Shown here: in pieces, positions 1-64,000 of the stretch
Layout of the letters: the number at the start of each line of letters is the position of its first letter
Position numbering within the stretch: position 1 is the first letter of the stretch
Notes under the pieces: generated by a model
The model's database searches: none
What the model saw: only the letters and a program-made list of their open reading frames with translations
What the model was told of the DNA's origin: nothing
DNA from: an uncultured Ignavibacteriota bacterium
GTDB lineage: Bacteria > Bacteroidota > Ignavibacteria > Palsa-1295
Length of the DNA: 64,000 nt
Assembly (NCBI GenBank): GCA_903900335.1
Contig: CAIUMP010000056.1
Coordinates: forward strand, 1-64,000
Reading direction: 5' to 3'
Translations under genes and position numbers: made by a program

Positions 1-293
1 ATCCGGTATGTCCCGATAATATGCTGAGTGGTTTTGTCGGCACACACACGTTCACGATCGAGAGCATTGTGCCTAATCCGGCGCGCGATGAGATCGTAGT
101 TAGGGTGCGGGGTTCGGGGTATGGGGTATCGCTTGTGATGTATGACGTGCTGGGACACGCCGTACTAACGACGCAGCAAAGCGCAAGCAATGCGATCAGC
201 TTGGATGTCTCCAGGTTGGCGGAGGGCTCCTATTATCTTCGCGTCTGTTCAGCGAGCTCCGTTGTCTCGCGAAGAGTGGTGATAGCGCGATAG
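1..293 (+). CDS. C-terminal part of a T9SS cargo protein (5' end outside the window)
   Basis: The reading frame is open from the first bases of the window to the TAG at 291-293, so the ATG at 21 is probably internal. About 97 residues are visible. They form a type A T9SS sorting domain: a IVPNPARDE segment, a YDVLGHAV strand, LAEGSYYLRV, and a basic end, RRVVIAR. In Bacteroidota such domains take exported proteins across the outer membrane and are then cleaved. The functional part lies upstream, so the cargo's role cannot be told. It ends 30 bp before the convergent response regulator gene. Confidence 0.75.
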   Translation, partial: PVCPDNMLSGFVGTHTFTIESIVPNPARDEIVVRVRGSGYGVSLVMYDVLGHAVLTTQQSASNAISLDVSRLAEGSYYLRVCSASSVVSRRVVIAR

Positions 294-322
294 GGTCGGA
301 GCTGTGAATTCGTGGATGCGTG

Positions 323-1015
323 TCAAGTGCGGATTCCGTACCCGACGCCGCGCTCGCTTGTGATGAGGCGGTCCTTCTCCTCGCGGGCGGCATCGATCTT
401 CTCGCGCAGACGCTTGATATACACGTCGATCACGTTCGATCCCATCGTGAACGAGTAGCCCCACACGTGCTGTGTGATGACCGAGCGCGATAGAATGCGT
501 CCCTTGTTGCGCATCAGGTATTCCAGCAACTCATACTCCTTTACCGTGAGCGGTATGTGCTGATCCTCATCGCTATTCGGCTGCTTGCGACGAGCCGTGT
601 GCGTGACGGTGTCCAGCACGAGGTCTCGCGCGACAAGCTGCGTCTTCTTCTCAATGTCCGATCGGCGCAAGAGTGAACGCACGCGCGCGGAGAGCTCTTC
701 GAAAAGGAATGGCTTGGTGAGATAGTCATCGGCACCAGCGTCGAGCCCCTGAACTTTCTCCCCGATCTCCGTCTTGGCAGTCAGGCAGAGTATCGGCACA
801 TTACGTTTCGCCGCGCGTACTTCGCGAATGACATCCAGCCCGGAAAGCTTGGGCATCATGATGTCGGTGATGATAAGGTCGTAGGACTCGGCAAGCGCGC
901 GCTGGAGCCCCTCTTCGCCGTCGAGGGCAACATCGACGTCGTACTTCTCTTCGCGAAGGCCCTGTTCCAGGAAACGGGCTACTTTCTTTTCGTCTTCTAT
1001 AACAAGTATGCGCAT
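323..1015 (-). CDS. OmpR/PhoB-family response regulator, orphan
   Basis: A DNA-binding response regulator of 230 residues. The receiver domain (about 1-118) begins MRILVIEDE with the acidic pocket at Glu7/Asp8, phospho-acceptor Asp51 in DIMMPKLSG, Thr79 and Lys101. A winged-helix domain follows (about 128-228) with the usual LTVKEYELLEYLMRNKGRILSR and NVIDVYIKRLREKID segments. I chose the ATG at 1015 rather than a start 18 codons upstream, because family members begin at MRILVIEDE. The closest type is CusR/RprY. A sensor kinase is normally encoded next to it, but the downstream neighbour is a T9SS cargo gene and the upstream one an isomerase, so the partner is elsewhere or lost. Targets cannot be inferred. 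Confidence 0.9.
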   Translation of the reverse strand: MRILVIEDEKKVARFLEQGLREEKYDVDVALDGEEGLQRALAESYDLIITDIMMPKLSGLDVIREVRAAKRNVPILCLTAKTEIGEKVQGLDAGADDYLTKPFLFEELSARVRSLLRRSDIEKKTQLVARDLVLDTVTHTARRKQPNSDEDQHIPLTVKEYELLEYLMRNKGRILSRSVITQHVWGYSFTMGSNVIDVYIKRLREKIDAAREEKDRLITSERGVGYGIRT

Positions 1016-1244
1016 AGCTGCGTTATGAACTGTGGAGAGCAGTGGTGGCAGCCGGACATCAGAGAGCACGAACCTGTCTATCTCTGTGTACGGGTGTTAG
1101 AATTTCCTATTGAAACAAGCAATAATCGTGCTACAAATTGCTGAGCTTCCCAATGCCCCCTGTGCACGAATCTATGCAGGATGAACGTGACCCTGCGAAA
1201 CCCTATCTTGACGGACTGAATTTCTGTACAAAACTACCATCCCT

Positions 1245-2339
1245 GTGACGCCCGGAGACAAAAAGCGCACCGCTACCCCTTCAGCCACCGAAGGCCGCAA
1301 GGCCGAGCACGTGGATCTTGTGGTCCGCGAACGGGTGGAACATCGCGCAAAGCGCACCGGCTTCGACGATCTGAATTTCGAGCACAACGCGCTCCCCGAA
1401 CTTCACTTCGATGATATTTCGCTCGAAACAACGCTTCTCGGTTTCTCGCTCAAGGCTCCGCTCCTAATTTCGAGCATGACCGGCGGGTACACTGGTGCAT
1501 ACGAAATCAACCGTGCTCTCGGCCGCGCCGCCGAGAAGTTTGGGCTTGCGATCGGGCTCGGCAGTGGTAGGCAGGCACTGGAGTCCGCTGAACAGCATCG
1601 TACATTTTCCGTCGTGCGAGAGGTTGCGCCTAAAGCTTTCATCTTCGCAAACATTGGCGGCGTGGAAGCCGCACGGCTACATGCAACGGGAAAGAGCGGC
1701 GAGCTGCGTCGCTTGATCGATCTCCTTCAGGCGAATGCGCTTGCCATTCATCTCAATCCCGTTCAGGAGTTGCTGCAACCAGAAGGCTCACGCGATTTCC
1801 GTGGCGTTCTCGCTGGCATTGAGTCCTGCGTGAAAACTCTCACCGTCCCGATCATAGTGAAAGAGGTAGGATCGGGTATTTCCCAATCGGTCGCGCGTCG
1901 GTTGCTGGAAGTTGGTGTTCGGGCGATCGATGTGGCTGGTGCAGGCGGCACAAGTTGGGCTGGTGTGGAGATACTTCGCAATGGAATCGGATCTCGCCAT
2001 AACCTAGAGCCATTTTGGGATTGGGGAATTCCTACTGCAGAGGCTTTACAACAAGTCTCTGAGCTACGCCCGGAGTTCGGGTTCGATCTGATCTCCAGCG
2101 GTGGCATCCGCACCGGTGTGGACGTAGCAAAATCTGTAGCGCTGGGTGCCACCGCCGCTGGGGTTGCACGTCCGCTCATTCAGGCGTTCGTCGAGCACGA
2201 TGAAGAAGCACTTTTTGCACTGGTCGAGACGTTCCTCTTCCAGCTTCGCGCCGCAATGTTCCTAACGGGCTCCTCGGACATTCCCGCTCTGACGCGGCAG
2301 CGACTTCACCCACGGGCCAATAATACCGATCTGTCTTGA
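1245..2339 (+). CDS. fni: Type 2 isopentenyl-diphosphate delta-isomerase
   Basis: A flavin- and NADPH-dependent enzyme that interconverts IPP and DMAPP, the building blocks of isoprenoids. The 364 residues fit the family. Visible family features are the N-terminal GRKAEHVDLV (phosphate-binding Arg/Lys/His), SSMTGG for FMN, HLNPVQE with the catalytic glutamine and metal-binding glutamate, GSGIS, DVAGAGGTSWAGVE, and SSGGIRTGVD near the FMN phosphate. It starts at GTG; no better ATG precedes the conserved N-terminus. The stop overlaps the next gene's start by four bases, so translation is probably coupled to the polyprenyl synthase that uses its product. It is unrelated in fold to type 1 (Idi) isomerase. 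Confidence 0.93.
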   Translation: MTPGDKKRTATPSATEGRKAEHVDLVVRERVEHRAKRTGFDDLNFEHNALPELHFDDISLETTLLGFSLKAPLLISSMTGGYTGAYEINRALGRAAEKFGLAIGLGSGRQALESAEQHRTFSVVREVAPKAFIFANIGGVEAARLHATGKSGELRRLIDLLQANALAIHLNPVQELLQPEGSRDFRGVLAGIESCVKTLTVPIIVKEVGSGISQSVARRLLEVGVRAIDVAGAGGTSWAGVEILRNGIGSRHNLEPFWDWGIPTAEALQQVSELRPEFGFDLISSGGIRTGVDVAKSVALGATAAGVARPLIQAFVEHDEEALFALVETFLFQLRAAMFLTGSSDIPALTRQRLHPRANNTDLS

Positions 2340-3316
2340 CTCCGACTTCCTTCGACACCCACGCCGAATCCCTTCGGGTACATATTGAGCAATATCTTGC
2401 GACCTCGGTTCCACCGGGGTTGCCGAGCTTGTATGATCCTGTCCGGGATATGCTTACAGCTGGCGGCAAACGTGTCCGCCCGTTACTTACTGCGCTTGCG
2501 GCGGGGCCAGATGCACCAAGCGATCACTGGCTTCCGGCAGCGTGCGCAGTCGAACTGCTCCACACCTTTACTCTGGTCCATGATGACATTATGGACAACG
2601 CCGCTTCCCGCCGAGGACGACCAACGACACATGTAGCCTACGGCGTCAATACCGCCATCCTCTCTGGGGATGTGATCATCGCGCTCGCGACAGAATCGCT
2701 TGCTCGGACAACCTCGCCAACTGTCCATTTTATGTTAGAGGAGTTTGGCCTCGCATTCCGGAGGGTGTGCGAAGGTCAGGCACTGGATAAAGAATTTGAA
2801 CTGCGGGACGACCTAACGGTCGAGGAATATCTTCACATGATCGACCTCAAAACCTCCAAAGTTCTTGAACTTGCTGCTGTGCTCGGTGCACTCGCCGTGG
2901 AATCTTCACACAAGGAGGATCTGCGTGCATTCGCGCATCATCTGGGCCTTGCATTTCAGATCAGCGACGACCTGCTCGACCTCACTGCCGACCAGGCGGC
3001 GTTCGGAAAGACGATCGGCGGGGACATCGTCGAAGGCAAGCGCACACTGCTATTCGTCTGTGCGACCGAGCACTATTCCCGAATGAACGTCCAACAACGC
3101 GCGCTGATGGATCGCATCCGAGATCACGCGGCAACTGCAGAGGACGTTCCTCTGGCTCGCGAGCTATTTAGCACGCTTGGCGTACTGACTTCCGCAGAAC
3201 GAATAGCAAAGCAGGAAACCGACCGAGCAAAAGCCGCATTGGGCAGAGTCCCGGTTTCCGAGGCCCGGCAGCACCTCGAAGTGTTCTGCGATCGCCTGCT
3301 GGGAAGAAGTAGTTAA
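2336..3316 (+). CDS. Polyprenyl (isoprenyl) diphosphate synthase
   Basis: A trans-prenyltransferase of the FPP/GGPP synthase fold that condenses IPP onto allylic diphosphates. The first aspartate-rich motif is LVHDDIMD followed by RRGRPTTH; the second is QISDDLLDLTAD. GGKRVRP at the N-terminus binds IPP. The fifth residue before the first motif is Phe, which in this family tends to stop the chain at a short length (C15-C20), but chain length cannot be fixed from sequence alone. The start is a TTG at 2336 that shares bases with the TGA of fni (TTGA overlap), marking a two-gene isoprenoid operon. Length 326 is typical. Products would feed quinone, carotenoid or undecaprenyl synthesis. Confidence 0.88.
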   Translation: MTPTSFDTHAESLRVHIEQYLATSVPPGLPSLYDPVRDMLTAGGKRVRPLLTALAAGPDAPSDHWLPAACAVELLHTFTLVHDDIMDNAASRRGRPTTHVAYGVNTAILSGDVIIALATESLARTTSPTVHFMLEEFGLAFRRVCEGQALDKEFELRDDLTVEEYLHMIDLKTSKVLELAAVLGALAVESSHKEDLRAFAHHLGLAFQISDDLLDLTADQAAFGKTIGGDIVEGKRTLLFVCATEHYSRMNVQQRALMDRIRDHAATAEDVPLARELFSTLGVLTSAERIAKQETDRAKAALGRVPVSEARQHLEVFCDRLLGRSS

Positions 3317-3414
3317 TACCGCCAACCTTCCAGGGTTGCGGCACCTTAGTGGCTCGGATTTCTTTCCTCTATCTTCGAATTTTGTAGAACGAGGCAAATC
3401 ATTGGAATGGCTGA

Positions 3415-3687
3415 GTGATCGAACAAACTGTTACAATTAAGAATCGGGCGGGGCTGCACACACGCCCTGCGGCGGCCATCGTGAAGCTCGCAAGTAAATT
3501 CGAATCGGAATTTTACGTCGTAAAGGACGGATTCCGCATCAATGGTAAGTCGATCATCGGGGTCATGACGCTCGCAGCCGCGCAGGGTACAACGCTGGAT
3601 CTTGAATTCGATGGACCCGACGAAACCGAAGCAATGAGCACGCTCGTGGAGTACTTCGAAAAGGGATTTGAGGAAATGGATGAGTAG
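3415..3687 (+). CDS. HPr-type phosphocarrier protein
   Basis: The small cytoplasmic phosphocarrier of a PEP-dependent phosphotransferase relay (90 residues). The active-site His15 lies in NRAGLHTRPAA. Ser46, the site used by HPr kinase in other bacteria, is present in NGKSIIGVM, so both histidine and serine phosphorylation are possible. The start is GTG at 3415. Enzyme I follows 117 bp downstream on the same strand. No sugar-specific EIIA/B/C gene is in the window, so I infer a regulatory rather than a sugar-importing role. Confidence 0.9.
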   Translation: MIEQTVTIKNRAGLHTRPAAAIVKLASKFESEFYVVKDGFRINGKSIIGVMTLAAAQGTTLDLEFDGPDETEAMSTLVEYFEKGFEEMDE

Positions 3688-3804
3688 TATTCAATACCCA
3701 GCCACGAAGCGATCTTCGCTATAGGGGTAGGCACGTTCGACGCAGCACATTTAGCACATGTAATTACAGTGACACACAGGCATCCATCGGAGAAAAAGCA
3801 GATT

Positions 3805-5634
3805 ATGCGATTCAGTGGAATCGCGGCGAGCCGGGGCATTGCCATTGGCCCCGCGTACCGCTACTCTCGCACGCTGCTCTACGCCGAGGATCGTGACCTG
3901 TTGCCAGCCGACGTTCCTTATGAGACCGAGCGTTTCGACGGCGCAATTCTCCGTGCGCGACAGGAGATCGAAAAAGTGCGGCGCGTAGCCGAGCAAAAAG
4001 TCGGCGCTTCAGCCTCCTCCATCTTCGAAGCGCAGATGATGATGGTCTCCGATGACATCATTCTCAAACGCATTCGCAAGCGCATTAAAGCCGAGCTGAA
4101 GCCGGCGGCTGTTATTGTCGATACCGAGTTCTCGCATCATCAGCGTCTGCTGCAGGCAAGCGACAACGCCCTCATGCGCGAGCGCGTCGATGACATTGAG
4201 GACATCAAGCAACGACTCTTGCGTTACCTCCTCGATCGAAAGAAGTGGCTTTCGAAGATCGAAGTACCTTCTATCCTCGTCGCGGACATGCTCACCCCGG
4301 CCGACGCAATCCTCTTTGCGCGATCGAGTGTACTTGCATTCTCCATTGATGGCGGCGGGGTAACAAGCCATGTTGCGATACTCGCCCGATCGCTGGGTAT
4401 TCCAGCACTCGTCGGGCTCCACGACGCAGCGGAAAGTGTCGAGACCGGGGATATGCTTATCCTCGATGGTGAGCGCGGTGAGCTGATCGTAAATCCCGAT
4501 GATGAGACGCTTAAAGGCTACCGTCAGGAGCAAAGCTTTGTCATTGCCAGCGGCGTCGGTGTGGGTGAGAAGATCCTGGAAGACGACGCTCCCATAGTCC
4601 GAACTTCCGATGGGCAGGATCTCCGAATTCTGATGAACCTCGAATTCGGCAACGAGATCGCCATCAGCGAAGCAGAGCGCCTTAGCCAGACTACTGTGGT
4701 GAGTGGCGGTGAAAAGAGGCTAGGACTCGGACTTGTGCGCACAGAACACTTCTTACTTCTTCATGACGAATTCCCAAGCGAAGAGGAGCAGAATGTTCTC
4801 TACAAAGATCTTGCCGATCGCTTCTACCCTGCCACCATCACCCTGCGAACATTTGATGTCGGCGGCGACAAGGTATTGAGTGGCTCCTATCGCGAAGATA
4901 ACCCAAACTTGGGCTGGCGCGGACTACGCATCTCACTCGACGAACCCGATCTGTTCTTGGGTCAGCTTCGTGCAGCGCTCCGGGCGTCGTATCGCGGCAA
5001 CGTGAAGATCATGTTCCCGATGGTCACGACGCAGGATGAGTTGCAGCGTGCGCTCGCCTTTCTCGAACAAGCTCGTAACGATCTGCGAAATAAGGGTGAG
5101 AACTTCGACGAAGAAATGCCGGTCGGCATCATGGTCGAAGTGCCAAGTGCCGCACTCATGGCGGACACATTCATTCCGATGGTTGATTACTTCTCCATCG
5201 GTTCGAACGACCTCACTCAATACACGCTCGCAGTTGATCGCGGTAACGACCTCATCGCCGGCCTCTTCCAGGAGTTACATCCCGCTGTTCTGAAGCTGAT
5301 TCAGCTCACGGCGCAGTCGGCACGCCGCAATGGCAAACCCGTTTGTATCTGCGGTGAATTGGGTGGCAACCCGTTGGCCACGCCAGTGCTGATTGGGTTG
5401 GGAATTGAGGAGATCTCTGTATCTCCAAGTTCTGTCCGTGCGCTAGCCGCGCGAACACGACTACTCAACGCAAGCGATTGCAAAGCACTGGTCAATCAGA
5501 TATTCGCCACGGCAACTTCAGGTGAGGATGTGAAACGAATGGTACTGGAATTCCTCAACGAACGCAATTTGGTCGAGTCCTTCAGTGATGCTAAACTTCG
5601 TCGTGGCACCGGTGCCAGGATGCCGAAGAAATAG
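3805..5634 (+). CDS. ptsI: PTS enzyme I (phosphoenolpyruvate-protein phosphotransferase)
   Basis: Transfers phosphate from PEP to HPr. I start it at ATG 3805, giving MRFSGIAASRGIAIGPA, the usual enzyme I N-terminus, with a GGAG about 12 bases before; an in-frame GTG at 3769 would add twelve atypical residues. The phosphohistidine is His189 in GGGVTSHVAILARSLGIPALVG. The C-terminal PEP-binding barrel shows GGDKVL, the GSNDLTQYTLAVDR signature and the active-site cysteine in CICGELGGNP. The 609 residues are slightly more than the usual 570-580, with a hydrophilic C-terminal tail. With HPr just upstream and no EII components visible, this is a phosphorelay of likely regulatory use. Confidence 0.93.
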   Translation: MRFSGIAASRGIAIGPAYRYSRTLLYAEDRDLLPADVPYETERFDGAILRARQEIEKVRRVAEQKVGASASSIFEAQMMMVSDDIILKRIRKRIKAELKPAAVIVDTEFSHHQRLLQASDNALMRERVDDIEDIKQRLLRYLLDRKKWLSKIEVPSILVADMLTPADAILFARSSVLAFSIDGGGVTSHVAILARSLGIPALVGLHDAAESVETGDMLILDGERGELIVNPDDETLKGYRQEQSFVIASGVGVGEKILEDDAPIVRTSDGQDLRILMNLEFGNEIAISEAERLSQTTVVSGGEKRLGLGLVRTEHFLLLHDEFPSEEEQNVLYKDLADRFYPATITLRTFDVGGDKVLSGSYREDNPNLGWRGLRISLDEPDLFLGQLRAALRASYRGNVKIMFPMVTTQDELQRALAFLEQARNDLRNKGENFDEEMPVGIMVEVPSAALMADTFIPMVDYFSIGSNDLTQYTLAVDRGNDLIAGLFQELHPAVLKLIQLTAQSARRNGKPVCICGELGGNPLATPVLIGLGIEEISVSPSSVRALAARTRLLNASDCKALVNQIFATATSGEDVKRMVLEFLNERNLVESFSDAKLRRGTGARMPKK

Positions 5635-5697
5635 GTGATAGTTGCGTAGTGCACTCTCGGCACACTGCGAGTTCAAAGCCGAGAAGTCAACCCAGGA

Positions 5698-5717
5698 AAC
5701 TGATCCGCTGATCAGTT
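5698..5717. terminator. Hairpin between convergent ptsI and desaturase genes
   Basis: A perfect 8-bp stem (5698-5705 with 5710-5717) closes a four-base loop. It covers the stop codon of the minus-strand desaturase gene and lies 64 bp past the ptsI stop. There is no clear run of T on either side, so intrinsic termination is only a guess; it could also protect the mRNA 3' ends. Confidence 0.4.
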
Positions 5718-6593
5718 CGTGCGGTGCATCCGTTCCAGCCGCATCGAAGTTGTGCGATATTTTGGGTTGACCATCCCGAGGAAGTAGGCCCTGAAAATAA
5801 ACCCCCAGAAGCTCGGCTCTTTCAATCGTGGAGAGATATTCGCTTCCACTTTTGCGTGAAGCTCGGGAGTCTTGCTCCAATGCAACCCCGCGCGCTCGTG
5901 ATGGACCGTGTGATAGCCGTTGTTAAAGAGCAAGGTATTGAGGAAGCCCACAAAATTGCGCGAGTGATTCCATTCCGACTCTTCATCGGCATGGACGTGC
6001 TGCAAGTAGTTGAAGATCAGCACGCTTGCCAGGCCGACCTGCTGTGGAATGATCACGAAGAGCAGCGCCTTCTTCCAATTGATCACGAATGCAGCTGCGA
6101 CCCATAGGATGAGTAGCGCATACTGGGAAATGCAGAACCACGCATACGGTCGATCCTCTGTCCACTGCTGTTTCAGGTAGTCGCGGATCGGCTTCTGCTG
6201 ATAATAGCTGGAGACCATCGGGTAGGTAAGCAGCATGAACAAATGATTGTGCTCGGAGAACCGATAGGTGATGGTGTAGTCACCCTCTTTGTTATTGAGC
6301 GCGTGATGGTTCATGTTATGCGTTGGTATCCACGCGAACGCAGGAAAACCGTAGAAGACGGTCAGCCAATAATCGGTTAACTGGTTCAGTACCTTGCTGC
6401 GCCAGATCGGGATGTGGTTGTGGTTATGCGCGATCACCGTAACCGCGATCGAGAAGAAGAGGAACACAATATAGAGCGGAATCCACAGGAATGAACTAAC
6501 GGAATGGAATCCGTACATCCAGAGGATCACGAACAGCGAGGTAGTCGCGACCGCATAAGCGACAGTGCGCCGGTCAGCAGAATTTCGAAGCAA
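5712..6593 (-). CDS. Membrane fatty acid desaturase family protein
   Basis: An integral-membrane di-iron enzyme of 293 residues. Three histidine clusters of the desaturase/hydroxylase superfamily are visible: HNHNH in the first third, HNMNHH about 35 residues later, and HTVHH near the C-terminus, separated by hydrophobic segments. It probably introduces a double bond or hydroxyl into an acyl chain or carotenoid-like substrate; which one cannot be told. The start codon is TTG at 6593, supported by an AGGAG seven bases upstream. The gene is alone and convergent with ptsI. Confidence 0.82.
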   Translation of the reverse strand: MLRNSADRRTVAYAVATTSLFVILWMYGFHSVSSFLWIPLYIVFLFFSIAVTVIAHNHNHIPIWRSKVLNQLTDYWLTVFYGFPAFAWIPTHNMNHHALNNKEGDYTITYRFSEHNHLFMLLTYPMVSSYYQQKPIRDYLKQQWTEDRPYAWFCISQYALLILWVAAAFVINWKKALLFVIIPQQVGLASVLIFNYLQHVHADEESEWNHSRNFVGFLNTLLFNNGYHTVHHERAGLHWSKTPELHAKVEANISPRLKEPSFWGFIFRAYFLGMVNPKYRTTSMRLERMHRTN

Positions 6594-6772
6594 AGAGATA
6601 CTCCTTCTTTAAGTCAATAGCCTCATCCCGATACGGGACATACTGAGAAAATACAGGACATTTTGCGCGGGAATTAGGTTCTGTGAACTTCATTTCAGCC
6701 CCAAATGTCATATTGGTCACCGCCCTCTCGTTTTCGGAGGGACGGTTAGACTAAATTATCCAGAGTTCTTTT

Positions 6773-8332
6773 ATGAAGCTCAATCCCGGACGAGTCCTAG
6801 CGGTCATCCCTGTGTTCATCCTTTCCGTTACGCTGATCTCCGGCTGCAAGAGTGATCCTGCGACCCAGCCTTCTCCAACCCCGCCGCCAACGGACACGAC
6901 TGCCCTTCGGCTGACATCCTCCGCAGCGGATACTATTTTTACGTCAACGGGATCGAACTTCTCCATCGCGTTCACGGTAATGAAAGGTGGCCACCCGGTT
7001 GACTCCGCCGTGATCGACTTCTACGACCCGATCATGAAGAAGCAGGTTCAACTGGGCCCGCTTGGTGCATCCGGCGGAACGGTCTTCTATGATACGCTGC
7101 CACCGCAGGGAATTCCCTTCGCCGTCTACCAATACACCTTCTATGCCTCGAAATCGACACAGAAGGATTCCATTAGGCGCTATGTAAAAGTGGATGTCGA
7201 CCCGATCCCACTGGTACTGACAATTCCAACTCCGGCCTCCGATACCATCTATGTCCGCCACGGCAATGCGGTCGCATTTTCCTTCCACATTACTCATCGC
7301 GGTGCACCGATCGACTCTTCTTACGTGGACTTTTTGAATCCCCTTCTCTCGGCACAGCCCGTTCAGGTTCACTTCGGGCCAACGATCAACGGAACCGGGG
7401 ATCTTAGTACAAGCTATACTATTGGCGCCGACGTGCCTGCCGGCAAGTATGTTATTCCCTTCATTGCTACCCGCCGCAATCGCTTCCAGAGTGACTCCGT
7501 TCGCAAGACGGTCTGGGTAATTGGAAGTGATTCCGTCACGATGGGCTTACGTGCCAGTTCGCTTGGCCCAACAACTATTGGACTGAAGTGGCAGCGCCCG
7601 GCCACAGATAAGGCCGCAGATACCGTGGTCGCGATGGCAGGCAGCACCGAAGCCGCGCGCGTCATCGCACCTGCCGGCAAATCGAGCGTGACCCTCACAG
7701 GACTTACCTCCGGAGTCGTCTATTCAATATCCGTGCGTGGGACGCTTGCCTTTTCTGAAACCATCCAGTGGGCGACTGCAACACGCTTCGGACCGATCCG
7801 GCTTTACGAAAATTCTGACCCCGACGCATCCCATCCGAACGGTATTGTTCTTGGGACCCAAGCAACCGAGCGCGTTCAAAAAACAGGGGTCACTCCGAAT
7901 TCCGATCTCTTCCTTGCAACGGATACATCCGGGGACTCACTCCTTACCCTCGCAGCTCCCGCAGTGGATTCGCTCTCCCATCGCACCGATGGAAAGAAGA
8001 CCGACTTCTCCGATTTCTCCATTGCAGCGCAAAGTCTTGATGCCCTTACGTTTGGCAGCGATTTGTCCTCACGATTCACCGCAGGTGTAAACGCCTACCG
8101 AGTACCACCGGGCGAATCCTATCTGATCTTCCAAGCACGCACAACCGATCAACATTATGCACAGATTCAGGTGGTGAATCAACTCGATGGTTCACTTGTG
8201 GGAACAACTGCCCAGGGCTACCACTACGTGGATCTCATGATCTCCTATCAGCCAGTTGCCGGAGCGCCATACGCTGCGCGTGGCAAAAATGCACGTGGCT
8301 ACGAAAGGCTTCGATTCGGACGAAGCAGATGA
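6773..8332 (+). CDS. Surface lipoprotein with repeated Ig-like modules and an Fn3-like domain
   Basis: A 519-residue putative lipoprotein of unknown function. The lipobox is LISGC with Cys25, followed by a proline/threonine-rich stretch. Two similar beta-rich modules follow (about 45-145 and 150-250), each opening with a SDTI-type segment and containing a VDF or IDF strand. A fibronectin type III-like module comes next (about 255-340, with LKWQRPA and TLTGLTSGVVYSISVRG). The C-terminal 170 residues match nothing I recognise. There is no T9SS domain, so lipidation is the likely anchor. It converges with the outer-membrane protein gene that ends 11 bp away. Confidence 0.7.
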   Translation: MKLNPGRVLAVIPVFILSVTLISGCKSDPATQPSPTPPPTDTTALRLTSSAADTIFTSTGSNFSIAFTVMKGGHPVDSAVIDFYDPIMKKQVQLGPLGASGGTVFYDTLPPQGIPFAVYQYTFYASKSTQKDSIRRYVKVDVDPIPLVLTIPTPASDTIYVRHGNAVAFSFHITHRGAPIDSSYVDFLNPLLSAQPVQVHFGPTINGTGDLSTSYTIGADVPAGKYVIPFIATRRNRFQSDSVRKTVWVIGSDSVTMGLRASSLGPTTIGLKWQRPATDKAADTVVAMAGSTEAARVIAPAGKSSVTLTGLTSGVVYSISVRGTLAFSETIQWATATRFGPIRLYENSDPDASHPNGIVLGTQATERVQKTGVTPNSDLFLATDTSGDSLLTLAAPAVDSLSHRTDGKKTDFSDFSIAAQSLDALTFGSDLSSRFTAGVNAYRVPPGESYLIFQARTTDQHYAQIQVVNQLDGSLVGTTAQGYHYVDLMISYQPVAGAPYAARGKNARGYERLRFGRSR

Positions 8333-8342
8333 TTTCGGACGA

Positions 8343-9065
8343 TTAGAACCTCCAAACGAAATTCGCCACGGGTGCTATCAGCGGCAACGTAAAATACATC
8401 AGTCCAAAATCCGAGGAGAAGTGAGCGCTCTCCAAGCGGAATGCACCGATCACGCCGAGTTTGTTCGGATTGCTAATATCCAGATTCCACAACTCTGCAA
8501 CGAATCGCATGTTCGGATTTCCCGCAAAGGGTGTGTCGAACCCAACGCCGGCACCGAGACCACCCTGATAGATGAATGTGAAGCTGCCATACGGTATGAC
8601 ATTCACCGTCACTAAAGGGTTGTCTGACCCATTGGGTGTTGAACTGGAAATCTTATAGAACACCATCCCGGTGAAGCGCGACCCTGACGGATGCTGGTAC
8701 GTAAGCGTACCGAACAAGTGAAGCAGATCATTGTCGCTCGTCAGTCGGAAGTAGTTCAAACCGCCGCCCAGCGAGAACACATCGTCATCATAGAGCGTGA
8801 CCTTCCCTTGCACAAAGCCAAACTGCGAGCGGAAGGCCACCGTTGGCATCACAGTGAAGCCAGCCGATAATGAGAAGATATCGCCAAAGCCATATCCTGC
8901 CTGTAGAAAGGCGAGCTCCCAGAAGCCCAGGTAACCACCTTCAATAGGTTTTCCACTCGGCATGATGAAATGACGATAGCCATCGCGGACGGAATCCGCT
9001 GGCTCGGACCGGGCGATTCCGGTGAGAAGGAACACGAAAATTAGCACTGCAAGACTCTGGCGCAT
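8343..9065 (-). CDS. Predicted outer-membrane beta-barrel protein, unknown function
   Basis: A 240-residue exported protein. A cleavable signal peptide is clear (about 1-20, ending near IARSEP). The rest alternates short amphipathic strands with glycine/aspartate turns (for example GYGFGDIFSLSAGFTVMP and VFSLGGGLNYFRLTSDNDL) and ends in VANFVWRF; a C-terminal phenylalanine is typical of barrels inserted by BAM. No named family was recognised. The gene stands alone with a candidate promoter almost touching its ATG. Confidence 0.7.
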   Translation of the reverse strand: MRQSLAVLIFVFLLTGIARSEPADSVRDGYRHFIMPSGKPIEGGYLGFWELAFLQAGYGFGDIFSLSAGFTVMPTVAFRSQFGFVQGKVTLYDDDVFSLGGGLNYFRLTSDNDLLHLFGTLTYQHPSGSRFTGMVFYKISSSTPNGSDNPLVTVNVIPYGSFTFIYQGGLGAGVGFDTPFAGNPNMRFVAELWNLDISNPNKLGVIGAFRLESAHFSSDFGLMYFTLPLIAPVANFVWRF

Positions 9066-9069
9066 GGTG

Positions 9070-9077
9070 CAAAGTTA
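9070..9077 (-). promoter_or_regulatory. TAnnTTTG promoter element, possibly giving a leaderless mRNA
   Basis: On the minus strand TAACTTTG matches the Bacteroidota -7 consensus TAnnTTTG exactly and is separated from the ATG of the outer-membrane protein gene by only four bases. If used, transcription would begin at or next to the start codon. No strong -33 TTG at the standard spacing was seen. Confidence 0.4.
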
Positions 9078-9279
9078 ACGAGAATTCAACGCTCCGGTTA
9101 AGAATCGGCGATAGACAAGCGTTTTCCTGAAGACTTTTTCATTCGTTGAGCCTCCCATTTCCGTATATTTACAGTTGCTTTATGCGACTTTTAGGTTCAC
9201 TTCGAGCGGGCGAGCCCTGTTAAACGACGGCTTCCGATCAAAGTGAGTGCTTTGGTAAACATTAGTTAGCACAAGTGTA

Positions 9280-10476
9280 ATGACATTCCCTTTAGACTCG
9301 ATACTGCGCTTTCGCACTCTTGCTGTCTGTTCTATCGTAGCGTGTTCGGCCGCGTTCTTCGTGAGTTGCAAAACATCCGGCGGCCCTGCCGGTAGTGAGA
9401 TCATCGTCGGTGAGTATGCTTCACTAACGGGTGGCACCGCAACGTTCGGGCAGTCTGTCCATAATGGCGATGTCCTCGCGGTCGATGAGATCAACGCCTC
9501 GGGCGGTGTACTTGGAAAAAAGATCAACCTCGTCACCGAGGATGACCAATCCAAGACCGAGGAAGCGGTTGCGAGCGTACAAAAGCTTGTGAACTCCGAC
9601 AAAGCGATCGCCCTTCTTGGCGAAGTCGCTTCCTCGCGCTCAATGGCTGGCGCACCCATTGCGCAGCAAGCACATGTTCCAATGATCACCCCCGCCTCCA
9701 CCAACGAAGACGTTACCAAGAAGGGCGATTATATTTTCCGCATTTGCTTTATCGATCCTTTCCAGGGTAAGACGATGGCGCATTTCGCACTCGGTTCGCT
9801 CGGCAAGAAGCGCGCTGCTGTGCTGACCGACGTCAAGCAAGATTACTCGGTAGGGCTAGATGAAGCCTTTAAACACACTTTCTCCACGGCCGGCGGCACG
9901 ATTGTTAGCGAGCAATCATACTCTACGGGTGACAAGGATTTCCACGCTCCGCTGACAAGCATTCGCGCAGCGAACCCGGATGTGATCTTTGTGCCAGGAT
10001 ATTATACGGAGGTCTCGCTCATCGTGCGGCAGGCTCGTGAGCTTGGTATCGAGTGCCCCATTCTCGGTGGCGACGGATGGGATTCTCCCGAGTTAACGAA
10101 GGGCGAGGAGCAGCAATTCAACAACACGTTCTTCTCGAATCACTACGCAACGGAAGATCCGGATTCGACCGTGCAGAACTTCGTGAAGAAGTATCAGGAT
10201 AAGTATCATGCCGTTCCGGATGCCATGGCAGCGCTTGGCTATGACGCCGCGCGCATCCTCGCCGATGCGATCAAGCGCGCTGGTTCGACCGACAGCAGTG
10301 CGCTCCGAAAAGCCATCGCGGAAACAAAGGACTTCCCTGGCGTCACGGGCCACATCACGATCGATGAGAACCGAAATGCCTCGAAGCCGCTGACAATTAT
10401 TAAGATCGTCGATGGCAAGTTCCATTTTGCCCAGCGGATTGGGCCGAATGGTGAAGCGTTGACTCCGCTTAAGTAG
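9280..10476 (+). CDS. Branched-chain amino-acid type ABC transporter substrate-binding lipoprotein
   Basis: A periplasmic binding protein of the type I fold (Leu/Ile/Val-binding family), 398 residues. A signal sequence ends in FVSC with Cys30 as the lipid-attachment site. The mature part opens EIIVGEYASLTGG, then has GGVLGKKINLVTEDDQSK, LLGEVASSRSMAGAPIAQQ and ITPASTNEDVT, all typical of LivJ/LivK relatives. The ligand could be an amino acid, urea, an amide or an aromatic acid; the family is broad. It is followed by two permease genes but separated from them by a hairpin repeat, which may lower permease expression relative to the binding protein. Confidence 0.88.
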   Translation: MTFPLDSILRFRTLAVCSIVACSAAFFVSCKTSGGPAGSEIIVGEYASLTGGTATFGQSVHNGDVLAVDEINASGGVLGKKINLVTEDDQSKTEEAVASVQKLVNSDKAIALLGEVASSRSMAGAPIAQQAHVPMITPASTNEDVTKKGDYIFRICFIDPFQGKTMAHFALGSLGKKRAAVLTDVKQDYSVGLDEAFKHTFSTAGGTIVSEQSYSTGDKDFHAPLTSIRAANPDVIFVPGYYTEVSLIVRQARELGIECPILGGDGWDSPELTKGEEQQFNNTFFSNHYATEDPDSTVQNFVKKYQDKYHAVPDAMAALGYDAARILADAIKRAGSTDSSALRKAIAETKDFPGVTGHITIDENRNASKPLTIIKIVDGKFHFAQRIGPNGEALTPLK

Positions 10477-10488
10477 AGCATGATGAGC

Positions 10489-10529
10489 AACGAGTAGCGA
10501 GTACTTTCTTAGTCTACTCGTTACTCGTT
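10489..10529. repeat. Palindromic repeat made of ACTCGTT-like units, between livJ- and livH-type genes
   Basis: A 15-bp stem (10489-10503 with 10515-10529, one G-T pair) around an 11-base loop. The right arm is built of tandem TACTCGT/TTACTCG units and continues as degenerate copies to about 10540. A related arrangement fills the ftsA-ftsZ spacer at 35207-35314, so this is a dispersed family rather than a chance hairpin. Confidence 0.65.
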
Positions 10530-10548
10530 ACCTGTTACTCCTCCACCC

Positions 10549-11454
10549 ATGCAAATCCTCCAGCAGCTCGTTAATGGCATTTCGCTCGGCGCGATCTACG
10601 CGTTGATCGCGCTCGGCTATACGATGATCTACGGCGTTCTGCGCTTCATCAATTTTGCGCACGGGGACGTCTTCATGGTTGGCTCCTATGTCGGCTATTA
10701 CGCGGCCACGTATTGGGTCAGCCACTTCTTCCCCGTAGGATCTCTCGAATCGACGGTGCTTGTCTTTTTGATCTCGATGAGCGTTTGCGCGGCGCTCGGC
10801 GCCTCGATAGAATTTCTTGCCTATCGCCCGTTGCGATCAAGACCAAAGCTGACCGTTCTCATAACCGCAATCGGCGTGTCGCTCTTCCTGGAATACACCG
10901 GACAACTTTTTTTTGGCCCAAACCCTCGTGGCTTCCCCCCGATCATCTCGAACAAGGCCGTGATACACTCCTCCTCGATCACGATAAATATGATCCAGGT
11001 CGTTGTCATTACGGTATCACTCGGATTGATGCTTCTGCTGCGCGTTATCGTGATGCGAACAAAGATCGGTACGGCCATGCGAGCGGTTAGTTTTAACCAG
11101 CAGGCGGCGAGCTTGATGGGCATTAACATCTCCCGAGTCATCACATTCACTTTTATAATAGGCAGCGCTCTGGCTGGCGCCGGCGGAGTGCTGTATGGTA
11201 CGATGTATCCGAGTATCGAGCCGCTCATGGGAATCCTGCCAGGACTCAAAGCATTCGTCGCCGCCGTGCTGGGTGGGATAGGGAACATCCCCGGAGCGGC
11301 ACTCGGAGGCATGATCATTGGGCTTGTCGAGACGTTCGTCTCTGGCACGGGAGCATCGACCTATCGCGATGCTATCGCCTTCGGGATTCTGATCGCGATC
11401 CTTGTCTTCAAACCCAGTGGGCTTCTTGGCAAAAGAGAAATCGAGAAAGTTTAG
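10549..11454 (+). CDS. ABC transporter permease, LivH type
   Basis: An inner-membrane permease of 301 residues with about eight hydrophobic segments. It starts MQILQQLVNGISLGAIYALIALGYT, the hallmark of LivH proteins, and contains INFAHGDVFMVGSYVGYY and FVAAVLGGIGNIPGAALGG, the cytoplasmic loop that contacts the ATPase. It pairs with the LivM-type permease 9 bp downstream and with the binding protein upstream. The spacer before it has no obvious Shine-Dalgarno sequence. Confidence 0.9.
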   Translation: MQILQQLVNGISLGAIYALIALGYTMIYGVLRFINFAHGDVFMVGSYVGYYAATYWVSHFFPVGSLESTVLVFLISMSVCAALGASIEFLAYRPLRSRPKLTVLITAIGVSLFLEYTGQLFFGPNPRGFPPIISNKAVIHSSSITINMIQVVVITVSLGLMLLLRVIVMRTKIGTAMRAVSFNQQAASLMGINISRVITFTFIIGSALAGAGGVLYGTMYPSIEPLMGILPGLKAFVAAVLGGIGNIPGAALGGMIIGLVETFVSGTGASTYRDAIAFGILIAILVFKPSGLLGKREIEKV

Positions 11455-11463
11455 CACGAGATA

Positions 11464-12447
11464 ATGAAATCCTACACAGGACTTCTCATAGCGGTTGTCA
11501 CCATTATCGGTGCGAGCTTCCTCGCGCCGATGATCAACCCGTACATTCTCGGGCGGATTATCTACATAGGCATCATGATCTCGCTGGCGGTCAGCCTCAA
11601 TCTGATCAATGGCTTCACCGGACAGTTCTCCCTTGGGCACGCTGGGTTCATGGCGGTAGGTGCTTACACTTCGGCTGTTGTCACGACCTATCTCAGTACA
11701 CATGGCCTAGAAATGTCCGGAATGACTGGGACGATCTCCTTTTTTGTTGCCTTGGTCTGCGGTGGGTTGCTCGCCGCAGTCGCGGGACTCGGAGTTGGCA
11801 TCCCAAGCCTGCGATTACGTGGTGACTATTTGGCGATTGTCACCCTCGGTTTTAATGAGATCATCCGCGTCATTATCCAAAACGTTGACTTCAAAATTCA
11901 CGGCACAGACTACATTGGCGGCGCGCGAGGATTTAGCGTTCTGCCAATGACCACATTCATCTGGGTCTTTCTGGTTGCGGCGGTCGTGGTCTTCTGTGTG
12001 GAGAACCTGGTCAACTCTACCTACGGCCGAGGATTTCTCGCCGTGCGTGACGATGAGATAGCCGCAGAAGCGATGGGCGTTGACACCACGAAGTTCAAGG
12101 TGCGCGCGTTCGTCGTTGGAGCGTTCTTCGCTGGTGTCGGCGGAGGCTTGTTCGCCCATTCCAACTACAATATTACTCCGCTCGACTTCACCTTTTTGCA
12201 ATCCATCGACATTGTTGTTATTGTAATATTGGGTGGCATGGGCTCAACTGTGGGCGTTATCCTTGCCGCAATCGTTCTAACGACACTCTCGGAGCTATTG
12301 CGCTCGGTGCCGGAGTACCGCATGATCATCTATTCGCTGCTACTGATCATGCTAATGATCTCCCGACCGCAGGGATTGCTTGGTCCTTCGACACTTGGAA
12401 AATTGTTCAAGTTCTGGCGCAAGCCCGTAGTAGCATCAACGGACTAA
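11464..12447 (+). CDS. ABC transporter permease, LivM type
   Basis: The second inner-membrane permease (327 residues). Visible LivM features are SLNLINGFTGQFSLGHAGFMAVGAY, PSLRLRGDYLAIVTLGFNEIIR, and the loop around VVIVILGGMGSTVGVILAA. It follows the LivH-type gene by 9 bp. The ATPases LivG and LivF, which usually follow, are not here; a HIT-family gene begins 10 bp after the stop instead. The transporter must borrow ATPases encoded elsewhere. Confidence 0.9.
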   Translation: MKSYTGLLIAVVTIIGASFLAPMINPYILGRIIYIGIMISLAVSLNLINGFTGQFSLGHAGFMAVGAYTSAVVTTYLSTHGLEMSGMTGTISFFVALVCGGLLAAVAGLGVGIPSLRLRGDYLAIVTLGFNEIIRVIIQNVDFKIHGTDYIGGARGFSVLPMTTFIWVFLVAAVVVFCVENLVNSTYGRGFLAVRDDEIAAEAMGVDTTKFKVRAFVVGAFFAGVGGGLFAHSNYNITPLDFTFLQSIDIVVIVILGGMGSTVGVILAAIVLTTLSELLRSVPEYRMIIYSLLLIMLMISRPQGLLGPSTLGKLFKFWRKPVVASTD

Positions 12448-12457
12448 TCTACTTCCC

Positions 12458-12976
12458 TTGGAGCAATTATTTTCCCCGTGGCGCAGTCACTACATTGCAT
12501 CCTTCGCCGATGAAGCCAAGAGTGATGAATGCGTTTTTTGCGATGCATGGAGTGGCTCGAACGATGAATCCTCGCTTATCGTCTATCGGGGTAAGAGCAC
12601 CTTCGTGCTCATGAACCGATTCCCATACAATAGCGGCCACCTCATGATTATTCCGGTTCGGCATACCGCTGATTTTCAGTCGCTCAGCATGAGCGAAGTA
12701 GTGGAAGCACAAACCCTCTTACAGGCCGCCCATGCGGCTCTTCTCCAGCTCTCAAGCCCTCACGCCTTCAATATTGGAATGAACCTGGGGCGTGAGGCGG
12801 GCGCAGGCATCGATTCGCATCTACATTGGCACATCGTCCCAAGGTGGAACGGGGACACCAACTTCATGCCCGTGCTCGCCGATATTAAGATCGTCAGTGA
12901 GGACATGGCCGGGCAGTGGAAACGCCTGAGCGGAATATTTCCGAAGATAATTGAGGATATTTCTTCTATCCGGTAG
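12458..12976 (+). CDS. HIT-family nucleotide hydrolase/transferase
   Basis: A histidine-triad protein of 172 residues. The HxHxH catalytic site is SHLHWHIVPRW, and the zinc-type CxxC near the N-terminus (DECVFCDAW) fits the Ap4A phosphorylase-like HIT branch. FPYNSGHLMIIPVRH is also a family segment. Such enzymes cleave nucleoside phosphates such as Ap4A or adenylated compounds. The start is TTG at 12458, 10 bp after the permease gene, so it is probably co-transcribed with the transporter though no functional link is obvious. Confidence 0.88.
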   Translation: MEQLFSPWRSHYIASFADEAKSDECVFCDAWSGSNDESSLIVYRGKSTFVLMNRFPYNSGHLMIIPVRHTADFQSLSMSEVVEAQTLLQAAHAALLQLSSPHAFNIGMNLGREAGAGIDSHLHWHIVPRWNGDTNFMPVLADIKIVSEDMAGQWKRLSGIFPKIIEDISSIR

Positions 12977-12987
12977 GGTTTTTGTCC

Positions 12988-13015
12988 TTGAAACGGTTCT
13001 GCTGATGTAACTTTG
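12988..13015 (+). promoter_or_regulatory. Candidate Bacteroidota-type promoter for the T9SS gene at 13063
   Basis: TAACTTTG at 13008-13015 matches TAnnTTTG; a TTG lies at 12988-12990. The 17-base spacing is a little short of the usual 19-21. It is well placed for a leader of about 45 bases before the ATG at 13063. Confidence 0.4.
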
Positions 13016-13062
13016 TACCGATTCCGGAGTTATTCTGGAGTTGCTGATGAACATTCTCTGAT

Positions 13063-13896
13063 ATGAAACACTCGTTACGACTCCTTCTCGTGCTGCTTTC
13101 CTTGAGCTTCTGTGTGCGCAATTCCCACGCGCAGGTCGTCCACTATGACTCGCTCGCTATCGACTCGGTTATCGGTAGCGCCGGAGTCGATAATCCAGAC
13201 TTTGTGAAGGGCCATCCCGGCGATGGACTGGTTGCACATTTCAGTCCCACGGGATTCCTGGGAGCTCAGTTCTTCGTCAATGGCGCTGCCGCAGATTTTC
13301 AAAAAGGGAGCACTCTCCATTTTTATTGGAAGAAGGGTGCCGCCGATTCGAGCGTTGGGGACATCCAATTCTATCGACTGGATGACCAAGGTCATCCACT
13401 TGTAACCGGCCCTATTCTTCGGCTCAATGAAGCGGGCCCCCTCAATGAAGAGAGAATGGTATCCATCACGGTCCCCGATACGGACGCAACTGGACACAAG
13501 ATCATTGCACTCTATAACAACATATCCATCGGCGTCGCCGCGGAGCCTGATGTCAGTGCAACCTCTTTTTGGCTCGACGCCGTCGAACTCATTCAATCAG
13601 GATCAATGGGAGTTAGAGACGCAGACAAGTCCACGGGTATCGTACTCGAAAATTATCCCAATCCGTTCCTCACCTCAAGCGGGACAGCCGTTCACTTTAC
13701 TTCGGCGATTGCAGGACTTGCGGATATCGTGCTCACAGATCTGTTGGGGCGTGGCGTAACGATCATTCGCGCTGGGGCAGTCTCTTCAGGGCAATCGGAG
13801 GTGAGGATCACGCCACCACAGGCTGGCACCTATATCGCTCGGCTGCGAATCAATGGTGAATTTGTTGGCACACCACTCAAGATCACCGCTGAATAG
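13063..13896 (+). CDS. Exported protein with T9SS type A sorting domain
   Basis: A 277-residue secreted protein of unknown function. The signal peptide (about 1-24) ends NSHAQ. Residues 25-185 form a beta-rich domain with FWLDAVELI at its end, the kind of jelly-roll segment found in carbohydrate- or surface-binding modules, though I cannot assign a family. The last 80 residues are a T9SS sorting domain: VLENYPNPF, DIVLTDLLGRGV, PPQAGTYIARLRING and a final PLKITAE. A small membrane protein gene follows six bases after the stop. Confidence 0.78.
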   Translation: MKHSLRLLLVLLSLSFCVRNSHAQVVHYDSLAIDSVIGSAGVDNPDFVKGHPGDGLVAHFSPTGFLGAQFFVNGAAADFQKGSTLHFYWKKGAADSSVGDIQFYRLDDQGHPLVTGPILRLNEAGPLNEERMVSITVPDTDATGHKIIALYNNISIGVAAEPDVSATSFWLDAVELIQSGSMGVRDADKSTGIVLENYPNPFLTSSGTAVHFTSAIAGLADIVLTDLLGRGVTIIRAGAVSSGQSEVRITPPQAGTYIARLRINGEFVGTPLKITAE

Positions 13897-13902
13897 CTGG
13901 AG

Positions 13903-14106
13903 ATGCTTCGCAACTCTCTTCCGAAGATTGCTCTTGGGCTAACCCTATTCGCCGCAGCGTTCTTTGCCTTTTTTGAAAGCGTTTATCTGAGCGATCAGGC
14001 TTCAGAATTCGGAGACGGAAAGATCGTGATGTGGATGTGGATCTTTCGTGCGTTGACCGCCGCGCTTGTCGTCGGCGGTCTCGCGTTGATTCTGGTTCGA
14101 AAGTAG
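13903..14106 (+). CDS. Small membrane protein with two transmembrane helices
   Basis: A 67-residue hydrophobic protein. Two helices are clear, about 8-28 (IALGLTLFAAAFFAFFESVYL) split by a short polar loop from about 41-64 (VMWMWIFRALTAALVVGGLALIL). The N-terminus is basic and the end is VRK. It follows the T9SS gene by six bases in the same direction, which supports it being a real gene. No function can be proposed. Confidence 0.6.
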   Translation: MLRNSLPKIALGLTLFAAAFFAFFESVYLSDQASEFGDGKIVMWMWIFRALTAALVVGGLALILVRK

Positions 14107-14128
14107 TCGCGGGGTTGCTCGCCCTCGC

Positions 14129-14578
14129 TTACATCTTAAATCTCTTCCGAATATCCTCGATCGTGTCCTTGGTAAGATCGAGCGCGAGCAACTTCGAGAT
14201 CTTTGATCGGATCCCTTTCGGCAACTCGGCGGTCACAGAGTTGTGAATCGACTTCGGCAGAGAGAGATAATACTCATCGGCCGGTGTATGGGAGACAATA
14301 CCTTCAATGTCATGCGCGATCGCACGCATTGCCGCCTTCAGCATCTCGGTCTTCATGTTGTGCGCCTCCCCGCTTCCGCGGCGTGCGCTTCGGGCGTCGC
14401 CGGAGCCACGAGTGGTGGACTGGCGGTCGGTGAGGAGATCGCTGAGCTTTGTGTGAGCCTTTGTGTAGGTGATCTTCTTGATGAGATCGGCCTTCCGTCG
14501 GTGCTGGATCGACCGCTCGCGTGTAAAATAAGCTTTCAGTACGCCAGTATCGGCAACAATTATTACGTAGGATTTCAT
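14129..14578 (-). CDS. Host-attachment (PF10116)-like protein
   Basis: A 149-residue soluble protein. The start MKSYVIIVADTGVLKAYF, a central glycine/serine/arginine-rich stretch that includes DRQSTTRGSGDARS, and the C-terminal half with DEYYLSLPKSIHNSV followed by a helical LPKGIRSKISKLL segment match the layout of proteins annotated as required for attachment to host cells, related to the archaeal/bacterial RF1-like (baeRF) fold. Typical members have the sequence order VVVADxxRARIF, LVSDRPGRSFDS and LVLVAPPRFLGxLR. The match is by pattern only, so the assignment is moderate. The name of the family reflects one plant pathogen study and does not imply a host here. Confidence 0.5.
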   Translation of the reverse strand: MKSYVIIVADTGVLKAYFTRERSIQHRRKADLIKKITYTKAHTKLSDLLTDRQSTTRGSGDARSARRGSGEAHNMKTEMLKAAMRAIAHDIEGIVSHTPADEYYLSLPKSIHNSVTAELPKGIRSKISKLLALDLTKDTIEDIRKRFKM

Positions 14579-14683
14579 AGGTCTTAGCGTTTAATCGTGT
14601 GAGAGTGAGGAAATCTGTTTCCGAGGGAATTCTGCAACAATCGGGCCGCACAAGGTTGGGTCAAACCGATTTCCAAATTAACT

Positions 14684-17182
14684 TCACATCTCCGGATACT
14701 TCCCCGGATCGGCTTCGTGCATGATCGCATAGATCCGCTCGAACATCGTTTCGACATTTGGCTTCGAGAAGTAATCGCCATCGGAGCCATACGCTGGGCG
14801 GTGCTCCGCGCCGGTGATGGTGACGGGTTCTGAGTCCAGCCAGCGGTAGCCGCCTTGCTTTTCCAGAACCTCTCGCATCATGTACGCCGTCGCACCACCT
14901 GGCACATCTTCATCGGCGAAGACAATACGGTTCGTCTTCTTGAGTGATTCGAGGATGATGCCCGGACGATCGAACGGAATCAGCGTTTGTACGTCGATTA
15001 ATTCAATTGAGATGTCGAACTTCGCAAGCTCCGCTGCAAGCTCCATTGCAATCTTGCACATTGCGCCGTATGTGACGAGTGTGATGTCGGAGCCTTCGCG
15101 CAATATCTCCGGCACGCCGAGCGGCACGGTGAATTCACCAACGTTCGCTGGCACCGTCTCCTTCGTGCGATAACCGTTCAGCACTTCCACGATAAGCGCG
15201 GTGTCGTCCGAGCGAAGCATGGTATTGTAGAAGCCCGCAGCCTGTGTCATATTGCGCGGTACGAGAATGTACATTCCGCGTAACGTGCTAAGTATCATCC
15301 CCATTGGCGAGCCGGAGTGCCACACGCCTTCCAATCTATGCCCGCGTGTGCGAACAATGACCGGCGCTTTCTGCCCCGCCTTCGTGCGCCATTGCACAGT
15401 TGCAAGATCGTCGGACATAGTTTGGAGCGCGAAGAGGAGATAATCGAGGTACTGTATCTCCACAATTGGACGAAGCCCGCGCATAGCGGCTCCGATGCCT
15501 TGTCCCATGATCGTCGCTTCGCGAATGCCGGTATCGGTCACGCGATTTACACCGTGCTTCGCCTGTAAATCTTCAAACGCTTTGTTGACATCACCGATGA
15601 CACCCAGGTCCTCGCCAATAGCAAACACGCGTGCATCTCGCGTAAGCGCCGCATCGAAACACGCTTGCAACACCTGACGACCATCGAGCCTCGGATCATC
15701 ACCCGTGTATTGCGCCTTCACCTCCGGCACATTGAGCGCGGACTCCGCCGACTCGCTATACACATGCGTCGAGTACTCATCGAAGTGCCGCGCATCGGCA
15801 CTGCGCTTCCATTGCTTCAATTCAGTCGTGTGGTGGGCACCCCCAGCGGTGCCGCCTCTCATCGCACGACCAATCGCCGTGTAAATATCCTTCTGCACCG
15901 GCTCCTTGATGGACTCAAGCCCATCCTTGATCTCTGTGAAGAGCGCGTTACCCGAAGCAGTTGCCATGCGACCAAGAATCGCACAAACCTCAGCAACATC
16001 TTTCTTTATCGGCGCGAGATAGGCATCCCACGCGGCTTGCTTTGCTTGATCGACGATGGTCTTATTCTCCGCATCCATCACGTCCATCTCTGCTTCCGTC
16101 GAAATGCCGGACGAGATGATCCACTCGCGCATACGTCGGATGCAATCGCGGTCGTCTTCCCAGCCGAGGCGCTCTTTCGATTTGTAGCGCTCGTGACTAC
16201 CGGATGTCGAGTGGCCCTGGGGCTGCGTTAGCTCAGCGATGTGGAAGAGAACCGGTGTGTGCTCCTTGCGCGCGCGCTCGACACCATCCTGATACATTGT
16301 CACCAACGCTGGATAATCCCAGCCGTTGACTTTGTAAATGGCGTAGCCCTCGCCATCCTCATTCGTTTCGAATCCAGCGAGGATGGCGGAAATATTCTCT
16401 TTCGTCGTCTGGTACTTTGCGGGCACGCTAATGCCATAGCCATCATCCCACACGCTCACAGCCATCGGGATGCGCAGCACACCGGCGGCGTTAAATGCTT
16501 CCCAGAAGAGACCTTCGGATGTTGAAGCGTTGCCGATAGTCCCGAAGGCAACCTCATTGCCGTGATCGGAGAACTGCTCGAAACCGGATTGAAGCACGGG
16601 AGTCTCGCGGAAGAGTTTGGAGGCATAGGCAAGCCCAACGAGGCGCGGCATTTGGCCGCTGGTAGGAGAAATATCCGCGGACGAATTCTTCTGCCCCATC
16701 AGGTTCTTCCACGAGCCGTCTTCGTTCAGACTGCGCGTGCCGAAGTGTCCGTTCATCATACGGCCGGCGGAAGCGGGCTCGGCTTCGAGACTCGTGTGCG
16801 CATAGAGCTGCGCGAAGAACTCCTGGATCGAGGAGAGTCCGGTGGCGAACATGAAGGTCTGGTCGCGGTAGTAGCCGCTGCGCCAGTCGCCGTTGCGGAA
16901 GGCGCGGGCCATCGCCACCTGCGGGACTTCCTTGCCATCGCCGAAAATACCAAACTTCGCCTTACCCGTCAGCACTTCGCGCCGACCCAGCAAGCTCGCA
17001 AGCCTGCTCTGGTGCGCGATGCGGTAATCGGAGAGGATTTCTTCGCGGGTGAGACCGAGTTCGGGCAAGGCGGAAGAATGAATCTTGTGTGAAGATTTGG
17101 GCGCGTGGCCGTTCGTCATTGGCAATTCGCCATTCGTGAGTTGCCGGGGGAGAACCTTCTTGGTTGATGCTTTTGCTGCCAT
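14684..17182 (-). CDS. Fused alpha/beta 2-oxoacid dehydrogenase E1 component
   Basis: A thiamine-diphosphate E1 subunit of a branched-chain 2-oxoacid or pyruvate dehydrogenase type complex, with alpha and beta chains on one polypeptide (832 residues from ATG 17182). The alpha half (about 30-430) has GDWRSGYYRDQTFMFATG and GNASTSEGLFWEAFNAAG...VWDDGYGIS, the cofactor site. The beta half (about 485-815) has ALTRDARVFAIGEDLG, GFDASLKKT-like IILESLKKTNRIVFADED and GAEHRPAYG. The cofactor motif reads GNA...WDDG rather than the usual GDG...NN; I recall this form from Bacteroidota proteins. An in-frame TTG at 17299 would add 39 residues encoded by a repeat and is rejected. The acyltransferase (E2) and E3 genes are not adjacent. 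Confidence 0.88.
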   Translation of the reverse strand: MAAKASTKKVLPRQLTNGELPMTNGHAPKSSHKIHSSALPELGLTREEILSDYRIAHQSRLASLLGRREVLTGKAKFGIFGDGKEVPQVAMARAFRNGDWRSGYYRDQTFMFATGLSSIQEFFAQLYAHTSLEAEPASAGRMMNGHFGTRSLNEDGSWKNLMGQKNSSADISPTSGQMPRLVGLAYASKLFRETPVLQSGFEQFSDHGNEVAFGTIGNASTSEGLFWEAFNAAGVLRIPMAVSVWDDGYGISVPAKYQTTKENISAILAGFETNEDGEGYAIYKVNGWDYPALVTMYQDGVERARKEHTPVLFHIAELTQPQGHSTSGSHERYKSKERLGWEDDRDCIRRMREWIISSGISTEAEMDVMDAENKTIVDQAKQAAWDAYLAPIKKDVAEVCAILGRMATASGNALFTEIKDGLESIKEPVQKDIYTAIGRAMRGGTAGGAHHTTELKQWKRSADARHFDEYSTHVYSESAESALNVPEVKAQYTGDDPRLDGRQVLQACFDAALTRDARVFAIGEDLGVIGDVNKAFEDLQAKHGVNRVTDTGIREATIMGQGIGAAMRGLRPIVEIQYLDYLLFALQTMSDDLATVQWRTKAGQKAPVIVRTRGHRLEGVWHSGSPMGMILSTLRGMYILVPRNMTQAAGFYNTMLRSDDTALIVEVLNGYRTKETVPANVGEFTVPLGVPEILREGSDITLVTYGAMCKIAMELAAELAKFDISIELIDVQTLIPFDRPGIILESLKKTNRIVFADEDVPGGATAYMMREVLEKQGGYRWLDSEPVTITGAEHRPAYGSDGDYFSKPNVETMFERIYAIMHEADPGKYPEM

Positions 17183-17221
17183 GGAATCGAAGAACATTTC
17201 CCCCGCAGCTTTTCTTCCCCT

Positions 17222-17326
17222 TGTCTGAACCTTGATTTTAAGAGATTCTACGGATTTATGAGATAAGACTCCGTCCTTCCCCAATCTTCCCCATCTCAAA
17301 AATCTCTTAAAATCAAGGTTCAGACA
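17222..17326. repeat. Perfect 26-bp inverted repeat (KIKVQT-type repeat) upstream of the E1 gene
   Basis: Positions 17222-17247 are the exact reverse complement of 17301-17326, with a 53-base spacer of AGAT/CCCATCTC-like sequence. The core (CCTTGATTTTAAGAGATT in one strand) recurs with one mismatch at 27953-27972. One arm overlaps the stop codon of a T9SS fragment. The other reads into the E1 gene's apparent 5' extension. Confidence 0.75.
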
Positions 17327-17471
17327 CTTTCACAAACGCCCGCCCCGCCGACATCCCGCTCCCTGTCTCAATGCGGTAATAATACACCCCAGCCGGAAGC
17401 GCCTTGCCATCGAAGGTCACCTCGTTCTCTCCCGCTGGAAATTCCTTACTCGCTGCAAGGGCAAACGACCA
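17313..17471 (-). pseudogene. Remnant of a T9SS/FlgD-like C-terminal sorting domain
   Basis: Translating the minus strand from 17471 gives WSFALAASKEFPAGENE followed by VTFDGKALPAGVYYYRIE and a final GRAFVKVSEP before TGA at 17313-17315. This is a clear C-terminal sorting/FlgD-Ig-like segment of a T9SS cargo protein. It is preceded directly by an in-frame TAA (17472-17474) and has no start codon or cargo domain, so it is a broken gene end. Its last codons run into the inverted repeat, suggesting a repeat-mediated rearrangement removed the rest. Confidence 0.75.
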
Positions 17472-17583
17472 TTATGTACAGCCCAGTTCAAAATGTCGTA
17501 TTTTCGTAATGTCTCTGAGGCAAATTCTTGATGAACCTTAGAGAACCGATTTGTTAACTCCATTCAAATTAGGAATAGGAACC

Positions 17584-18606
17584 ATGAAAAACTCGATGAG
17601 TGTCCTTATTGCGATTATGTTTGCAAGCATCCTTTTGTGTGCCACCGACCAGATTAAGGCACAGCGGCCGATTGATCCACCTACACACATGGAGTGTAAC
17701 GAATACGCGACCACCCCGATCGATCACTGCCCGCCCCTCAATACGGGTATGTCCTGGGACTGCATGCTCGGTTACATCTATTTCGATAGTCTCTGTAGAG
17801 CTAACTTAACTTGGGGTCAACTCGATTCCTTAGCTAAGGCGATTAATTCCATGGATACGCTCAGGCCATTTCTGCGATTTCAATACGCGATGAATGAGTA
17901 TGATGCCTCCCTTTATGATGAGTTTATGTTTTATGGCATCGACATCACACCTGGTTACAAAACCCCGCCCGCGATTATTCTGAGCCTATTGCTGGACCGG
18001 GAGGATTCCATTCTTGGGCATTATAGTAAGGTAAGATTTCTCGCTAACACGGAACTGATTCTTCACGTGAAGGTTGTCGAGGTGACGAGCGACATAGAAC
18101 CTACGATCAATCGGCCTCTCCAGTGCTTCAAGGCAATAATCCTCGACACCATCAAGGGTAAAAATTTTCCGTCAAACCTGTACTACACACTGCCAGGAGG
18201 GAAATTACACCGCGAACCACAGAGCGAGGGTTATCCTGCTATCGGATTCGTAATCTCGCCTGAATGGCAGAAATATGGGACGCCATCGGACTTCAGGGTG
18301 GTCGCTACCGATAGTGCCGGACACCGCGCAATCAGCGGAAGCAATCAGTTCGGTGAAAATGCTGTCGCAGTGGACTCTGAATATATCGTTTGTCTAAACG
18401 TGCAAAAGGAGGTGTATGATGGGGCACATGTCTTCCGTGATTATTGGCCCGCCACTCACTATTCGCCGGAAGCCGGGCTGTTCAGAATTAATCCCGATCA
18501 CAAGGTGATGATTCCATCCGACTTTTTTGGATATGGCACCTCCGTTCCATTAGCAACGTTTTTATCCATGATCAGAGCAGACATCCACAACATCGTAGCT
18601 CATTAA
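17584..18606 (+). CDS. Exported protein of unknown function
   Basis: A 340-residue exported protein. I use the ATG at 17584, preceded by AGGAATAGGA; the frame extends eleven codons further up without a better start. The signal peptide (MKNSMSVLIAIMFASILL, ending near IKAQ) is cleavable. The mature part is cysteine-containing at its start (MECNEYATTPIDHCPP) with mixed alpha/beta prediction later; LRFQYAMNEYDASLYDE and FRVVATDSAGHRAISGSNQFGENAV are distinctive but unfamiliar. There is no T9SS domain. Base composition is lower in GC than in the flanking genes. It sits 13 bp before the metzincin-like gene in the same direction, so the two may form an exported pair. Confidence 0.6.
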   Translation: MKNSMSVLIAIMFASILLCATDQIKAQRPIDPPTHMECNEYATTPIDHCPPLNTGMSWDCMLGYIYFDSLCRANLTWGQLDSLAKAINSMDTLRPFLRFQYAMNEYDASLYDEFMFYGIDITPGYKTPPAIILSLLLDREDSILGHYSKVRFLANTELILHVKVVEVTSDIEPTINRPLQCFKAIILDTIKGKNFPSNLYYTLPGGKLHREPQSEGYPAIGFVISPEWQKYGTPSDFRVVATDSAGHRAISGSNQFGENAVAVDSEYIVCLNVQKEVYDGAHVFRDYWPATHYSPEAGLFRINPDHKVMIPSDFFGYGTSVPLATFLSMIRADIHNIVAH

Positions 18607-18619
18607 AGAGGTGATTATT

Positions 18620-19768
18620 ATGAAGAACACCCTTTTTGCCTTCCTACTTTGCACCTTCTCGTTCCTTGGATGGAGCCGGGCTCAAGACAAGCCCTGTTCT
18701 GCCAAGAGGTTCATGTTTACCATGATTATCGCAGACCCTAGTTCGTCGATTGGATGTGACTTTGACGATGTAATAGCGACTGACCCGTGGGATTCTTTTG
18801 TAGACGACCAGTTGATGTGGCATCTCGGTTCAACCGTGACCTTTTGCACACCGCATGACCTCGACCACGATGGTCACGGCTGCGTTGACGGGAATGCCTT
18901 GAAACAGTGCATAGAAGATGCGTGGCATGAGTGGGCTAACCTCTGTCCAGGCGCACTCACCATAAGTGAAGAAGATGTGGCAACTGCTGGTTGTTGCATC
19001 GATATAACATACGGCATTAAGGCGGATCAGTTTGACACCAGAATAGATCCAATTGATAGAATCGGGGCGCAGACCACGGTTCATGTAAATAGCCCAGCTA
19101 ATTGGATTGTTTGTCAGGTTCCGCCAACTGATTTCGACGCGGGTAAAATTCAGATATTAATCAACCAAACAGGAAAACTTGCTGGGTGGCACGCCTACCC
19201 TTGCGACCCTGCACCTGCGGGATGTAATGCACTATACAAGGATAATCTTTGCAATGTACTTCGGCACGAGATTGGGCATTGTTTCGGGCTTACACATTTA
19301 GAAGACTTGGACGCGAATGGCGATTACGCGATTGATCTTGGCACAGGCCTACCCTCTTCCGACGGTCTAAAGACAGACCTAATGGCGCACCTTGCCTTCA
19401 CCGACTGGACAAAGGCATGCGGACTCACCCCGATGTCGAGGAATGACATTTGCGCATTTAAGAAGCTGTATTGCCGTGAATCCCTTGCAGTTCAGAGCCA
19501 ACCAAGCACTTTTGAGCGGACCATTCAACTCAGCCCCAATCCAGCCAACAAGACCGTGCAGGTCTTGCTCACACTCGAGGCTGCTGAAGCGGGTGTCTTG
19601 CACATTTATTCAATTACGGGCAAAGAAATTCATGGCATAGGGCGACGGGTTCGAGGTGGCGAGAATGGTTTTGCACTCGATGTATCATCGCTCACGCCCG
19701 GTGCCTATGTGGTCTCTTTGGAAGGTGCATTCCATCGGGTATCTCGCCTACTCAGGATCAAAAAATAG
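18620..19768 (+). CDS. Secreted metzincin-like metalloprotease with T9SS sorting domain
   Basis: A 382-residue secreted protein. The start at ATG 18620 has an AGAGGTG ribosome site seven bases before it. After a signal peptide (about 1-21) comes a cysteine-rich domain holding LRHEIGHCFGLTHLEDL: His216, Glu217, His220 and His226 make the metzincin signature HExxHxxGxxH. DLMAHLAF about 40 residues later can serve as the Met-turn. This layout fits matrixin or pappalysin-like proteases. Residues 305-382 are a T9SS domain (IQLSPNPANKTVQVLL, LHIYSITGKEI, LTPGAYVVSLEG). It probably acts at the cell surface or outside. Low GC, like its upstream partner. Confidence 0.78.
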   Translation: MKNTLFAFLLCTFSFLGWSRAQDKPCSAKRFMFTMIIADPSSSIGCDFDDVIATDPWDSFVDDQLMWHLGSTVTFCTPHDLDHDGHGCVDGNALKQCIEDAWHEWANLCPGALTISEEDVATAGCCIDITYGIKADQFDTRIDPIDRIGAQTTVHVNSPANWIVCQVPPTDFDAGKIQILINQTGKLAGWHAYPCDPAPAGCNALYKDNLCNVLRHEIGHCFGLTHLEDLDANGDYAIDLGTGLPSSDGLKTDLMAHLAFTDWTKACGLTPMSRNDICAFKKLYCRESLAVQSQPSTFERTIQLSPNPANKTVQVLLTLEAAEAGVLHIYSITGKEIHGIGRRVRGGENGFALDVSSLTPGAYVVSLEGAFHRVSRLLRIKK

Positions 19769-19829
19769 ACTCTGAGCCAAGAAGTTCTGCTTCTGAAAAT
19801 CAAACTCAGACGATCAAATAAAAAGAATC

Positions 19830-21830
19830 CTATCGTAAAATCAGCATCGGCAGCACCTGCACGCCGTGGGCTGTCAGGATACGAACAAACCTGGGGCCGG
19901 GAGTAAGTCCGGCGAGATTGGTTACAAATGCGTCCCCGCTGAGATTGGCGGTTTCGCGCAGCTCCACCCGGCCCAGCGCGTTCAGCACTTCAATAGTTGC
20001 GTTGGCGACAGGCTCCTGGGAGGTTATCTCCATTGTACTGCTCGCCGGGTTTGGCGTGATGCGAAACGCGGGGCGGCGGCCGTAGCGGAGGAAATCGCTG
20101 AGCATCGTTTCGCCGCACGCGCTGTGAGAGCATATCTGCGCGGTCGTGGCCTTGATGCTTCCGCAGATGGTGGTGTCGGGAGTGAAGCGTCCGGGGCCAA
20201 AGGTCACCGTGCCACACTTCTGCGCAGTTGGATAGAATGCGAAGCGAGCGGTGATGTCGAGCGAATCAACCGCTTGCCCGGCAGAGCCGTTGATGTGTAT
20301 GAGCGCGTTGCCTGCGGCGAGGGTGGCGATGTCTAATCGTGTTCCTTGCGAGTCGAAGGTGCCTTCATACACGAGGACTGCTGTATCGTATGTGATCGGC
20401 AGATCGAAGCTGGAGACTCCAATCCGCCCGACATGAACAGAAAGCGAAATCTCTCCAATAGTATCTGTGGTGATGTTCTGCGGATTCAGTAACACGTTCT
20501 CGCTGTCAGCTCCGCGCCCTGCGAGAGCGACCTTCCAAATGGTGCCATCGCTCAGGCGGATGTTCAACGTTGCGTTGTGCTGCCCTACGGAGTCCGGTGC
20601 AAAGCGGAGTACCAGGGAATCAAGCTGTGTGAGCGCAGCAGTAGGCGCGTGGGTGAGCGCGAAACTCACTGAACCTGGCCCGTCGATCCACTCCGCGACA
20701 ATTGTTGGCGGCGTACAGGTGATACCTGTGTAGGGCTGAATAAGAACGCTCGCGCTCGCGTAGCTGCAGATCGAGGTGGCAGTTCCGGTGAATAGGTCGC
20801 TCCCCGCAAGCGTGGGCGGCGAATACATGTTCGGCACCGGCTGGCCACCCGAGTTCGTCGTTCGCCAGACGCTACCCGCTGTGTCGAGCGCGAGCAACAG
20901 ATTATCGTTGATCGCGCAGATGGCGATCTCATCCCGGTTACAGTTCGGTCCACCGATGGGAATCCAGGTCACACCATTGTCAATGGAGCGAAGCACCCCA
21001 TCCGAAACGGTAGTAACATAGCTGCTCTGGGTACCGAGTGCAATAGCACCGGAAAAATAGGAGAGGTCTTGCGAGATGCTCACTTGCCACGAGGCACCCT
21101 CATCCGTAGAGACGAGAATATTCGAGCTGGTATTGAACGTGTTCTCGATGGCCTCGTTCACAACATACGCGTTGCCTTTGCAGGAGTCGAAGGCAAAACT
21201 ATAACAATCCTGGTCGAATACCCCAAGCAACTGCTGCCAGGATGCGCCACCGTTCGAAGAGCGAAAGAGGGCACCACCAAGCGAGGGCAAGTCCTTGGCA
21301 GTGAAGAAATAGAGTGCTCCTTTGCGATACAGCAACTGGCGACCAAGATCATTTACTTGTCCCGTCCTCCATGTTCGGCCTCTGTCAGTGGAGACGAACA
21401 CTGTCCCCGGCGCAGACCACGCCGCAATGATCGTGTCGGGGTTACCTGCAAAACAGCCACTCGCACCGGGACTAAAATTATCGGGCTGCAAATTCTTCCA
21501 CGACGCACCACCGGTCGTCGTCAGATAGAGTCCGTGGTAGGTGGTAACAAGTCCGAAATTCCGGTCGAAGAATTGAATGTCGAAAATGTAGTCCCCCGGC
21601 TCGGTGAAGGTGAGTGCGTTTCGCTGCCAGGTAACTCCGCTGTCGGCGGACGAATAAAGCGCATCGCGTCCGGCCCAGACCATGCCGTCCCGATAGGTGA
21701 TCGCACCTCCTGGCAGACTGGTTGAGTCCAGCAGACGCGGTGCTGCCACGCGCCATTGCGCGCGTGCTCCTTCGGGGCTAAGAATTGCCCAGACAGCACT
21801 CAGAAGGAGCAGAATTCGTATCGTTCTCAT
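19830..21830 (-). CDS. BNR/sortilin-type repeat protein with T9SS sorting domain
   Basis: A 666-residue secreted protein. After a signal peptide (about 1-24, GARAQ) the first half contains at least six Asp-box (BNR) repeats of the type S-T-D-x-G-x-T-W: SSADSGVTWQR, TTTGGASWKN, STDRGRTWRT, SSNGGASWQQ, STDEGASWQV and SIDNGVTWIP, which predicts a six- or seven-bladed beta-propeller. The middle section (about 330-580) is made of Ig-like beta modules. The last 75 residues are a T9SS domain (FRITPNPASSTMEI, EVLNALGRVELRE, LTPGPRFVRIL). BNR propellers in this group are surface proteins or glycosidases; no catalytic residues can be named. Confidence 0.8.
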   Translation of the reverse strand: MRTIRILLLLSAVWAILSPEGARAQWRVAAPRLLDSTSLPGGAITYRDGMVWAGRDALYSSADSGVTWQRNALTFTEPGDYIFDIQFFDRNFGLVTTYHGLYLTTTGGASWKNLQPDNFSPGASGCFAGNPDTIIAAWSAPGTVFVSTDRGRTWRTGQVNDLGRQLLYRKGALYFFTAKDLPSLGGALFRSSNGGASWQQLLGVFDQDCYSFAFDSCKGNAYVVNEAIENTFNTSSNILVSTDEGASWQVSISQDLSYFSGAIALGTQSSYVTTVSDGVLRSIDNGVTWIPIGGPNCNRDEIAICAINDNLLLALDTAGSVWRTTNSGGQPVPNMYSPPTLAGSDLFTGTATSICSYASASVLIQPYTGITCTPPTIVAEWIDGPGSVSFALTHAPTAALTQLDSLVLRFAPDSVGQHNATLNIRLSDGTIWKVALAGRGADSENVLLNPQNITTDTIGEISLSVHVGRIGVSSFDLPITYDTAVLVYEGTFDSQGTRLDIATLAAGNALIHINGSAGQAVDSLDITARFAFYPTAQKCGTVTFGPGRFTPDTTICGSIKATTAQICSHSACGETMLSDFLRYGRRPAFRITPNPASSTMEITSQEPVANATIEVLNALGRVELRETANLSGDAFVTNLAGLTPGPRFVRILTAHGVQVLPMLILR

Positions 21831-21977
21831 TGTCTAAATCACAGGACAGCGGGCAGGGTGCAGGTTCCACCTCAACAACCCCACTCTATAAGAACCGCCA
21901 AGTGCAAAAAGGTTACAGCCGCCGGGCTCAAAATCTTTGTAAACTAAAGTCTACGCTTCACCCGTTGGGGTCACACA

Positions 21978-24227
21978 ATGCGCACACGAGCGATATTTTA
22001 TGGTATTCTGAGCCTGCTGATCCTGGCCGGTGTGCTCGTGCTCGACCTGATCGCACACTCCTACACGGCGATGCAGGGGCCGGTGCTCGAACTAGTCCGC
22101 GCTGGATTGCAGGGGGCCGCAATGCTCTGGCTCGCTCGGGCCGCAGAAGTGTTGTTCTTCCGAACCTCCGCGATCAGCCGCAGCGAGGAAATACGCCGCG
22201 CTTCGAACTGGCCAGTGACGCTCGTTCAGCGATTTTCGCTGGTCTTAGGAATCTCCGTCCTGCTTGCGTTCGCTCCGTTTCTTTTCACACTTTCACTTCC
22301 GCGGCCTCCCCGCCCCTCGCCGTTTGCCGTCGCACCGGGATCGTTCTCAACGGTCATCTCGATAGACATACTTGGCGCGATCTGGCTTGTGATGCTTGTC
22401 GCGCTGATCATGAGCTTTTGGCAGCTTGTATTCGTCCGGCAATCGGCGCATTTTGCTCGCCGACGATTCATTGGCTGGTCCACCGCTTCCGTCGCTCTGG
22501 CACTCTTTACGCTGTGGCAGGCGGAGAACGTGGTGCCGACGGGAGCGCTGGGCGTATCGATCCTTTCGGTTCTTGTGCTGGCCACTGCCCTGGCAGCGCT
22601 TCTCCTCGGATACCGCTTGCCCTGGCTACCCCATGTCACGAAGGAGGATAAGCGCAAACTTCTCCTATTCACAGCGCTCAACGTGTTGCTTGCTTCGAGT
22701 GCGCTGCTGTTGTTTGGAGGAGATAAGATCGTTACCGACGTTATCTTTGAACGCTATGCGCTCTTCTGGCAAATGATCGCGATCTCTGTTTTTGGTACGC
22801 TCGCGATCTATTTTGCACTTGTCTTTTTCAGCACATTCTTTTCACTCTCTTCCACCGAGCTGGTGCAGCGCAAGTCTGCGGAGGTCCAGTCGCTCGCTAA
22901 GCTCACGCGTTTTTCATCCGACATTCTTTCAAGCGAACTGCTGCTCGATCTGCCTCGACTTGCAGAACAGATCACGGCTCTCGCTTGCGAGGCTACGGAG
23001 TCCGACTCAGCGTGGCTGGAGCTTCAGTCAAATTCCTTCGCGCCGACAGGTACTGCTATGAATCGCGCTGCCGACAATGGAGGCGAGGATGTGATCCGAT
23101 CCTATGTCGGAATTGGTGAGCACGCGGCCGAGTACATCATGACCGATGGTGAAAACCTTCCGGCAGTCGACGATGAAGGAGGCGAAGGACCGCGAGCTGA
23201 GCTGGAGCGTTCGCGCAAAGCCTTCGTCCTGAAGCGCGTGACGGGCTCCAAGCAGTACCTGTTTCCCACTGCTGAACAGGCGCGCGATAACAGGGAATTG
23301 CGTTCCTTGGTCGCCGTGCCGCTGCTTCGAAAGGATGAGGTGCGCGGCGGCCTCTATGTGGCAAAGCATCGTGAAGATGGCTTCGACGATGATGATCTCA
23401 CGGTGCTCACCGCTTTTACGGACGTCGCGTCGCTTGCTCTCGAAACTGCGCGCCTCTTGCAGGACTCCATCGAAAAGCAAAAGTTTGATGGTGAGCTCCG
23501 CGCGGCACGCCTCATGCAGAAGAGTCTGCAGCCTACGCAGTTCCCCGATATTCCTGGATTCGATGTCTATGTTACCAGCATTCCGGCATACGATGTCGGA
23601 GGCGACTATTACGATTTCTCTGAACTCTGGGATGGCTCCGCGATGGTTGCGATCGGGGATGTCTCCGGCAAGGGGATATCCGCGTCGCTGTACATGGCAG
23701 AGACGAAAGGTGTTGTTCAGGCACTGGCACCCATGATGGCCAGCATGACCGCGCTGCTTGAATCCACGAACGACGCGCTGCTCCACAACTCACCAACCCA
23801 GTCCTCGCTACGGCGATCCTTCGTTACGCTCGGGCTGATCTCCGTGGGAAAGAAAGGTGTGAGGTATGCACGCGCTGGGCACACACCGCTACTCATTGTC
23901 CGGGCCGATGGGACGTACGGCTTTGTGCAGCCGCGTGGAATGGCCGTCGGCTTGATGAAGAAGACGGACTTCGCAGATAAGATCGAAGAAATGGGCCTCG
24001 ATATTGTTTCCGGCGACATCCTCGTGCTCTATAGCGATGGTATCACCGACGCACGCGACCCGATGGGACAAGAACTCGGTTATGAGCGATTAGCCCGACT
24101 CGTCGCGGAACATCGTGATCTTCGCGCACGCGATCTTACACTGAGGCTGCTTTCGAGTATCGCCGAGTTTACCGAATCTGCAAATTTCGATGACGATGCA
24201 ACCCTCGTCGTCATGAAGTGCTTATAG
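21978..24227 (+). CDS. Membrane-bound SpoIIE/RsbU-type PP2C phosphatase with GAF domain
   Basis: A 749-residue signalling phosphatase. The N-terminus (1-295) holds about eight transmembrane helices. A linker leads to a GAF-like sensor (about 320-495, with LRSLVAVPLLRKDEVRGGLYVAK). A short helix ELRAARLMQKSLQP joins the SpoIIE phosphatase domain (515-749), whose metal-binding aspartates lie in VGGDYYDF (Asp543), GDVSGKG (Asp561), YSDGITDA (Asp687) and FDDDATL. Such enzymes dephosphorylate anti-sigma factor antagonists. The STAS protein gene starts four bases after the stop and is the likely substrate. No kinase (RsbW type) is encoded nearby. Confidence 0.9.
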   Translation: MRTRAIFYGILSLLILAGVLVLDLIAHSYTAMQGPVLELVRAGLQGAAMLWLARAAEVLFFRTSAISRSEEIRRASNWPVTLVQRFSLVLGISVLLAFAPFLFTLSLPRPPRPSPFAVAPGSFSTVISIDILGAIWLVMLVALIMSFWQLVFVRQSAHFARRRFIGWSTASVALALFTLWQAENVVPTGALGVSILSVLVLATALAALLLGYRLPWLPHVTKEDKRKLLLFTALNVLLASSALLLFGGDKIVTDVIFERYALFWQMIAISVFGTLAIYFALVFFSTFFSLSSTELVQRKSAEVQSLAKLTRFSSDILSSELLLDLPRLAEQITALACEATESDSAWLELQSNSFAPTGTAMNRAADNGGEDVIRSYVGIGEHAAEYIMTDGENLPAVDDEGGEGPRAELERSRKAFVLKRVTGSKQYLFPTAEQARDNRELRSLVAVPLLRKDEVRGGLYVAKHREDGFDDDDLTVLTAFTDVASLALETARLLQDSIEKQKFDGELRAARLMQKSLQPTQFPDIPGFDVYVTSIPAYDVGGDYYDFSELWDGSAMVAIGDVSGKGISASLYMAETKGVVQALAPMMASMTALLESTNDALLHNSPTQSSLRRSFVTLGLISVGKKGVRYARAGHTPLLIVRADGTYGFVQPRGMAVGLMKKTDFADKIEEMGLDIVSGDILVLYSDGITDARDPMGQELGYERLARLVAEHRDLRARDLTLRLLSSIAEFTESANFDDDATLVVMKCL

Positions 24228-24231
24228 GATC

Positions 24232-24603
24232 ATGTCAACACCATTAACGCCCCCTCGCTTTTCTGTAGCGGTAACATCCGCAACGGATGCACCCAACACC
24301 GTGATCGCGCTCACTGGGCAGCTCGATGCACACACGGCAACAGAGTTCGAGCGATTCCTCGAACAAACCATCCGCGCCGACCAGAAGTATAACCTGATCG
24401 TGGATTTTCACAACGTAGAATATATCTCCAGCGCAGGACTCGGTGTCTTGATGGGACTCATCGAAGAGGTTCGAGCAGGGGGCGGAGATATGAAGCTCGC
24501 CGCACTGCCGGACAAGATATTTCACATCCTGGATCTTCTTGGCTTTCCAATGGTCTTCCAGATCTTCCAGACGGTTGCAGAAGCGGAGCGTGACTTTCAG
24601 TAA
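24232..24603 (+). CDS. STAS-domain anti-sigma factor antagonist
   Basis: A 123-residue single-domain STAS protein (RsbV/SpoIIAA type). LIVDFHNVEYISSAGLGVLMGL is the conserved phosphorylation site region; Ser66 or Ser67 is the expected phospho-acceptor. ALTGQLDAHTATEFERFL is the usual first strand and helix. When dephosphorylated by the adjacent SpoIIE phosphatase it would bind an anti-sigma kinase and release a sigma factor or effector. The 4-bp spacing to the phosphatase gene supports a partner-switching pair. Confidence 0.9.
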   Translation: MSTPLTPPRFSVAVTSATDAPNTVIALTGQLDAHTATEFERFLEQTIRADQKYNLIVDFHNVEYISSAGLGVLMGLIEEVRAGGGDMKLAALPDKIFHILDLLGFPMVFQIFQTVAEAERDFQ

Positions 24604-24676
24604 GCCGGCGCGTTGCGAGAAGTACTCAAGTAGTCTGATGTTCGCCTCCTGCTTTGCCATGTGCCGGTACTAACGT

Positions 24677-25723
24677 ATGTCTCTGTGTCTCAGCATGATC
24701 GTCAAGAACGAGGCGCATATCATTCAGCGCTCGCTCCGATCCATTCGCCCCTTCATCGACTGCTATTCCATTAGTGATACAGGTTCGACCGATGCCACGA
24801 TGGAGATCATCCGCGAGGAGCTTGGCGATCTCCCCGGTGTGCTACGGCGCGACGACTGGGTGGACTTCGCGACCAATCGCAATCTGGCGATGGCGAACTG
24901 CACAGCAACACACATCGTATTTCTGGATGCTGACGATGTGGTCCACTCCACTACACGAAACCTCGTTCTTCCTCCGGAATATGACGGCTTTACCGTTCGA
25001 ATTGAGATGCCATCGATGGACTCTTGGGCCACAGGTATTATCCGCAACGACCCCCGATGGAGTTGGAAGCACAAGCTTCACGAAAGCCTCTACTTCGATG
25101 GCACACCGAGGATCCAAAAACTGGAGACCCTCTGGGCAAAAACCATCTCCGACTCTCATCGCAACCAAAGTGGCGAGAAACTGCTCCGCGATCTGGAGAT
25201 CCTCGAAACTGAGCCTCTCTTGACTCGCCGCATTTTTTACCAGGCCCAAACGCTAATGGAGCTTGGCCGTCATGAGGAGGCTCTTGCCAAGTATCTTGAA
25301 CGAGCGGAAATGGGCGGATGGCCCGAAGAGATCTACGTCTCACTATGGAGAGCAGCCGAACTCATGTACAAAACTGATGCTACGCCGGCCGCAGTCGAGG
25401 CGGCGCTGAAGAAGGCCTACTGGTTTCGCCCGTCAAGGCTGGAGGCACTGGTCGTGCTATGCGAACTGCTCAACAAGCACAACGCGTACGAGGCAAGCTA
25501 CCGCCATTCGCTGGTCGAACCCAGACCTTCGCAGGACGCGCTCTTCGTCGTAAAGGACGCCGAGTGGCGGCTGCTCGAAGAGCACGCTATCGCCGCATTC
25601 CACTTAGGCAAACTGGACGAAGCCCGCGCGTACAACCTCCGCGTCCTTACTTACAACCTACTGCCCATCGACCGCCGGCGCATCACCGAAGCCCTCAACC
25701 TCTGCGGGTTGGTCATCCCCTGA
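24677..25723 (+). CDS. Family 2 glycosyltransferase with helical repeat C-terminus
   Basis: A 348-residue protein. The first 200 residues are a GT-A fold: MIVKNEAHIIQRSLRSI, the nucleotide-binding SISDTGSTDAT, and the DxD site FLDADD. This is the SunS/TPR-type branch that transfers a sugar in the cytoplasm. The C-terminal 150 residues are TPR-like helices (LMELGRHEEALAKYLERAE, FHLKGLDEARAYN-like FHLGKLDEARAYNLRVL). The acceptor is not indicated. It follows the STAS gene by 73 bp. Confidence 0.82.
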   Translation: MSLCLSMIVKNEAHIIQRSLRSIRPFIDCYSISDTGSTDATMEIIREELGDLPGVLRRDDWVDFATNRNLAMANCTATHIVFLDADDVVHSTTRNLVLPPEYDGFTVRIEMPSMDSWATGIIRNDPRWSWKHKLHESLYFDGTPRIQKLETLWAKTISDSHRNQSGEKLLRDLEILETEPLLTRRIFYQAQTLMELGRHEEALAKYLERAEMGGWPEEIYVSLWRAAELMYKTDATPAAVEAALKKAYWFRPSRLEALVVLCELLNKHNAYEASYRHSLVEPRPSQDALFVVKDAEWRLLEEHAIAAFHLGKLDEARAYNLRVLTYNLLPIDRRRITEALNLCGLVIP

Positions 25724-25823
25724 CGCCAACGAAACCCGACGCAATTGCACGCTGCGTGTGCTATACTCCCTCCGCGCAATTATCCAATATCCTACTGTGG
25801 GATTCTTCGCCGGATGGCTCCGC

Positions 25824-26444
25824 TCAATCCTCCTTCGTGTTGATCCCGATGATGAGCCAGAAACCCCAGATAAGCGTGGTCACAATGGCGATCGTGACTG
25901 GAAACCACAGCGCGATCACCGCTGCGAAAGAATAGAGCGTAAACGCGTAATATCCATACGTAAGGTTTCGCCGCACGATCTGCTCTGCCTTTTCACTCTT
26001 CGCCTGCTTGCCGGCGATCACGGTATGCAGCAGCAAAACCCACGCGAGGCCCTGCGCTGCCACAACGGCATTGTATAGGGCAACAGCCGGTCCAGCGTGA
26101 TCGGTCAGAATAGTCTCACCGAGAAGGCTGGTAGGAAACGGTAGGATGACGACCGTTAGCAGCAAAAACCCATTCGCATAGATAAAGGCGTGCGAAGAGG
26201 AGGAACCGCTAACTAGCTTCGAACCCGAGTGATGATTGACCCAGGTGATCAAGATGATAGTAAAACTAAGGATGAACGTTGCCACCGAGGGTAGCAGATG
26301 GAGCAACGCCATCCAAAGCTCGTGAGTGGAGGATATCTTTTCCAATCCTGGTATTCGAATGTCGATCACCAGTAAGGTCATCGCAATTGCGAATACTCCG
26401 TCCGAAAAGGCTTCTATGCGGGCGTGAGGGTTAGGCTCCGTCAT
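25824..26444 (-). CDS. TMEM175/DUF1211-type potassium channel family protein
   Basis: A 206-residue six-helix membrane protein. The N-terminus contains RIEAFSDGVFAIAMTLLVIDI, the invariant R-x-x-x-F-S-D-G-V-F-A-I-x-x-T-L motif of the bacterial TMEM175 family, which forms tetrameric potassium-selective channels. A second region, WVNHHSGSKLV, is also typical. The gene is isolated, convergent with the glycosyltransferase gene. The 226 bp behind its start hold only a short unconvincing reading frame. Confidence 0.85.
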   Translation of the reverse strand: MTEPNPHARIEAFSDGVFAIAMTLLVIDIRIPGLEKISSTHELWMALLHLLPSVATFILSFTIILITWVNHHSGSKLVSGSSSSHAFIYANGFLLLTVVILPFPTSLLGETILTDHAGPAVALYNAVVAAQGLAWVLLLHTVIAGKQAKSEKAEQIVRRNLTYGYYAFTLYSFAAVIALWFPVTIAIVTTLIWGFWLIIGINTKED

Positions 26445-26670
26445 GGTTCTTACTCTTGGAGATATTTTGGTTAGGAACAGTCATGTGTGAAAACAAGCGA
26501 TTTACAATATAAAAGATTTCGATGGTTCAACGCATCCATCCCATTCCCTGGCTGATCAAAGAGCACTCCCAGCTACTCACACGTTTGTTTGGCTCCCAAG
26601 TGCTGCATCGAGAACCTAATTGGAAACCAAGTAGAAGGCGGAGCGATATTCGTCTTTGATCGGTGGCGAC

Positions 26671-27243
26671 TCAGTACATTCCCCTGTTCGCCGCCAACTG
26701 CCGCGCCAGATTCATCGCACACTTCGCAAGGCGTTCGCTTACAGAGAAGCGCTCAATGACATCGGCGATGTCTTCGAGTTCGTCCAGAGGGGCGATGAGC
26801 ACTGCTGCAGCAAACTCATCGGCGCGCCGCTCCTCCTGGTTGTGCAGTACACCCTCGGTAGAGTAACGGTGCGGGAACCGCTCGCTGTGCTGCACACCAT
26901 CGGGTGAGTGGAAAAGATGATAATACTCATGCCAGAACACCTCGCGCTCGGGCACTCCGCCATTGGGATTGATAACGATCGAGCGATGAACCGTGCACCG
27001 GTCGCCGTCCCAGACGCGCACAAACTCTCCCGGCCTCGCAAGGCTCTCAATAAATGTTGGCTCGGATATATACTGAACAAACGCGAACCCAGCATCTTTG
27101 CCGTGCGGACCTTCTTCGATCACAAGCGTGATGTCGGTCGCTGCCGCGATGTCCTCGATCTGCGACACATCCCCAACTCGTTCGCGGACATCCTCGGCCA
27201 GCCGCACGATCTGCTCTCGACGTCCTAGTGATTCGGAAGTCAT
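26671..27243 (-). CDS. ImmA/IrrE-type zinc metallopeptidase
   Basis: A 190-residue M78-family peptidase. The zinc site is FWHEYYHLFH (His105, Glu106, His109), with a downstream EERRADEFAAAVL segment supplying the third ligand (Glu138) in the usual ExxADxFA form. Relatives cleave a partner XRE repressor, as ImmA does to ImmR in ICEBs1 and IrrE does to DdrO in Deinococcus. The XRE gene lies 83 bp upstream in the same direction, so the cleavage pairing is the obvious hypothesis. No mobile element genes are near, so this is either a free-standing stress switch or a remnant. Confidence 0.85.
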   Translation of the reverse strand: MTSESLGRREQIVRLAEDVRERVGDVSQIEDIAAATDITLVIEEGPHGKDAGFAFVQYISEPTFIESLARPGEFVRVWDGDRCTVHRSIVINPNGGVPEREVFWHEYYHLFHSPDGVQHSERFPHRYSTEGVLHNQEERRADEFAAAVLIAPLDELEDIADVIERFSVSERLAKCAMNLARQLAANRGMY

Positions 27244-27326
27244 ATCAGGATCTCGATCAAGTCAACCCTCATCTGCGAACATGGGGCCGGCCTCCCGCCT
27301 GCACCCCAAGTAACACGAGGTGTAAC

Positions 27327-27701
27327 TTACCACTCCTTGCGCCGACGTACTTCTGCGCGGATGACGGCCAGCGAGCGCCTCACCCAGTCGTACGTCTCCC
27401 GATCCGGACGTTCTCCGTTCAAGAAGCGGGTCATGGCGGCCTCACTTGCGAGCACATCATCGATGTTCGCCACGCGTGGACCGTCATCCTTCGTCGGGTC
27501 CTTACGGACGACGATGTCCTCAAAGGGAATTCCGATGGCTGTCGCGATCTTCTTCAGGGTGTGATCCGTCACACCGGACTCATCGTTCTCGATGCGGCTC
27601 AGATGTGCCTGCGTGATGTTCGCCGTCCGGGATACATAGCCTTGTTTTAGTCCACGCTCATCACGAGCCCTTCGAACTCTTTCGCCTTGCGTTTCAGCCA
27701 T
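27327..27701 (-). CDS. XRE-family transcriptional regulator
   Basis: A 124-residue regulator. I start it at ATG 27701 (MAETQGERVRRARDERGLKQ); a frame 40 codons longer would cover the promoter region. The helix-turn-helix is at about 8-62, with GYVSRTANITQAHLSRIENDESGVTDHTLKKIATAIG. The remaining 60 residues are charged and may carry the ImmA cleavage site. The likely partner is the metallopeptidase encoded downstream. An inverted repeat upstream of its own promoter suggests autoregulation. Confidence 0.85.
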   Translation of the reverse strand: MAETQGERVRRARDERGLKQGYVSRTANITQAHLSRIENDESGVTDHTLKKIATAIGIPFEDIVVRKDPTKDDGPRVANIDDVLASEAAMTRFLNGERPDRETYDWVRRSLAVIRAEVRRRKEW

Positions 27702-27734
27702 TGTGGGTATGATATAGTCTTCTGTTATACGGGA

Positions 27735-27786
27735 CAAATATACAATGTTTTTGCGTTGAAAGTTCGTGTTTTGTATCGCAACGCAA
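27735..27786 (-). promoter_or_regulatory. Promoter and candidate operator of the XRE-ImmA pair
   Basis: On the minus strand TATATTTG (27735-27742) matches TAnnTTTG, 33 bases before the start codon. Upstream lie two 8-bp half-sites in inverted order, TTGCGTTG at 27751-27758 and CAACGCAA at 27779-27786, 20 bases apart (about 2.7 helical turns centre to centre) and flanking the expected -33 position. This suits a dimeric XRE repressor. No good -33 TTG was found. Confidence 0.5.
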
Positions 27787-27932
27787 TGAAATGCTACAAC
27801 TTTACCAACCACTTTCGCCAATCATCTTACTATGACTAACTCCATCTTCCGGTGGAAGTCTGATTCGCCCGTTATAGAACTCCAACAGTTTCGCGGTGCG
27901 CCGTCTGACTCGGATTCTATAATCCACTCGCT

Positions 27933-27972
27933 CCCCATCTCCTCAATCCTCCAAATCTCTTGAAATCAAGGT
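27933..27972. repeat. Second copy of the AATCTCTTxAAATCAAGGTT repeat
   Basis: Positions 27953-27972 match 17301-17320 at 19 of 20 bases, and the CCCCATCTC-rich stretch before it resembles the spacer of the longer copy. Here only one arm is present. The rest of the 315-bp spacer between the XRE gene and the next gene holds nothing else I can name besides the promoter. Confidence 0.6.
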
Positions 27973-28016
27973 TGTGACTTGGGGAGTAAATCTATCGTTG
28001 CCATGTTCCAATCCTG

Positions 28017-28880
28017 ATGAGAATTGCCAAAGTATTTGCCCCACTCTTCGCCATCTTGTGTCTGTGTGCTTTTGAGGTACACGCACAATCGCCAATAAGT
28101 GCTTCTCGCGATTCCAGCGTCTACCGACCTCCGACGGATTCCCTACGAGTTCTCGATTCTGCCTATCGCGCACGCAAAGCTCTGCTCGATCAATGGATCC
28201 ACACGCAGCGCAAAGCAGCGCATCCACAAGAGGACTTTCTAAGCATCTACGCCAACTACGGGGCCTACCTTCAGATCCTCCCTCGTGACATCAATCAATT
28301 TTTCTCCGAGCGATGTCTGCGGCCAAAGCCGCTTGATGATCGCGAGAACTATGGCACGGTCGATCGCGCCATCATACTTGGCGGTGCGGCGCAGCTTTCT
28401 AGGTCATGGGGCATTTTTGCGGAGTATGACCTCACCGCGAAATTCGCCAACACGGTCATTGATAGCAATGCGCTAGGGCTTCTCAACGCTGAAGAAAGCC
28501 TCGACCTGATCGAACACGCATTCGTCGTTGGCGGAATGTTTGTGCTCTACAGCTCCGAATTCTATCGGCTTCGAGCCAACGGTGGTGTTGGCGCTGTCAT
28601 TGCGCTCACTTCCGAAACGGAAACTGGTGGATTTTCCCGTTCGGCATCCGCAACGGGTTATCAATTCAACTTCGATCTTCTGAACGACTTCCGCATCGTG
28701 GAAAGCATGAGCTTCACCATCGACATCTTGGCGCGCACCGTTACCACTGGTTTGCTGAAGACCTCTGACAGCAAAACACTCGAGACCCCGTTCGGCAAGC
28801 GCACCACACCCCTATCGATCGCCCCGAGTGCTTCGAATAATCTCTTCGGTTTTGCCGCGGGGTTGGTCTTTTATCTGTGA
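28017..28880 (+). CDS. Exported, predicted outer-membrane protein, unknown function
   Basis: A 287-residue exported protein. Signal peptide about 1-24 (ending VHAQS). A polar helical linker (SLRVLDSAYRARKALLDQW) precedes a beta-rich region of about 200 residues with strands such as WGIFAEYDLTAKF, RLRANGGVGAVIAL and YQFNFDLLNDFRIV, ending LFGFAAGLVFYL. This looks like a periplasmic helix joined to a small barrel. I do not recognise the family. It begins a run of same-direction genes to 32 kb. Confidence 0.6.
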   Translation: MRIAKVFAPLFAILCLCAFEVHAQSPISASRDSSVYRPPTDSLRVLDSAYRARKALLDQWIHTQRKAAHPQEDFLSIYANYGAYLQILPRDINQFFSERCLRPKPLDDRENYGTVDRAIILGGAAQLSRSWGIFAEYDLTAKFANTVIDSNALGLLNAEESLDLIEHAFVVGGMFVLYSSEFYRLRANGGVGAVIALTSETETGGFSRSASATGYQFNFDLLNDFRIVESMSFTIDILARTVTTGLLKTSDSKTLETPFGKRTTPLSIAPSASNNLFGFAAGLVFYL

Positions 28881-28911
28881 GGGCCTGAACCGCTAATCAA
28901 TACTCCACAGA

Positions 28912-29736
28912 ATGCCGAGTCCACGGTGGTGGAAAGAGTTTTACGCAGAGGAACGCGCCACCCTCGGTCGGCGCGGCATGGAGTCACTTCTGCGTGAGGC
29001 ACCGGAGATTGCGCTTTCCAAGGGTGGTGCGCTCATCTTTCCTCATACACGTCTCTCGGTTTCCGGCACACAAACAGCAGCAGCGGCGCTGGCGGTGTTG
29101 AAATCTGGACACGGCACCGTTGTAGCGCTCGGTGTCCTGCATCTTGGTTCTCGCCGCAGCGACTCTGGGCTCCGAGGCATACACGGTGCTGACGCACCGT
29201 TTGACAAAGCGATCTGGCGCGATGAATTCTCGCTCGACAACTTTGACGCGATGCTTACGCTTGCTGCCGAGCAATATGGAACGCCTAAACCAAGGCTCAT
29301 TTCACGCTACCCGTTCCTAACCGGCACAGAACCACAGACTCTTCCCGGCATGGATGAACTTCAACAGTTGCTCAACCAGGGTGCAGCCATCGTTGCAAGT
29401 GCCGACATGATCCATCATGGAGTAGGCTACGACACGCCAATAGAGCTTCTGCGTGAGAGAAATGACCCGAGCAGTCTGACCTGGGCACGCGAATGCATTC
29501 AATCTTCACTGGAGAGACTCCCTCGTGGCGACTACGCTGGCTTCATCGCTGATTGCAACAGTATCCGTTCGGATTTCCGCGACGGCGCTCCGTTACTCGC
29601 CAAACTCCTGAGGAATTTTACTGCTAACATCAAAGATTTGCAGCTTGTGGACTACTCCGGAGTCCTCGATTCATCGGAGCCAACCTGGGTCGCGGCAGCG
29701 CTCGTAGAACTGCTCTTCGAGATCCCGCCGAAATAA
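28912..29736 (+). CDS. MEMO1-like (AmmeMemoRadiSam B) family protein
   Basis: A 274-residue cytoplasmic protein. Three segments match the MEMO fold in order: LIFPHTRLSVSGTQTAAAAL (family PHAGxxYSG), VVALGVLHLG (family GPNH-type loop, altered), and IVASADMIHHG (family SSDLSHY). The active-site histidine positions are kept as His-Thr and His-His, but several surrounding residues differ, so it is a divergent member. MEMO relatives are non-heme iron dioxygenase-like; AmmeMemoRadiSam systems also need an AMMECR1 and a radical SAM protein, neither of which is here. Sits 16 bp before the FAH-family gene. Confidence 0.5.
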   Translation: MPSPRWWKEFYAEERATLGRRGMESLLREAPEIALSKGGALIFPHTRLSVSGTQTAAAALAVLKSGHGTVVALGVLHLGSRRSDSGLRGIHGADAPFDKAIWRDEFSLDNFDAMLTLAAEQYGTPKPRLISRYPFLTGTEPQTLPGMDELQQLLNQGAAIVASADMIHHGVGYDTPIELLRERNDPSSLTWARECIQSSLERLPRGDYAGFIADCNSIRSDFRDGAPLLAKLLRNFTANIKDLQLVDYSGVLDSSEPTWVAAALVELLFEIPPK

Positions 29737-29752
29737 GTGGTAAATTTGCACT

Positions 29753-30736
29753 ATGAAATTAGTCACCTATCTGTCAAAACTCTCCGAGCGCTCGGAGCCG
29801 CGCCTCGGTTTGTTACTCAATAACGAGGTCGTTGATCTCGAAATGGCCAGCCGTGGCCACGCCGCCCCGCTGCCACACGACATCATTCATTTCCTTCAGC
29901 ATGGGGATTCGGCGATGAAAGCCGCGCGCATGATCCAGGACAAAGCTGTCGGCGACTCCGAAGCCTTTCGCGTTAATCATGGAAGGTTGAGTCTCAGCGA
30001 CGTGGCTCTTCTCGCCCCTGTTCCGCGCCCGACATCCATGCGCGATGGCTACGCGTTTCGGCAGCACGTCGAAGCAGCCAGACGAAATCGGGGCGTGGAG
30101 ATGATCGAGGAGTTCGATCTCTTTCCCGTATTTTACTTTACAAATCATCAGGCGGTCATTGGTCCGGGTCCTATGGCTGTCATGCCGGAGCACCTCAATA
30201 GATTGGATTACGAACTCGAGGCTGCGATCGTCATCGGCAAGGAGGGTCGCAACATCAAGGCCACGGAGGCCGACGAGTTCATTGCCGGGTACACCATCAT
30301 GAATGACTGGTCCGCGCGTGCACTCCAGATGGAGGAGATGAAGCTCTCGCTCGGACCGGCAAAGGGCAAAGATTTTGCGACGGCCATCGGCCCGTACCTT
30401 CTCACACGCGATGAGCTCGAATCGCATCGCATTCACAGTCCGCGAGGCGACCGCTACGATCTTACGATGACCGCCACGCTCAATGGAAAGGAGCTCAGCC
30501 GCGGCAACATGAAGGATATGACATGGACGTTCGCGGAGATCATTGAGCGTGCGAGCTATGGTGTGACCCTGTATCCCGGTGATGTGATCGGTTCTGGCAC
30601 AGTAGGCACTGGCTGCCTGCTCGAACTGAACGGATCGAAGATCACGCACAATCTTTGGGTACAGGTTGGCGATGTTGTGACCTGCGCGATCGATGAATTG
30701 GGAGAACTCACTAATACTGTCGTTGCTGCCTCATGA
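29753..30736 (+). CDS. Fumarylacetoacetate hydrolase (FAH) family enzyme
   Basis: A 327-residue enzyme of the FAH superfamily. The metal-binding region has DYELEAAIVIGKEGRNIK and GYTIMNDWSARALQMEEM, followed by GPAKGKDFATAIGPYL and the C-terminal PGDVIGSGTVGTGCLLEL. Members hydrolyse or decarboxylate 1,3-diketone acids at the end of aromatic degradation, for example fumarylacetoacetate from tyrosine or homoprotocatechuate products. The exact substrate cannot be fixed. Its stop overlaps the next ATG by four bases. Confidence 0.88.
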   Translation: MKLVTYLSKLSERSEPRLGLLLNNEVVDLEMASRGHAAPLPHDIIHFLQHGDSAMKAARMIQDKAVGDSEAFRVNHGRLSLSDVALLAPVPRPTSMRDGYAFRQHVEAARRNRGVEMIEEFDLFPVFYFTNHQAVIGPGPMAVMPEHLNRLDYELEAAIVIGKEGRNIKATEADEFIAGYTIMNDWSARALQMEEMKLSLGPAKGKDFATAIGPYLLTRDELESHRIHSPRGDRYDLTMTATLNGKELSRGNMKDMTWTFAEIIERASYGVTLYPGDVIGSGTVGTGCLLELNGSKITHNLWVQVGDVVTCAIDELGELTNTVVAAS

Positions 30737-31116
30737 TGAAGCCTGCTCTCCTACTTACTGTTTGCGTATTGATCGCATCCTGCTCGGGCAAGGAGGACAA
30801 GCCCGGTCTTGGCAAGACCGATTCGCTGCTGATCGCGCCGCTTGTCGAACAACCTGGTGAATTGCGTTCGCCGTGGGACTCCAGTGGATTGATCATCGAT
30901 TCCTCTACCATTCGTCAGCAGAGGGATCGCGATCTGCTGCATCGCTTCACGCCAAAGCAGGTGCTCGACCTTTACGAATCCTATAGGCCAATGCGAAACG
31001 GGAAGACCTCAGAAGCTCAGCTCGATTCCTTCCTGAAGGCCAAACAGATCACTCAGACAGAGCTTCACTCTGTCCTTGCCGAAGGCGACCGCCTCGGCTG
31101 GTCCGGGGCTCACTGA
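30733..31116 (+). CDS. Small lipoprotein, unknown function
   Basis: A 127-residue lipoprotein. The signal peptide ends LIASC with Cys17 as the lipid site. The mature part is polar and helical (LHRFTPKQVLDLYESYRPMR, LDSFLKAKQITQTELHSVLAEGDRLGW). It overlaps the FAH-family gene by ATGA and the following exporter gene by one base (TGATG), so all three are translated together. No family recognised. Confidence 0.68.
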   Translation: MMKPALLLTVCVLIASCSGKEDKPGLGKTDSLLIAPLVEQPGELRSPWDSSGLIIDSSTIRQQRDRDLLHRFTPKQVLDLYESYRPMRNGKTSEAQLDSFLKAKQITQTELHSVLAEGDRLGWSGAH

Positions 31117-32027
31117 TGGCCAACGTGGCTGCGCGTTCGCAGCGTATGGGCGCGCTCGCGATCTTCCTCGCCGCGTTGATCTGGAGCACCGGCGGCGTCT
31201 TTATTAAGGAGATCTCGCTTGATGCCTGGGGCGTCTCCTTCTGGCGCAGCACTATCGCGGCGACGACCATTTACATTATCTATCTCGCCCAACGCAACAA
31301 GCTTGGCGAAGCCGCACCGTGGATCACGCCATATAATCTGCTGAGCGCGTTCTTCTATGCGTTGCTTCTTGTCCTATTTGTTCTTGCCACCAAACTTACC
31401 ACCAGCGCCAACGCGATTTTTCTACAATATACCGCACCCATCTATGTTCTCTTCCTCGAGCCTCTCCTGACCAAGACGCGCTTCAAGCGCTCGGATCTAC
31501 TTACCGTCGCTATTTCAACCGCAGCGATGGCTCTCTTCTTCATAGGCAAATTCGAGACGCGAAATATTTGGGGTAACATTGCCGCAATTGCAAGTGGGGT
31601 TGCATTCGCAAGCTATGCGCTCTCGCTTAAACACGAACGCGCCACGCAACGGAGCCGCTGGCAGGTAGTGATCATGGGTCACATCCTCATCGCAGCATTG
31701 ATGATCATCGTTGCCCTTATGGGGGCGACTTCCTTCACGCTTGCTTCGGGCGATTTGAGTCGCCTTCTCTTTCTCGGCATCTTCCAGATCGGCATTGCAT
31801 ATGCCTTCTTTACCTATGGCATCGCGCACGTTCGCGCAATTGATGGAATGCTCATCGCCATGGTCGAGCCGGTGCTGAATCCCGTCTGGGTGTTCTTAGG
31901 TGTTGGTGAACGCCCAACGAATTACGCAATTGTCGGCGGACTAGTCATCCTCGCGCTCTCCGTCATTCGGACAGCACGAGGAAGCGAAGAGGTGATACAG
32001 GTTGAGACGAGTCGGGCGGGAGAGTAA
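31116..32027 (+). CDS. EamA/DMT-superfamily membrane transporter
   Basis: A 303-residue ten-helix inner-membrane protein with two EamA repeats. The first opens ALAIFLAALIWSTGGVFIK, the second region is GNIAAIASGVAFASYALSLK; GIAHVRAIDGMLIAMVEPVLNPVW is the typical last part. Such proteins export amino acids or other small metabolites. The substrate is not indicated. It closes the FAH-lipoprotein-exporter operon and converges with the GT-C-like gene, five bases from its end. Confidence 0.88.
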   Translation: MANVAARSQRMGALAIFLAALIWSTGGVFIKEISLDAWGVSFWRSTIAATTIYIIYLAQRNKLGEAAPWITPYNLLSAFFYALLLVLFVLATKLTTSANAIFLQYTAPIYVLFLEPLLTKTRFKRSDLLTVAISTAAMALFFIGKFETRNIWGNIAAIASGVAFASYALSLKHERATQRSRWQVVIMGHILIAALMIIVALMGATSFTLASGDLSRLLFLGIFQIGIAYAFFTYGIAHVRAIDGMLIAMVEPVLNPVWVFLGVGERPTNYAIVGGLVILALSVIRTARGSEEVIQVETSRAGE

Positions 32028-32032
32028 CGCTA

Positions 32033-33559
32033 TTAATGATGAAAACCCTGGTACTCCATGTGGATCATCTGATCTAGCAGCGCTCGGCGCCCAAATGCGT
32101 TCGCTCTCGTATCAATGTATTGAAATCGCTCAGACTCTTTTAGCGACACTCCGGGAGGTAACAGGCTGTCGATGAAGGTCCGCGCATACGATTTGTCGAA
32201 CAGCGCGGCCGTATAAGGCCGAGCTGGCAACGGATGGATCCACGCCGTGTCCTTCATGCCATTGATGCGAACAGTGTTGATAGGGTACCCATAAAACCAT
32301 CCGAAGTCGGTTGCCGGAAACTCCGCCGCCAGCGTACCAGCATCGAACCAGTAGTCTGTTCCTGGTGTCAACAGAATCAGTGTGGAATCCAGACGCACGC
32401 CCCTCAATAGTTGCCGCGCTTCTTCAAGTCCCGCATGTTGCTCGCGTAAATCCTGATAACTGAAGAGATCATTAGCCAAGTAATAGCTACCGGATACCGC
32501 GTCAACGGAATGCACTCGTTGCATCTTAGCCGAAGCGATCTCAGGGTCCGTTGTGAACGCGGGTAGCAATAGGAACAGCCCAAGATTCAGAACGAGATAG
32601 ATCGTAGCAAAGCGACGAATGTTTTCAAACTTATCCAAGGCGACAAGCACTACGCAGGGCAAAAGGACCATCATATCCATGAGGATGTCCTCTCGTGAAA
32701 AGACATTGACTAACGCATACATCCCACAGATGACGAACGCGGATTGAAAATCCTTTGCAAGCCCTCCCTTTCTTCGTCCCAATTTGGAGAAGAGCAGCGC
32801 GTTGATCGTGAAAACAGTAATTACCAATCCCTGTGCTATGAGATTGATCTCGCGTGGAATGTTAAACTTCGGATTGAGCGCCTCCCACAAGTGCGCTGTG
32901 CCAAAGTAGAATATCTCCAGCAGAAGGTAGGACGCGGCTCCAATAAGCATGAGTCCGAACAGCACGTATGTTTGCTTTGCGCGAGGGGTGTAAGTGGTGT
33001 GATGAAAGTTCAGCCCAACAGTCATCATTGCTACCAGTAGCACAAACGGCCAGAATCCGATCGACAAACTAAGTCCGAAGAGCAGCGCGGCGATCTTGTG
33101 ATTGCGTGGTTCCGCGCTGCTCAGAAGATACAGGAGCCAGACCGCCATAAATAGCGTGAGCAGTTGTGACCCAAACGTATGCGACCAATAGAGCACCGTT
33201 ACATTTAACACCAACATGGCCGCCCCGATCATTGCACGCTTAGTGTCGAAGTGGCGTTCCGCCATTCTTAGAAAGAGGTAGGTAGTCAGCCCGACCAGTA
33301 TTACTCGGAAGATTGCTAACGCTGCGAATGCATCACCAGTGATGAATGCGATGACGCGCGGCAACCACAACCAATGGACGTGGAGCGCTTCGAAGCGGTC
33401 AGGGGCACCTGTCATCCAATGCTGAAGGCTCTGCAATGCAAGTGCGCTCGACTCTGTCCCTACGATAGAAGGCGAAATGAGTGTCAGCAACCCCGCGAGC
33501 AGGGATAACCCAATGGCCGAAAGAAGATCGCGTTGTCCGGAGAGTGATCTATCTGTCAT
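32033..33559 (-). CDS. Multi-pass membrane protein, GT-C glycosyltransferase-like
   Basis: A 508-residue protein with about ten transmembrane segments in the first 340 residues and a soluble C-terminal domain. The first extracytoplasmic loop holds FEALHVHWLWLPRV and the pattern of loop then helices ALAIFRVILVGLTTYLFLRM...GAAMLVLNVTVLYWSHTFGSQ is reminiscent of PMT/ArnT-type GT-C enzymes, but the key first-loop acidic pair is not obvious. I therefore leave the enzymatic role open. It starts 131 bp downstream of ftsZ in the same direction, beyond a hairpin that probably ends the dcw operon. Confidence 0.55.
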   Translation of the reverse strand: MTDRSLSGQRDLLSAIGLSLLAGLLTLISPSIVGTESSALALQSLQHWMTGAPDRFEALHVHWLWLPRVIAFITGDAFAALAIFRVILVGLTTYLFLRMAERHFDTKRAMIGAAMLVLNVTVLYWSHTFGSQLLTLFMAVWLLYLLSSAEPRNHKIAALLFGLSLSIGFWPFVLLVAMMTVGLNFHHTTYTPRAKQTYVLFGLMLIGAASYLLLEIFYFGTAHLWEALNPKFNIPREINLIAQGLVITVFTINALLFSKLGRRKGGLAKDFQSAFVICGMYALVNVFSREDILMDMMVLLPCVVLVALDKFENIRRFATIYLVLNLGLFLLLPAFTTDPEIASAKMQRVHSVDAVSGSYYLANDLFSYQDLREQHAGLEEARQLLRGVRLDSTLILLTPGTDYWFDAGTLAAEFPATDFGWFYGYPINTVRINGMKDTAWIHPLPARPYTAALFDKSYARTFIDSLLPPGVSLKESERFQYIDTRANAFGRRALLDQMIHMEYQGFHH

Positions 33560-33590
33560 TTGTGAATCCGACGACTTTGATAAAATATGA

Positions 33591-33626
33591 ACGGGCTACG
33601 CAGGCCCCCAACCGTACGTAACCCGT
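33591..33626 (-). terminator. Candidate terminator of the dcw operon, downstream of ftsZ
   Basis: A 12-bp stem (33591-33602 with 33615-33626, two wobble pairs) with a 12-base loop. In the direction of ftsZ transcription it is followed by TTCATATTTTATC, which is T-rich. A smaller palindrome (33677-33690) sits one base after the ftsZ stop. Termination is plausible but the T run is interrupted. Confidence 0.5.
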
Positions 33627-33690
33627 CCACCTATTTCTCTTTCGAGGATTTTGTTGCCCCTTAAGAAACTCTGTGCGGCACTCCAGTGCC

Positions 33691-35199
33691 TTAGTCCATG
33701 ATCCGTGCAAGGAACGCCGGGCGGTCGTCGCGGTCGCGTCGAGCGCGGACGTTTTCCTCCTCTTGCTGAACCTCACGTGTAGGCTCCTGCACCGCCACCT
33801 CATCCAGCTCCTCCATCACTGGCAACGCAACACCGCGCCGCAAGTAGGCCGGTTGATCGTAGTCCTTTAAATCACGTGGACCGCTTGGAACGTGGCGGCT
33901 ATCTGCTTTCGGAGAAAGTCGTACAACGGAGTTCGAATCGCTGTGGTCACCCAAATGCAGAGGCTCTCGCTCGAACGTCGTCGCACGATCCTTTTCTGTG
34001 AGTGTGCCGCGCGGTTTGTAAATTCGTTCAATGCGGGGAAGCTCAGTGCGCTCCTCAGTAGAATAGCCGCTTGTTCCTGTCCCGCGAACGGGCTCCTGCA
34101 TGGTGGCTCCTCTTCGCTCCGTGGGCATCGGATCGGCCATCGGCGGTGTTATCCGCTCGACACGTGGTTTCGGTGAAGCCTCGTCTCGGAGGGTTTCGGT
34201 TGGGACGCCGTAGCGATCGATACTCAGTCCCGTGTACTTCGGCCGCGTGTTAAAGCCCGTTGCAATAACGGTGACCATGATCTCCTCATCCATGGAGTCA
34301 TCCAGTACCGCACCGAAGATGAGATTGGCATCATCGCCAGCCGCATCGTGAATGATCTGTGTGGCTTCACTTACTTCCAGCAGCGTCATGGAACGGCCGC
34401 CCGTGATATTGACCAGCACACCCTGTGCGCCCTGGATCGAGACACCTTCCAACAGCGGCGACGAGATCGCATGTTCTGCGGCAACCGACGCGCGATGTTC
34501 ACCGCGTCCGACGCCCGAGCCCATGATGGCATCACCCATTTCCTTCATAACCGTGCGCACGTCAGCGAAGTCCACGTTGATGTAACCGTGACGAATGATC
34601 AACTCACTGATGCCGCGCGTGGCATTGTAGAGCACCTGGTTCGCAAGCGAGAAGCCATCTAAGAACGACGTTGAATCCTGCACCAACGCAAGCAGCTTCT
34701 GATTCGGAATGACGATCAGCGTATCGACATTCTTGCGAAGCTCTTCAATCCCTTCTTCGGCCTGACGAGAACGGCGCTTCCCTTCGAACTGGAATGGCTT
34801 CGTCACAATACCCACGACAAGAGCCCCGACGGACTTCGCGATCCCCGCGATCGTACTTGCGCCACCCGTGCCAGTTCCACCGCCCATTCCTGCTGTCACA
34901 AAGACCATGTCGCAGCCCGTTACGAGCTGGGTGATCTCCTCGCGATCCTCTTCGACTGCCTTGCGTCCGACTTCCGGATCCGCGCCTGCGCCAAGTCCGC
35001 GCGTCAAATTCTTACCGATCTGAAGCTTGAACGGGGCCGAGCTTTTTTCGAGTGCCTGCACATCAGTGTTAAGCACGCAGAATTCTACGCCTTCGAGACC
35101 CTTGTTGATCATGGCGTTCACCGCGTTCGACCCACCGCCGCCAACACCAACGATTCGGATCTTCGCGCCGTATTCTTGTTTTGTATCGAGTTCTATCAT
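33691..35199 (-). CDS. ftsZ: Cell division GTPase FtsZ with two C-terminal peptide motifs
   Basis: The tubulin-like GTPase that forms the division ring. The GTP-binding domain is intact: GVGGGGSNAVNAM (17-30), GGGTGTGG (106-113), and the T7 loop NVDFADV (208-214). The protein is long, 502 residues against about 350-400 in most bacteria, because of a linker from about 317 to 445 rich in Arg, Pro, Thr and Glu. A conserved C-terminal peptide-like motif, DYDQPAYLRRG (446-456), is followed by an acidic linker of about 35 residues and then a second, DDRPAFLARIMD (491-502), at the end. Such peptides bind FtsA and other partners. It is last in the dcw cluster, preceded by a repeat-filled spacer after ftsA. 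Confidence 0.96.
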   Translation of the reverse strand: MIELDTKQEYGAKIRIVGVGGGGSNAVNAMINKGLEGVEFCVLNTDVQALEKSSAPFKLQIGKNLTRGLGAGADPEVGRKAVEEDREEITQLVTGCDMVFVTAGMGGGTGTGGASTIAGIAKSVGALVVGIVTKPFQFEGKRRSRQAEEGIEELRKNVDTLIVIPNQKLLALVQDSTSFLDGFSLANQVLYNATRGISELIIRHGYINVDFADVRTVMKEMGDAIMGSGVGRGEHRASVAAEHAISSPLLEGVSIQGAQGVLVNITGGRSMTLLEVSEATQIIHDAAGDDANLIFGAVLDDSMDEEIMVTVIATGFNTRPKYTGLSIDRYGVPTETLRDEASPKPRVERITPPMADPMPTERRGATMQEPVRGTGTSGYSTEERTELPRIERIYKPRGTLTEKDRATTFEREPLHLGDHSDSNSVVRLSPKADSRHVPSGPRDLKDYDQPAYLRRGVALPVMEELDEVAVQEPTREVQQEEENVRARRDRDDRPAFLARIMD

Positions 35200-35206
35200 A
35201 GGACTA

Positions 35207-35314
35207 CAACGAGTATTGAGTTACGAATAACGATCTTAAGTTCTAATGAATAGTAGCGAGGCATGGGGTACGGATAACTTTTACTCGTTACCCGTTACTC
35301 ATTACTCGGTACTC
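35207..35314. repeat. Repeat of ACTCGTT-like units filling the ftsA-ftsZ spacer
   Basis: The right arm (35282-35314) has four tandem copies of a TTACTCG/CGTTACC type unit; the left arm (35207-35235) holds the degenerate reverse complement (GAGTATTGAG, TTACGAATAACGAT). Together they form a long imperfect palindrome. It matches the livJ-livH element at 10489-10529 in unit sequence and layout. Its end overlaps the ftsA stop codon. Confidence 0.6.
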
Positions 35315-36707
35315 AAAGTTGTTCAAACCATTCTTTCATGCGTGAGAAGACGCTGCCCTTTTCTTCACCTTCGAGCTCAATGACAGCGGGTTCTTCCATG
35401 ACGGGTCCGGCTATCTCTTCTTCCATAATCGGTTCTTCCACATAGTTGAGCAACGAACTGCGCTCGTGATGCTTGAATGCATAGAGAACGAGCCCCACTG
35501 CCGTCGAGAAGACGGGCGATTCCACTTCCTTCACGAGCCCTGCGCCAAAGCCCATCGGCATTCCGATCTTCACTGGCATCTGGAATATTTCTTCCGCAAG
35601 TTCACGTGTGCCGTTTGTCATCGAGCCACCCCCGGTCAGCACGACACCAGCAGAGAGGTGACGAGCATATCCAGAGCGCTTGATTTCGGCATAGGCAAAT
35701 TCCAGTATCTCTTCGATGCGTGGTTGAATTACACGCGCCAGAACTGATTTCTGGATCTCTCGTGGCTTGCGTCCTGCGAGCCCTGGCAATTGAATTACCT
35801 CATCACGCAGAATATGCGAGACTACGGCACATCCATATTCGCGCTTCAGCCGCTCAGCTTGGTCCCCAAGGATACCAAGACCCTTGCGGATATCATCCGT
35901 TACCTTCTGCCCCGCGATTCCAATCACGGCTGTATGACGGATAGTCCGCTCTTCAAAAACAGCAATGTCGGTCGTGCCGCCCCCGATATCGACCAGCGCA
36001 ACGCCGACTTCCTTCTCCTCATCGTCAAGCACGGCATAGCTGGAAGCCAGAGGCTCTAATACGATGTCGCGTACGCGAAGTCCCACGCGCTCGACGCAAT
36101 TGTAAATATTCTGTACCGCTGTCACCAGGCCGTTGATGATGTGAACGCTCGCTTCGAGGCGTACCCCGGACATCCCGATCGGCTCCAGGATACCATCCTG
36201 GCCATCGACGATGAACTCTTGAGGTATCACGTGGAGGATCTTCCGATCCATCGGTAAGTGCACCTTCTTCGTGTCCTCGATGAGCCGATCAACATCTTCC
36301 TGCGTGATGGTGCGATCCGCGTTGGAGATCGTTACAACACCGCGCGATTGGAACGACTGGATGTGATCCCCGGCGATGCCGACAACGACCTCACGGATCT
36401 TCACTCCGGATTGTGCCTCTGCCTCGCCAATCGCCTTCTCGATCGAGCGCACCGTCTTCTCAATGTTCGTTACAACGCCTCGTGAGAGGCCGTCAGCTGG
36501 TGCATGACCTACTCCGAGAATGGTCATTGTGTGTGGCTCACGAAGCGAGATCGCTGCGACAATCGCGCAGACTTTTGTCGTGCCCACATCTAGACCGACA
36601 ATGATCCTGCCTGGGGAGTGTGCGTTTGGCACACCGATCATGGGTGCCGAACTAAGCGAAGTGGAATAGCCACCTGTGTTTGGGTCCTGGTATCCGGTTC
36701 GTTGCAT
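35313..36707 (-). CDS. ftsA: Cell division protein FtsA
   Basis: The actin-like protein that tethers FtsZ filaments to the membrane. ATP-binding phosphate-1 motif VGLDVGTTKVCAIVA, phosphate-2 region VDIGGGTTDIAVFEE and adenosine motif VVLTGGGSMTNG are all present, as is the 1C-domain region EVVVGIAGDHIQSFQSRG. The C-terminal amphipathic helix, GSVFSRMKEWFEQL, is the membrane-targeting sequence; an acidic linker EEPIMEEEIAGPVMEEP separates it from the body. 464 residues is slightly longer than usual because of a 30-residue N-terminal extension. Lies between ftsQ and ftsZ as in most dcw clusters. Confidence 0.95.
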   Translation of the reverse strand: MQRTGYQDPNTGGYSTSLSSAPMIGVPNAHSPGRIIVGLDVGTTKVCAIVAAISLREPHTMTILGVGHAPADGLSRGVVTNIEKTVRSIEKAIGEAEAQSGVKIREVVVGIAGDHIQSFQSRGVVTISNADRTITQEDVDRLIEDTKKVHLPMDRKILHVIPQEFIVDGQDGILEPIGMSGVRLEASVHIINGLVTAVQNIYNCVERVGLRVRDIVLEPLASSYAVLDDEEKEVGVALVDIGGGTTDIAVFEERTIRHTAVIGIAGQKVTDDIRKGLGILGDQAERLKREYGCAVVSHILRDEVIQLPGLAGRKPREIQKSVLARVIQPRIEEILEFAYAEIKRSGYARHLSAGVVLTGGGSMTNGTRELAEEIFQMPVKIGMPMGFGAGLVKEVESPVFSTAVGLVLYAFKHHERSSLLNYVEEPIMEEEIAGPVMEEPAVIELEGEEKGSVFSRMKEWFEQL

Positions 36708-36729
36708 CGTATCGGTAGCGAATTATAGG

Positions 36730-37899
36730 TTAAAGTTTTTGAGATGTGGTTGAGGCAATCGCCGTTTTGGGCGCAATTGCTTTGCTTGCAGGGACGCTTC
36801 CGCTTTGTCGGCGCTTGAGCACCACCTGTCCACTGAACCGCGCGTCCACATACGCCACACCGCCCGCACGCAGCTCATTCTTAAGCCTTGCATTCCACAC
36901 TTTTGCCAGCAGTCGCAATTGCCGCAGGAAGAGCGACTCCGTTTGCGCCGGTGCCAGACCACCGCCAAGTTGTGCTTCCATGGCAGTACGAAATGGCGCA
37001 TCAAACGGTGAGCCGATGAATATCGGGGTCTGGGTCTCTGAGGTGTAGATCACGAACGCTCCCGCTTGCGTTCGGCGAAGTTCACCTATCGCGGAGCGCA
37101 ACGCACCAGAGTCAATGGCAGCCATCATCGCAATAAGGCGCGCCATTGCTTTGTAGCCGATCGTGTCCTGCTCACTAATGCCAGTAAGCAACGGCACTTG
37201 CATCAATTTTGTCGGGTCTCGCAAGCCGGAGATCAGCTTCGGACGGAGCAGCACTCCATCCCTGTCGATAATGTATGCCTCGCCTGTTGTTTCAGAGCGC
37301 AACATCGCAACAGGCTGGCGCTCCTCAATGTCGAGAATGATCGTGGAGGGATTCAGCGCTCGGCTTGGATGCGCATCCTTAATGAGCGAGTGGCGCATAA
37401 GCCTGGCCTGAACCTGTTTAAGATTGACGTCGTAAAATTTCTCTTTGCGGTTAATACCTGCAAGCGAAATGATCTCCTTTTCGCTTAGCAGGCTTGCACC
37501 GCGCACCGTGATGTGTTCTGTCACAAGGCCGCTCTCGAAATGCGATGCGAAATACCAGAGCCCACCGAGCGCCAACAGTACACCAGCGAATACTAGCGTT
37601 GCCCACCGCGTGTGCTTCCAGGAGCGGCTATCATCAATAATCACTGCATCTTCCTCACCCTCCGACAAGAAGTTGGTGAGGAAGTCACCATTCGGCTGAG
37701 ACGTAAGAGCCGGTTCAGGAGACTCGAATTCCAACCGTTCGGACGCTGAATTGTCTTCAACAGATGCGGCATCTCCGTCGAACTGCGATTCGACACGCTT
37801 CTCACCGAGGCGCTGACGAATGAGGTCGTTGGGCTCGCGCTCCGGGAGATTGGTATACTCCCGGCGCGGTGCGTTCGACGAATTAATAATTACCTTCAC
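36730..37899 (-). CDS. ftsQ: Cell division protein FtsQ/DivIB
   Basis: The bitopic division protein that joins FtsB/FtsL and recruits the septal synthase. A long acidic cytoplasmic tail (1-95), one transmembrane helix (about 100-118), and then the POTRA domain (about 126-195: ITVRGASLLSEKEIISLAGINRKEKFYDVNL and the DIEERQPVAML end). The beta domain follows to about 345, and a basic alanine-rich tail ends the 389 residues. The start is GTG at 37899. The cytoplasmic tail is longer than usual. Confidence 0.88.
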   Translation of the reverse strand: MKVIINSSNAPRREYTNLPEREPNDLIRQRLGEKRVESQFDGDAASVEDNSASERLEFESPEPALTSQPNGDFLTNFLSEGEEDAVIIDDSRSWKHTRWATLVFAGVLLALGGLWYFASHFESGLVTEHITVRGASLLSEKEIISLAGINRKEKFYDVNLKQVQARLMRHSLIKDAHPSRALNPSTIILDIEERQPVAMLRSETTGEAYIIDRDGVLLRPKLISGLRDPTKLMQVPLLTGISEQDTIGYKAMARLIAMMAAIDSGALRSAIGELRRTQAGAFVIYTSETQTPIFIGSPFDAPFRTAMEAQLGGGLAPAQTESLFLRQLRLLAKVWNARLKNELRAGGVAYVDARFSGQVVLKRRQSGSVPASKAIAPKTAIASTTSQKL

Positions 37900-38009
37900 T
37901 ATGAATCTGTCCTGATTCGTACCACTGTCTTACAGGCGAACAAGCACAAGGCTTTCGCCACGAGTCATATTTGATGCTCGTTGAAAAATGAAATTAGTGA
38001 GTGGTATCA

Positions 38010-38065
38010 CGCAGCCTTGACTGGCTGCGGCTTCGGCGGGATGCGGCCGGCATAAACGCCCGGCC
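38010..38065. repeat. Two adjacent GC-rich hairpins in the ftsQ upstream spacer
   Basis: A 7-bp stem (38010-38016 with 38023-38029) and a 6-bp stem (38045-38050 with 38060-38065) lie in the 181-bp spacer between the DUF429-like gene and ftsQ. On the minus strand they precede an AT-rich stretch. They could attenuate transcription into ftsQAZ or be a dispersed repeat; the window shows no second copy. Confidence 0.45.
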
Positions 38066-38080
38066 ACTATTTGCAATTTC

Positions 38081-39565
38081 TTACGCTATCTCAGCTTCTA
38101 CCAGAGCGGTTGATTCGATCTCAGCCTCCATGACGGCCTCTTCCGAAGAGGTCGCTACTGATACTTCAACGGCAGCCGGCGTATTCGGCTTGGCTTCTTT
38201 CTCGCCTCTTCGCGACCGCTTTTCCGAGATCGGCTCGCCTTTCTCTTCTGTGGGCACCGGCGTCTTCCGATCATCGCTTACGCGATATCCGATGCTATAG
38301 AACCAACCTTCGAGCTTAACTTGAGGGTCCTCATAAAATGCATCAACGTAATCACGAATTGGCCTGCGTTCCCGATTCTCTCTGGTCTCCGTTTTGATGA
38401 GCCCGATCAAGCAAAGCAGCGCGCGTTGCGCATCCCCGTTGCGAGCGGCGAGATCAATGGCGGAAGATGGGATCTCCCAGCCGTTATCTTCATGGACAGC
38501 CATCATTTTACGCAGTTCATTCGCTTCCATCTGCTTCCCGGAAGTGAATGTCCATGGCAATACTTCGACAACGGTAAGCTCTTTGGGGCGCGAAATCGGC
38601 CACACGGATGCTTCTGGTCGAGCTTCCAAAAGCTGCTCGATCATGGAGATCCCCATCAGCGCCGCACGACCACGTCCATTGGCGTCACTGAACTCATAAC
38701 GATTTGTCAGTCGGTTGTAACCAATTTGGATCGGACTGCCCAGATGCGGACCTGCTACTTTGCGAAGCGCGAGATCGGTACGGCGGAATCGCTCTGCAAG
38801 CGAAGGCTGCTCGTATGGCGGCAGTGGCTCAGACTTGCGCTCACCCTGGAATCGGTCGTTTCGGTTGTTTGAAAAGCGATCACGACGATCATCGCGACGT
38901 TCGAAGCGTGGTGGTGGTGGCGTCGGATCCAGGTTGGACTCGCGATAGCGACCCATGCGTTCGATCCACAAACGAATACCGTCATCGCTATTCTTTTTCA
39001 AATCTTCACGTACCTTCTTCGCCAATCCGCGCCAGTCCTCAATGCCTTCTCCCTTGAGAAGCTCAAGAAATTCCTGCGGGTAACTCAGGTTGAAGTCAAC
39101 GGCTACCAACCCGGCGGGCAATTCTTGCAATCGTTCGAGAATGTCTTTCCGCGTACGAATTGCTTCGAACTCGCGAATCACGATCCAATCGCCTTCGCGT
39201 TCAGCTTCCACCCAGAACATGTCATCCACGGGTTCGCGCTTTCCCGACCATACGATCGAGACAAAACGGCGAAACATTGCTGGCTTTGGCCCACGAGGAC
39301 GCTCGCGCTTCTCATTCCTTCGCTCTGGCCGGTTCTTGCTCGGCCGCGGAGCCTTGGGCACTCGCTGTGCCTTCGATTCATCAGCCGGATCTACGGCGGA
39401 CTTCACAGGAGTCGAGTCGCTTACTGGCGCCGATTGCTCAGCAATGAAAGCTTCCGCTGAGACAGGATGTTGTTCCGTATGCTCCACCGACTTCGAGAGG
39501 GATGGAACGTCATTCTGTTGTTCGCCGATGGGCGTATCTAAGATCTGTGACTCTTCTGAGTTCAT
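38081..39565 (-). CDS. DUF429-like protein with disordered Arg-rich arms, within the dcw cluster
   Basis: A 494-residue protein of unknown function. Residues 1-98 and 425-494 are low-complexity and charged. The core (100-425) resembles DUF429 proteins, a predicted RNase H-like nuclease fold. Three positions support this: FVSIVWSGKR (family VDWSxxxR-type first strand, but here the usual Asp is Val105), LVAVDFNLSYPQEFL (Asp157) and VVEVLPWTF (Glu334), with a final helix AARNGDAQRALLCLIGLI (Asp378). A second Arg/Asp-rich insert (about 215-245) sits inside the core. The loss of one acidic residue suggests a non-catalytic or altered protein. It lies 36 bp after murC, same direction. Confidence 0.5.
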   Translation of the reverse strand: MNSEESQILDTPIGEQQNDVPSLSKSVEHTEQHPVSAEAFIAEQSAPVSDSTPVKSAVDPADESKAQRVPKAPRPSKNRPERRNEKRERPRGPKPAMFRRFVSIVWSGKREPVDDMFWVEAEREGDWIVIREFEAIRTRKDILERLQELPAGLVAVDFNLSYPQEFLELLKGEGIEDWRGLAKKVREDLKKNSDDGIRLWIERMGRYRESNLDPTPPPPRFERRDDRRDRFSNNRNDRFQGERKSEPLPPYEQPSLAERFRRTDLALRKVAGPHLGSPIQIGYNRLTNRYEFSDANGRGRAALMGISMIEQLLEARPEASVWPISRPKELTVVEVLPWTFTSGKQMEANELRKMMAVHEDNGWEIPSSAIDLAARNGDAQRALLCLIGLIKTETRENRERRPIRDYVDAFYEDPQVKLEGWFYSIGYRVSDDRKTPVPTEEKGEPISEKRSRRGEKEAKPNTPAAVEVSVATSSEEAVMEAEIESTALVEAEIA

Positions 39566-39601
39566 TGTATGGCCAAGTCAACTTTCCGCTCTTCGGAAAG
39601 T

Positions 39602-41014
39602 TTAGATAGACACTTCAACGCTTTGGTCGAGAGTGCGTTTGTTAAGTTCTTCGAGAATGAGAGGTGCGGCGGCCGTGATGGTCCCTGCGCCAATGGTCAG
39701 TATAACATCGCCGGGACGAACTATATTGCCCAACTTTGCCGGTAAATCAGAGACACCCGAAAATTCCAGAGCATCTTCAAGGCCACCTTCTCGTGCGGCA
39801 TTCAGAATTAATGCACTCGTAATACCGGGTATTGGCTCCTCACGTGCCGGATAGACATCCAAAAGAGCAAGAATGTCCGCCAATTCAGCAAACACTTGCC
39901 CGAATTGCATTCCAAAATCCCGCGTGCGAGTAAAGGTGTGCGGTTGAAAACATGCGACGATCCTTCGGCCCGGATACGAGCGACGCGCAGTCTCAAGCGT
40001 GGCTCGGACCTCCGTAGGATGGTGTGCGTAGTCGTCAATAACAGTGACACCCTTTGACTCTCCGATAACCTGAAAGCGCCGGTCAGCACCCGAAAATCGC
40101 TTTAGCGCACGCGCAGAGATCTCGAACGGTATCGAGAGGATCTCTCCCACAGCGATCGCCGCAATAGCATTTTTCAGATTATGTTCGCCGGGAACTCCGA
40201 GCTCGAATTCGCCCATCTTCTCACCGCCTCGCAACAGCGTTGCCCGTGTGCGTGAAGCTGAATAGACAGGCTGGATCGCTCGGTACTTCGCGTCATTCGA
40301 AGTCAGACCATACGATACAATTCTCTTTTCGAGCCGAGGCGTTATCGTCCGTAATCCAGGTTCATCAATACACACGACCGCAAAACCAGTCATGAAGGTC
40401 GATGGCCCCTGATTCGCGAACTGAACGAACGCTTGCTTAAGGTCGTCCAGATCTTTGTAGATGTCAAGATGCTCTTCTTCGAGCGAGGTCATCACCGCAA
40501 TATAGGGTGAGAGCGCAAGGAAGCTGCGATCGTATTCATCTGCTTCCACTACGGCTATACGACCCGTCCCAGCACGGGAGTTCTTGTTCCCCAATTCTCG
40601 AACACTTGCACCAACCAATACCAGTGGATCGAGTTTCGCCTCGATGAGTATTGCGGCAATCATGCTGGTAACGGTGGTCTTTCCATGGGTACCGGCGACC
40701 GCGATGGCCTTGTGATCTTTTAGGAGTTCTCCCATGAACTCCGCTCGACGAAGCGTGCGAATTCCCCGTCTCTGAGCTTCCAACATTTCTGGATTCTCAG
40801 AATGCACCGCAGATGAATAGACTACCAGGTCGGCGCCGGAGACGTTTTCGGCTTTATGCCCGGCATGTATTGTCGCCCCCAACATGCCAAGCTCTTCCGT
40901 CTTAGCGCTTAGCACGAGATCGCTTCCGGAGACGCGAATTCCCCTCATGAGTAGAACCTCGGCAAGCCCACTCGTGCCCGCGCCGCCAATGCCTATGAAG
41001 TGTACATGCTCCAT
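39602..41014 (-). CDS. murC: UDP-N-acetylmuramate-L-alanine ligase MurC
   Basis: The first amino acid-adding ligase of peptidoglycan synthesis. The start at ATG 41014 gives MEHVHFIGIGGAGTSGLAEVLL, the standard MurC N-terminus; an upstream in-frame start would add 39 residues from the preceding gene's region. The ATP loop is GTHGKTTVTSMIA, followed by VVEADEYDRSFL and DDYAHHPTEVRATL, all invariant in the family. 470 residues is normal. Preceded by the PH-like membrane protein gene, 16 bp away. Confidence 0.95.
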   Translation of the reverse strand: MEHVHFIGIGGAGTSGLAEVLLMRGIRVSGSDLVLSAKTEELGMLGATIHAGHKAENVSGADLVVYSSAVHSENPEMLEAQRRGIRTLRRAEFMGELLKDHKAIAVAGTHGKTTVTSMIAAILIEAKLDPLVLVGASVRELGNKNSRAGTGRIAVVEADEYDRSFLALSPYIAVMTSLEEEHLDIYKDLDDLKQAFVQFANQGPSTFMTGFAVVCIDEPGLRTITPRLEKRIVSYGLTSNDAKYRAIQPVYSASRTRATLLRGGEKMGEFELGVPGEHNLKNAIAAIAVGEILSIPFEISARALKRFSGADRRFQVIGESKGVTVIDDYAHHPTEVRATLETARRSYPGRRIVACFQPHTFTRTRDFGMQFGQVFAELADILALLDVYPAREEPIPGITSALILNAAREGGLEDALEFSGVSDLPAKLGNIVRPGDVILTIGAGTITAAAPLILEELNKRTLDQSVEVSI

Positions 41015-41030
41015 GATGTCGTGCGTCGCG

Positions 41031-41576
41031 TTAACGGAAGGTGGTTGGCGAAGATGTTGTCCCAGAAGTGCGCCGGCGCAGCAGTCGTAGCGATTTCTTC
41101 TTATCCATTGCCAGCGGTCCGGCCCATGCACGGAGTTCGTTTAATAAAGAAGCCCCACGTTCGAAATTCGCGAGTCGGATCCGCACAGGGCGCGTGCGAT
41201 CCTTCATCCAGATCCGAACAACCCGGACCGCACTCCGAGTGGGGCCATGCGGTGATCCGAATTGCACATAGCGCACATCGCTGCGATCAATATTCCGTTG
41301 ACGCGCTCTGCTCGTAAAGCGCAGTTCGGCTGCTCCGATCTCGATCTGCCGATGCATCAGAAGATTGTAGAGAAGTGCGAAAACAGAGAGCAGCGTGATC
41401 GCCGAGAGCAAGAGCAATATGGGATCCTGCCACAGTGAAGGAAATGCTTCCGTGACAGCGACCGAACGAACGATCAGATAGATGACCAGCACCGTGGCAT
41501 AGCCAGCGATCGACTGATAGAGAAAATCCAATCGTGCTCGATACATGTGCTGCTCTCTCGAGGACCCGGTATTCAT
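41031..41576 (-). CDS. Two-helix membrane protein with PH-like (YcxB type) domain
   Basis: A 181-residue protein in the murG-murC interval. The ATG at 41576 shares ATGA with the murG stop, so translation is coupled. It has a short basic N-terminus, two transmembrane helices (about 24-43 and 52-74), and a cytoplasmic beta-rich domain (about 78-150: IEIGAAELRFTSRAR, VRYVQFGSP, VRVVRIWMKDR) resembling bacterial PH/YcxB-like domains, then a basic tail. I infer a membrane-associated scaffold. Canonical dcw clusters have nothing between murG and murC. Confidence 0.55.
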   Translation of the reverse strand: MNTGSSREQHMYRARLDFLYQSIAGYATVLVIYLIVRSVAVTEAFPSLWQDPILLLLSAITLLSVFALLYNLLMHRQIEIGAAELRFTSRARQRNIDRSDVRYVQFGSPHGPTRSAVRVVRIWMKDRTRPVRIRLANFERGASLLNELRAWAGPLAMDKKKSLRLLRRRTSGTTSSPTTFR

Positions 41577-42676
41577 ACAATTCGTTCGATTAACCAACTC
41601 GCTACAACAGCCGCCGCGTCTGGATTATCCCGCCGTTTCATGGCTGCTGACATCGCAGTGCACTTGTTATCATCGCCTAGTATTTCTTGGAGCGTCGGCA
41701 TCAGCTTTTGTTTAACTTCTGCATCCGTCAATACGATTGCGGCTCCATCGCGCTCAAAGGCTCTCGCATTCTCCTCCTGGTGATTCGCGGCCGCTTTGGA
41801 CCACGGCACCAGAACCGTGGCTTTGCCCAAACGCGCAAGCTCCGCAAGGGACGATGCACCGGCCCGACAGACGACAAGATCGGCCGCGCGATACGCCCGC
41901 TCCATATCGTAAATGTAGTCCATCACACGAACGTTCGGCTTACTCGCAAACTTTGTTTGAAGCGCTGGAAGATCAACGCTCTTCCCGGTCTGCCATAGAA
42001 CGTTATAGCCGGTGTCAGCAAGCGGACCAGCGATCTCTTCGACGGCTTCGTTGATAGCTCGCGCACCGAGGGAGCCGCCAAAGATCAGGATCGTCGTTCG
42101 GGCCGGATCAAGATTGAACGACGCTCGCGCATCTTCAATCGAAACTTCATTCGCACCCAAGTCCGCGCGGACCGGTGTACCACTGACGGTTGCGCCGCTT
42201 GCAATATTGATGGGAAACTGACTGAGCGATTCCTTGTATGCAACAAAAAGCTTGTTTGCGCCTTTCGCAAGCAGTTTGTTCGCCGCGCCTGCAATGGAGT
42301 TAATCTCCAACAATGCAATCGGCACGCGGTATGCCCATGCGGCGATTCCGGCCGGTACGCTAAGATAGGCTCCGCCACCAAGCATTGCTGCAGGTTTCTC
42401 GCTGGCGATTATCCGCAGCGAGTCAAGTACTGCTTTCCCGAACTTCAGAGGAAAGGTAAAGAGTGACTTGATATTCTTCCTCGGTGCTTCAATTGCAATT
42501 GGGAAGAATGGATAGCCCGCGCGCGGTACTTCACGCGATTCGATACGATCATGCGTGCCGACGAAGATGACGCGAATGTCCGGTCGCTGTTTGCGAATCT
42601 CATCCGCCACTGCGATCGCCGGATAGAGATGCCCGCCGGTGCCCCCGGCGGCGATAAGGATAGTCTTGTGTGCCAT
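41573..42676 (-). CDS. murG: MurG, lipid II-forming GlcNAc transferase
   Basis: Adds GlcNAc to lipid I at the inner face of the membrane. The nucleotide-sugar site is AAGGTGGHLYPAIAVADEIRK; the central LEINSIAGAANKLLAKGA segment takes the place of the usual EQN loop; GGSLGARAINEAV, the RAGASSLAELA loop and SKAAANHQEENARAFER complete the enzyme. 367 residues, typical. Four bases before the next gene start, three after ftsW. Confidence 0.94.
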   Translation of the reverse strand: MAHKTILIAAGGTGGHLYPAIAVADEIRKQRPDIRVIFVGTHDRIESREVPRAGYPFFPIAIEAPRKNIKSLFTFPLKFGKAVLDSLRIIASEKPAAMLGGGAYLSVPAGIAAWAYRVPIALLEINSIAGAANKLLAKGANKLFVAYKESLSQFPINIASGATVSGTPVRADLGANEVSIEDARASFNLDPARTTILIFGGSLGARAINEAVEEIAGPLADTGYNVLWQTGKSVDLPALQTKFASKPNVRVMDYIYDMERAYRAADLVVCRAGASSLAELARLGKATVLVPWSKAAANHQEENARAFERDGAAIVLTDAEVKQKLMPTLQEILGDDNKCTAMSAAMKRRDNPDAAAVVASWLIERIV

Positions 42677-42679
42677 GAC

Positions 42680-43861
42680 TTATGCGGCGATAGCGGGTTC
42701 TTCCGGCGTCGGTGGTTTCAGCAACGATTGCAACCGCTCGCCAATGGAGATGCGCGGCGCTCGTGGTAGCACTTCGATGTGTTTCGAAATATTTAGCAGT
42801 ATCCCAACGGCCGCGGCGCTAAAGATCATGCTTGTTCCGCCGTAGCTCACGAAGGGCATCGGGAGCCCTGTTACCGGCATGAGGCCGGCGTTGACGAAGG
42901 AGTTCACGATGGCGTAGATTGCGATGGTCATCGTGATTCCGAATGCAACATACCTGCCAAACGCGTCCGGCGCGTGTTTGGCGATCTGAATGCCGCGAAC
43001 GATGATAAATCCAAAGACAATAATAAGCAGTGCCGCACCGATGAAACCATACTCCTCGCCGATCACCGAATAGATAAAATCACCATACGACTCTGGCAGA
43101 AAGAACATGCTTTGCCTCGACTGCCCAATGCCAACCCCGAAAAGGCCTCCATTGCCGAATGCGATCATCGCCTGGTCGAGTTGATAGGTGACCTTATCCG
43201 TTTGCGATGTGTGATGACCTACGAAGGCCATCATACGCTGCACTCTGTAACTTGCCGTAAGTGCAAACACTCCGCCTCCCATCACCGCAAGCACCCCACA
43301 TGAGATCATATACTTGAGCGGCACCTGCGCAACGAACATGATCCCGAACGTTATCAGGAAGAGTACACTCGCAGTGGACATATTCGGCTGCTTCGCGATG
43401 AGTGCAGCGGCGGCCAGTGCCCAAAGAATTATCGGTAAGAAGGCTTTCTTGAAATCACCGATGATCTCCTGTTTGGCCGCACAGAGCGCCGCTACATGAA
43501 GCACCAACGCGAACTTCGCAAACTCCGCCGGTTGGAAACTAAGCGGCCCCAGCGCCAGCCAACGCCGCGCGCCAAGCTCTCGCGTTCCGATGACAAGCAC
43601 CAGCACAAGCAGCAGCAGGGACGAAAGCATGATCCACTTCGTCTGCTTCTCGAACTTATGATAATCGACCTTCGTGAAGAAGATCATTGCGACGAAGGAC
43701 AAGAACACCTTTTTCGCGTGGTTGAAGAGCATCGACTCGCTCGTCCCCATCTTCGTCGCGCTGAACGAGGCGCTCGCCGTATAAACGAACGCCAATGACG
43801 CGAGCAGAAGACCGGTCACGGTCAGGAAGAGGCTCAGGTCAGCGGTACGTTTTGGTTTCAT
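42680..43861 (-). CDS. ftsW: FtsW, SEDS-family septal peptidoglycan polymerase
   Basis: A ten-helix SEDS protein of 393 residues. Invariant segments present: SFQPAEFAKFALVLH, the loop GEEYGFIGAALLIIVFGFI, and PMPFVSYGGTSMI at the C-terminal side. The C-terminal tail is cytoplasmic. The first 30 residues (MKPKRTADLSLFLTVTGLLL and on to YTASASF) are closely copied by the gene just upstream; the DNA of 43785-43807 is repeated exactly at 44542-44564. Works with the PASTA-PBP encoded further upstream. Confidence 0.95.
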   Translation of the reverse strand: MKPKRTADLSLFLTVTGLLLASLAFVYTASASFSATKMGTSESMLFNHAKKVFLSFVAMIFFTKVDYHKFEKQTKWIMLSSLLLLVLVLVIGTRELGARRWLALGPLSFQPAEFAKFALVLHVAALCAAKQEIIGDFKKAFLPIILWALAAAALIAKQPNMSTASVLFLITFGIMFVAQVPLKYMISCGVLAVMGGGVFALTASYRVQRMMAFVGHHTSQTDKVTYQLDQAMIAFGNGGLFGVGIGQSRQSMFFLPESYGDFIYSVIGEEYGFIGAALLIIVFGFIIVRGIQIAKHAPDAFGRYVAFGITMTIAIYAIVNSFVNAGLMPVTGLPMPFVSYGGTSMIFSAAAVGILLNISKHIEVLPRAPRISIGERLQSLLKPPTPEEPAIAA

Positions 43862-43862
43862 C

Positions 43863-44612
43863 TTAACGGATTCTTATATTTCCTTTTCCATCGAATTGCA
43901 CTTCACCTTCCTTCTGGTCGACGGAGTAATTAACGATAATCGGGAACTTGCGAACGTCTTCAACACGAATTAAGTAAGCGGTTTCGTCCAAGCCAGTCAA
44001 TGCTTGTCCCGCATCCAAGCGATAGATTGTTGTATCGGTAGCCAACCGCTGCATCACACAGGTGACCAGCCCCGTCGTATTGTCCGAATTTGGCCGAATG
44101 CCGATCTCGATACCGAACTTCTGCGGTTCCAATCTCTTAACTCCTCGCAGTGGGTAATACAATTGATCCGCACCATCGCCTCCTAAAAAGACAAGCGCAC
44201 TATCGGTAACGAATATTGTTCGCGCGAACATGCCGTCCGATGGTTTGTACAGGTAGTAGGCATCTCCGTATTTCTCAACCGGATACCACTGTCCCGCAAG
44301 ATCCTGAATCTCTTTCGGGAAATGCTCCCGTTGCCCTTGTGAGATTTCGCTATCCATCAAATGCAATTGGTCCCACAAAGCGCTATCGTCTTCCGTTAAC
44401 GGCGCGTGGCGGAAAAACCAGGATTGGTCGAATTGCGAATAAAACAACGACGTTCGCGATGTGTCGATGAATATCATGTTGTTGCCGCCTGGCACTCGCT
44501 TCTTGAGGAAGACGGTATCTTGCGTGGCGGCGGAGGTTTGCACGAACGCCAATGACGCGAGCAGGAAGGCGGTGAAGGTCAGGAAGCGGCTCAAGCTAAT
44601 ATGTTTTGGCAT
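43863..44612 (-). CDS. Exported protein whose signal peptide is copied from ftsW
   Basis: A 249-residue protein between murD and ftsW. I start it at ATG 44612, which shares its A with the murD stop (TGATG); the frame allows a TTG one codon earlier. Residues 1-32 are a signal peptide (FLTFTAFLLASLAFVQTSAA) nearly the same as FtsW's first helix (FLTVTGLLLASLAFVYTASA). The mature part is polar and beta-rich (VPGGNNMIFIDTSRTSLFYSQ, GQWYPVEKYGDAYYLYKPSDGMF, IEIGIRPNSDNTTGLV) with no recognised family. It ends one base before ftsW. It probably acts in the periplasm and is co-expressed with cell wall synthesis. Confidence 0.6.
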   Translation of the reverse strand: MPKHISLSRFLTFTAFLLASLAFVQTSAATQDTVFLKKRVPGGNNMIFIDTSRTSLFYSQFDQSWFFRHAPLTEDDSALWDQLHLMDSEISQGQREHFPKEIQDLAGQWYPVEKYGDAYYLYKPSDGMFARTIFVTDSALVFLGGDGADQLYYPLRGVKRLEPQKFGIEIGIRPNSDNTTGLVTCVMQRLATDTTIYRLDAGQALTGLDETAYLIRVEDVRKFPIIVNYSVDQKEGEVQFDGKGNIRIR

Positions 44613-45967
44613 CAAATCAACGCATTAACCAATTCCTTAAACACCCTCCCTCGATGCTCATAATTATCAAACATATCGAAGCTTGCACAAGCCGGGGATA
44701 GCAACACAATGTCGCCAGGTGCAGCGGCTTCACGGGCAAGTCGAACCGCCTGTTCCATCGACATCCCCGCCGAATGAATTGGCTTCACATCTTTGAAGAA
44801 CTTCTCGATCTTCTCCGCGCCTCTACCGACAGTGACAATCGCCTTCACGTGTTCGGCGACTAGTTCGCGGATACGGGTGTAATCGTTGCCCTTGTCCTTG
44901 CCACCGGCGATGAGAATGATCGGTGCATTACCAAAACTGCCGAGTGCATAGAAGACGGAATCGACATTCGTTGCTTTCGAATCGTTGTAATACTTTACGC
45001 CATCTAACTCTCGCACGAATTCTATTCGGTGTTCGACGCCCTTGAAAGTTCGGAGTGTCTCCCGTATGGCCTCCCACTCCACACCCATCGAGCGCGTCAT
45101 GAGTGCAGCCGCCATCGCATTCATCAGATTGTGCGGGCCGGGAATGCCGATCTCCCTATGCTCCATCAGTACTTCCTTCTCGCGTCCGATGCGAAGCACA
45201 ATATTATCGCCCTGCAGAAAGGCGCCTTGCTTGAGTTCTTCCTTAATCGAGAATCCAAGTGTGCGCACGCTCACGGTCTCTGCCATATTGCGAACAGTCT
45301 CGTCATCGTAATTGAAGACGAAGACATCATGCCCTTTCTGGTTTTCGACGATACGAAACTTGGATTGCACGTAGCCTTCGTAATTCTTGTAGCGGTCAAG
45401 ATGGTCCGGCGTAATATTGAGAATGGCGGACACTTTTGGACGCAGCGTGTCTATCGTATCGAGTTGGAAACTGGATACTTCAAGCACTACAACGGACTTC
45501 TCACCTTTCGCCTTATCCACTATCTCTGAAAAGGCAATACCGATGTTACCCGCCACCTGGGTATTCCATCCCGCATGTTTGAATATTTCTCCGACGAGAG
45601 TCGTCGTCGTCGTTTTGCCGTTCGTACCGGTAATAGCCACGACGGGTACTTCGCATTGATCGAAAGCTATTTCGATCTCGCTCAGAATCTTGATGCCCTT
45701 TTCGCGAGCAAGCTTGACTATCGGCGCCTCCAGAGGGACACCCGGGCTAAGCACAACGTACTCTGCTTCAAGCACTCGATGCGTATTGTCGCCGAACTCA
45801 TACTCAACGCCGATGGCATCGAGCTCTGTGGCAACCTCATCGAACTTCTCCCTCTTCCCCATCTCGGAAAGAAATACCTTCGCTCGCCGCGTCTTTAGCA
45901 AACGCGCGACCGCGAGCCCGGACTTCCCGGCACCTAAGATCGAAAAGCGTTTACTTCGTACTTGCAT
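44612..45967 (-). CDS. murD: UDP-N-acetylmuramoylalanine-D-glutamate ligase MurD
   Basis: Adds D-glutamate to UDP-MurNAc-L-alanine. I start it at ATG 45967 (MQVRSKRFSILGAGKSGLAVARLL). The ATP loop is ITGTNGKTTTTTLVGEIF. ILNITPDHLDRYKNYEGYVQSK, YYNDSKATNVDSV and LIAGGKDKGNDYTRI are the usual motifs. 451 residues. An in-frame frame extends 59 codons upstream into a hairpin-rich spacer and the mraY gene, and is not part of the protein. Confidence 0.95.
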   Translation of the reverse strand: MQVRSKRFSILGAGKSGLAVARLLKTRRAKVFLSEMGKREKFDEVATELDAIGVEYEFGDNTHRVLEAEYVVLSPGVPLEAPIVKLAREKGIKILSEIEIAFDQCEVPVVAITGTNGKTTTTTLVGEIFKHAGWNTQVAGNIGIAFSEIVDKAKGEKSVVVLEVSSFQLDTIDTLRPKVSAILNITPDHLDRYKNYEGYVQSKFRIVENQKGHDVFVFNYDDETVRNMAETVSVRTLGFSIKEELKQGAFLQGDNIVLRIGREKEVLMEHREIGIPGPHNLMNAMAAALMTRSMGVEWEAIRETLRTFKGVEHRIEFVRELDGVKYYNDSKATNVDSVFYALGSFGNAPIILIAGGKDKGNDYTRIRELVAEHVKAIVTVGRGAEKIEKFFKDVKPIHSAGMSMEQAVRLAREAAAPGDIVLLSPACASFDMFDNYEHRGRVFKELVNALI

Positions 45968-45975
45968 AAATGTAG

Positions 45976-46048
45976 GGACGTGTTGCACACGTCCTAATCT
46001 TGATTTGGAAGGAAGATTGAAAGACAAGGAGACGTGCACCGCACGTCT
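45976..46048. repeat. Pair of small hairpins in the murD-mraY spacer
   Basis: Two 8-bp hairpins with three-base loops: 45976-45983 with 45987-45994 (GGACGTGT arm) and 46030-46037 with 46041-46048 (AGACGTGC arm). The GACGTG core is shared, so they may be one repeat unit in two copies. They lie between mraY and murD and could limit read-through or stabilise mRNA. Confidence 0.5.
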
Positions 46049-46050
46049 TA

Positions 46051-47178
46051 CTATCGAACTTTGAACGTGGTCAGCGCCAGAATCGCAAGAACGATGGCTA
46101 CGATATAGGCGCGCGTGACTATTTTGGTTTCGGCCCAGCCGCACAGCTCGAAGTGATGGTGGATCGGTGCCATGCGGAAGATGCGTCGGCCCTCGCCGTA
46201 ACGCTTGCGAGAGTATTTGAAGTAGCCAGTCTGCATGATTACGGAGATCGACTCCAAAAAGAAGATGCCGCCGACAATTGGCAACACGAATTCCTTTTTA
46301 CAGAGGATCATCATCGTCCCCATCGCTCCGCCAAGTGCGAGCGAACCGGTATCTCCCATAAACACTTGCGCCGGGTGCGCATTGTACCACAAAAACCCGA
46401 GCGACGCTCCAGCAAGCGCCGCGCAAAAAACAGTCAGCTCTCCTGCACCGCGAAGATACGGTATGTTCAGATAATCGCTCATCTGCAAGTTGCCGGAGAA
46501 GTATGCGATCGCACCGATCGGAATAAATGCAATGGCAACCGTGCCTGCACTCAAGCCGTCTAATCCATCTGTCAGGTTTACTGCATTCGACGTTGCCGTG
46601 ACGACAAAGATGACAAAGAGAACATACCAGACCGGTCCAAATTCAAAAACAAGATTCTTAAAGAAGGGGACGGTTGTGGCTGTCGTGATATCTACACCTG
46701 CGTATTTGAAAAGCCCTGGCGAGTACATAATTGTCAGCGCAATAATAAGGCCCACCGTCACTTGTCCTGCAATCTTGTATTTGCCAACCAGGCCCTTCTT
46801 TTTCTTCTTAACGACTTTCAAGTAGTCATCAAGAAATCCAACACCTCCGAGGAGAAGTGTCGCCACCAAGATCAGAATGATGAAGATGTTTCCGAGCTCT
46901 GCCCACAAGAGCGTGGGCACGATCAAAGAGAGCAAGATGATAATGCCACCCATCGTGGGCGTTCCAGCCTTTGCAAGATGTTGCTTTGGTGCCTCGACCT
47001 TACCTTGTTCTCCGATCTGAAGGGTCTTTAATCGCGAAATTATCTTTGGACCGCTCCATAAGCTGAGCGCAAGCGCGGTAATGGCCGATAGTGCGCTTCG
47101 GACAGTAAGGTACCGAAACAGATCGCCGCCCGGCGGGGCGAAAGTATGGTTGATCCAGTTGAATAGATAGTAGAACAT
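46051..47178 (-). CDS. mraY: MraY, phospho-MurNAc-pentapeptide transferase
   Basis: Makes lipid I from UDP-MurNAc-pentapeptide and undecaprenyl phosphate. I start it at ATG 47178 (MFYYLFNWINHTFAPPGGDLFRYLTVR), the standard N-terminus. Catalytic aspartates lie in GFLDDYLKVVKKKKKGL and NAVNLTDGLDGLSAG; the HHHFE loop reads APIHHHFELCGWAETKIV. Ten transmembrane segments, 375 residues, typical. A nested palindrome fills the spacer before it. Confidence 0.95.
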   Translation of the reverse strand: MFYYLFNWINHTFAPPGGDLFRYLTVRSALSAITALALSLWSGPKIISRLKTLQIGEQGKVEAPKQHLAKAGTPTMGGIIILLSLIVPTLLWAELGNIFIILILVATLLLGGVGFLDDYLKVVKKKKKGLVGKYKIAGQVTVGLIIALTIMYSPGLFKYAGVDITTATTVPFFKNLVFEFGPVWYVLFVIFVVTATSNAVNLTDGLDGLSAGTVAIAFIPIGAIAYFSGNLQMSDYLNIPYLRGAGELTVFCAALAGASLGFLWYNAHPAQVFMGDTGSLALGGAMGTMMILCKKEFVLPIVGGIFFLESISVIMQTGYFKYSRKRYGEGRRIFRMAPIHHHFELCGWAETKIVTRAYIVAIVLAILALTTFKVR

Positions 47179-47183
47179 CTGGA

Positions 47184-47275
47184 CAATGATGATTGATGAA
47201 GGGTGAATGATGAACAGCGACAAATCAAGTGGCTCGCATACGCGGCCACTCTTCATCATTCATAATTCATCATTG
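47184..47275. repeat. Nested palindrome of ATGATGAA-like units before mraY
   Basis: Three stems nest inside one another: 9 bp (47184-47192 with 47267-47275), 10 bp (47205-47214 with 47252-47261) and 6 bp (47228-47233 with 47245-47250). The arms are made of ATGATGAA/TTCATCAT repeats. It fills almost the whole murF-mraY spacer, much as the ACTCGTT elements fill other spacers. Confidence 0.6.
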
Positions 47276-47283
47276 CCAAAAAA

Positions 47284-48705
47284 CTATCCGCGCTGTATCA
47301 ACTCGATGACTTCTTCCATCCGCATACCGCGCGAGCCTTTTATCAGAACCGCATCGCCCGGCTGAAGAAGATCTCGCAACCGTTCGGCGAGCTTCTCTTT
47401 GCTTTCAAAATAGGATTGAGTCGTGGCGCCGTTCGTCTTGCCGGATGCCGTGTTGTACGACTTCCACGCAAGCTCCATGTCTTTGCCCGTAAACAACACA
47501 TTCTCGAATCCAAACTCGGCAACCCTTCGCCCAAGCGCACGATGCTCTTTCTGCGAGGTCTCTCCAAGCTCGAACATATCGCCCAGCACGATGAACTTGC
47601 GCCCATCCACAGGGAATTCGGTCATCGTACGAAACGCCGATTCCATCGAGTCAGGGTTCGCGTTATAGGCATCGTTGAGGATAGTAATGCCCTCTTGCAT
47701 CTTCACCACTTCGAGTCGTTTTGAGTGTGGGCGAAATGTCTCAAGTTGGGCTTTGATCTCTGCCCGGCGCATGTGGAAGTGCAGTCCTACGGCAACAGCC
47801 CCCGCAATAAGGTTTGGCGCATAGTCTGCTACGATATGGGTTCGTAACTTGAAGGACTTACCCTCACAACCAACGCGCATCTCCAACCTGCCATCCTTTG
47901 CAAATCCGAGCCGCTGTGCATACACGAACCTGCCATCTTCTTCCGCTCCGGCACCAAACGTCACGCAGCGTTCTGGGGCGAGCTTCACAACGGGACGCAG
48001 GTAACGGTCATCATAGTTAACAAAGGCGACGCCACCACGGCCCAGGACATATTCAAGTGCGATGCGCTCTTCCTGTGCGACCCCTTTGAGGTCTTTGAAG
48101 AATTCCAAATGTTCTCGTCCAATGTTCGTCACGAGCGCATGTGTTGGCTCGGCAACGTTGCAGAGCCACTCTATCTCTCCAGGGTGATTTGTACCTATTT
48201 CCAGTACGGCAAGTTCGTGTCCATCTCGCAATTGCAGCAGCATATGCGGAAGACCGATCTGATTATTGTAATTTGCCTCTGTCTTTAAGACTCCGCGTGC
48301 ACCAGAGAGCACATGCGCAACAAGCTCCTTGGTCGTCGTTTTGCCATTCGATCCGGCAATGACAATGATGGGTATATCAAATTTCTTGCGGTAGACGTTG
48401 GCGAGCGCCCCAAAGGCGTCCAACGTATTTTCGACAATGACGACTGGCAGCGGGCACTTCTTACCCTTGCGCGCAGCATACCACTCTTGCGAAACGATCG
48501 CAGCGGCGGCGCCTTCCCTTGCGACATCATCGATGAACTTATGACCGTCAAAATTGACACCCTGTATCGCGACAAAGATATCGTCACGCTTTAAACTACG
48601 GGAGTCGGTTGATACGGCTCGGAAGGGTCGGGCTAAGTTTAACGCCTTCACTCCGTCGTCCTGCAGGTGCGGAATGGTTAGTAAGTCCTCAACGGTAAGA
48701 TTCAC
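47284..48705 (-). CDS. murF: MurF, UDP-MurNAc-tripeptide-D-Ala-D-Ala ligase
   Basis: Completes the cytoplasmic pentapeptide precursor. The ATP loop is IAGSNGKTTTKELVAHVL; NDAYNANPDSMESAFRTM, IVLGDMFELG and IKGSRGMRMEEVIELI are typical. 473 residues. The start is GTG at 48705. The D-alanine ligase (ddl) gene that supplies its substrate is not in the cluster. Confidence 0.94.
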   Translation of the reverse strand: MNLTVEDLLTIPHLQDDGVKALNLARPFRAVSTDSRSLKRDDIFVAIQGVNFDGHKFIDDVAREGAAAAIVSQEWYAARKGKKCPLPVVIVENTLDAFGALANVYRKKFDIPIIVIAGSNGKTTTKELVAHVLSGARGVLKTEANYNNQIGLPHMLLQLRDGHELAVLEIGTNHPGEIEWLCNVAEPTHALVTNIGREHLEFFKDLKGVAQEERIALEYVLGRGGVAFVNYDDRYLRPVVKLAPERCVTFGAGAEEDGRFVYAQRLGFAKDGRLEMRVGCEGKSFKLRTHIVADYAPNLIAGAVAVGLHFHMRRAEIKAQLETFRPHSKRLEVVKMQEGITILNDAYNANPDSMESAFRTMTEFPVDGRKFIVLGDMFELGETSQKEHRALGRRVAEFGFENVLFTGKDMELAWKSYNTASGKTNGATTQSYFESKEKLAERLRDLLQPGDAVLIKGSRGMRMEEVIELIQRG

Positions 48706-48841
48706 GTATGGCGCTTTATTCTATGAAAACTTGAGAAAAACACTGGTGCGAGAGTGCTGGGGGGCAACAGCTCTCAGGATCAGTCTGCAGCACCCGCGTA
48801 ACAACAAAACAGGTCGATAGGACTCCCGCAAAGCCGCTATT

Positions 48842-50362
48842 TTAGCGGGTTAAGTCGTGTTTTATCACTTCTTCGCGATCGTCAAAGTGGTGTTTCTCCT
48901 TACCGACGATCTGGTACGTTTCATGACCTTTCCCCGCAATCAGCACAATATCTCCATCTCTCGCCATCGATATTGCTTGCCGGATTGCTCGCGACCTGTC
49001 CGAATCCACTCTGACCCCTGTCCGCATGGAAACCGGTATTCCACTCAGTATCTCTTCGATGATCGAGTTTGGGTCCTCCGACCGAGGATTATCCGAAGTA
49101 ACTACCACACTGTCCGACAGCTTTACAGCGATATGCCCCATTGGGTGTCTTTTGAGTCTGTCCCGATCACCACCACATCCAAAAACGGTGATGATCTTCC
49201 CCCTTGGACCTAATGACCGGATCGTGGTCAATACCTTTTCGAGTGCATCGGGAGTGTGAGCGTAGTCTATGATCGCCCGCGCCCCACTCTGAAGCCGAAA
49301 GGCCTCAAATCTACCCCGCACAGGCCTTACGTCCCGCATCAGTTCGGCGAGTATGGCAAGCGAATAACCCGGCACGCCGAAGTAAAGGGTGCTTATCGCC
49401 GCTAATATGTTCTCAACATTGAAGGCTCCGATGAGCCGGGAACGCACAAAAGCGCGCTCTTCAGAGTAGCGCTTTTGAATCCAGAATTCCGAGCCATCGA
49501 CTGAAAGTTGAATGTCGCTGGCGAACAAGTCGCCTGGATTCGATATTCCGTAGCTGTGGGAATTGGCCTCTGTATTTGCGACCATTGCCAAACCCAACGG
49601 GTCATCTGCGTTGGTGACAGCCACAGCAGTATCCCGGAGTGAATCGAACAAGCTCTGTTTAGCCGAGAAGTACTCCTCCATCGTGTGATGAAAGTCCAGG
49701 TGATCCTGCGTTAAGTTGGTGAAAGCTGCAATGTCATAATCAATGGCAGAAACTCTGTTCAAAGCCAGTGCATGAGAGCTGACTTCCATGACGCACGTCG
49801 TAGCCCCCTCGGCGATCATGCGTGCCAATAATTCAGAAATATCGCGCGACTCCGGCGTTGTGTGTGTCGCTTCGATCTCTGTTTTCCCTATCTGAATTCC
49901 AACAGTCCCGATGATGCCGGTCTTTTCACCGTTCGCTTCAAGCAGCTGCTTGATCAAATGTGTAACGGTAGTTTTCCCATTTGTACCCGTGACGCCGATC
50001 ATTCTGAGCGTCGAACTCGGATTACCGAACGACTCTTCGGAGATGAAAGCAAGCGCCCGTCGGGAGTTCTGAACCAGAAGCCGATTAACACTCGCGGCTG
50101 CTGCGTCCGGAATGGTGAACGCTGTCGGCTCGTCTAGAACGATGGTTGATGCTCCTCGCTCGATCGCCTGTCGAATAAATGTGTGACCATCTGTCGCAAA
50201 TCCGCGAATCGCGACAAAGGTATCACCAGGTTTTACGTCCCGCGAATCATAACGCGGACTGGAGAGATCGGCCTCCAGATCTCCGTAGAAATCCAGAAGA
50301 CCGATCTCCTCCATTCGCGTTGAGTGATTTCTCACTCTTTTTTCTAGCTCACTAAATTTCAT
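48842..50362 (-). CDS. murE: MurE, UDP-MurNAc-tripeptide synthetase (meso-DAP type)
   Basis: Adds the third amino acid of the stem peptide. The ATP loop is GVTGTNGKTTVTHLIKQLL. TTPESRDISELLARM, EVSSHAL and FTNLTQDHLDFHHTMEEY follow. VVTSDNPRSEDP contains the DNPR motif that marks ligases for meso-diaminopimelate, so the cell wall is predicted to be DAP type. 506 residues; the last segment GDIVLIAGKGHETYQ is typical. 150 bp upstream is the PBP; the spacer has no feature I recognise. Confidence 0.94.
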   Translation of the reverse strand: MKFSELEKRVRNHSTRMEEIGLLDFYGDLEADLSSPRYDSRDVKPGDTFVAIRGFATDGHTFIRQAIERGASTIVLDEPTAFTIPDAAAASVNRLLVQNSRRALAFISEESFGNPSSTLRMIGVTGTNGKTTVTHLIKQLLEANGEKTGIIGTVGIQIGKTEIEATHTTPESRDISELLARMIAEGATTCVMEVSSHALALNRVSAIDYDIAAFTNLTQDHLDFHHTMEEYFSAKQSLFDSLRDTAVAVTNADDPLGLAMVANTEANSHSYGISNPGDLFASDIQLSVDGSEFWIQKRYSEERAFVRSRLIGAFNVENILAAISTLYFGVPGYSLAILAELMRDVRPVRGRFEAFRLQSGARAIIDYAHTPDALEKVLTTIRSLGPRGKIITVFGCGGDRDRLKRHPMGHIAVKLSDSVVVTSDNPRSEDPNSIIEEILSGIPVSMRTGVRVDSDRSRAIRQAISMARDGDIVLIAGKGHETYQIVGKEKHHFDDREEVIKHDLTR

Positions 50363-50513
50363 TTTTCAACGAACGTCGCTTGGATACTTCCTGCGATGAC
50401 CGCAGTGTAATATCTTTCTCCGGCGTGATTACAAGTGTTTCGTTTTGCATGCAGCGCCTGTCAAACAGGATCTGCCTGCAAAACGTCACGACACTATGCC
50501 TCCAAAGGCAGAG

Positions 50514-53051
50514 CTAATGTTCTTCGCCGAAGAGCATGATGGATGGGCTTCCTGCCGGGGTTATCACCAGCGCCGCGCCGGCTTCGGGTGATTGCCTCGT
50601 CACGTTGCCGGTTCCGCTTGCTGTCACTCGCAGACCACTCGCAGAGGCGAACTTGATCGCACGGGCGATCGGCATCCCCACTAGGTCTGGTGCCACAAGC
50701 GGCACACTTGGCTCTTTTGATCGGTCATCGTCGCTTTGCTGGATAGGCTTAGCAACGATGAACCGGACCGTATCCCCACCACACTTTTGTACTTTGTCAA
50801 TCACGCCAGGTTGATCCTTGGCTCCCATGACTGTAAATCCTTGACTGGCGAGCAATGCTCGTCCTGCTTCTACCGATAATCCGCGCACATCACCGATAGA
50901 GCGGTCGCTTTCCTCTTTTGTAGTGAGCGGTGTGCCATCAATATCGACAACCCCTTCGCTTACTGTTGGCGGCGCGATGATCTCCTTCGTGCGCGCCTCG
51001 ACAGGCAGCTTTGCATCGCGATCGAGTATTCGCATTGCGATCTCGCGGAAGATCGGGCCACTCACTGTTCCACCATAATAGCCGTTGTGCGGCGAGCGCA
51101 GAATGACGCTGATCAAGTACTCCGGCTTCTCCGCCGGAAAAAATCCAGTAAAGCTAGACGTGTAATGCTCCTTCGACCAATGCCCACCAACCAGCTGTTG
51201 AGCCGTGCCGGTCTTACCAGCGATCCGAACACCCTTGATGCGAGCGAGCGTCGCGGTACCAGAATCCACGACGCCTTCCATTATACTGATCAGCGTCTTA
51301 CATGTTTGCTCACTTACGACTCTACGAATTTCCTGCGGCTCGATCTTCGTTTCTTTCTCATCAATGCCTTCGCGCTTTGCAATGATATACGGCTTCATCA
51401 TCAGGCCGAAGTTGGCGACTGTTGCGTACGCCGTCGCCATTTGGATCGGCGTGGCGGTAAGTTCATAACCGAATGCCATGTAACGCTTCGAATTGGCCTG
51501 CCAACGCACCGGTGTGTGAAGTACACCTTTTACCTCACCCGGCAAGTCGATTCCCGTAAAATTGCCGATTCCAAAATCGCGAAGGTACTTATAGAATCGC
51601 CGTTGATTCAGTCGATCCGAAATCTTGGCAAAACAGATGTTGCTTGATTTCTCTAATGCTTGCCGAAACGTGATGACGCCATACGGATGCGTATCCGTGA
51701 TCTTCACACCGTTCTCCGGATTCCAATGACCATGCTCCGCGTCGATCTTGTCCTCAGGTTTCCAAGCGCCATCTTCTAGCGCAGCAGCGGCTGTGAGCAC
51801 CTTGATCGTTGAGCCGGGCTCGTATGCATCCGTGATCGCACGGTTGCGGAGCATCTCATTCGTCGCCGAATAGAAGTGGTTCGGATCGAAATCCGGTACA
51901 TTCGCAAGCGCGAGTATTTCTCCCGTCTTCGGTCGCATCACTATGACAATTCCCGCTTCCGCCTTTGCTGTCTCAACTCCGGCCTTCAGCGCTGCTTCGG
52001 AAATGGACTGGATCGACTCGTCTATTGTCAGAGTAAGATTATCGCCATCAATAGCGGGTACTTTCTCATAATCGACATCCGGTCTGCGTCCACCGTGGCC
52101 ATCCTTCTGCATGACCTGAAATCCGGGATGCCCACCGAGCTCATGATTGGAGATCAATTCTATTCCAGCAAGGCCTCGTCCGTCTTTGCTCGCGAATCCC
52201 AGCAGATGTGATGCACGCTCACTAAAGGCATAATTTCTTCTTGAGTCCAGCGAGCGAATTAGCCCATGGTCTTTGACCGAATCGAGCCGAGCCGCAACTT
52301 CAAGCGGCACTTCTTTCTCAACGACGATATAGCGGCGGGTCGTATCATTGAAGACCGACAGGTACGTCTTCACAGGCTTGCCGAATGTCTGCGAAAACAA
52401 CTCCGCAAGTTTCTCTTTGTGTTGTAACGCCTTCGGATCAATGGCATACTTGACAACGTAGGCATTCGCTGCCAAGATGACCCCATTGCGGTCGCGGATG
52501 AGACCGCGCTTTGGGGCCAACGGCATTTCCATCTTATATTGATCATCGGCAGCGCGCGAAAACGAGGCATGATCAACGACCTGTATTTTGAAGAGCTTGC
52601 CAATGACCAGCATGAATGCAAGTAGGAAGAACGCAAGTGCGGTGTACAGCCTGCCATTCTTCTTCAACGGATCCACCGGCGGCGGAACCGCAAAGAACTT
52701 CTGGACAAGGCGCTCGTGCCAAGGTTCGTTGCTTTCTTGTTGCGTCTCGGTCGGTAAATCGGGGATGTTCCGCGGCTGTGAGTCCTCACCTGCCTTTGGA
52801 GCGAGCGTGGAAGGACGTTCGAGAAGCCCCCTTCTCTCACGATTGTCCGCACTCACACGCCGCGGAATCCCCGGCTTTTCTTCATTCATTCGAAGCGTGC
52901 GCTCTTCTAGCCCATGCTCCTGTTGCCCACGGAACTCCCCCATTGGAGTACCCGCAACACTTGTGCGCGACGTCATACGCGGAGTACTCCGCACCAGGGG
53001 AGCACTCCGCATAACGGGAGGCTCAAACGGTAATTCGTCCTGGTCTATCAT
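50514..53051 (-). CDS. ftsI: Septal class B penicillin-binding protein with two PASTA domains
   Basis: The transpeptidase of the divisome, 845 residues. The cytoplasmic tail (1-133) is long and Arg/Glu-rich. One transmembrane helix is at about 134-155. After the pedestal comes the catalytic domain with SxxK (GSTIK, Ser414-Lys417), SSN (469-471) and KTG (613-615 in AGKTGTAQQL). Two PASTA-like modules end the protein (about 718-768 and 783-842: VRGLSVEAGRALLASQGF and APDLVGMPIARAIKFASASGL). PASTA domains are common in Gram-positive PBP2x and found in several FCB members. It follows ftsL as in other clusters. Confidence 0.9.
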   Translation of the reverse strand: MIDQDELPFEPPVMRSAPLVRSTPRMTSRTSVAGTPMGEFRGQQEHGLEERTLRMNEEKPGIPRRVSADNRERRGLLERPSTLAPKAGEDSQPRNIPDLPTETQQESNEPWHERLVQKFFAVPPPVDPLKKNGRLYTALAFFLLAFMLVIGKLFKIQVVDHASFSRAADDQYKMEMPLAPKRGLIRDRNGVILAANAYVVKYAIDPKALQHKEKLAELFSQTFGKPVKTYLSVFNDTTRRYIVVEKEVPLEVAARLDSVKDHGLIRSLDSRRNYAFSERASHLLGFASKDGRGLAGIELISNHELGGHPGFQVMQKDGHGGRRPDVDYEKVPAIDGDNLTLTIDESIQSISEAALKAGVETAKAEAGIVIVMRPKTGEILALANVPDFDPNHFYSATNEMLRNRAITDAYEPGSTIKVLTAAAALEDGAWKPEDKIDAEHGHWNPENGVKITDTHPYGVITFRQALEKSSNICFAKISDRLNQRRFYKYLRDFGIGNFTGIDLPGEVKGVLHTPVRWQANSKRYMAFGYELTATPIQMATAYATVANFGLMMKPYIIAKREGIDEKETKIEPQEIRRVVSEQTCKTLISIMEGVVDSGTATLARIKGVRIAGKTGTAQQLVGGHWSKEHYTSSFTGFFPAEKPEYLISVILRSPHNGYYGGTVSGPIFREIAMRILDRDAKLPVEARTKEIIAPPTVSEGVVDIDGTPLTTKEESDRSIGDVRGLSVEAGRALLASQGFTVMGAKDQPGVIDKVQKCGGDTVRFIVAKPIQQSDDDRSKEPSVPLVAPDLVGMPIARAIKFASASGLRVTASGTGNVTRQSPEAGAALVITPAGSPSIMLFGEEH

Positions 53052-53093
53052 TGCGTCATGACTCGCGAAAGTTGCGACGTGTTACCGCCGCGG

Positions 53094-53591
53094 CTACTTT
53101 ATTACCACAATATCTTCACTCATAGCTTCGACCATTCCGAGTTTTGTACGGGCGATCTGCCCGACGCGACTTGGCGCCGATAGTTGCATCTCCTCCGCCC
53201 GCAAACGGATTAGTCGCTGCTGTGTCTGCTCGATCTTGTCATCAAGCTTTGTGCGTTCTGCGGTTAACCTGTTGACTTGCAGCGTATTCCAAATGATCAG
53301 CACAGCGCAGGAAACGACCACACCAAAGAAGGCTATCACGTATAGCGTTGGCATCCGGCGGACTGCCTTTTCCAACTCACTCGCGACCGGGCGCACGGCT
53401 GGTGCTGCAACAGCACTTGGTTCAATGGGAAGCGCAGGCTCCGCAATGAGTTGACGCTCCTCGGCGATCGGCGCACGTCCCACGTCGAAAGCAGGTCGCG
53501 CAGTTTGTTGCTTGGTACCTAGCAATTCACGCACTCCACCTGCCCGGTTGAGCGGGATACTTGCTCGTGGCGCAATTGCGATTGGTGTCAC
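53094..53591 (-). CDS. ftsL: FtsL-like bitopic division protein
   Basis: A 165-residue protein with a long proline/alanine-rich cytoplasmic tail (1-83), one transmembrane helix (about 84-104, LYVIAFFGVVVSCAVLIIWNT) and a coiled coil (about 108-140, LTAERTKLDDKIEQTQQRLIRLRAEEMQL) ending in APSRVGQIARTKLGM. This is the FtsL layout and the position between rsmH and ftsI is where ftsL lies in dcw clusters. The sequence itself is weakly conserved, as usual for FtsL. GTG start at 53591. Confidence 0.78.
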   Translation of the reverse strand: MTPIAIAPRASIPLNRAGGVRELLGTKQQTARPAFDVGRAPIAEERQLIAEPALPIEPSAVAAPAVRPVASELEKAVRRMPTLYVIAFFGVVVSCAVLIIWNTLQVNRLTAERTKLDDKIEQTQQRLIRLRAEEMQLSAPSRVGQIARTKLGMVEAMSEDIVVIK

Positions 53592-53632
53592 AGTACTATT
53601 CCCTTAAATCTAAACTTCTCGTGCCGATACTT

Positions 53633-54607
53633 CTACGAATGTAGCACACGTTCTGCTGCCCTTAACTTCGCGCTGCGGGCTCGTGGATTGCGAGCGACCT
53701 CTTCCGATGTCGGAGTCACAAGTTTTGTCAGAATCCGAAGGCGGACGCGTGAAGCATCGATGCTCTCTTTTAGCGACCCCAACGAACCTGGCTCGAACGC
53801 CGGCGAGCTTTCTCTCTTGAATAGCTCTTTTACAATTCTATCCTCTAACGAATGATAGCTCACTACGACGATCCTTGCGCCATTCTTCATCACCTCCAAA
53901 GACTGTTCGAGTGACGAGTGCAGGCTATCAAGTTCATGGTTGACTTCGATGCGTAGCGCCTGAAAGACACGCGATAGCGTCTCGTTTCGCTTATCCTCTC
54001 GCGTGCCATGTGTAATGATCTCCGCGAGCTGCGTTGTGGTTTCTATCGGAGCCTTTTCTCTCGCATCAACGATCTTCCTCGAGATCGGCCCAGCGTAAGG
54101 CTCTTCACCATACATCTTGAAAATCTGTTTTAACTGCGGCGCGTCATAGGATGCAATTATATTCAGCGCCGAAATCGGAAGTCTCGGATCGAGCCGCATG
54201 TCAAGCGGAGCATCGATGCGATAGCTGAGTCCGATCGAAGTCGTATCCAACTGATGGCTGCTGACGCCGAGATCATAGACGATCCCGTCAATCCGTTGCA
54301 CGCCGCGCTCGGAAAGCAATTCCGCAAGTCGGCCAAAATTCTCCTCGACCGCTACGAAGCGATCACCGAATCTGTCAAGCCGCTTGCCCGCGAATGCCAG
54401 CGCCGCCGGATCAGTATCGAAACCGTACACCTGAGCACCCTCGGAGGCCTCAAGTATGGCCTCGGTGTATCCGCCTCCGCCGAGTGTTGCATCTACATAC
54501 ACACCACCGTCACCTACCGCCAGAAGCTCTAATGCCTCCGGTAGTAGGACTGGAGTGTGGTACGAAGATGATCGCATCTCTCGTGAAGAGCCGTCATCCG
54601 TTTTCAT
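53633..54607 (-). CDS. rsmH: RsmH (MraW), 16S rRNA C1402 N4-methyltransferase
   Basis: Methylates N4 of cytidine 1402 in 16S rRNA. Segments: YHTPVLLPEALELL, SAM site YVDATLGGGGYTEAIL, GIVYDLGVSSHQLD, FQALRIEVNHELDSLHSSLEQ and VVSYHSLEDRIVKELFKR, all invariant in the family. I start it at ATG 54607, ten bases after the mraZ stop; a GTG 13 codons further upstream overlaps mraZ. 324 residues. Confidence 0.94.
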   Translation of the reverse strand: MKTDDGSSREMRSSSYHTPVLLPEALELLAVGDGGVYVDATLGGGGYTEAILEASEGAQVYGFDTDPAALAFAGKRLDRFGDRFVAVEENFGRLAELLSERGVQRIDGIVYDLGVSSHQLDTTSIGLSYRIDAPLDMRLDPRLPISALNIIASYDAPQLKQIFKMYGEEPYAGPISRKIVDAREKAPIETTTQLAEIITHGTREDKRNETLSRVFQALRIEVNHELDSLHSSLEQSLEVMKNGARIVVVSYHSLEDRIVKELFKRESSPAFEPGSLGSLKESIDASRVRLRILTKLVTPTSEEVARNPRARSAKLRAAERVLHS

Positions 54608-54617
54608 GGACGAATTG

Positions 54618-55082
54618 TCAAAGAACTGAATCCTGGCGTCGTGCACCGATGACGTGCTCTGCTACGCGCTCGTAACTTTCTCGCTTACTGTCGATGTACT
54701 TCTTGAAATTGTTGGGATTCCAGAGTTCTATATGGTCCAGCACTCCGATGAAAAAGACCTCGTGTTCGATCTCGGCAAAATCCATGAGCGCCCGAGGCAG
54801 AAGCAAACGGTATTGTCCATCGAGCTTTACTTCTTCGCTCCATTGCATCAGCATCCTCACGAAGAAGCGGTCCTTCTCATTGGACTGAGGCATATCGCGG
54901 ATGGTCGTTTCCAGGCGCTCCCACTCATCGAGCGGATACGCATAGAGGCACTTCTCCAGTCCGCGTGCGACGACGAACGTCTGGTTAGCGGCTGGCTCGA
55001 TATTGCGACGCATCTTCGAGGGTATGCTTACCCTGCCCTTTGCATCGACGATGTAATTATCGCTTCCTTTGAAGGATGACAT
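54618..55082 (-). CDS. mraZ: MraZ, transcriptional regulator of the dcw cluster
   Basis: A 154-residue double AbrB/SpoVT-fold DNA-binding protein that represses its own operon in E. coli. The first half has DNYIVDAKGRVSIPSKMRR, the second QYRLLLPRALMDFAEIEHEVFFIGVLDHIELWNP. It is first in the cluster. The boxes it is expected to bind lie just before its ATG. Confidence 0.94.
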   Translation of the reverse strand: MSSFKGSDNYIVDAKGRVSIPSKMRRNIEPAANQTFVVARGLEKCLYAYPLDEWERLETTIRDMPQSNEKDRFFVRMLMQWSEEVKLDGQYRLLLPRALMDFAEIEHEVFFIGVLDHIELWNPNNFKKYIDSKRESYERVAEHVIGARRQDSVL

Positions 55083-55086
55083 TTTA

Positions 55087-55110
55087 CCCCACTTTTCCCC
55101 ACTTTCCTAC
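55087..55110 (-). promoter_or_regulatory. MraZ boxes upstream of mraZ
   Basis: On the minus strand two GTGGGG repeats spaced ten bases apart (55097-55102 and 55087-55092) sit immediately before the mraZ ATG, with a degenerate third, GTAGGA, at 55105-55110. MraZ in other bacteria binds direct TGGGN repeats with 5-base spacers, matching this pattern. They lie just downstream of the -7 element, so binding would block initiation. Confidence 0.7.
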
Positions 55111-55139
55111 AAAGATAACTAATTTTTAGTAAAAGTCAA
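55110..55139 (-). promoter_or_regulatory. Promoter of the dcw operon (TTG-N19-TATCTTTG)
   Basis: On the minus strand TTGAC at 55135-55139 is followed, after 19 bases from TTG, by TATCTTTG at 55110-55117, an exact TAnnTTTG -7 element. The spacing is that of Bacteroidota primary-sigma promoters. It lies 27 bases before the ATG of mraZ. Confidence 0.7.
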
Positions 55140-55353
55140 TCATTTCGGAAGATTATTTCTGAAAATATTTCCTTCCCACAGAAAGCTCCGGCCATATTTC
55201 CCTAATCTGTGGGGGCATCCAAAGGAGAAGTAGAGATGAGATCGGAGGCTTCAGATGCGGAGAAAAGGCGGTAAGGAACGGAAGGCCACGCTTTGCTTTT
55301 TTGCAGGGAGCAATTCCTAACCACTTGATAACTTCACATTCTCAATTGACTCT

Positions 55354-55575
55354 ATGGACCCTTTAATGAAAGTGGTAGGCCTGACAGTCGCGGTTGTCTT
55401 CTCATTAATAATCTACTTCGGGCATAAATCGCAGAAGACGGTGCCGACGCTTGTCGCGCCGCCGAAGAAGATAGAGATCGATCCTGATAACATCCCTGTG
55501 GTGGAGGAACCCCGGAATTGGTCGGCAAGCAATGCAGCGGTACGCGTGGGAGTGCCGCTCGACCCACCCGCATAG
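55354..55575 (+). CDS. Small single-helix membrane protein
   Basis: A 73-residue protein: one N-terminal transmembrane helix (about 5-22, MKVVGLTVAVVFSLIIYFG), a basic stop and a proline/acidic soluble part (VAPPKKIEIDPDNIPVVEEP). Divergent from the dcw cluster and convergent with a T9SS gene. No family recognised; real coding is plausible because the codon pattern and signal-anchor are coherent, but it is short. Confidence 0.45.
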   Translation: MDPLMKVVGLTVAVVFSLIIYFGHKSQKTVPTLVAPPKKIEIDPDNIPVVEEPRNWSASNAAVRVGVPLDPPA

Positions 55576-55604
55576 AAGCGTAGTCCATACATTGGCTTGC
55601 GCTC

Positions 55605-55628
55605 TGGAGCAAACGAAAGCTTGCTCCA
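55605..55628. terminator. Hairpin between convergent small protein and T9SS genes
   Basis: An 8-bp perfect stem (55605-55612 with 55621-55628) and eight-base loop, in the 56-bp spacer between convergent genes. It can serve both directions, though T runs are lacking. Confidence 0.45.
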
Positions 55629-55631
55629 CAC

Positions 55632-58600
55632 CTACCGCACCATCACCTTAATCGTAGCACTCCGCTCGCCCTGCATCAACTGGCAAACATAGCATCCGGC
55701 CACAACCTCGGCTCCGGATTCATCTCTGCCATCCCACAACACAGAATGACTTCCTGCAATCGCGTTACCCTGCACAAGCATTCGCACTCGCTGCCCAAGT
55801 TGATTGTAAACGGCGAGTGTTGTCGGCCCGGACTCCGATAAATGGTACTGGACTTCTGTCCCGGCAAGCGACGGCACAAACGGATTCGGCGCACTGCCAT
55901 CAAATCCAAATCCTTCGGGTGTCTTCGCGGATTCGATCTTACCAAGAGTAGGTGTGTAATTCGCGAAGATCGGGCGAATCATCGGCATGTATGATCCCGC
56001 TGTCGTCGCAGAGGAGAGATCGACTGTGCTGTGAACAGCAAGGGAATTACCCGATTGGGTCATTGTCGGCCAGTAGCCGGAGGATGGCATCCACTGCTGC
56101 CAGTTGCCGCTGCCAGCGTTGAACTCGATTGCCCAGGCGCAACTTACATCGCCGCTGTTATCCGAACCGCCGGGCCCCCATTGCGTGCCGTATTTGTCTG
56201 TGTACACCGGGGCAATATGCGGATTTGTTTGGTCAGAAGCTTCAACGATACCGCCACCACGCGCGAAATCGCCGCCCATATCCATATTGTTCAGACCGAG
56301 CTGGCTGACGCTTATCCAATACACGCCGTTGTTCGTCGCGCCATCGAGTGCGCCCTTTAGCACGATGGGTTTCGGGAAGTAGTAGGGCCAGAATTGATTG
56401 AAGAAGCCTCCTTTTCGAAAGTCTTGAAACACGGATTGTACTCCTGGTTGTGCAACAGTATCACCGGGAGTGCAGGAGGTTGGATCACCGTTGAGGATGG
56501 AAATCCGAATCATATCCGGTGAAGAGTTTGCAGCGGTGAAGTACAGTCGTGCGCCGTACAGTGTGTCCGTATGTTGAAGCTGGAATTTCATCGCGAAGCT
56601 CCCGTTGCTGTTGCTGAAGCCAATTCCTGCACCGATTATTTGCAGATATTGTGGTACATCGTTTCCAGCACCAGGTGATGGGGTTAGCCCTGCGTGGTCG
56701 TAGGCGAATTCTTGCACTGCACCAGAACCCGTTTCGATATTGAGATAGAACTTCGAATACGTCAAATCATCATCCGAGTAATCATCGTAACCTTGCTGAC
56801 CAATTGAAGCCTTGACAAGATACTCACCGGCAACCGCAAGTTGCCGCGCATCCCAATCAGGAAGGCGAATGATAGAGTCTTGCATGGAAAGCAGCGAACC
56901 CAAAGTCACCATGTGCGAATACACGACCTTACCCGATGGGTCGGAAATTTGCACGTTTACTGGCAGACCGACTGCTACGTCCGCCCCGTAGTTCTTCAAA
57001 TCAACATAGACAGGCAACACCGCCTGCGACTCTGGAATCTTCGAGTAGGGATTTACGACGCGTACCCACTTAACTTCCAGTTCAGGCAGCGCGGGTCTCG
57101 CTACGGAGACGTTATCAATATACCATGGATCATTGTCATCCAGCGTACCTGCGGAATACGGTCCATTGTTCGTCTTCAGCCTAAATCGGAATCGGAAGTC
57201 AGATGTGAAGTAATTAACCGGCAACGATTGAAGCTGCACAGACAAACTCTTGAACTCGAAATCCTGCCCACCATCTATCGATGCGATCTCATTCCATGAG
57301 GTGGGATTGCAATCTGAGTCGCTCGGGCTCTTGAATTCCAACACAAGAGAATCCCCGACACGAACGACCTTCCCATTCTTATCCACGATGGTCTTCTCCG
57401 GTCCCAGCGCGGTGCTTGCATCCCACAGCCACGGATAATACTGCTTGCCAGAACGCATGTAATCGAAGGTCAGTGTGCAACGTGTTTGCCCGAGAAGATT
57501 GATGGGGAAGCTTGTCAGCGTATCACCGACACCGGTGCCGACGTAGGAGATGCCGTTCTCGTCGGAGCGATCAAGGCGAATAACAGGTGAGTGCAGTCCG
57601 TCAGGCCCGAAGTAGTTGGTATCCATGGCACGAGGCGGCGGCGGGTCCCATGTGGCATCGTCCCCATCGACAACAACTGCGCCCTGCGAAACCCACAACG
57701 TTTGGTCAGGAATGTCGTATGTCGATGGATGACCGTAGTTGTTGGAGGCATCCCGAAACGGCTGTGTCGTTCTTCGCACACCAAAGATTCGAATACATGC
57801 ATTATCATCGTAAGGCCAGGCATCGCCGAGGCTCTTCCCTGCAGCATCGAGATTTGTGGAGATCGCGCAGGCGTCGAACGTCCCGAGCTCAGCGAGAATG
57901 TTGGGTACTGTTTGATAGTCCGGGAATGTAGTATCCACCGATGCGCCGGGTGGGACATTCCTCAAAATGAGCGAACTATCATAGACTACCATTCCACTCA
58001 CCACGTTTCGAATCCGGAAGCTGACTTTGACGGATGGAAGCGTTACCGTATCCACATTCGTAAAGCGCGCGCGCGGCGTGATGGCCCCACCAAGGCAGAT
58101 CTGGTAATTTCTCGGTGGAAAGAGGACCGAGGTTGCCCGCATAACATTATGCCACCGTTTGAAACGCAACGCCCACTGTCCGCTCTGGTGCAACTCCTTA
58201 TTGCAGGAGCCGCAATCGGCGGTGGCAGCATCCCATCTCGGCCCACCGCTTGCCGGACCATACAGTACCGAAGTGGACTGCACCGTGCCGCCCGTTTGAG
58301 TTTCGCTCACAAGCCCAATACTGCAATTCCTCTCGAACAAACTCCATGCGAGAACGGGCGGGAAATTATTGATCGACCCGTAGAACGAACCATAATTGAT
58401 TTGAATACTGGAATCCGTATTCGCAAGGATGATCTGGAATTTCTTGATGAAGATGCGGTCGGCACCGGCGGTGGTAAATCCTGCGGGCGAGAAATCGCTT
58501 GGGCTCTGGTTGCGGAGCCGCATGTTGTAGTAATTGACGAAGAAACTATCACGCGTTGGCGAAGTGCGATAGTAGATGAGCGATGTGTCTTTCAATCCAC

Positions 58601-59141
58601 CGTGTCGCATGTTAAGCCCGCCAAACAGCGCAGCGATCATAGCGCGCGGCGCATTGATGGCATTGTTCTTCAGATCAATCGGTGTGCTGCGGCAATACAT
58701 CGCTGGCTCGGTCGCCGTCACTTCAGCGTACGGACGAAACCCGATATACCCATTCGCGCCAATGAACACGCTGTCGTAATCCGCGCCATAGAAATTCCAC
58801 TTGTGTAACAACCCCATCGAGATCGGCCCCGCCATCGTGTTGAACGTCGTATCCATCTTGGACGGGACAGATGTGGAAGGGACATTGAAGTACTGCCCAT
58901 TCGCCGCGCCTTGAAGCGGACCCGTCACGACCTGCGTCCACTCCGAGCGATAGACGGAGGTATCCATAAAGAAGTAGTTCGGTCTCCACGGCACCGGGGC
59001 ATCGTCGTTGTTATCAACAACATAGTAGCCGCTGCTGAGCGCACTCGGCTCCCCGCGCCGATGCAGGGATTGCGCCGAAAGGCTATTCACGAAGAGTACG
59101 AGGCCGAGGAAAAGAATCGCAACGTTGCGGGACTGTATCAT
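55632..59141 (-). CDS. Large T9SS surface protein with MAM/CARDB-like modules
   Basis: A 1169-residue secreted protein. I start it at ATG 59141 (MIQSRNVAILFLGLVLFVNS), giving a signal peptide ending LSAQS; a longer frame adds 25 residues without sense. Modules by pattern: a N-terminal beta-sandwich with SVFIGANGYIGFRPYAEV; a MAM/jelly-roll-like section (about 560-690, SFPINLLGQTRCTLTFDYM to NDPWYIDNVSVARP); a CARDB-like section (LEVKWVRVVNPYSKIPESQ); and a C-terminal FlgD/T9SS domain (YHLSESGPTTLAVYNQLGQ, SHSVLWDGRDESGAEV, GCYVCQLMQGERSATIKVMV). Adhesion or surface layer roles are common for such proteins; nothing fixes the ligand. Confidence 0.78.
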   Translation of the reverse strand: MIQSRNVAILFLGLVLFVNSLSAQSLHRRGEPSALSSGYYVVDNNDDAPVPWRPNYFFMDTSVYRSEWTQVVTGPLQGAANGQYFNVPSTSVPSKMDTTFNTMAGPISMGLLHKWNFYGADYDSVFIGANGYIGFRPYAEVTATEPAMYCRSTPIDLKNNAINAPRAMIAALFGGLNMRHGGLKDTSLIYYRTSPTRDSFFVNYYNMRLRNQSPSDFSPAGFTTAGADRIFIKKFQIILANTDSSIQINYGSFYGSINNFPPVLAWSLFERNCSIGLVSETQTGGTVQSTSVLYGPASGGPRWDAATADCGSCNKELHQSGQWALRFKRWHNVMRATSVLFPPRNYQICLGGAITPRARFTNVDTVTLPSVKVSFRIRNVVSGMVVYDSSLILRNVPPGASVDTTFPDYQTVPNILAELGTFDACAISTNLDAAGKSLGDAWPYDDNACIRIFGVRRTTQPFRDASNNYGHPSTYDIPDQTLWVSQGAVVVDGDDATWDPPPPRAMDTNYFGPDGLHSPVIRLDRSDENGISYVGTGVGDTLTSFPINLLGQTRCTLTFDYMRSGKQYYPWLWDASTALGPEKTIVDKNGKVVRVGDSLVLEFKSPSDSDCNPTSWNEIASIDGGQDFEFKSLSVQLQSLPVNYFTSDFRFRFRLKTNNGPYSAGTLDDNDPWYIDNVSVARPALPELEVKWVRVVNPYSKIPESQAVLPVYVDLKNYGADVAVGLPVNVQISDPSGKVVYSHMVTLGSLLSMQDSIIRLPDWDARQLAVAGEYLVKASIGQQGYDDYSDDDLTYSKFYLNIETGSGAVQEFAYDHAGLTPSPGAGNDVPQYLQIIGAGIGFSNSNGSFAMKFQLQHTDTLYGARLYFTAANSSPDMIRISILNGDPTSCTPGDTVAQPGVQSVFQDFRKGGFFNQFWPYYFPKPIVLKGALDGATNNGVYWISVSQLGLNNMDMGGDFARGGGIVEASDQTNPHIAPVYTDKYGTQWGPGGSDNSGDVSCAWAIEFNAGSGNWQQWMPSSGYWPTMTQSGNSLAVHSTVDLSSATTAGSYMPMIRPIFANYTPTLGKIESAKTPEGFGFDGSAPNPFVPSLAGTEVQYHLSESGPTTLAVYNQLGQRVRMLVQGNAIAGSHSVLWDGRDESGAEVVAGCYVCQLMQGERSATIKVMVR

Positions 59142-59262
59142 GGTCGAATGGAAGCGGGTTTGGTCAAAGGCTTTCCTGGAGACTCGCAGTGGAGTCCTCC
59201 TGTAGTATAGAACCATGAAAGGGTAAAAGGTTACACTTCTCTGCCGAGTTTCTTTCTATCCT

Positions 59263-59364
59263 GTCATTGCGAGGAAACCCCGTTAGGGGTGACGAAGCAA
59301 TCCCTCGTGGAGGAGCACTACCCCAACGGATTGCTTCGTCGGGCTGCGCCCTCCTCGCAATGAC
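59263..59364. repeat. 102-bp palindromic element with two nested 13-bp inverted repeats
   Basis: Outer arms GTCATTGCGAGGA (59263-59275) and its exact reverse complement (59352-59364) enclose inner arms GACGAAGCAATCC (59291-59303) and GGATTGCTTCGTC (59328-59340). Such CATTGCGAGG/GCAATCC elements occur as dispersed palindromes in many bacteria and are MITE- or REP-like. It fills the spacer between the T9SS gene and paaA (328 bp in total), where nothing else is seen. Confidence 0.75.
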
Positions 59365-59469
59365 GTATGGGGGAGCGGCCATGGTGAAGCCGATTCTGCT
59401 CTCACGAACTACTCAGAAACCGCGTTGTTATGCAGTTCTGAACCCTTAAATTCAAGCGAGAGAAAGAGC

Positions 59470-60471
59470 ATGTACGGAAACGTATCCATTGAAGAGGATC
59501 CCAAATCCACGCAGGCGAGTAAGGCTGCGGCAATCGAAGAAGATCCGGTCAAGTTAGCCGAGTTCGAGGCGCGTATTGCCCGTGGCGAGAAGATCGAGCC
59601 GGATGACTGGATGCCGGCGGAGTATCGCCGTCAGGTGCTGCGCATGATCGAGCAGCACGCGCACTCGGAAATCATCGGCGCGCTGCCCGAAGGCACCTGG
59701 ATCACCCGCGCGCCAACGCTGCGCCGCAAACTTGCGCTCATCGCGAAAGTACAGGATGAGGTCGGGCACGGGCACTTGCTCTACTCCGCTGCCGAGACGC
59801 TCGGCAAAACGCGCGAGGCGATGATCAACGATCTCATCAGCGGCAAATCCAAGTACAGCAATATCTTCAACTACCCGGCGAAGACGTGGGCGGATATTGC
59901 CGTCATCGGATTTTTGGTCGATGCCGGTGCGATCGTCAATCAGCTTGCCAACGCGAAGGGAAGCTACGGGCCGTATTGCCGCGCACTCGAACGCATTTGT
60001 TACGAAGAGTCCTTTCATCTGAAGCAGGGCTATGATGCATTCGTCGCGCTTGCAACGGGCACGCCGACGCAGCGCGCGATGGCGCAGGACGCGCTGAACC
60101 GCTGGTGGTTTCCGCCGCTCATGCACTTCTTTGGTCCGCCGGACACGATCTCGGTCCACACCGAGAAGCTCATGCGCTGGAAAGTGAAGATGGCCTCGAA
60201 CGAGGAGATGCGCCAGGACTTCATGGAGCAGTACGTGCCGAAACTCTGGGAGCTTGGCATGACTCTCCCCGATCCCGCGCTCAAGAAAAACGAGGACGGT
60301 TCCTGGAATTACACCCAACCCGACTGGGACGAATTCTTCCGCGTCATCAATGGCGATGGCCCCTGCAACAAAGAGCGCCTTGCCGTCCGCCGCTACGCCG
60401 AAGAGAGTGGTCGTTGGGTGCGGGAGGCGTTGATGCAGGCGGGGAGGAAGCATGTGGTGCCGTACGCGTAA
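59470..60471 (+). CDS. paaA: Phenylacetyl-CoA 1,2-epoxidase subunit PaaA
   Basis: The catalytic di-iron subunit that, with PaaB-PaaC, epoxidises the ring of phenylacetyl-CoA. I start it at ATG 59470 ([10 protein letters not shown]) after AGAGAAAGAG. Metal-ligand helices: QHAHSEIIG (Glu67), [20 protein letters not shown] (Glu97, His100) and [12 protein letters not shown] (Glu180, His183). [19 protein letters not shown] and KHVVPYA form the C-terminus. 333 residues, typical. In other genomes paaB follows directly; here 2.85 kb separates them. Its last 45 bases are repeated at 60872-60916. Confidence 0.94.
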
Positions 60472-60507
60472 GCTGAACTCCTTACAAATTGAACCAGTTA
60501 GGTTCTT

Positions 60508-60801
60508 ATGATTCAAGAATTCGATATTACCGTTGATAATCAAGGCTTTTTGCACATGCCGCAAGAGGTACGGGAACGGCATGGACTAAAGAATGGCGCT
60601 CGCATTCGTGCAGAAGACCGACCGGATGCGATCGTGTTCAAAGCACGAGAAGACGCATTATCGATAGCTTCCAGACAAAAGGCCGCCATTCGATCCATTG
60701 TTGGCATCGTTTCAGGCGAGAGCAAGATCATTGAGCACTATATGGAAGAGAAACGCAATGAGCGCAATCGAGAAGACCATCATTCGGGTCTTTGCATTTA
60801 A
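60508..60801 (+). CDS. VapB/AbrB-type antitoxin-like protein, orphan
   Basis: A 97-residue protein. The first 47 residues are a SpoVT/AbrB-like DNA-binding fold (EFDITVDNQGFLHMPQEVRERHGLKNGARI). The rest is a helical, charged tail (SIASRQKAAIRSIVGIVSG, HYMEEKRNERNREDHHSG) that in such antitoxins wraps the toxin. A VapC-type PIN toxin would be expected at the overlapping ATG at 60758, but its frame ends after 16 residues. Inserted 37 bp after paaA. Confidence 0.68.
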   Translation: MIQEFDITVDNQGFLHMPQEVRERHGLKNGARIRAEDRPDAIVFKAREDALSIASRQKAAIRSIVGIVSGESKIIEHYMEEKRNERNREDHHSGLCI

Positions 60802-60808
60802 CCGTTAA
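60758..60808 (+). pseudogene. Truncated start of a PIN-domain (VapC-like) toxin
   Basis: ATG at 60758 overlaps the antitoxin gene and reads MSAIEKTIIRVFAFNR before TAA at 60806-60808. PIN toxins commonly begin with a short strand ending in (V/F)DTN; the IIRVF segment fits the first strand, but the catalytic aspartate and everything after are missing. I infer a deleted toxin. The call rests mostly on position. Confidence 0.4.
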
Positions 60809-60820
60809 TGGGAACGAAGC

Positions 60821-60916
60821 ATGGAATACGAAGCGAGAGAATCTAAAGAGACCGGCCGCTGGGTTCGCGAAGCGTTGATGCAGGCGGGGAGGAAGCATGT
60901 GGTGCCGTACGCGTAA
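60821..60916 (+). pseudogene. Duplicated 3' end of paaA
   Basis: Translation gives [20 protein letters not shown], then [11 protein letters not shown] and stop: the C-terminus of PaaA. Bases 60872-60916 equal 60427-60471 in all 45 positions, including the stop codon. Upstream of that block the coding sense is kept (TGRWVREA against SGRWVREA) but synonymous bases differ, so the two copies do not share one simple recent origin. It is the remnant of a second paaA 3' end or of a duplicated target. Confidence 0.8.
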
Positions 60917-60972
60917 TTGTTGAACTGAACGATCACATGTCATTCATCCGAACGCTTGCATCACTTCTCTCT

Positions 60973-61027
60973 CATTCCCGCAATGGCATGCAGGGTTTGC
61001 CTGTCATTCCCGCGAGCGCAGGAATCC
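60973..61027. repeat. REP-like CATTCCCGC repeat
   Basis: CATTCCCGC occurs at 60973-60981 and again at 61005-61013, the latter within GTCATTCCCGCGAGCGCAGG AATCC, an imperfect palindrome of the widespread CATTCCCGCG/GCAGGAATCC kind (61003-61027). It precedes the small outer-membrane gene and inflates the apparent N-terminus of that frame. Confidence 0.55.
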
Positions 61028-61053
61028 ATGCGTACTTCTACCAAGAAATATTT

Positions 61054-61482
61054 GTGAATCACGCGCTCATATTCCTCTTGCTCTTTATCCCAAGTGTGCT
61101 TTCAGCGCAGGTGCTCGGGGGGTCCTATCGCACTCTAAATGGCGCATCTGGCGGCTCCTTGGAATTTGGTGGCAAACCGAACGAGAAGTTGCTCGCGACC
61201 GCACAAGGTCAATATTTTGAGGACCGCTGGGGAGTCGCCTTGATATTTAGTGGAGGTACCCGACGCGTTCATATTGGCGTGCTTGCCGGATTAGTCAGCA
61301 GCGCACCAGCCCAAATCAGCTATGCTCATAGCAGCATTTCTCGCGCGCAGACCCGAACGCAGAATTTTAATTTTGGCGCTGCCGGACGCTTCGGCATTAC
61401 GAGTGACACGTCAAGTGCGATGCTCGCGCTAGATTATGGCTATTATACGGGTTTTGGCATCGGACTACTATTTCCATTTTGA
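61054..61482 (+). CDS. Small predicted outer-membrane protein, unknown function
   Basis: A 142-residue exported protein. I start it at GTG 61054, which gives a clean signal peptide (MNHALIFLLLFIPSVLSAQ); the frame runs 39 codons further up through a REP-like repeat. The mature part is strand-rich (VLGGSYRTLNGASGGSLEFGG, WGVALIFSGGTRRVHIGVLAGL, NFNFGAAGRFGITSD, YGYYTGFGIGLLFPF) and ends in Phe. No family recognised. It lies between the paaA remnant and the DUF3883 protein gene. Confidence 0.58.
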   Translation: MNHALIFLLLFIPSVLSAQVLGGSYRTLNGASGGSLEFGGKPNEKLLATAQGQYFEDRWGVALIFSGGTRRVHIGVLAGLVSSAPAQISYAHSSISRAQTRTQNFNFGAAGRFGITSDTSSAMLALDYGYYTGFGIGLLFPF

Positions 61483-61513
61483 TCTAACTCAACCCCTCAC
61501 GGCTTAGGAAAGA

Positions 61514-63304
61514 ATGCTACATATACTACTCGGTGACTCTCGTGGTGACCAGGACCTCATAAAAAAGAAGAGAGTGAGGGAGTGGAAAGTACCGAAGGGT
61601 GCGAAGGAAGGTGACCCTGTGGTCCTATTTTTCAAAGGAGAGAATTCCTCATTCCTCGCTGAAGGAAGGATTGCTAGTAGCCCTGAATTCAGAACTACTG
61701 GTGATTACCGTTCGACCATAGACCACATTCAGCGGTATGCTAAACCCGTCCCTCTTTCAAGTGTCGAGAAGGCTTTTGTTAAGTCCGGATGGAACAGGGG
61801 TAAACAACTGGGCTACACTTCGCTCACGGGAGCGGAGGCCAAGACGCTTCTCGATCTTATCGAGAAGCACTCGCATGCAGGCACCTCAAACGAATCTGAA
61901 CCTGAAGAAAGAACCCTTGTTCCAAATGAACCAAAGCAGTACGTCTCATACTGGACTCCTGAGAACGCAGAATTCGATACGGGGAAGAATTTTGAGTATG
62001 CTTGGAGTGCGTTCTTCAACTCGCTAACTCAAGATGATACTCTTTGGATGGTTACCTCGAAGGATAAGAAACTGTTTCTTCTCGCTCGTGGAAGGGTAAA
62101 AGAAGTATTACCACAAAACATGGCCAAAACACATCCCGCTTTTAGGGGCAAAAAGGATTGGCCCGAGGAAGGCAAGAAGCAGAAATACTGGGCAATTATT
62201 CAGCAGCCAAGTTCCCAAATTGTTTGGAATGATATCACTGATATTAAGGGTGTATTGCGATTTGTATTAAAAAATGGCGTAGTACTTCCGCTCCCGAAGG
62301 ATCCGGCGCAATGGGGCAATTGGCTAAGAGGTCTGCACAAACTTTCAACTTCATCCACTCGACTACTACAAACTCGATTTGGAGCAGTAGCGAGCGATGG
62401 CGCTCTGGCTGCTCCCTCAGAGGACATTGAGGCACCCGAGGAGACGAATGCGCAGACTGTGACAAATTATACCACGTACTGGAAGCCGCAAACAGCAAAA
62501 TCTAATGAAGGCACACTAATGGTTAGCGCAGCAAGCGCGCGATACAAGCGTGTCTTGAAGGGTGATGTCTTATGGATTCTTATGGTCAAAGATGCTCATC
62601 TCTACCTCGTAGGGATGGGAGCGATTGAAGAGGTCATGACGGATGAGCAAGCCGTTGAGAGATTTGGTGATGATAGGTGGGAAGCCGAATGTCATGTCGC
62701 ATTCAAAAAACCCTACGTGCCCTATGAATTGCGGGACATTACAGACCTGTCAAAGGAACTCCGTTTTGAAGGGTCTAATTCGAGCCTTCCAGACGATCCC
62801 GGGAAGTGGGCGAATGCGCTCCGAGCGCTTCGCAAGCCTACACAGCACTCTGTCAAGTTGCTTGCGAATAGATTGCAAGTTCCGGTGATCGCAAGCGATT
62901 CTTCCCCGCTTGACGAATTGAAATTAGGCAATGCTCCGGTCGGGGCTGGCTTTGGCGATTCAATTTCGAATCGAAAAGTCGAGAAAGCCGCGATCAAGTT
63001 TGTGACGTCTCATTTTGAAAAACAAGGGTGGAAAGTCACTTCTAAAGAACAAGAACTATGTGGTTATGACTTGCTATGCGAGAAGGGTAAGAAGATTCAG
63101 CATTTGGAAGTTAAAGGCGTCAAGGGAGTCGGAGAGTCCGTTATACTAACGAGAAACGAGGTAGCCTATTTGGATCAGCCTTCTTCGTTTGTTTGCGTGG
63201 TGACGTCGGCTCTCAGTATGCCAAAATTGACTCGCTATTCAGGAGAGGAATTCAAACGGCAGTTCAAGCTAAATCCGTATGCCTTCATGGCAACGAAGGT
63301 ATAG
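61514..63304 (+). CDS. Multi-PUA/EVE-like protein with C-terminal DUF3883 nuclease domain
   Basis: A 596-residue cytoplasmic protein. Residues 1-120 look like an EVE/PUA-like module (KEGDPVVLFFKGENSSFLAEGRI). Two tandem copies of a further module follow, about 143-288 and 319-455, each with (Y)xxYWxP, LWM/ILMV then (K)LFLLARGRVKEVL or LYLVGMGAIEEVM, a DITD(I/L) and an (L)P(L/D)D/KDPxxWxxxLRxLxK end. The last 110 residues match DUF3883, a PD-(D/E)XK fold: VEKAAIKFVTSHFEKQGWKV (Glu490), GYDLLCEKG (Asp519) and QHLEVKGVKG (Glu532, Lys534). EVE/PUA domains bind modified bases; with a nuclease this suggests restriction of modified DNA. Lower GC than its neighbours. A ribosome site AGGAAAG precedes ATG. 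Confidence 0.72.
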   Translation: MLHILLGDSRGDQDLIKKKRVREWKVPKGAKEGDPVVLFFKGENSSFLAEGRIASSPEFRTTGDYRSTIDHIQRYAKPVPLSSVEKAFVKSGWNRGKQLGYTSLTGAEAKTLLDLIEKHSHAGTSNESEPEERTLVPNEPKQYVSYWTPENAEFDTGKNFEYAWSAFFNSLTQDDTLWMVTSKDKKLFLLARGRVKEVLPQNMAKTHPAFRGKKDWPEEGKKQKYWAIIQQPSSQIVWNDITDIKGVLRFVLKNGVVLPLPKDPAQWGNWLRGLHKLSTSSTRLLQTRFGAVASDGALAAPSEDIEAPEETNAQTVTNYTTYWKPQTAKSNEGTLMVSAASARYKRVLKGDVLWILMVKDAHLYLVGMGAIEEVMTDEQAVERFGDDRWEAECHVAFKKPYVPYELRDITDLSKELRFEGSNSSLPDDPGKWANALRALRKPTQHSVKLLANRLQVPVIASDSSPLDELKLGNAPVGAGFGDSISNRKVEKAAIKFVTSHFEKQGWKVTSKEQELCGYDLLCEKGKKIQHLEVKGVKGVGESVILTRNEVAYLDQPSSFVCVVTSALSMPKLTRYSGEEFKRQFKLNPYAFMATKV

Positions 63305-63326
63305 GAATTACAACGTTACAACTTCA

Positions 63327-63740
63327 ATGACCGAAAGCCTAGACCCTCGCATCCAACGCGCGCACATCGAAGGCGCGCCAGCCTCAGCCGGGCTCGAACC
63401 GAACGAGCACTGGGAGACCTTCGCGATCTTCCATCAGGATAAGCGCGGCGCCGCGCACGAGTTCGTCGGTATCGTCCACGCGCCCGACCCTGAGCTTGCG
63501 CTCGTCTTCGCGAAGGAGCAATTCGGACGCCGCAAGAAGACCGTGAATATCTGGGCCGTCCGCTCGACCGACATCTTCACCTTCCAGCACGAGGACGAGG
63601 ACATGTTCTCCACCGTGCCGGACAAAAACTATCGCGAGGCCTCCGGCTATCCGGTGCGCAAGCGTATCAACAAATATCTTTTCGATACCAAGGAAGAGCA
63701 GAAGGAAATGGAACGAATGGACGCGGAGGCGAAAGCATGA
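63327..63740 (+). CDS. paaB: Phenylacetyl-CoA 1,2-epoxidase subunit PaaB
   Basis: The small bridging subunit of the PaaABCE epoxidase. From ATG 63327 it has 137 residues. HWETFAIFHQDKRGAAHEFVGIVHAPDPELALVFAKEQFGRR and NIWAVRSTDIF are the family signature; the long acidic end (KEEQKEMERMDAEAKA) is normal. Its stop overlaps the paaC start by ATGA. paaA lies 2.85 kb upstream, separated by foreign-looking DNA. Confidence 0.9.
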   Translation: MTESLDPRIQRAHIEGAPASAGLEPNEHWETFAIFHQDKRGAAHEFVGIVHAPDPELALVFAKEQFGRRKKTVNIWAVRSTDIFTFQHEDEDMFSTVPDKNYREASGYPVRKRINKYLFDTKEEQKEMERMDAEAKA

Positions 63741-64000
63741 ACGACGCAATCAAAGACTTACTCTATCGCATGGCCGACGATGAACTCATCATCGGTCACC
63801 GCAACAGCGAGTGGACGGGCCTCGGGCCGATCCTCGAAGAAGACATCGCGTTCTCCTCCATCGCGCAGGATCAGATCGGTCATGCGCTGGCGATCTACAC
63901 GCTGCTTCAGCAACACTTCGAAGCAGGCACACCAGACGCCATCGCGTTCGGTCGCGACGAGAAGGATTTTCACTCGTCACACTTTGTCGAGCTTCCTATC
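63737..64000 (+). CDS. paaC: PaaC (5' part, continues past the window)
   Basis: The structural subunit that pairs with PaaA. From ATG 63737 the visible 88 residues begin MNDAIKDLLYRMADDELIIG, then HRNSEWTGLGPILEEDIAFS and SIAQDQIGHALAIYTLLQQ, as in PaaC proteins. The frame is open at the window end. ATGA overlap with paaB marks the original operon. Confidence 0.9.
   Translation, partial: MNDAIKDLLYRMADDELIIGHRNSEWTGLGPILEEDIAFSSIAQDQIGHALAIYTLLQQHFEAGTPDAIAFGRDEKDFHSSHFVELPI

Follow-up and report, generated by a model that had tools for sequence, protein, structure and literature searches.

Background

In terminal reassortment, reportedly described by Stavrinides and colleagues in 2006 (cited in PMC2669295) for type III effectors, an N-terminal secretion signal is copied and becomes joined to an unrelated downstream domain. 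The locus analyzed in this work, the junction between murD and ftsW, resembles that process in that an N-terminal secretion signal would have been copied from one gene onto an unrelated domain. Two features set it apart: terminal reassortment concerns the signals of pathogen type III effectors, whereas at our locus an essential membrane protein of cell division acts as the donor and contributes a Sec-type helix, and the copying goes to the immediate neighbour.

A second related process is promoter capture by tandem duplication, known from experimental selections (Anderson and Roth 1978; Li and Bock 2019; both as presented in PMC11111574). In such cases a duplication that begins in one gene and ends in its neighbour places the body of the one behind the start of the other and can activate the transferred gene, which is the likeness to our locus; in contrast, what appears to be captured here is signal-coding sequence, and it is fixed in natural species, repeatedly. 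A third case comes from the Enterobacterales, where whole signal peptides were gained by N-terminal insertion and transposable elements were sought nearby and none was found (PMC5952966, in the part of the study drawn upon here). As at our locus, orthologues in that group differ by a complete signal peptide acquired at once; however, that part of the study names no donor, whereas the donor sequence and its place are identified here, and the cargo families described below already had signals of their own.

The gain or change of an export signal in one stroke has mostly been inferred from alignments, with the donor unidentified; at the murD-ftsW junction the donor, the breakpoints and the repeats of the event are visible, and the route by which some proteins gain export signals is readable directly in DNA. 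Our literature searches found no paper on the capture of a signal from ftsW or an adjacent gene by partial duplication, nor on recurrent capture at one junction. From the comparison of the junction among related genomes we conclude that recurrent signal-peptide capture, via partial duplication of the first transmembrane helix of ftsW, probably took place at this locus.

Results and discussion

The murD-ftsW junction

The window, i.e. the whole stretch of 64,000 nt that was analyzed, belongs to the 4.0-Mb genome of a little-known soil bacterium (G000); all the genomes compared are MAGs, one per species. It carries on the minus strand a cell-wall cluster with the order murD, gene X, ftsW and murG (Table 1). 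The overlap between murD and gene X is a single base (TGATG), and the end of gene X and the start of ftsW are one base apart. An in-frame TTG at 44615, one codon ahead of the gene X ATG, pairs with the ATG of ftsW in the alignment of the two genes.

Table 1 Coordinates of the features at the murD-ftsW junction (positions in the window) and of the paralogue of gene X
Feature	Position	Strand	Description
murD	44612..46144	(-)	Stop codon overlaps the gene X start; true start inside the listed ORF
Gene X	43863..44612	(-)	249 aa; start ATG at 44612
Gene X, residues 1-30			Putative signal, ftsW-derived
Gene X, residues 31-249			Predicted mature domain, undescribed exported family
Copied segment	44523..44626	(-)	Last murD bases, gene X start region and putative signal peptide (MPKHISLSRFLTFTAFLLASLAFVQTSAA)
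Donor segment	43766..43872	(-)	Junction bases and ftsW codons 1-32 (first transmembrane helix)
ftsW	42680..43861	(-)	PF01098, E 3e-93; donor gene, intact
C50 paralogue of gene X	L136:1501-2340		Own genome

The 5' end of gene X is copied DNA

The first-pass annotation of this DNA had pointed out 23 identical bases at the 5' ends of ftsW and gene X. The match is exact (43785-43807 and 44542-44564), and the flanking bases, which were described as close, place it within an ungapped direct repeat of 71 nt with 77% identity (43766-43836 and 44523-44593). Gapped local alignment lengthens the repeat to about 107 nt with one 3-nt indel, spanning the start codons and a few bases of the murD 3' end; the part ahead of the start codons, in which the tail of murD resembles the bases just before ftsW, has a shuffle P of 0.004 on its own. 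Both genes read through the repeat in the same frame, with a register offset of 2 residues, and the complete divergence that had been noted past the signal begins after about residue 30.

When the 133 nt of the ftsW 5' end were searched against the 4.0-Mb genome, they retrieved ftsW itself (E 1.5e-64) and the gene X copy (E 4.1e-11), and no further match above about 30 bits. Among the ORF starts of the window (n = 1256), gene X alone scored high (72 vs 30 or less, with the coding starts of ftsW and gene X excluded). The N-terminal peptide of gene X was also recoded synonymously, drawing on the codon usage of the window itself, and none of 5000 recodings reached the observed DNA score (mean 24, maximum 59); by this test, the DNA similarity between the two genes exceeds what their protein similarity requires. 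DNA-level and protein-level scans of 110 ftsW-hit loci (some genomes being counted by more than one record, and the internal starts of ftsW itself being removed at the protein level) revealed ftsW-like N-terminal copies in this genus and in no other.

Given the genome-wide E-value, the outcome of the recoding test and the confinement of N-terminal copies to the genus in these scans, the DNA was copied: the N-terminus of gene X is copied DNA and not the result of convergence, and the partial duplication of the ftsW 5' end put forward in the first-pass annotation is borne out. Signal peptides and first transmembrane helices do have a composition in common, from which two alike hydrophobic N-termini with 23 bases identical by chance might be expected; the recoding test rules out chance or convergence as the source of the repeat, and with an E-value of 4e-11 and a second and a third case in sister species (see below) we assign practically no probability to it.

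The mature domain of gene X

A search for the gene in relatives, as had been proposed in that annotation, gave no match in 60 of them by sequence search alone. No Pfam family was matched by gene X at E ≤ 1, and hence not LprI (PF07007) either; Pfam, NCBIfam and PDB sequence searches returned nothing convincing for gene X or for the family that it defines (family X). In a phylum-wide search of 395 genomes, three distant full-length homologues were detected (G414, G399 and G130), all of them with lipoprotein-type N-termini, and the profile-profile comparison (hhalign) of the mature part of gene X with the distant lipoprotein homologues gave a probability of 96.7 (E 4e-10, 186 columns). The family X profile also led to a paralogue in the same genome, on contig C50 (E 1e-11). 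The signal of this paralogue, MKVVIVVRILALVAFGICAEKLHAQ, is ordinary and unrelated to the ftsW-derived signal, and its mature part starts with GDTVFLVKE vs QDTVFLKKR in gene X. A lipobox (Cys after the signal) is present in the L122-L124 proteins and missing from both gene X and the paralogue (L136), so that it does not define the whole family. Among the other species of the genus and family that were searched, family X was not found, and the mature domain of gene X is without a close orthologue.

Since the distant lipoprotein homologues and the paralogue carry signals unrelated to that of gene X, the signal of an existing exported domain was exchanged, and in gene X, judging from these profile matches, an old domain of an exported family has received a new signal. 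The birth of an exported protein, as first proposed, is for this reason not supported, as only the signal is new. It had also been reasoned that an unrelated signal peptide in homologues, together with a similarity due to chance, would speak against the duplication: unrelated signals do occur in the paralogue and in the distant homologues, the similarity is not fortuitous, and the combination points to a swap. De novo gene birth is ruled out by the distant homologues and the same-genome paralogue.

The members of family X (the C50 paralogue, L122-L124 and L139) are exported proteins or lipoproteins of about 240-280 aa from Bacteroidota for which there is no Pfam or NCBIfam model. The AlphaFold prediction of gene X from its single sequence had a pLDDT of 39 and was left out of the fold searches.

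Donor and age of the copy

The N-terminus of FtsW, MKPxxTADxSLFxTVTGLLLAS.AFVYTASASFS, is conserved across the family. Because related genera in which gene X is absent show this conservation too, ftsW is the donor, in agreement with the first proposal. Over a 52-nt core, 7 sites separate the gene X copy from its own ftsW and 12-17 separate it from the ftsW of any of six congeners, and the ftsW genes of G000 and its nearest congener, G001, differ at 8. For each congener, 9-12 diagnostic sites are common only to the copy and its own ftsW, and 1-2 only to the copy and the congener; for a ratio of 9 to 1 the one-sided sign test gives about 0.01. In the ML trees, the G000 copy joins the ftsW of G000 with moderate support (73) and the copy of G004 joins G004 (81), and the support for the placement of the G005 copy is 27. 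Given that the nearest match of the gene X copy is its own ftsW and that the ML placement agrees, the copy most likely postdates the split among the species of the genus, yet is not very recent; the age estimate that had been suggested thus falls within the genus.

The junction in sister species

In four further species of the family the murD-ftsW junction measures 6 to 96 nt; within the genus it is hypervariable, with a length of 137 to 1261 nt. Partial duplications of the ftsW 5' end are present at the junction in three of the seven species (G000, G004 and G005), and in the remaining four it has no ftsW copy. Its content includes gene X in G000, LprI proteins in G001, G005 and G006, small membrane proteins in G002 and G005, a Y1-type transposase with local repeats in G004, and only a hairpin in G003. 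The 137-nt gap of G003 (L004 / L048) consists for the most part of a single long, imperfect inverted repeat similar to sequence in the G005 gap.

In G005, the LprI protein starts with MKPKRTADLSLFLTVTGLLL, which corresponds to ftsW codons 1-20, and 59 of 61 nt are identical to the ftsW of that species; past this start the protein has its own c-region (ending AVA↓Q) and its own mature part. This cargo matches PF07007 (E 4e-15) and is unrelated to gene X. Its best relative, which is encoded elsewhere in G008 (a member of another genus), shares 44% identity with it in the mature part, and the signal of this relative, MNKYLCLLLLVLSSGLLKAQ, is an ordinary one. PF07007 is likewise matched by the junction genes of G001 and G006, whose signals are other than ftsW-derived; the cargo of gene X stands outside this family. 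The two coding fusions, those of G000 and G005, therefore carry different cargoes, each from an exported family and each joined in frame near the signal/mature boundary. The junction LprI genes (lysozyme-inhibitor family; L003, L007 and L008 in G001, G005 and G006, respectively) are only 29-43% identical to one another, vs more than 80% for ftsW, consistent with either repeated acquisition or very fast change.

The third copy, in G004, is part of a tandem repeat with an offset of 162 nt that comprises flank and ftsW codons 1-12; it has an early stop and no cargo, i.e. it has decayed, and it carries 40 nt of the upstream repeat besides the breakpoint at codon 12. The transposase gene found between murD and ftsW in this species (L005 / L032), together with local repeats, is Y1/IS200-like (PF01797, E 4.5e-23). 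A genome-wide repeat family was not supported as the cause in G004, given that the flank repeat occurs only three times, always at the junction locus.

The breakpoints are thus located at about codon 32 and the murD end in G000, at codon 20 in G005 and at codon 12 in G004. Because they differ, as do the cargoes, separate events are the simplest reading of the three duplications. All the copies lie at one junction and conversion between close repeats is common, and a history could be envisaged in which the ftsW 5' end was duplicated once in the ancestor of the genus and then underwent gene conversion with ftsW in each lineage, with loss elsewhere; the weak placement of the G005 copy with G005 on the tree would fit this as well. 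The disparity of the breakpoints, cargoes that are unrelated or absent, and the lack of any copy in four of the seven species make this history improbable.

A candidate mechanism for signal capture

In the capture that we favour for gene X, which makes this gene a natural chimera, a segment of about 107 nt formed by the murD-ftsW junction and FtsW helix 1 was duplicated, and the upstream copy came to precede, in the same reading frame, the mature part of an already existing family X protein, displacing its prior signal. The c-region has changed since then from VYTASASFS to VQTSAATQD and now presents signal peptidase I with a potential small-x-small site, SAA↓TQ. Comparable but separate events at this junction supplied the LprI protein of G005 with its signal and left the decaying, cargo-less copy in G004.

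In the FtsW/RodA/SpoVE family, helix 1 inserts in the N-in orientation, like a signal peptide. With this topology, a positive n-region and a hydrophobic core, FtsW helix 1 could serve as a signal with no need for redesign. These properties are kept at the N-terminus of gene X, namely three K/R/H residues followed by a hydrophobic h-region (KD12 maximum 2.32), and the small-x-small motif SAA↓TQ, a putative signal peptidase I site, is seen in the sequence. The reuse of the ftsW helix as an N-terminal signal, as first proposed, is supported at this level, and we infer that gene X is exported by Sec and cleaved.

The copied helix might instead stay uncleaved and tie the mature domain to the inner membrane, perhaps in the vicinity of the divisome, since helix 1 is uncleaved in native FtsW and the distant members of family X are lipoproteins, i.e. 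membrane-tethered. We hold such an anchor to be unlikely, given the change of the gene X c-region to SAA↓TQ, the canonical AVA↓Q site of the LprI cargo that is kept in the G005 fusion, and the ordinary, cleavable-looking signal of the C50 paralogue. It could also be proposed that what has been kept is the start region of ftsW, for translation initiation or regulation, which would preserve the translation of ftsW and would make the signal a by-product. Insertions between murD and ftsW must indeed keep ftsW translated, and the gene upstream of ftsW extends up to its start in both G000 and G005 (with a 1-nt gap or an ATGA overlap); nonetheless, the fact that both coding fusions are in frame to domains of exported families, near the signal boundary, and that the G004 copy, which lacks such a cargo, has decayed leaves little room for this proposal.

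Returning to signal capture, a benefit may be presumed, and two recombination routes could have led to the fusion. In the first one, a tandem duplication would run from a point past the signal of the resident gene to a point in ftsW, and the chimera would form at the join. In the second, the cargo would be inserted at the compact junction and about 60-110 nt of flank would be duplicated. The likeness of the bases preceding ftsW to the murD tail in G000 weakly favours the second, insertion with flank duplication.

The capture at this junction suggests that the first transmembrane helix of housekeeping membrane proteins serves as a permanent reservoir from which signal peptides can be drawn. The junction also offers, in closely related species, a locus for studying by which route the recombination proceeded and how a membrane helix is tuned to become a cleavable signal.

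A second junction with duplicated flank

A similar arrangement occurs elsewhere in the window. A paaA-like gene (PF05138) has its final 71 nt (60401-60471) repeated 445 nt downstream (60846-60916) with 90% identity, the 3' part being fully identical, and the two repeats flank an ORF of 97 aa with a weak, below-cut-off match to MazE antitoxin. The congeners have no such repeat and show other content after paaA. The geometry resembles that of the ftsW case, in that a small gene is enclosed by two duplicates of the neighbouring gene's end; therefore, a general route of insertion with flank duplication is worth considering. As a tentative proposal, to which we give somewhat less than even weight, small cargo genes would enter operon junctions in this genus through a recombination process with duplication of 60-110 nt of the end of the flanking gene; where the neighbour is ftsW, ready-made export signals would be donated repeatedly, and an operon position beside a membrane-protein gene would act as a signal donor.

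Follow-up and report, generated by a model that had tools for sequence, protein, structure and literature searches.

A putative anti-phage nuclease with three reader-type modules and a DUF3883 domain in an uncultured Ignavibacteriota bacterium

Within the 64,000-nucleotide stretch of DNA analysed here, which we call the window, the gene at 61514-63304 on the plus strand encodes a 596-aa protein which, by computation, combines in one chain an EVE-type domain, a second PUA-fold module that is present twice (the M module, with copies M2 and M3) and a DUF3883 (NOV_C) domain of the PD-(D/E)XK type with its catalytic residues. Such a triple-reader nuclease is likely an anti-phage enzyme, as predicted from its sequence, and more specifically we regard it as probably a type IV-like, modification-dependent restriction nuclease that works on its own as a single chain and was horizontally acquired as cargo. 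This reading draws on the DUF3883 match with its catalytic residues, on the homology of the N-terminal domain to EVE-type domains, on the fold of the M module, on the recurrence of EVE together with DUF3883, and on the restriction-modification (R-M) and HsdM_N neighbours. As in a type IV restriction endonuclease, reader and nuclease domains are predicted to lie in one system.

The gene and its nuclease domain

The open reading frame is exactly the one proposed by the earlier sequence-only reading, with an ATG start and the motif AGGAAAG just 5' of it. Searches with the complete protein gave little beyond its C-terminal part: PADLOC reported HmaA alone, through a match to residues 482-563, PHROGs and NCBIfam returned nothing usable, and the sequence searches against the PDB, whether by the protein, by the M profile, by either of two EVE-type profiles or by the EVE domain of the DUF3883 protein L150, found no significant match, the best value being 0.19. 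A whole-protein AlphaFold2 model from the single sequence (pLDDT 36, pTM 0.23) was set aside.

The nuclease domain occupies residues 489-563 (62978-63202, plus strand), where PF13020 (cut-off 22.1) matches the whole protein at E 3.6e-9 with 37 bits, and the C-terminal piece alone with 41.2 bits, so that the HMM search bears out the DUF3883-like domain proposed earlier. The four residues proposed as catalytic, Glu490, Asp519, Glu532 and Lys534, are found at their predicted positions and in the predicted order; they are invariant across an alignment of nine DUF3883 proteins, as are N548 and E549. Moreover, the four are present in 13/13 aligned DUF3883 proteins of other architectures, which form a chosen, non-exhaustive subset of a larger fetched set of DUF3883 loci, and our confidence in the type IV-like reading is slightly reduced by this choice. 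The expectation that the nuclease residues are conserved in homologues thus holds for this protein and these 13, but it fails in family f2 of the same class, where every one of the 14 relatives with a single M module, and both paralogues consisting of DUF3883 only, have lost E490 and E532 but retain D519. Outside the 13, in two cyanobacterial TPR-rich proteins with a DUF3883-like C-terminal end (L155 and L156), the glutamate of the E-x-K motif appears, by eye, to be replaced by valine.

DUF3883 is termed a novel REase domain in PMC3710099, and PMC10609329 places it presumptively among its type IIR groups.

The reader modules

The N-terminal domain (residues 1-120, 61514-61873, plus strand) has two BLASTP matches, at E 4e-10 and 4e-7, to L062, a protein from a spirochaete MAG with the architecture EVE-EVE-DUF3883, in which EVE scores 28.1 bits in Pfam (cut-off 23) and NOV_C 51.7 bits; in the search with the whole protein, residues 2-109 were matched in the same genome at E 3.5e-4. 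When six EVE-type domains, the N-terminal one included, were compared by hhalign with 27 canonical EVE domains (3 of the 30 rows, L108, L109 and L121, having been removed for in-frame stops), the match had an E of 9.4e-7 and a probability of 83.5%. Pfam scans of residues 1-125 and of the whole protein did not report EVE (PF01878), and since the homology is to a protein that passes the cut-off, we label the domain EVE-type by homology and not a Pfam EVE member. Residues W24 and P27 stand before a GD in this domain; our guess is that they correspond to W22 and P24 of VcaM4I, an EVE-HNH enzyme whose EVE domain, according to PMC7897488, flips 5mC or 5hmC into a pocket made up chiefly of P24, W82 and Y130.

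The two M copies follow on the plus strand at residues 143-288 (M2, 61940-62377) and 319-455 (M3, 62468-62878). They are 31% identical over 157 columns, with a pairwise E of 6.6e-21 and a Z of 30, and none of 1000 shuffles reached their score (0/1000), which confirms the internal duplication. When the N-terminal region was compared with M2 and M3, the score was equalled by 337 and 434 shuffles out of 1000, and on these counts we rejected the idea that all three modules form one repeat family by sequence. The idea of a third, more divergent N-terminal module therefore stands as far as a third reader-type module is concerned, this being EVE-type, while no divergent copy of the repeats is detectable there.

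By sequence, the M module has no match in Pfam or PHROGs and no significant one in the PDB, and its fold was approached through an AlphaFold2 model of M3, for which the input was two rows, M3 and M2 of this same protein, so that M2 is present as an aligned row. The best of the five models has a pLDDT of 72.3 and a pTM of 0.72, while the others have pLDDT 70.4, 56.8, 42.5 and 40.3. Foldseek against the PDB put PH1033 first (1wmm, E 0.014, probability 0.99; also 2hd9), together with human THYN1 in complex with 5mC DNA (5j3e); ASCH and YTH structures came after these, and no match reached E 0.001 or better. In VIA-align, where a best Z of 7-8 is common even without a true relative, 2hd9 came out on top at Z 10.2, with 125 of 150 residues aligned at 3.1 A; other matches were 2p5d, a UPF0310 protein (Z 9.7, 3.4 A over 127), the YTH domain of Mmi1 (5h8a_B, Z 8.7, 3.0 A over 121), VcaM4I (6yex_B, Z 8.6, 3.6 A over 127) and an ASCH structure (5guq_C, Z 8.1, with 122 residues at 3.2 A). 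Apart from two DrmAB entries (Z 7.6-7.7), the 50 matches listed are EVE-group, YTH and ASCH structures, and PH1033 and the UPF0310 proteins are members of the EVE group. By group, the best Z values are thus 9.7-10.2 for EVE, 8.7 for YTH and 8.1 for ASCH, with no clear preference for one subfamily. Judging from the model, then, the M module looks like a PUA-superfamily domain (EVE/YTH/ASCH-like), and the fold check suggested for the repeats came out in favour of this superfamily by VIA-align, Foldseek agreeing in kind, with the N-terminal module being EVE-type by homology. A comparison of the M profile with EVE was not significant (E 0.27 for the canonical set, 0.0076 for the pooled one), which is a weak test because ASCH matched neither M nor EVE. 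Against the type IV-like reading stand, on the side of the readers, the absence of a Pfam EVE score in the N-terminal domain, the two-sequence input of the M model, the weakness of three of the five models, Foldseek E values above 0.001, and this profile comparison.

Modules of this fold also raise the question of the target. The nuclease might act on RNA or on the nucleic acids of stressed cells, in an abortive or toxin-like manner, with the PUA-fold modules reading modified RNA such as tRNA or rRNA. PMC7641849 describes PUA-superfamily domains as generally associated with translation and binding RNA, and PMC11090510 describes the CoCoNuTs, which have YTH/EVE-like domains, as predicted to target RNA; moreover, two M-DUF3883 genes of family f2 (L140 and L141) adjoin, by eye, a gene resembling an RlmI-type rRNA methyltransferase. 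The description of DUF3883 as an REase domain (PMC3710099) and the restriction genes that adjoin some other DUF3883 genes argue against an RNA target, which we consider unlikely.

The paa locus and neighbouring defence genes

The gene lies between paaA (59425-60471, TIGR02156 454.5 bits) and paaB (63279-63740, PF06243 80.7 bits), both on the plus strand, as are the two further ORFs of the insertion and the repeat copies given below. The interval here is 60472-63278, or 2807 bp, while in six relatives (L134-L139) it measures, between matches, about 88, 1043, 569, 2274, 526 and 13 bp, and the stretches of these six contain no match to the nuclease gene. The first in-frame ATG of paaB overlaps the nuclease reading frame by 26 nt, and the similarity of paaB to its counterparts in the six relatives begins at residues 7-17. 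Besides the nuclease gene, the cargo consists of just two ORFs, one of 97 aa (60508-60801) with weak AbrB/MazE-like similarity (MazE_antitoxin 16.5 bits, below the cut-off of 24.7) and one of 181 aa (60937-61482) with no family above cut-off. Neither is a methyltransferase according to Pfam and PADLOC; its own cargo unit thus has no dedicated methyltransferase, as for a type IV enzyme, and the nearest one found belongs to an XhoI-family pair 3 kb away. The 97-aa ORF is flanked on both sides by 71-nt direct copies of the paaA 3' end, the first being the end of paaA itself (60401-60471) and the second, 90% identical, lying after the ORF (60846-60916). In the reading frame of paaA, most differences between the two copies are silent, as if the second had derived from a related paaA.

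It had been suggested that low GC and a location inside a broken metabolic operon fit a recently acquired defence gene. The operon is indeed interrupted, by 2.8 kb against about 13-2274 bp in the relatives, and the gene has a GC content of 47.6%, below the 53.7% of the window as a whole and the 58.8% and 59.4% of its neighbours paaA and paaB. However, paaA, paaB, paaC and paaD are uninterrupted ORFs with family matches (paaC and paaD lying partly or wholly past the window), and the low GC was set aside as proof of recent acquisition because the paaA-paaB spacers of four relatives are low as well (0.398-0.475). The cargo of this interval differs between the relatives, and in one of them (L137) a cargo ORF starts with a copy of the 5' coding region of paaB; in another (L138), dispersed repeats, 34-344 nt long and present in multiple copies, occur within the paaA-paaB and paaB-paaC spacers.

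An XhoI-family type II R-M pair (G000:C56:66318-68647, or L133:7319-9648) lies just past the end of the window, 3.0 kb downstream of the stop codon of the nuclease gene. It consists of a type II methyltransferase, which scores 539 bits in PADLOC and matches Eco57I and TaqI_C in Pfam, and an XhoI-family endonuclease (PF04555, E 1.5e-72). The pair is inserted after paaD, separately from the paaA-paaB insertion, and it has no match in the stretches of the six relatives, in five of which both flanks are recognisable. In the spirochaete MAG, the L062 gene is followed about 44 bp downstream by an HsdM_N ORF cut by the contig end, while NTP_transf_2, HepT-like and SSB genes lie upstream. Such neighbours could mean that the protein is an accessory or companion of the XhoI-family pair or of another R-M system and not an independent enzyme; yet paaB, paaC and paaD stand between the two separate insertions and the nuclease residues are complete, so that we hold this to be very improbable and keep to the independent, type IV-like nuclease.

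On plasmids, where the DUF3883 region of the protein matched eight records and the module queries matched none, six neighbourhoods were read. In one of them the DUF3883 gene comes directly after an annotated restriction endonuclease gene of the BPTD_3080 family. A second has SAVED, ThiF and nucleotidyltransferase genes close by, in a third a DNA cytosine methyltransferase gene lies at a distance of 1.4 kb, and the rest have no such clear partner. The expectation that homologues lie near defence genes is accordingly borne out in part, by L062 beside its HsdM_N ORF and near nucleotidyltransferase and HepT genes and by the XhoI-family pair at 3 kb, but not by family f2, where no defence gene was noticed, by eye from the ORF starts, in seven stretches.

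Relatives and proposed function

The distribution of the protein is narrow. It has no match in 12 other genomes of its family (two of them 67% complete), no relative was found in phage records and viral contigs, and none in genome contigs by a search with the protein; a query with a four-row alignment gave 17 loci in genome contigs, all through the DUF3883 region. The architecture was read for 11 of the 17, among which L062 is the sole protein with two EVE-type modules. The fusion of EVE with DUF3883 itself recurs: in L150 and L062 the EVE domain scores above the Pfam cut-off, and in L061 and L027 it scores below. The arrangement had been called unusual, and this is right for the three modules, but not for the pairing of EVE with DUF3883.

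As for the M module, a search with the M-DUF3883 profile found 14 single-M proteins in 12 genomes, all in family f2 (23/391 genomes had any match), and these proteins, which lack both catalytic glutamates, are the nearest relatives of the repeat modules. Outside its own genome and f2, M is rare, being found in 1/396 genomes sampled from an actinobacterial phylum and on two Streptomyces plasmids, the latter with profile E values of 9.8e-15 and 2.1e-10 in a five-protein test. Searches with the whole protein as a single sequence, which are less sensitive, found no M-region match beyond the gene itself in its own phylum (395 genomes), in that of L062 (296 genomes) or in that of L061 (292 genomes). 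On the two plasmids, M stands alone (L091:8001-8552 and L092:7908-8426) and adjoins SMI1/KNR4 and DUF4240 genes, with barstar too in L092; these neighbourhoods look like immunity-gene arrays. It is a tentative possibility that M is a new and rare family of PUA-superfamily readers, absent from Pfam, which would read another modification than the EVE-type domain, so that two or three marks would be checked before the chain cuts; the relatives in f2 would be an exapted, nuclease-dead branch that kept the reading function alone.

These relatives weigh against the type IV-like reading in several ways: the M proteins of f2 have lost both glutamates, no defence gene was noticed in their seven stretches, M occurs by itself on Streptomyces plasmids, and PUA folds often bind RNA. 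In fact, the decayed nuclease of the closest M relatives and the ordinary neighbours of their genes, as judged by eye, would suit a chromosomal reader outside defence whose nuclease goes unused. For the present protein this seems quite unlikely, as the catalytic set is intact here and the lack of a match in the 12 further genomes searched from its family is unlike a housekeeping gene.

We therefore return to the modification-dependent nuclease, for which modification dependence and anti-phage activity are what we infer for this protein. Modified bases in phage or plasmid DNA that enters the cell would be flipped out and bound by the PUA-fold modules; where the DNA is heavily modified, several contacts, each of them weak, may sum to avidity, and the C-terminal nuclease would then cut nearby, whereas the sparsely modified host chromosome would be spared. 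By analogy with VcaM4I, reader-directed cleavage of modified DNA is perhaps the simplest account.

Proteins of this kind have been described, for example the EVE-PD(D/E)XK proteins, which are putative type IV restriction endonucleases (PMC7641849) and likewise unite an EVE-type reader with a PD-(D/E)XK-type nuclease in a single chain; the present protein differs by two extra PUA-fold modules, whose family goes unrecognised by Pfam, and by DUF3883 as its nuclease, a name absent from the text of PMC7641849. VcaM4I is alike in placing EVE before a nuclease, and its structure (6yex) is matched by the M3 model; its nuclease, however, is HNH, it has a single EVE domain, and it is a tested enzyme, assayed against T4gt (PMC7897488), while the present protein is a prediction. 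L062 and L150 share the order of reader or readers followed by DUF3883, and L062 also has more than one reader, but no M module is seen in either and the readers of L062 are two EVE domains. The f2 proteins have the same M module before a DUF3883-like domain and differ in their single M, their lack of an EVE domain and their lost glutamates. No description of the present architecture was found in the literature covered, from which subscription papers were mostly absent. Since EVE-PD(D/E)XK proteins are already predicted to be type IV enzymes, it is the layout which is new, namely three readers with an undescribed M module, while the kind is known.

Modification-dependent nucleases serve as tools for mapping DNA modifications and take part in the arms race with phages that carry modified bases. 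Concrete architectures such as this one link DUF3883, a predicted REase domain, to readers of modified bases, and the chain offers a candidate for a new reader domain that can be put to the test. If true, the joining of one EVE-type domain to a pair of PUA-fold modules from an undescribed family would show how specificity is built by stacking readers.
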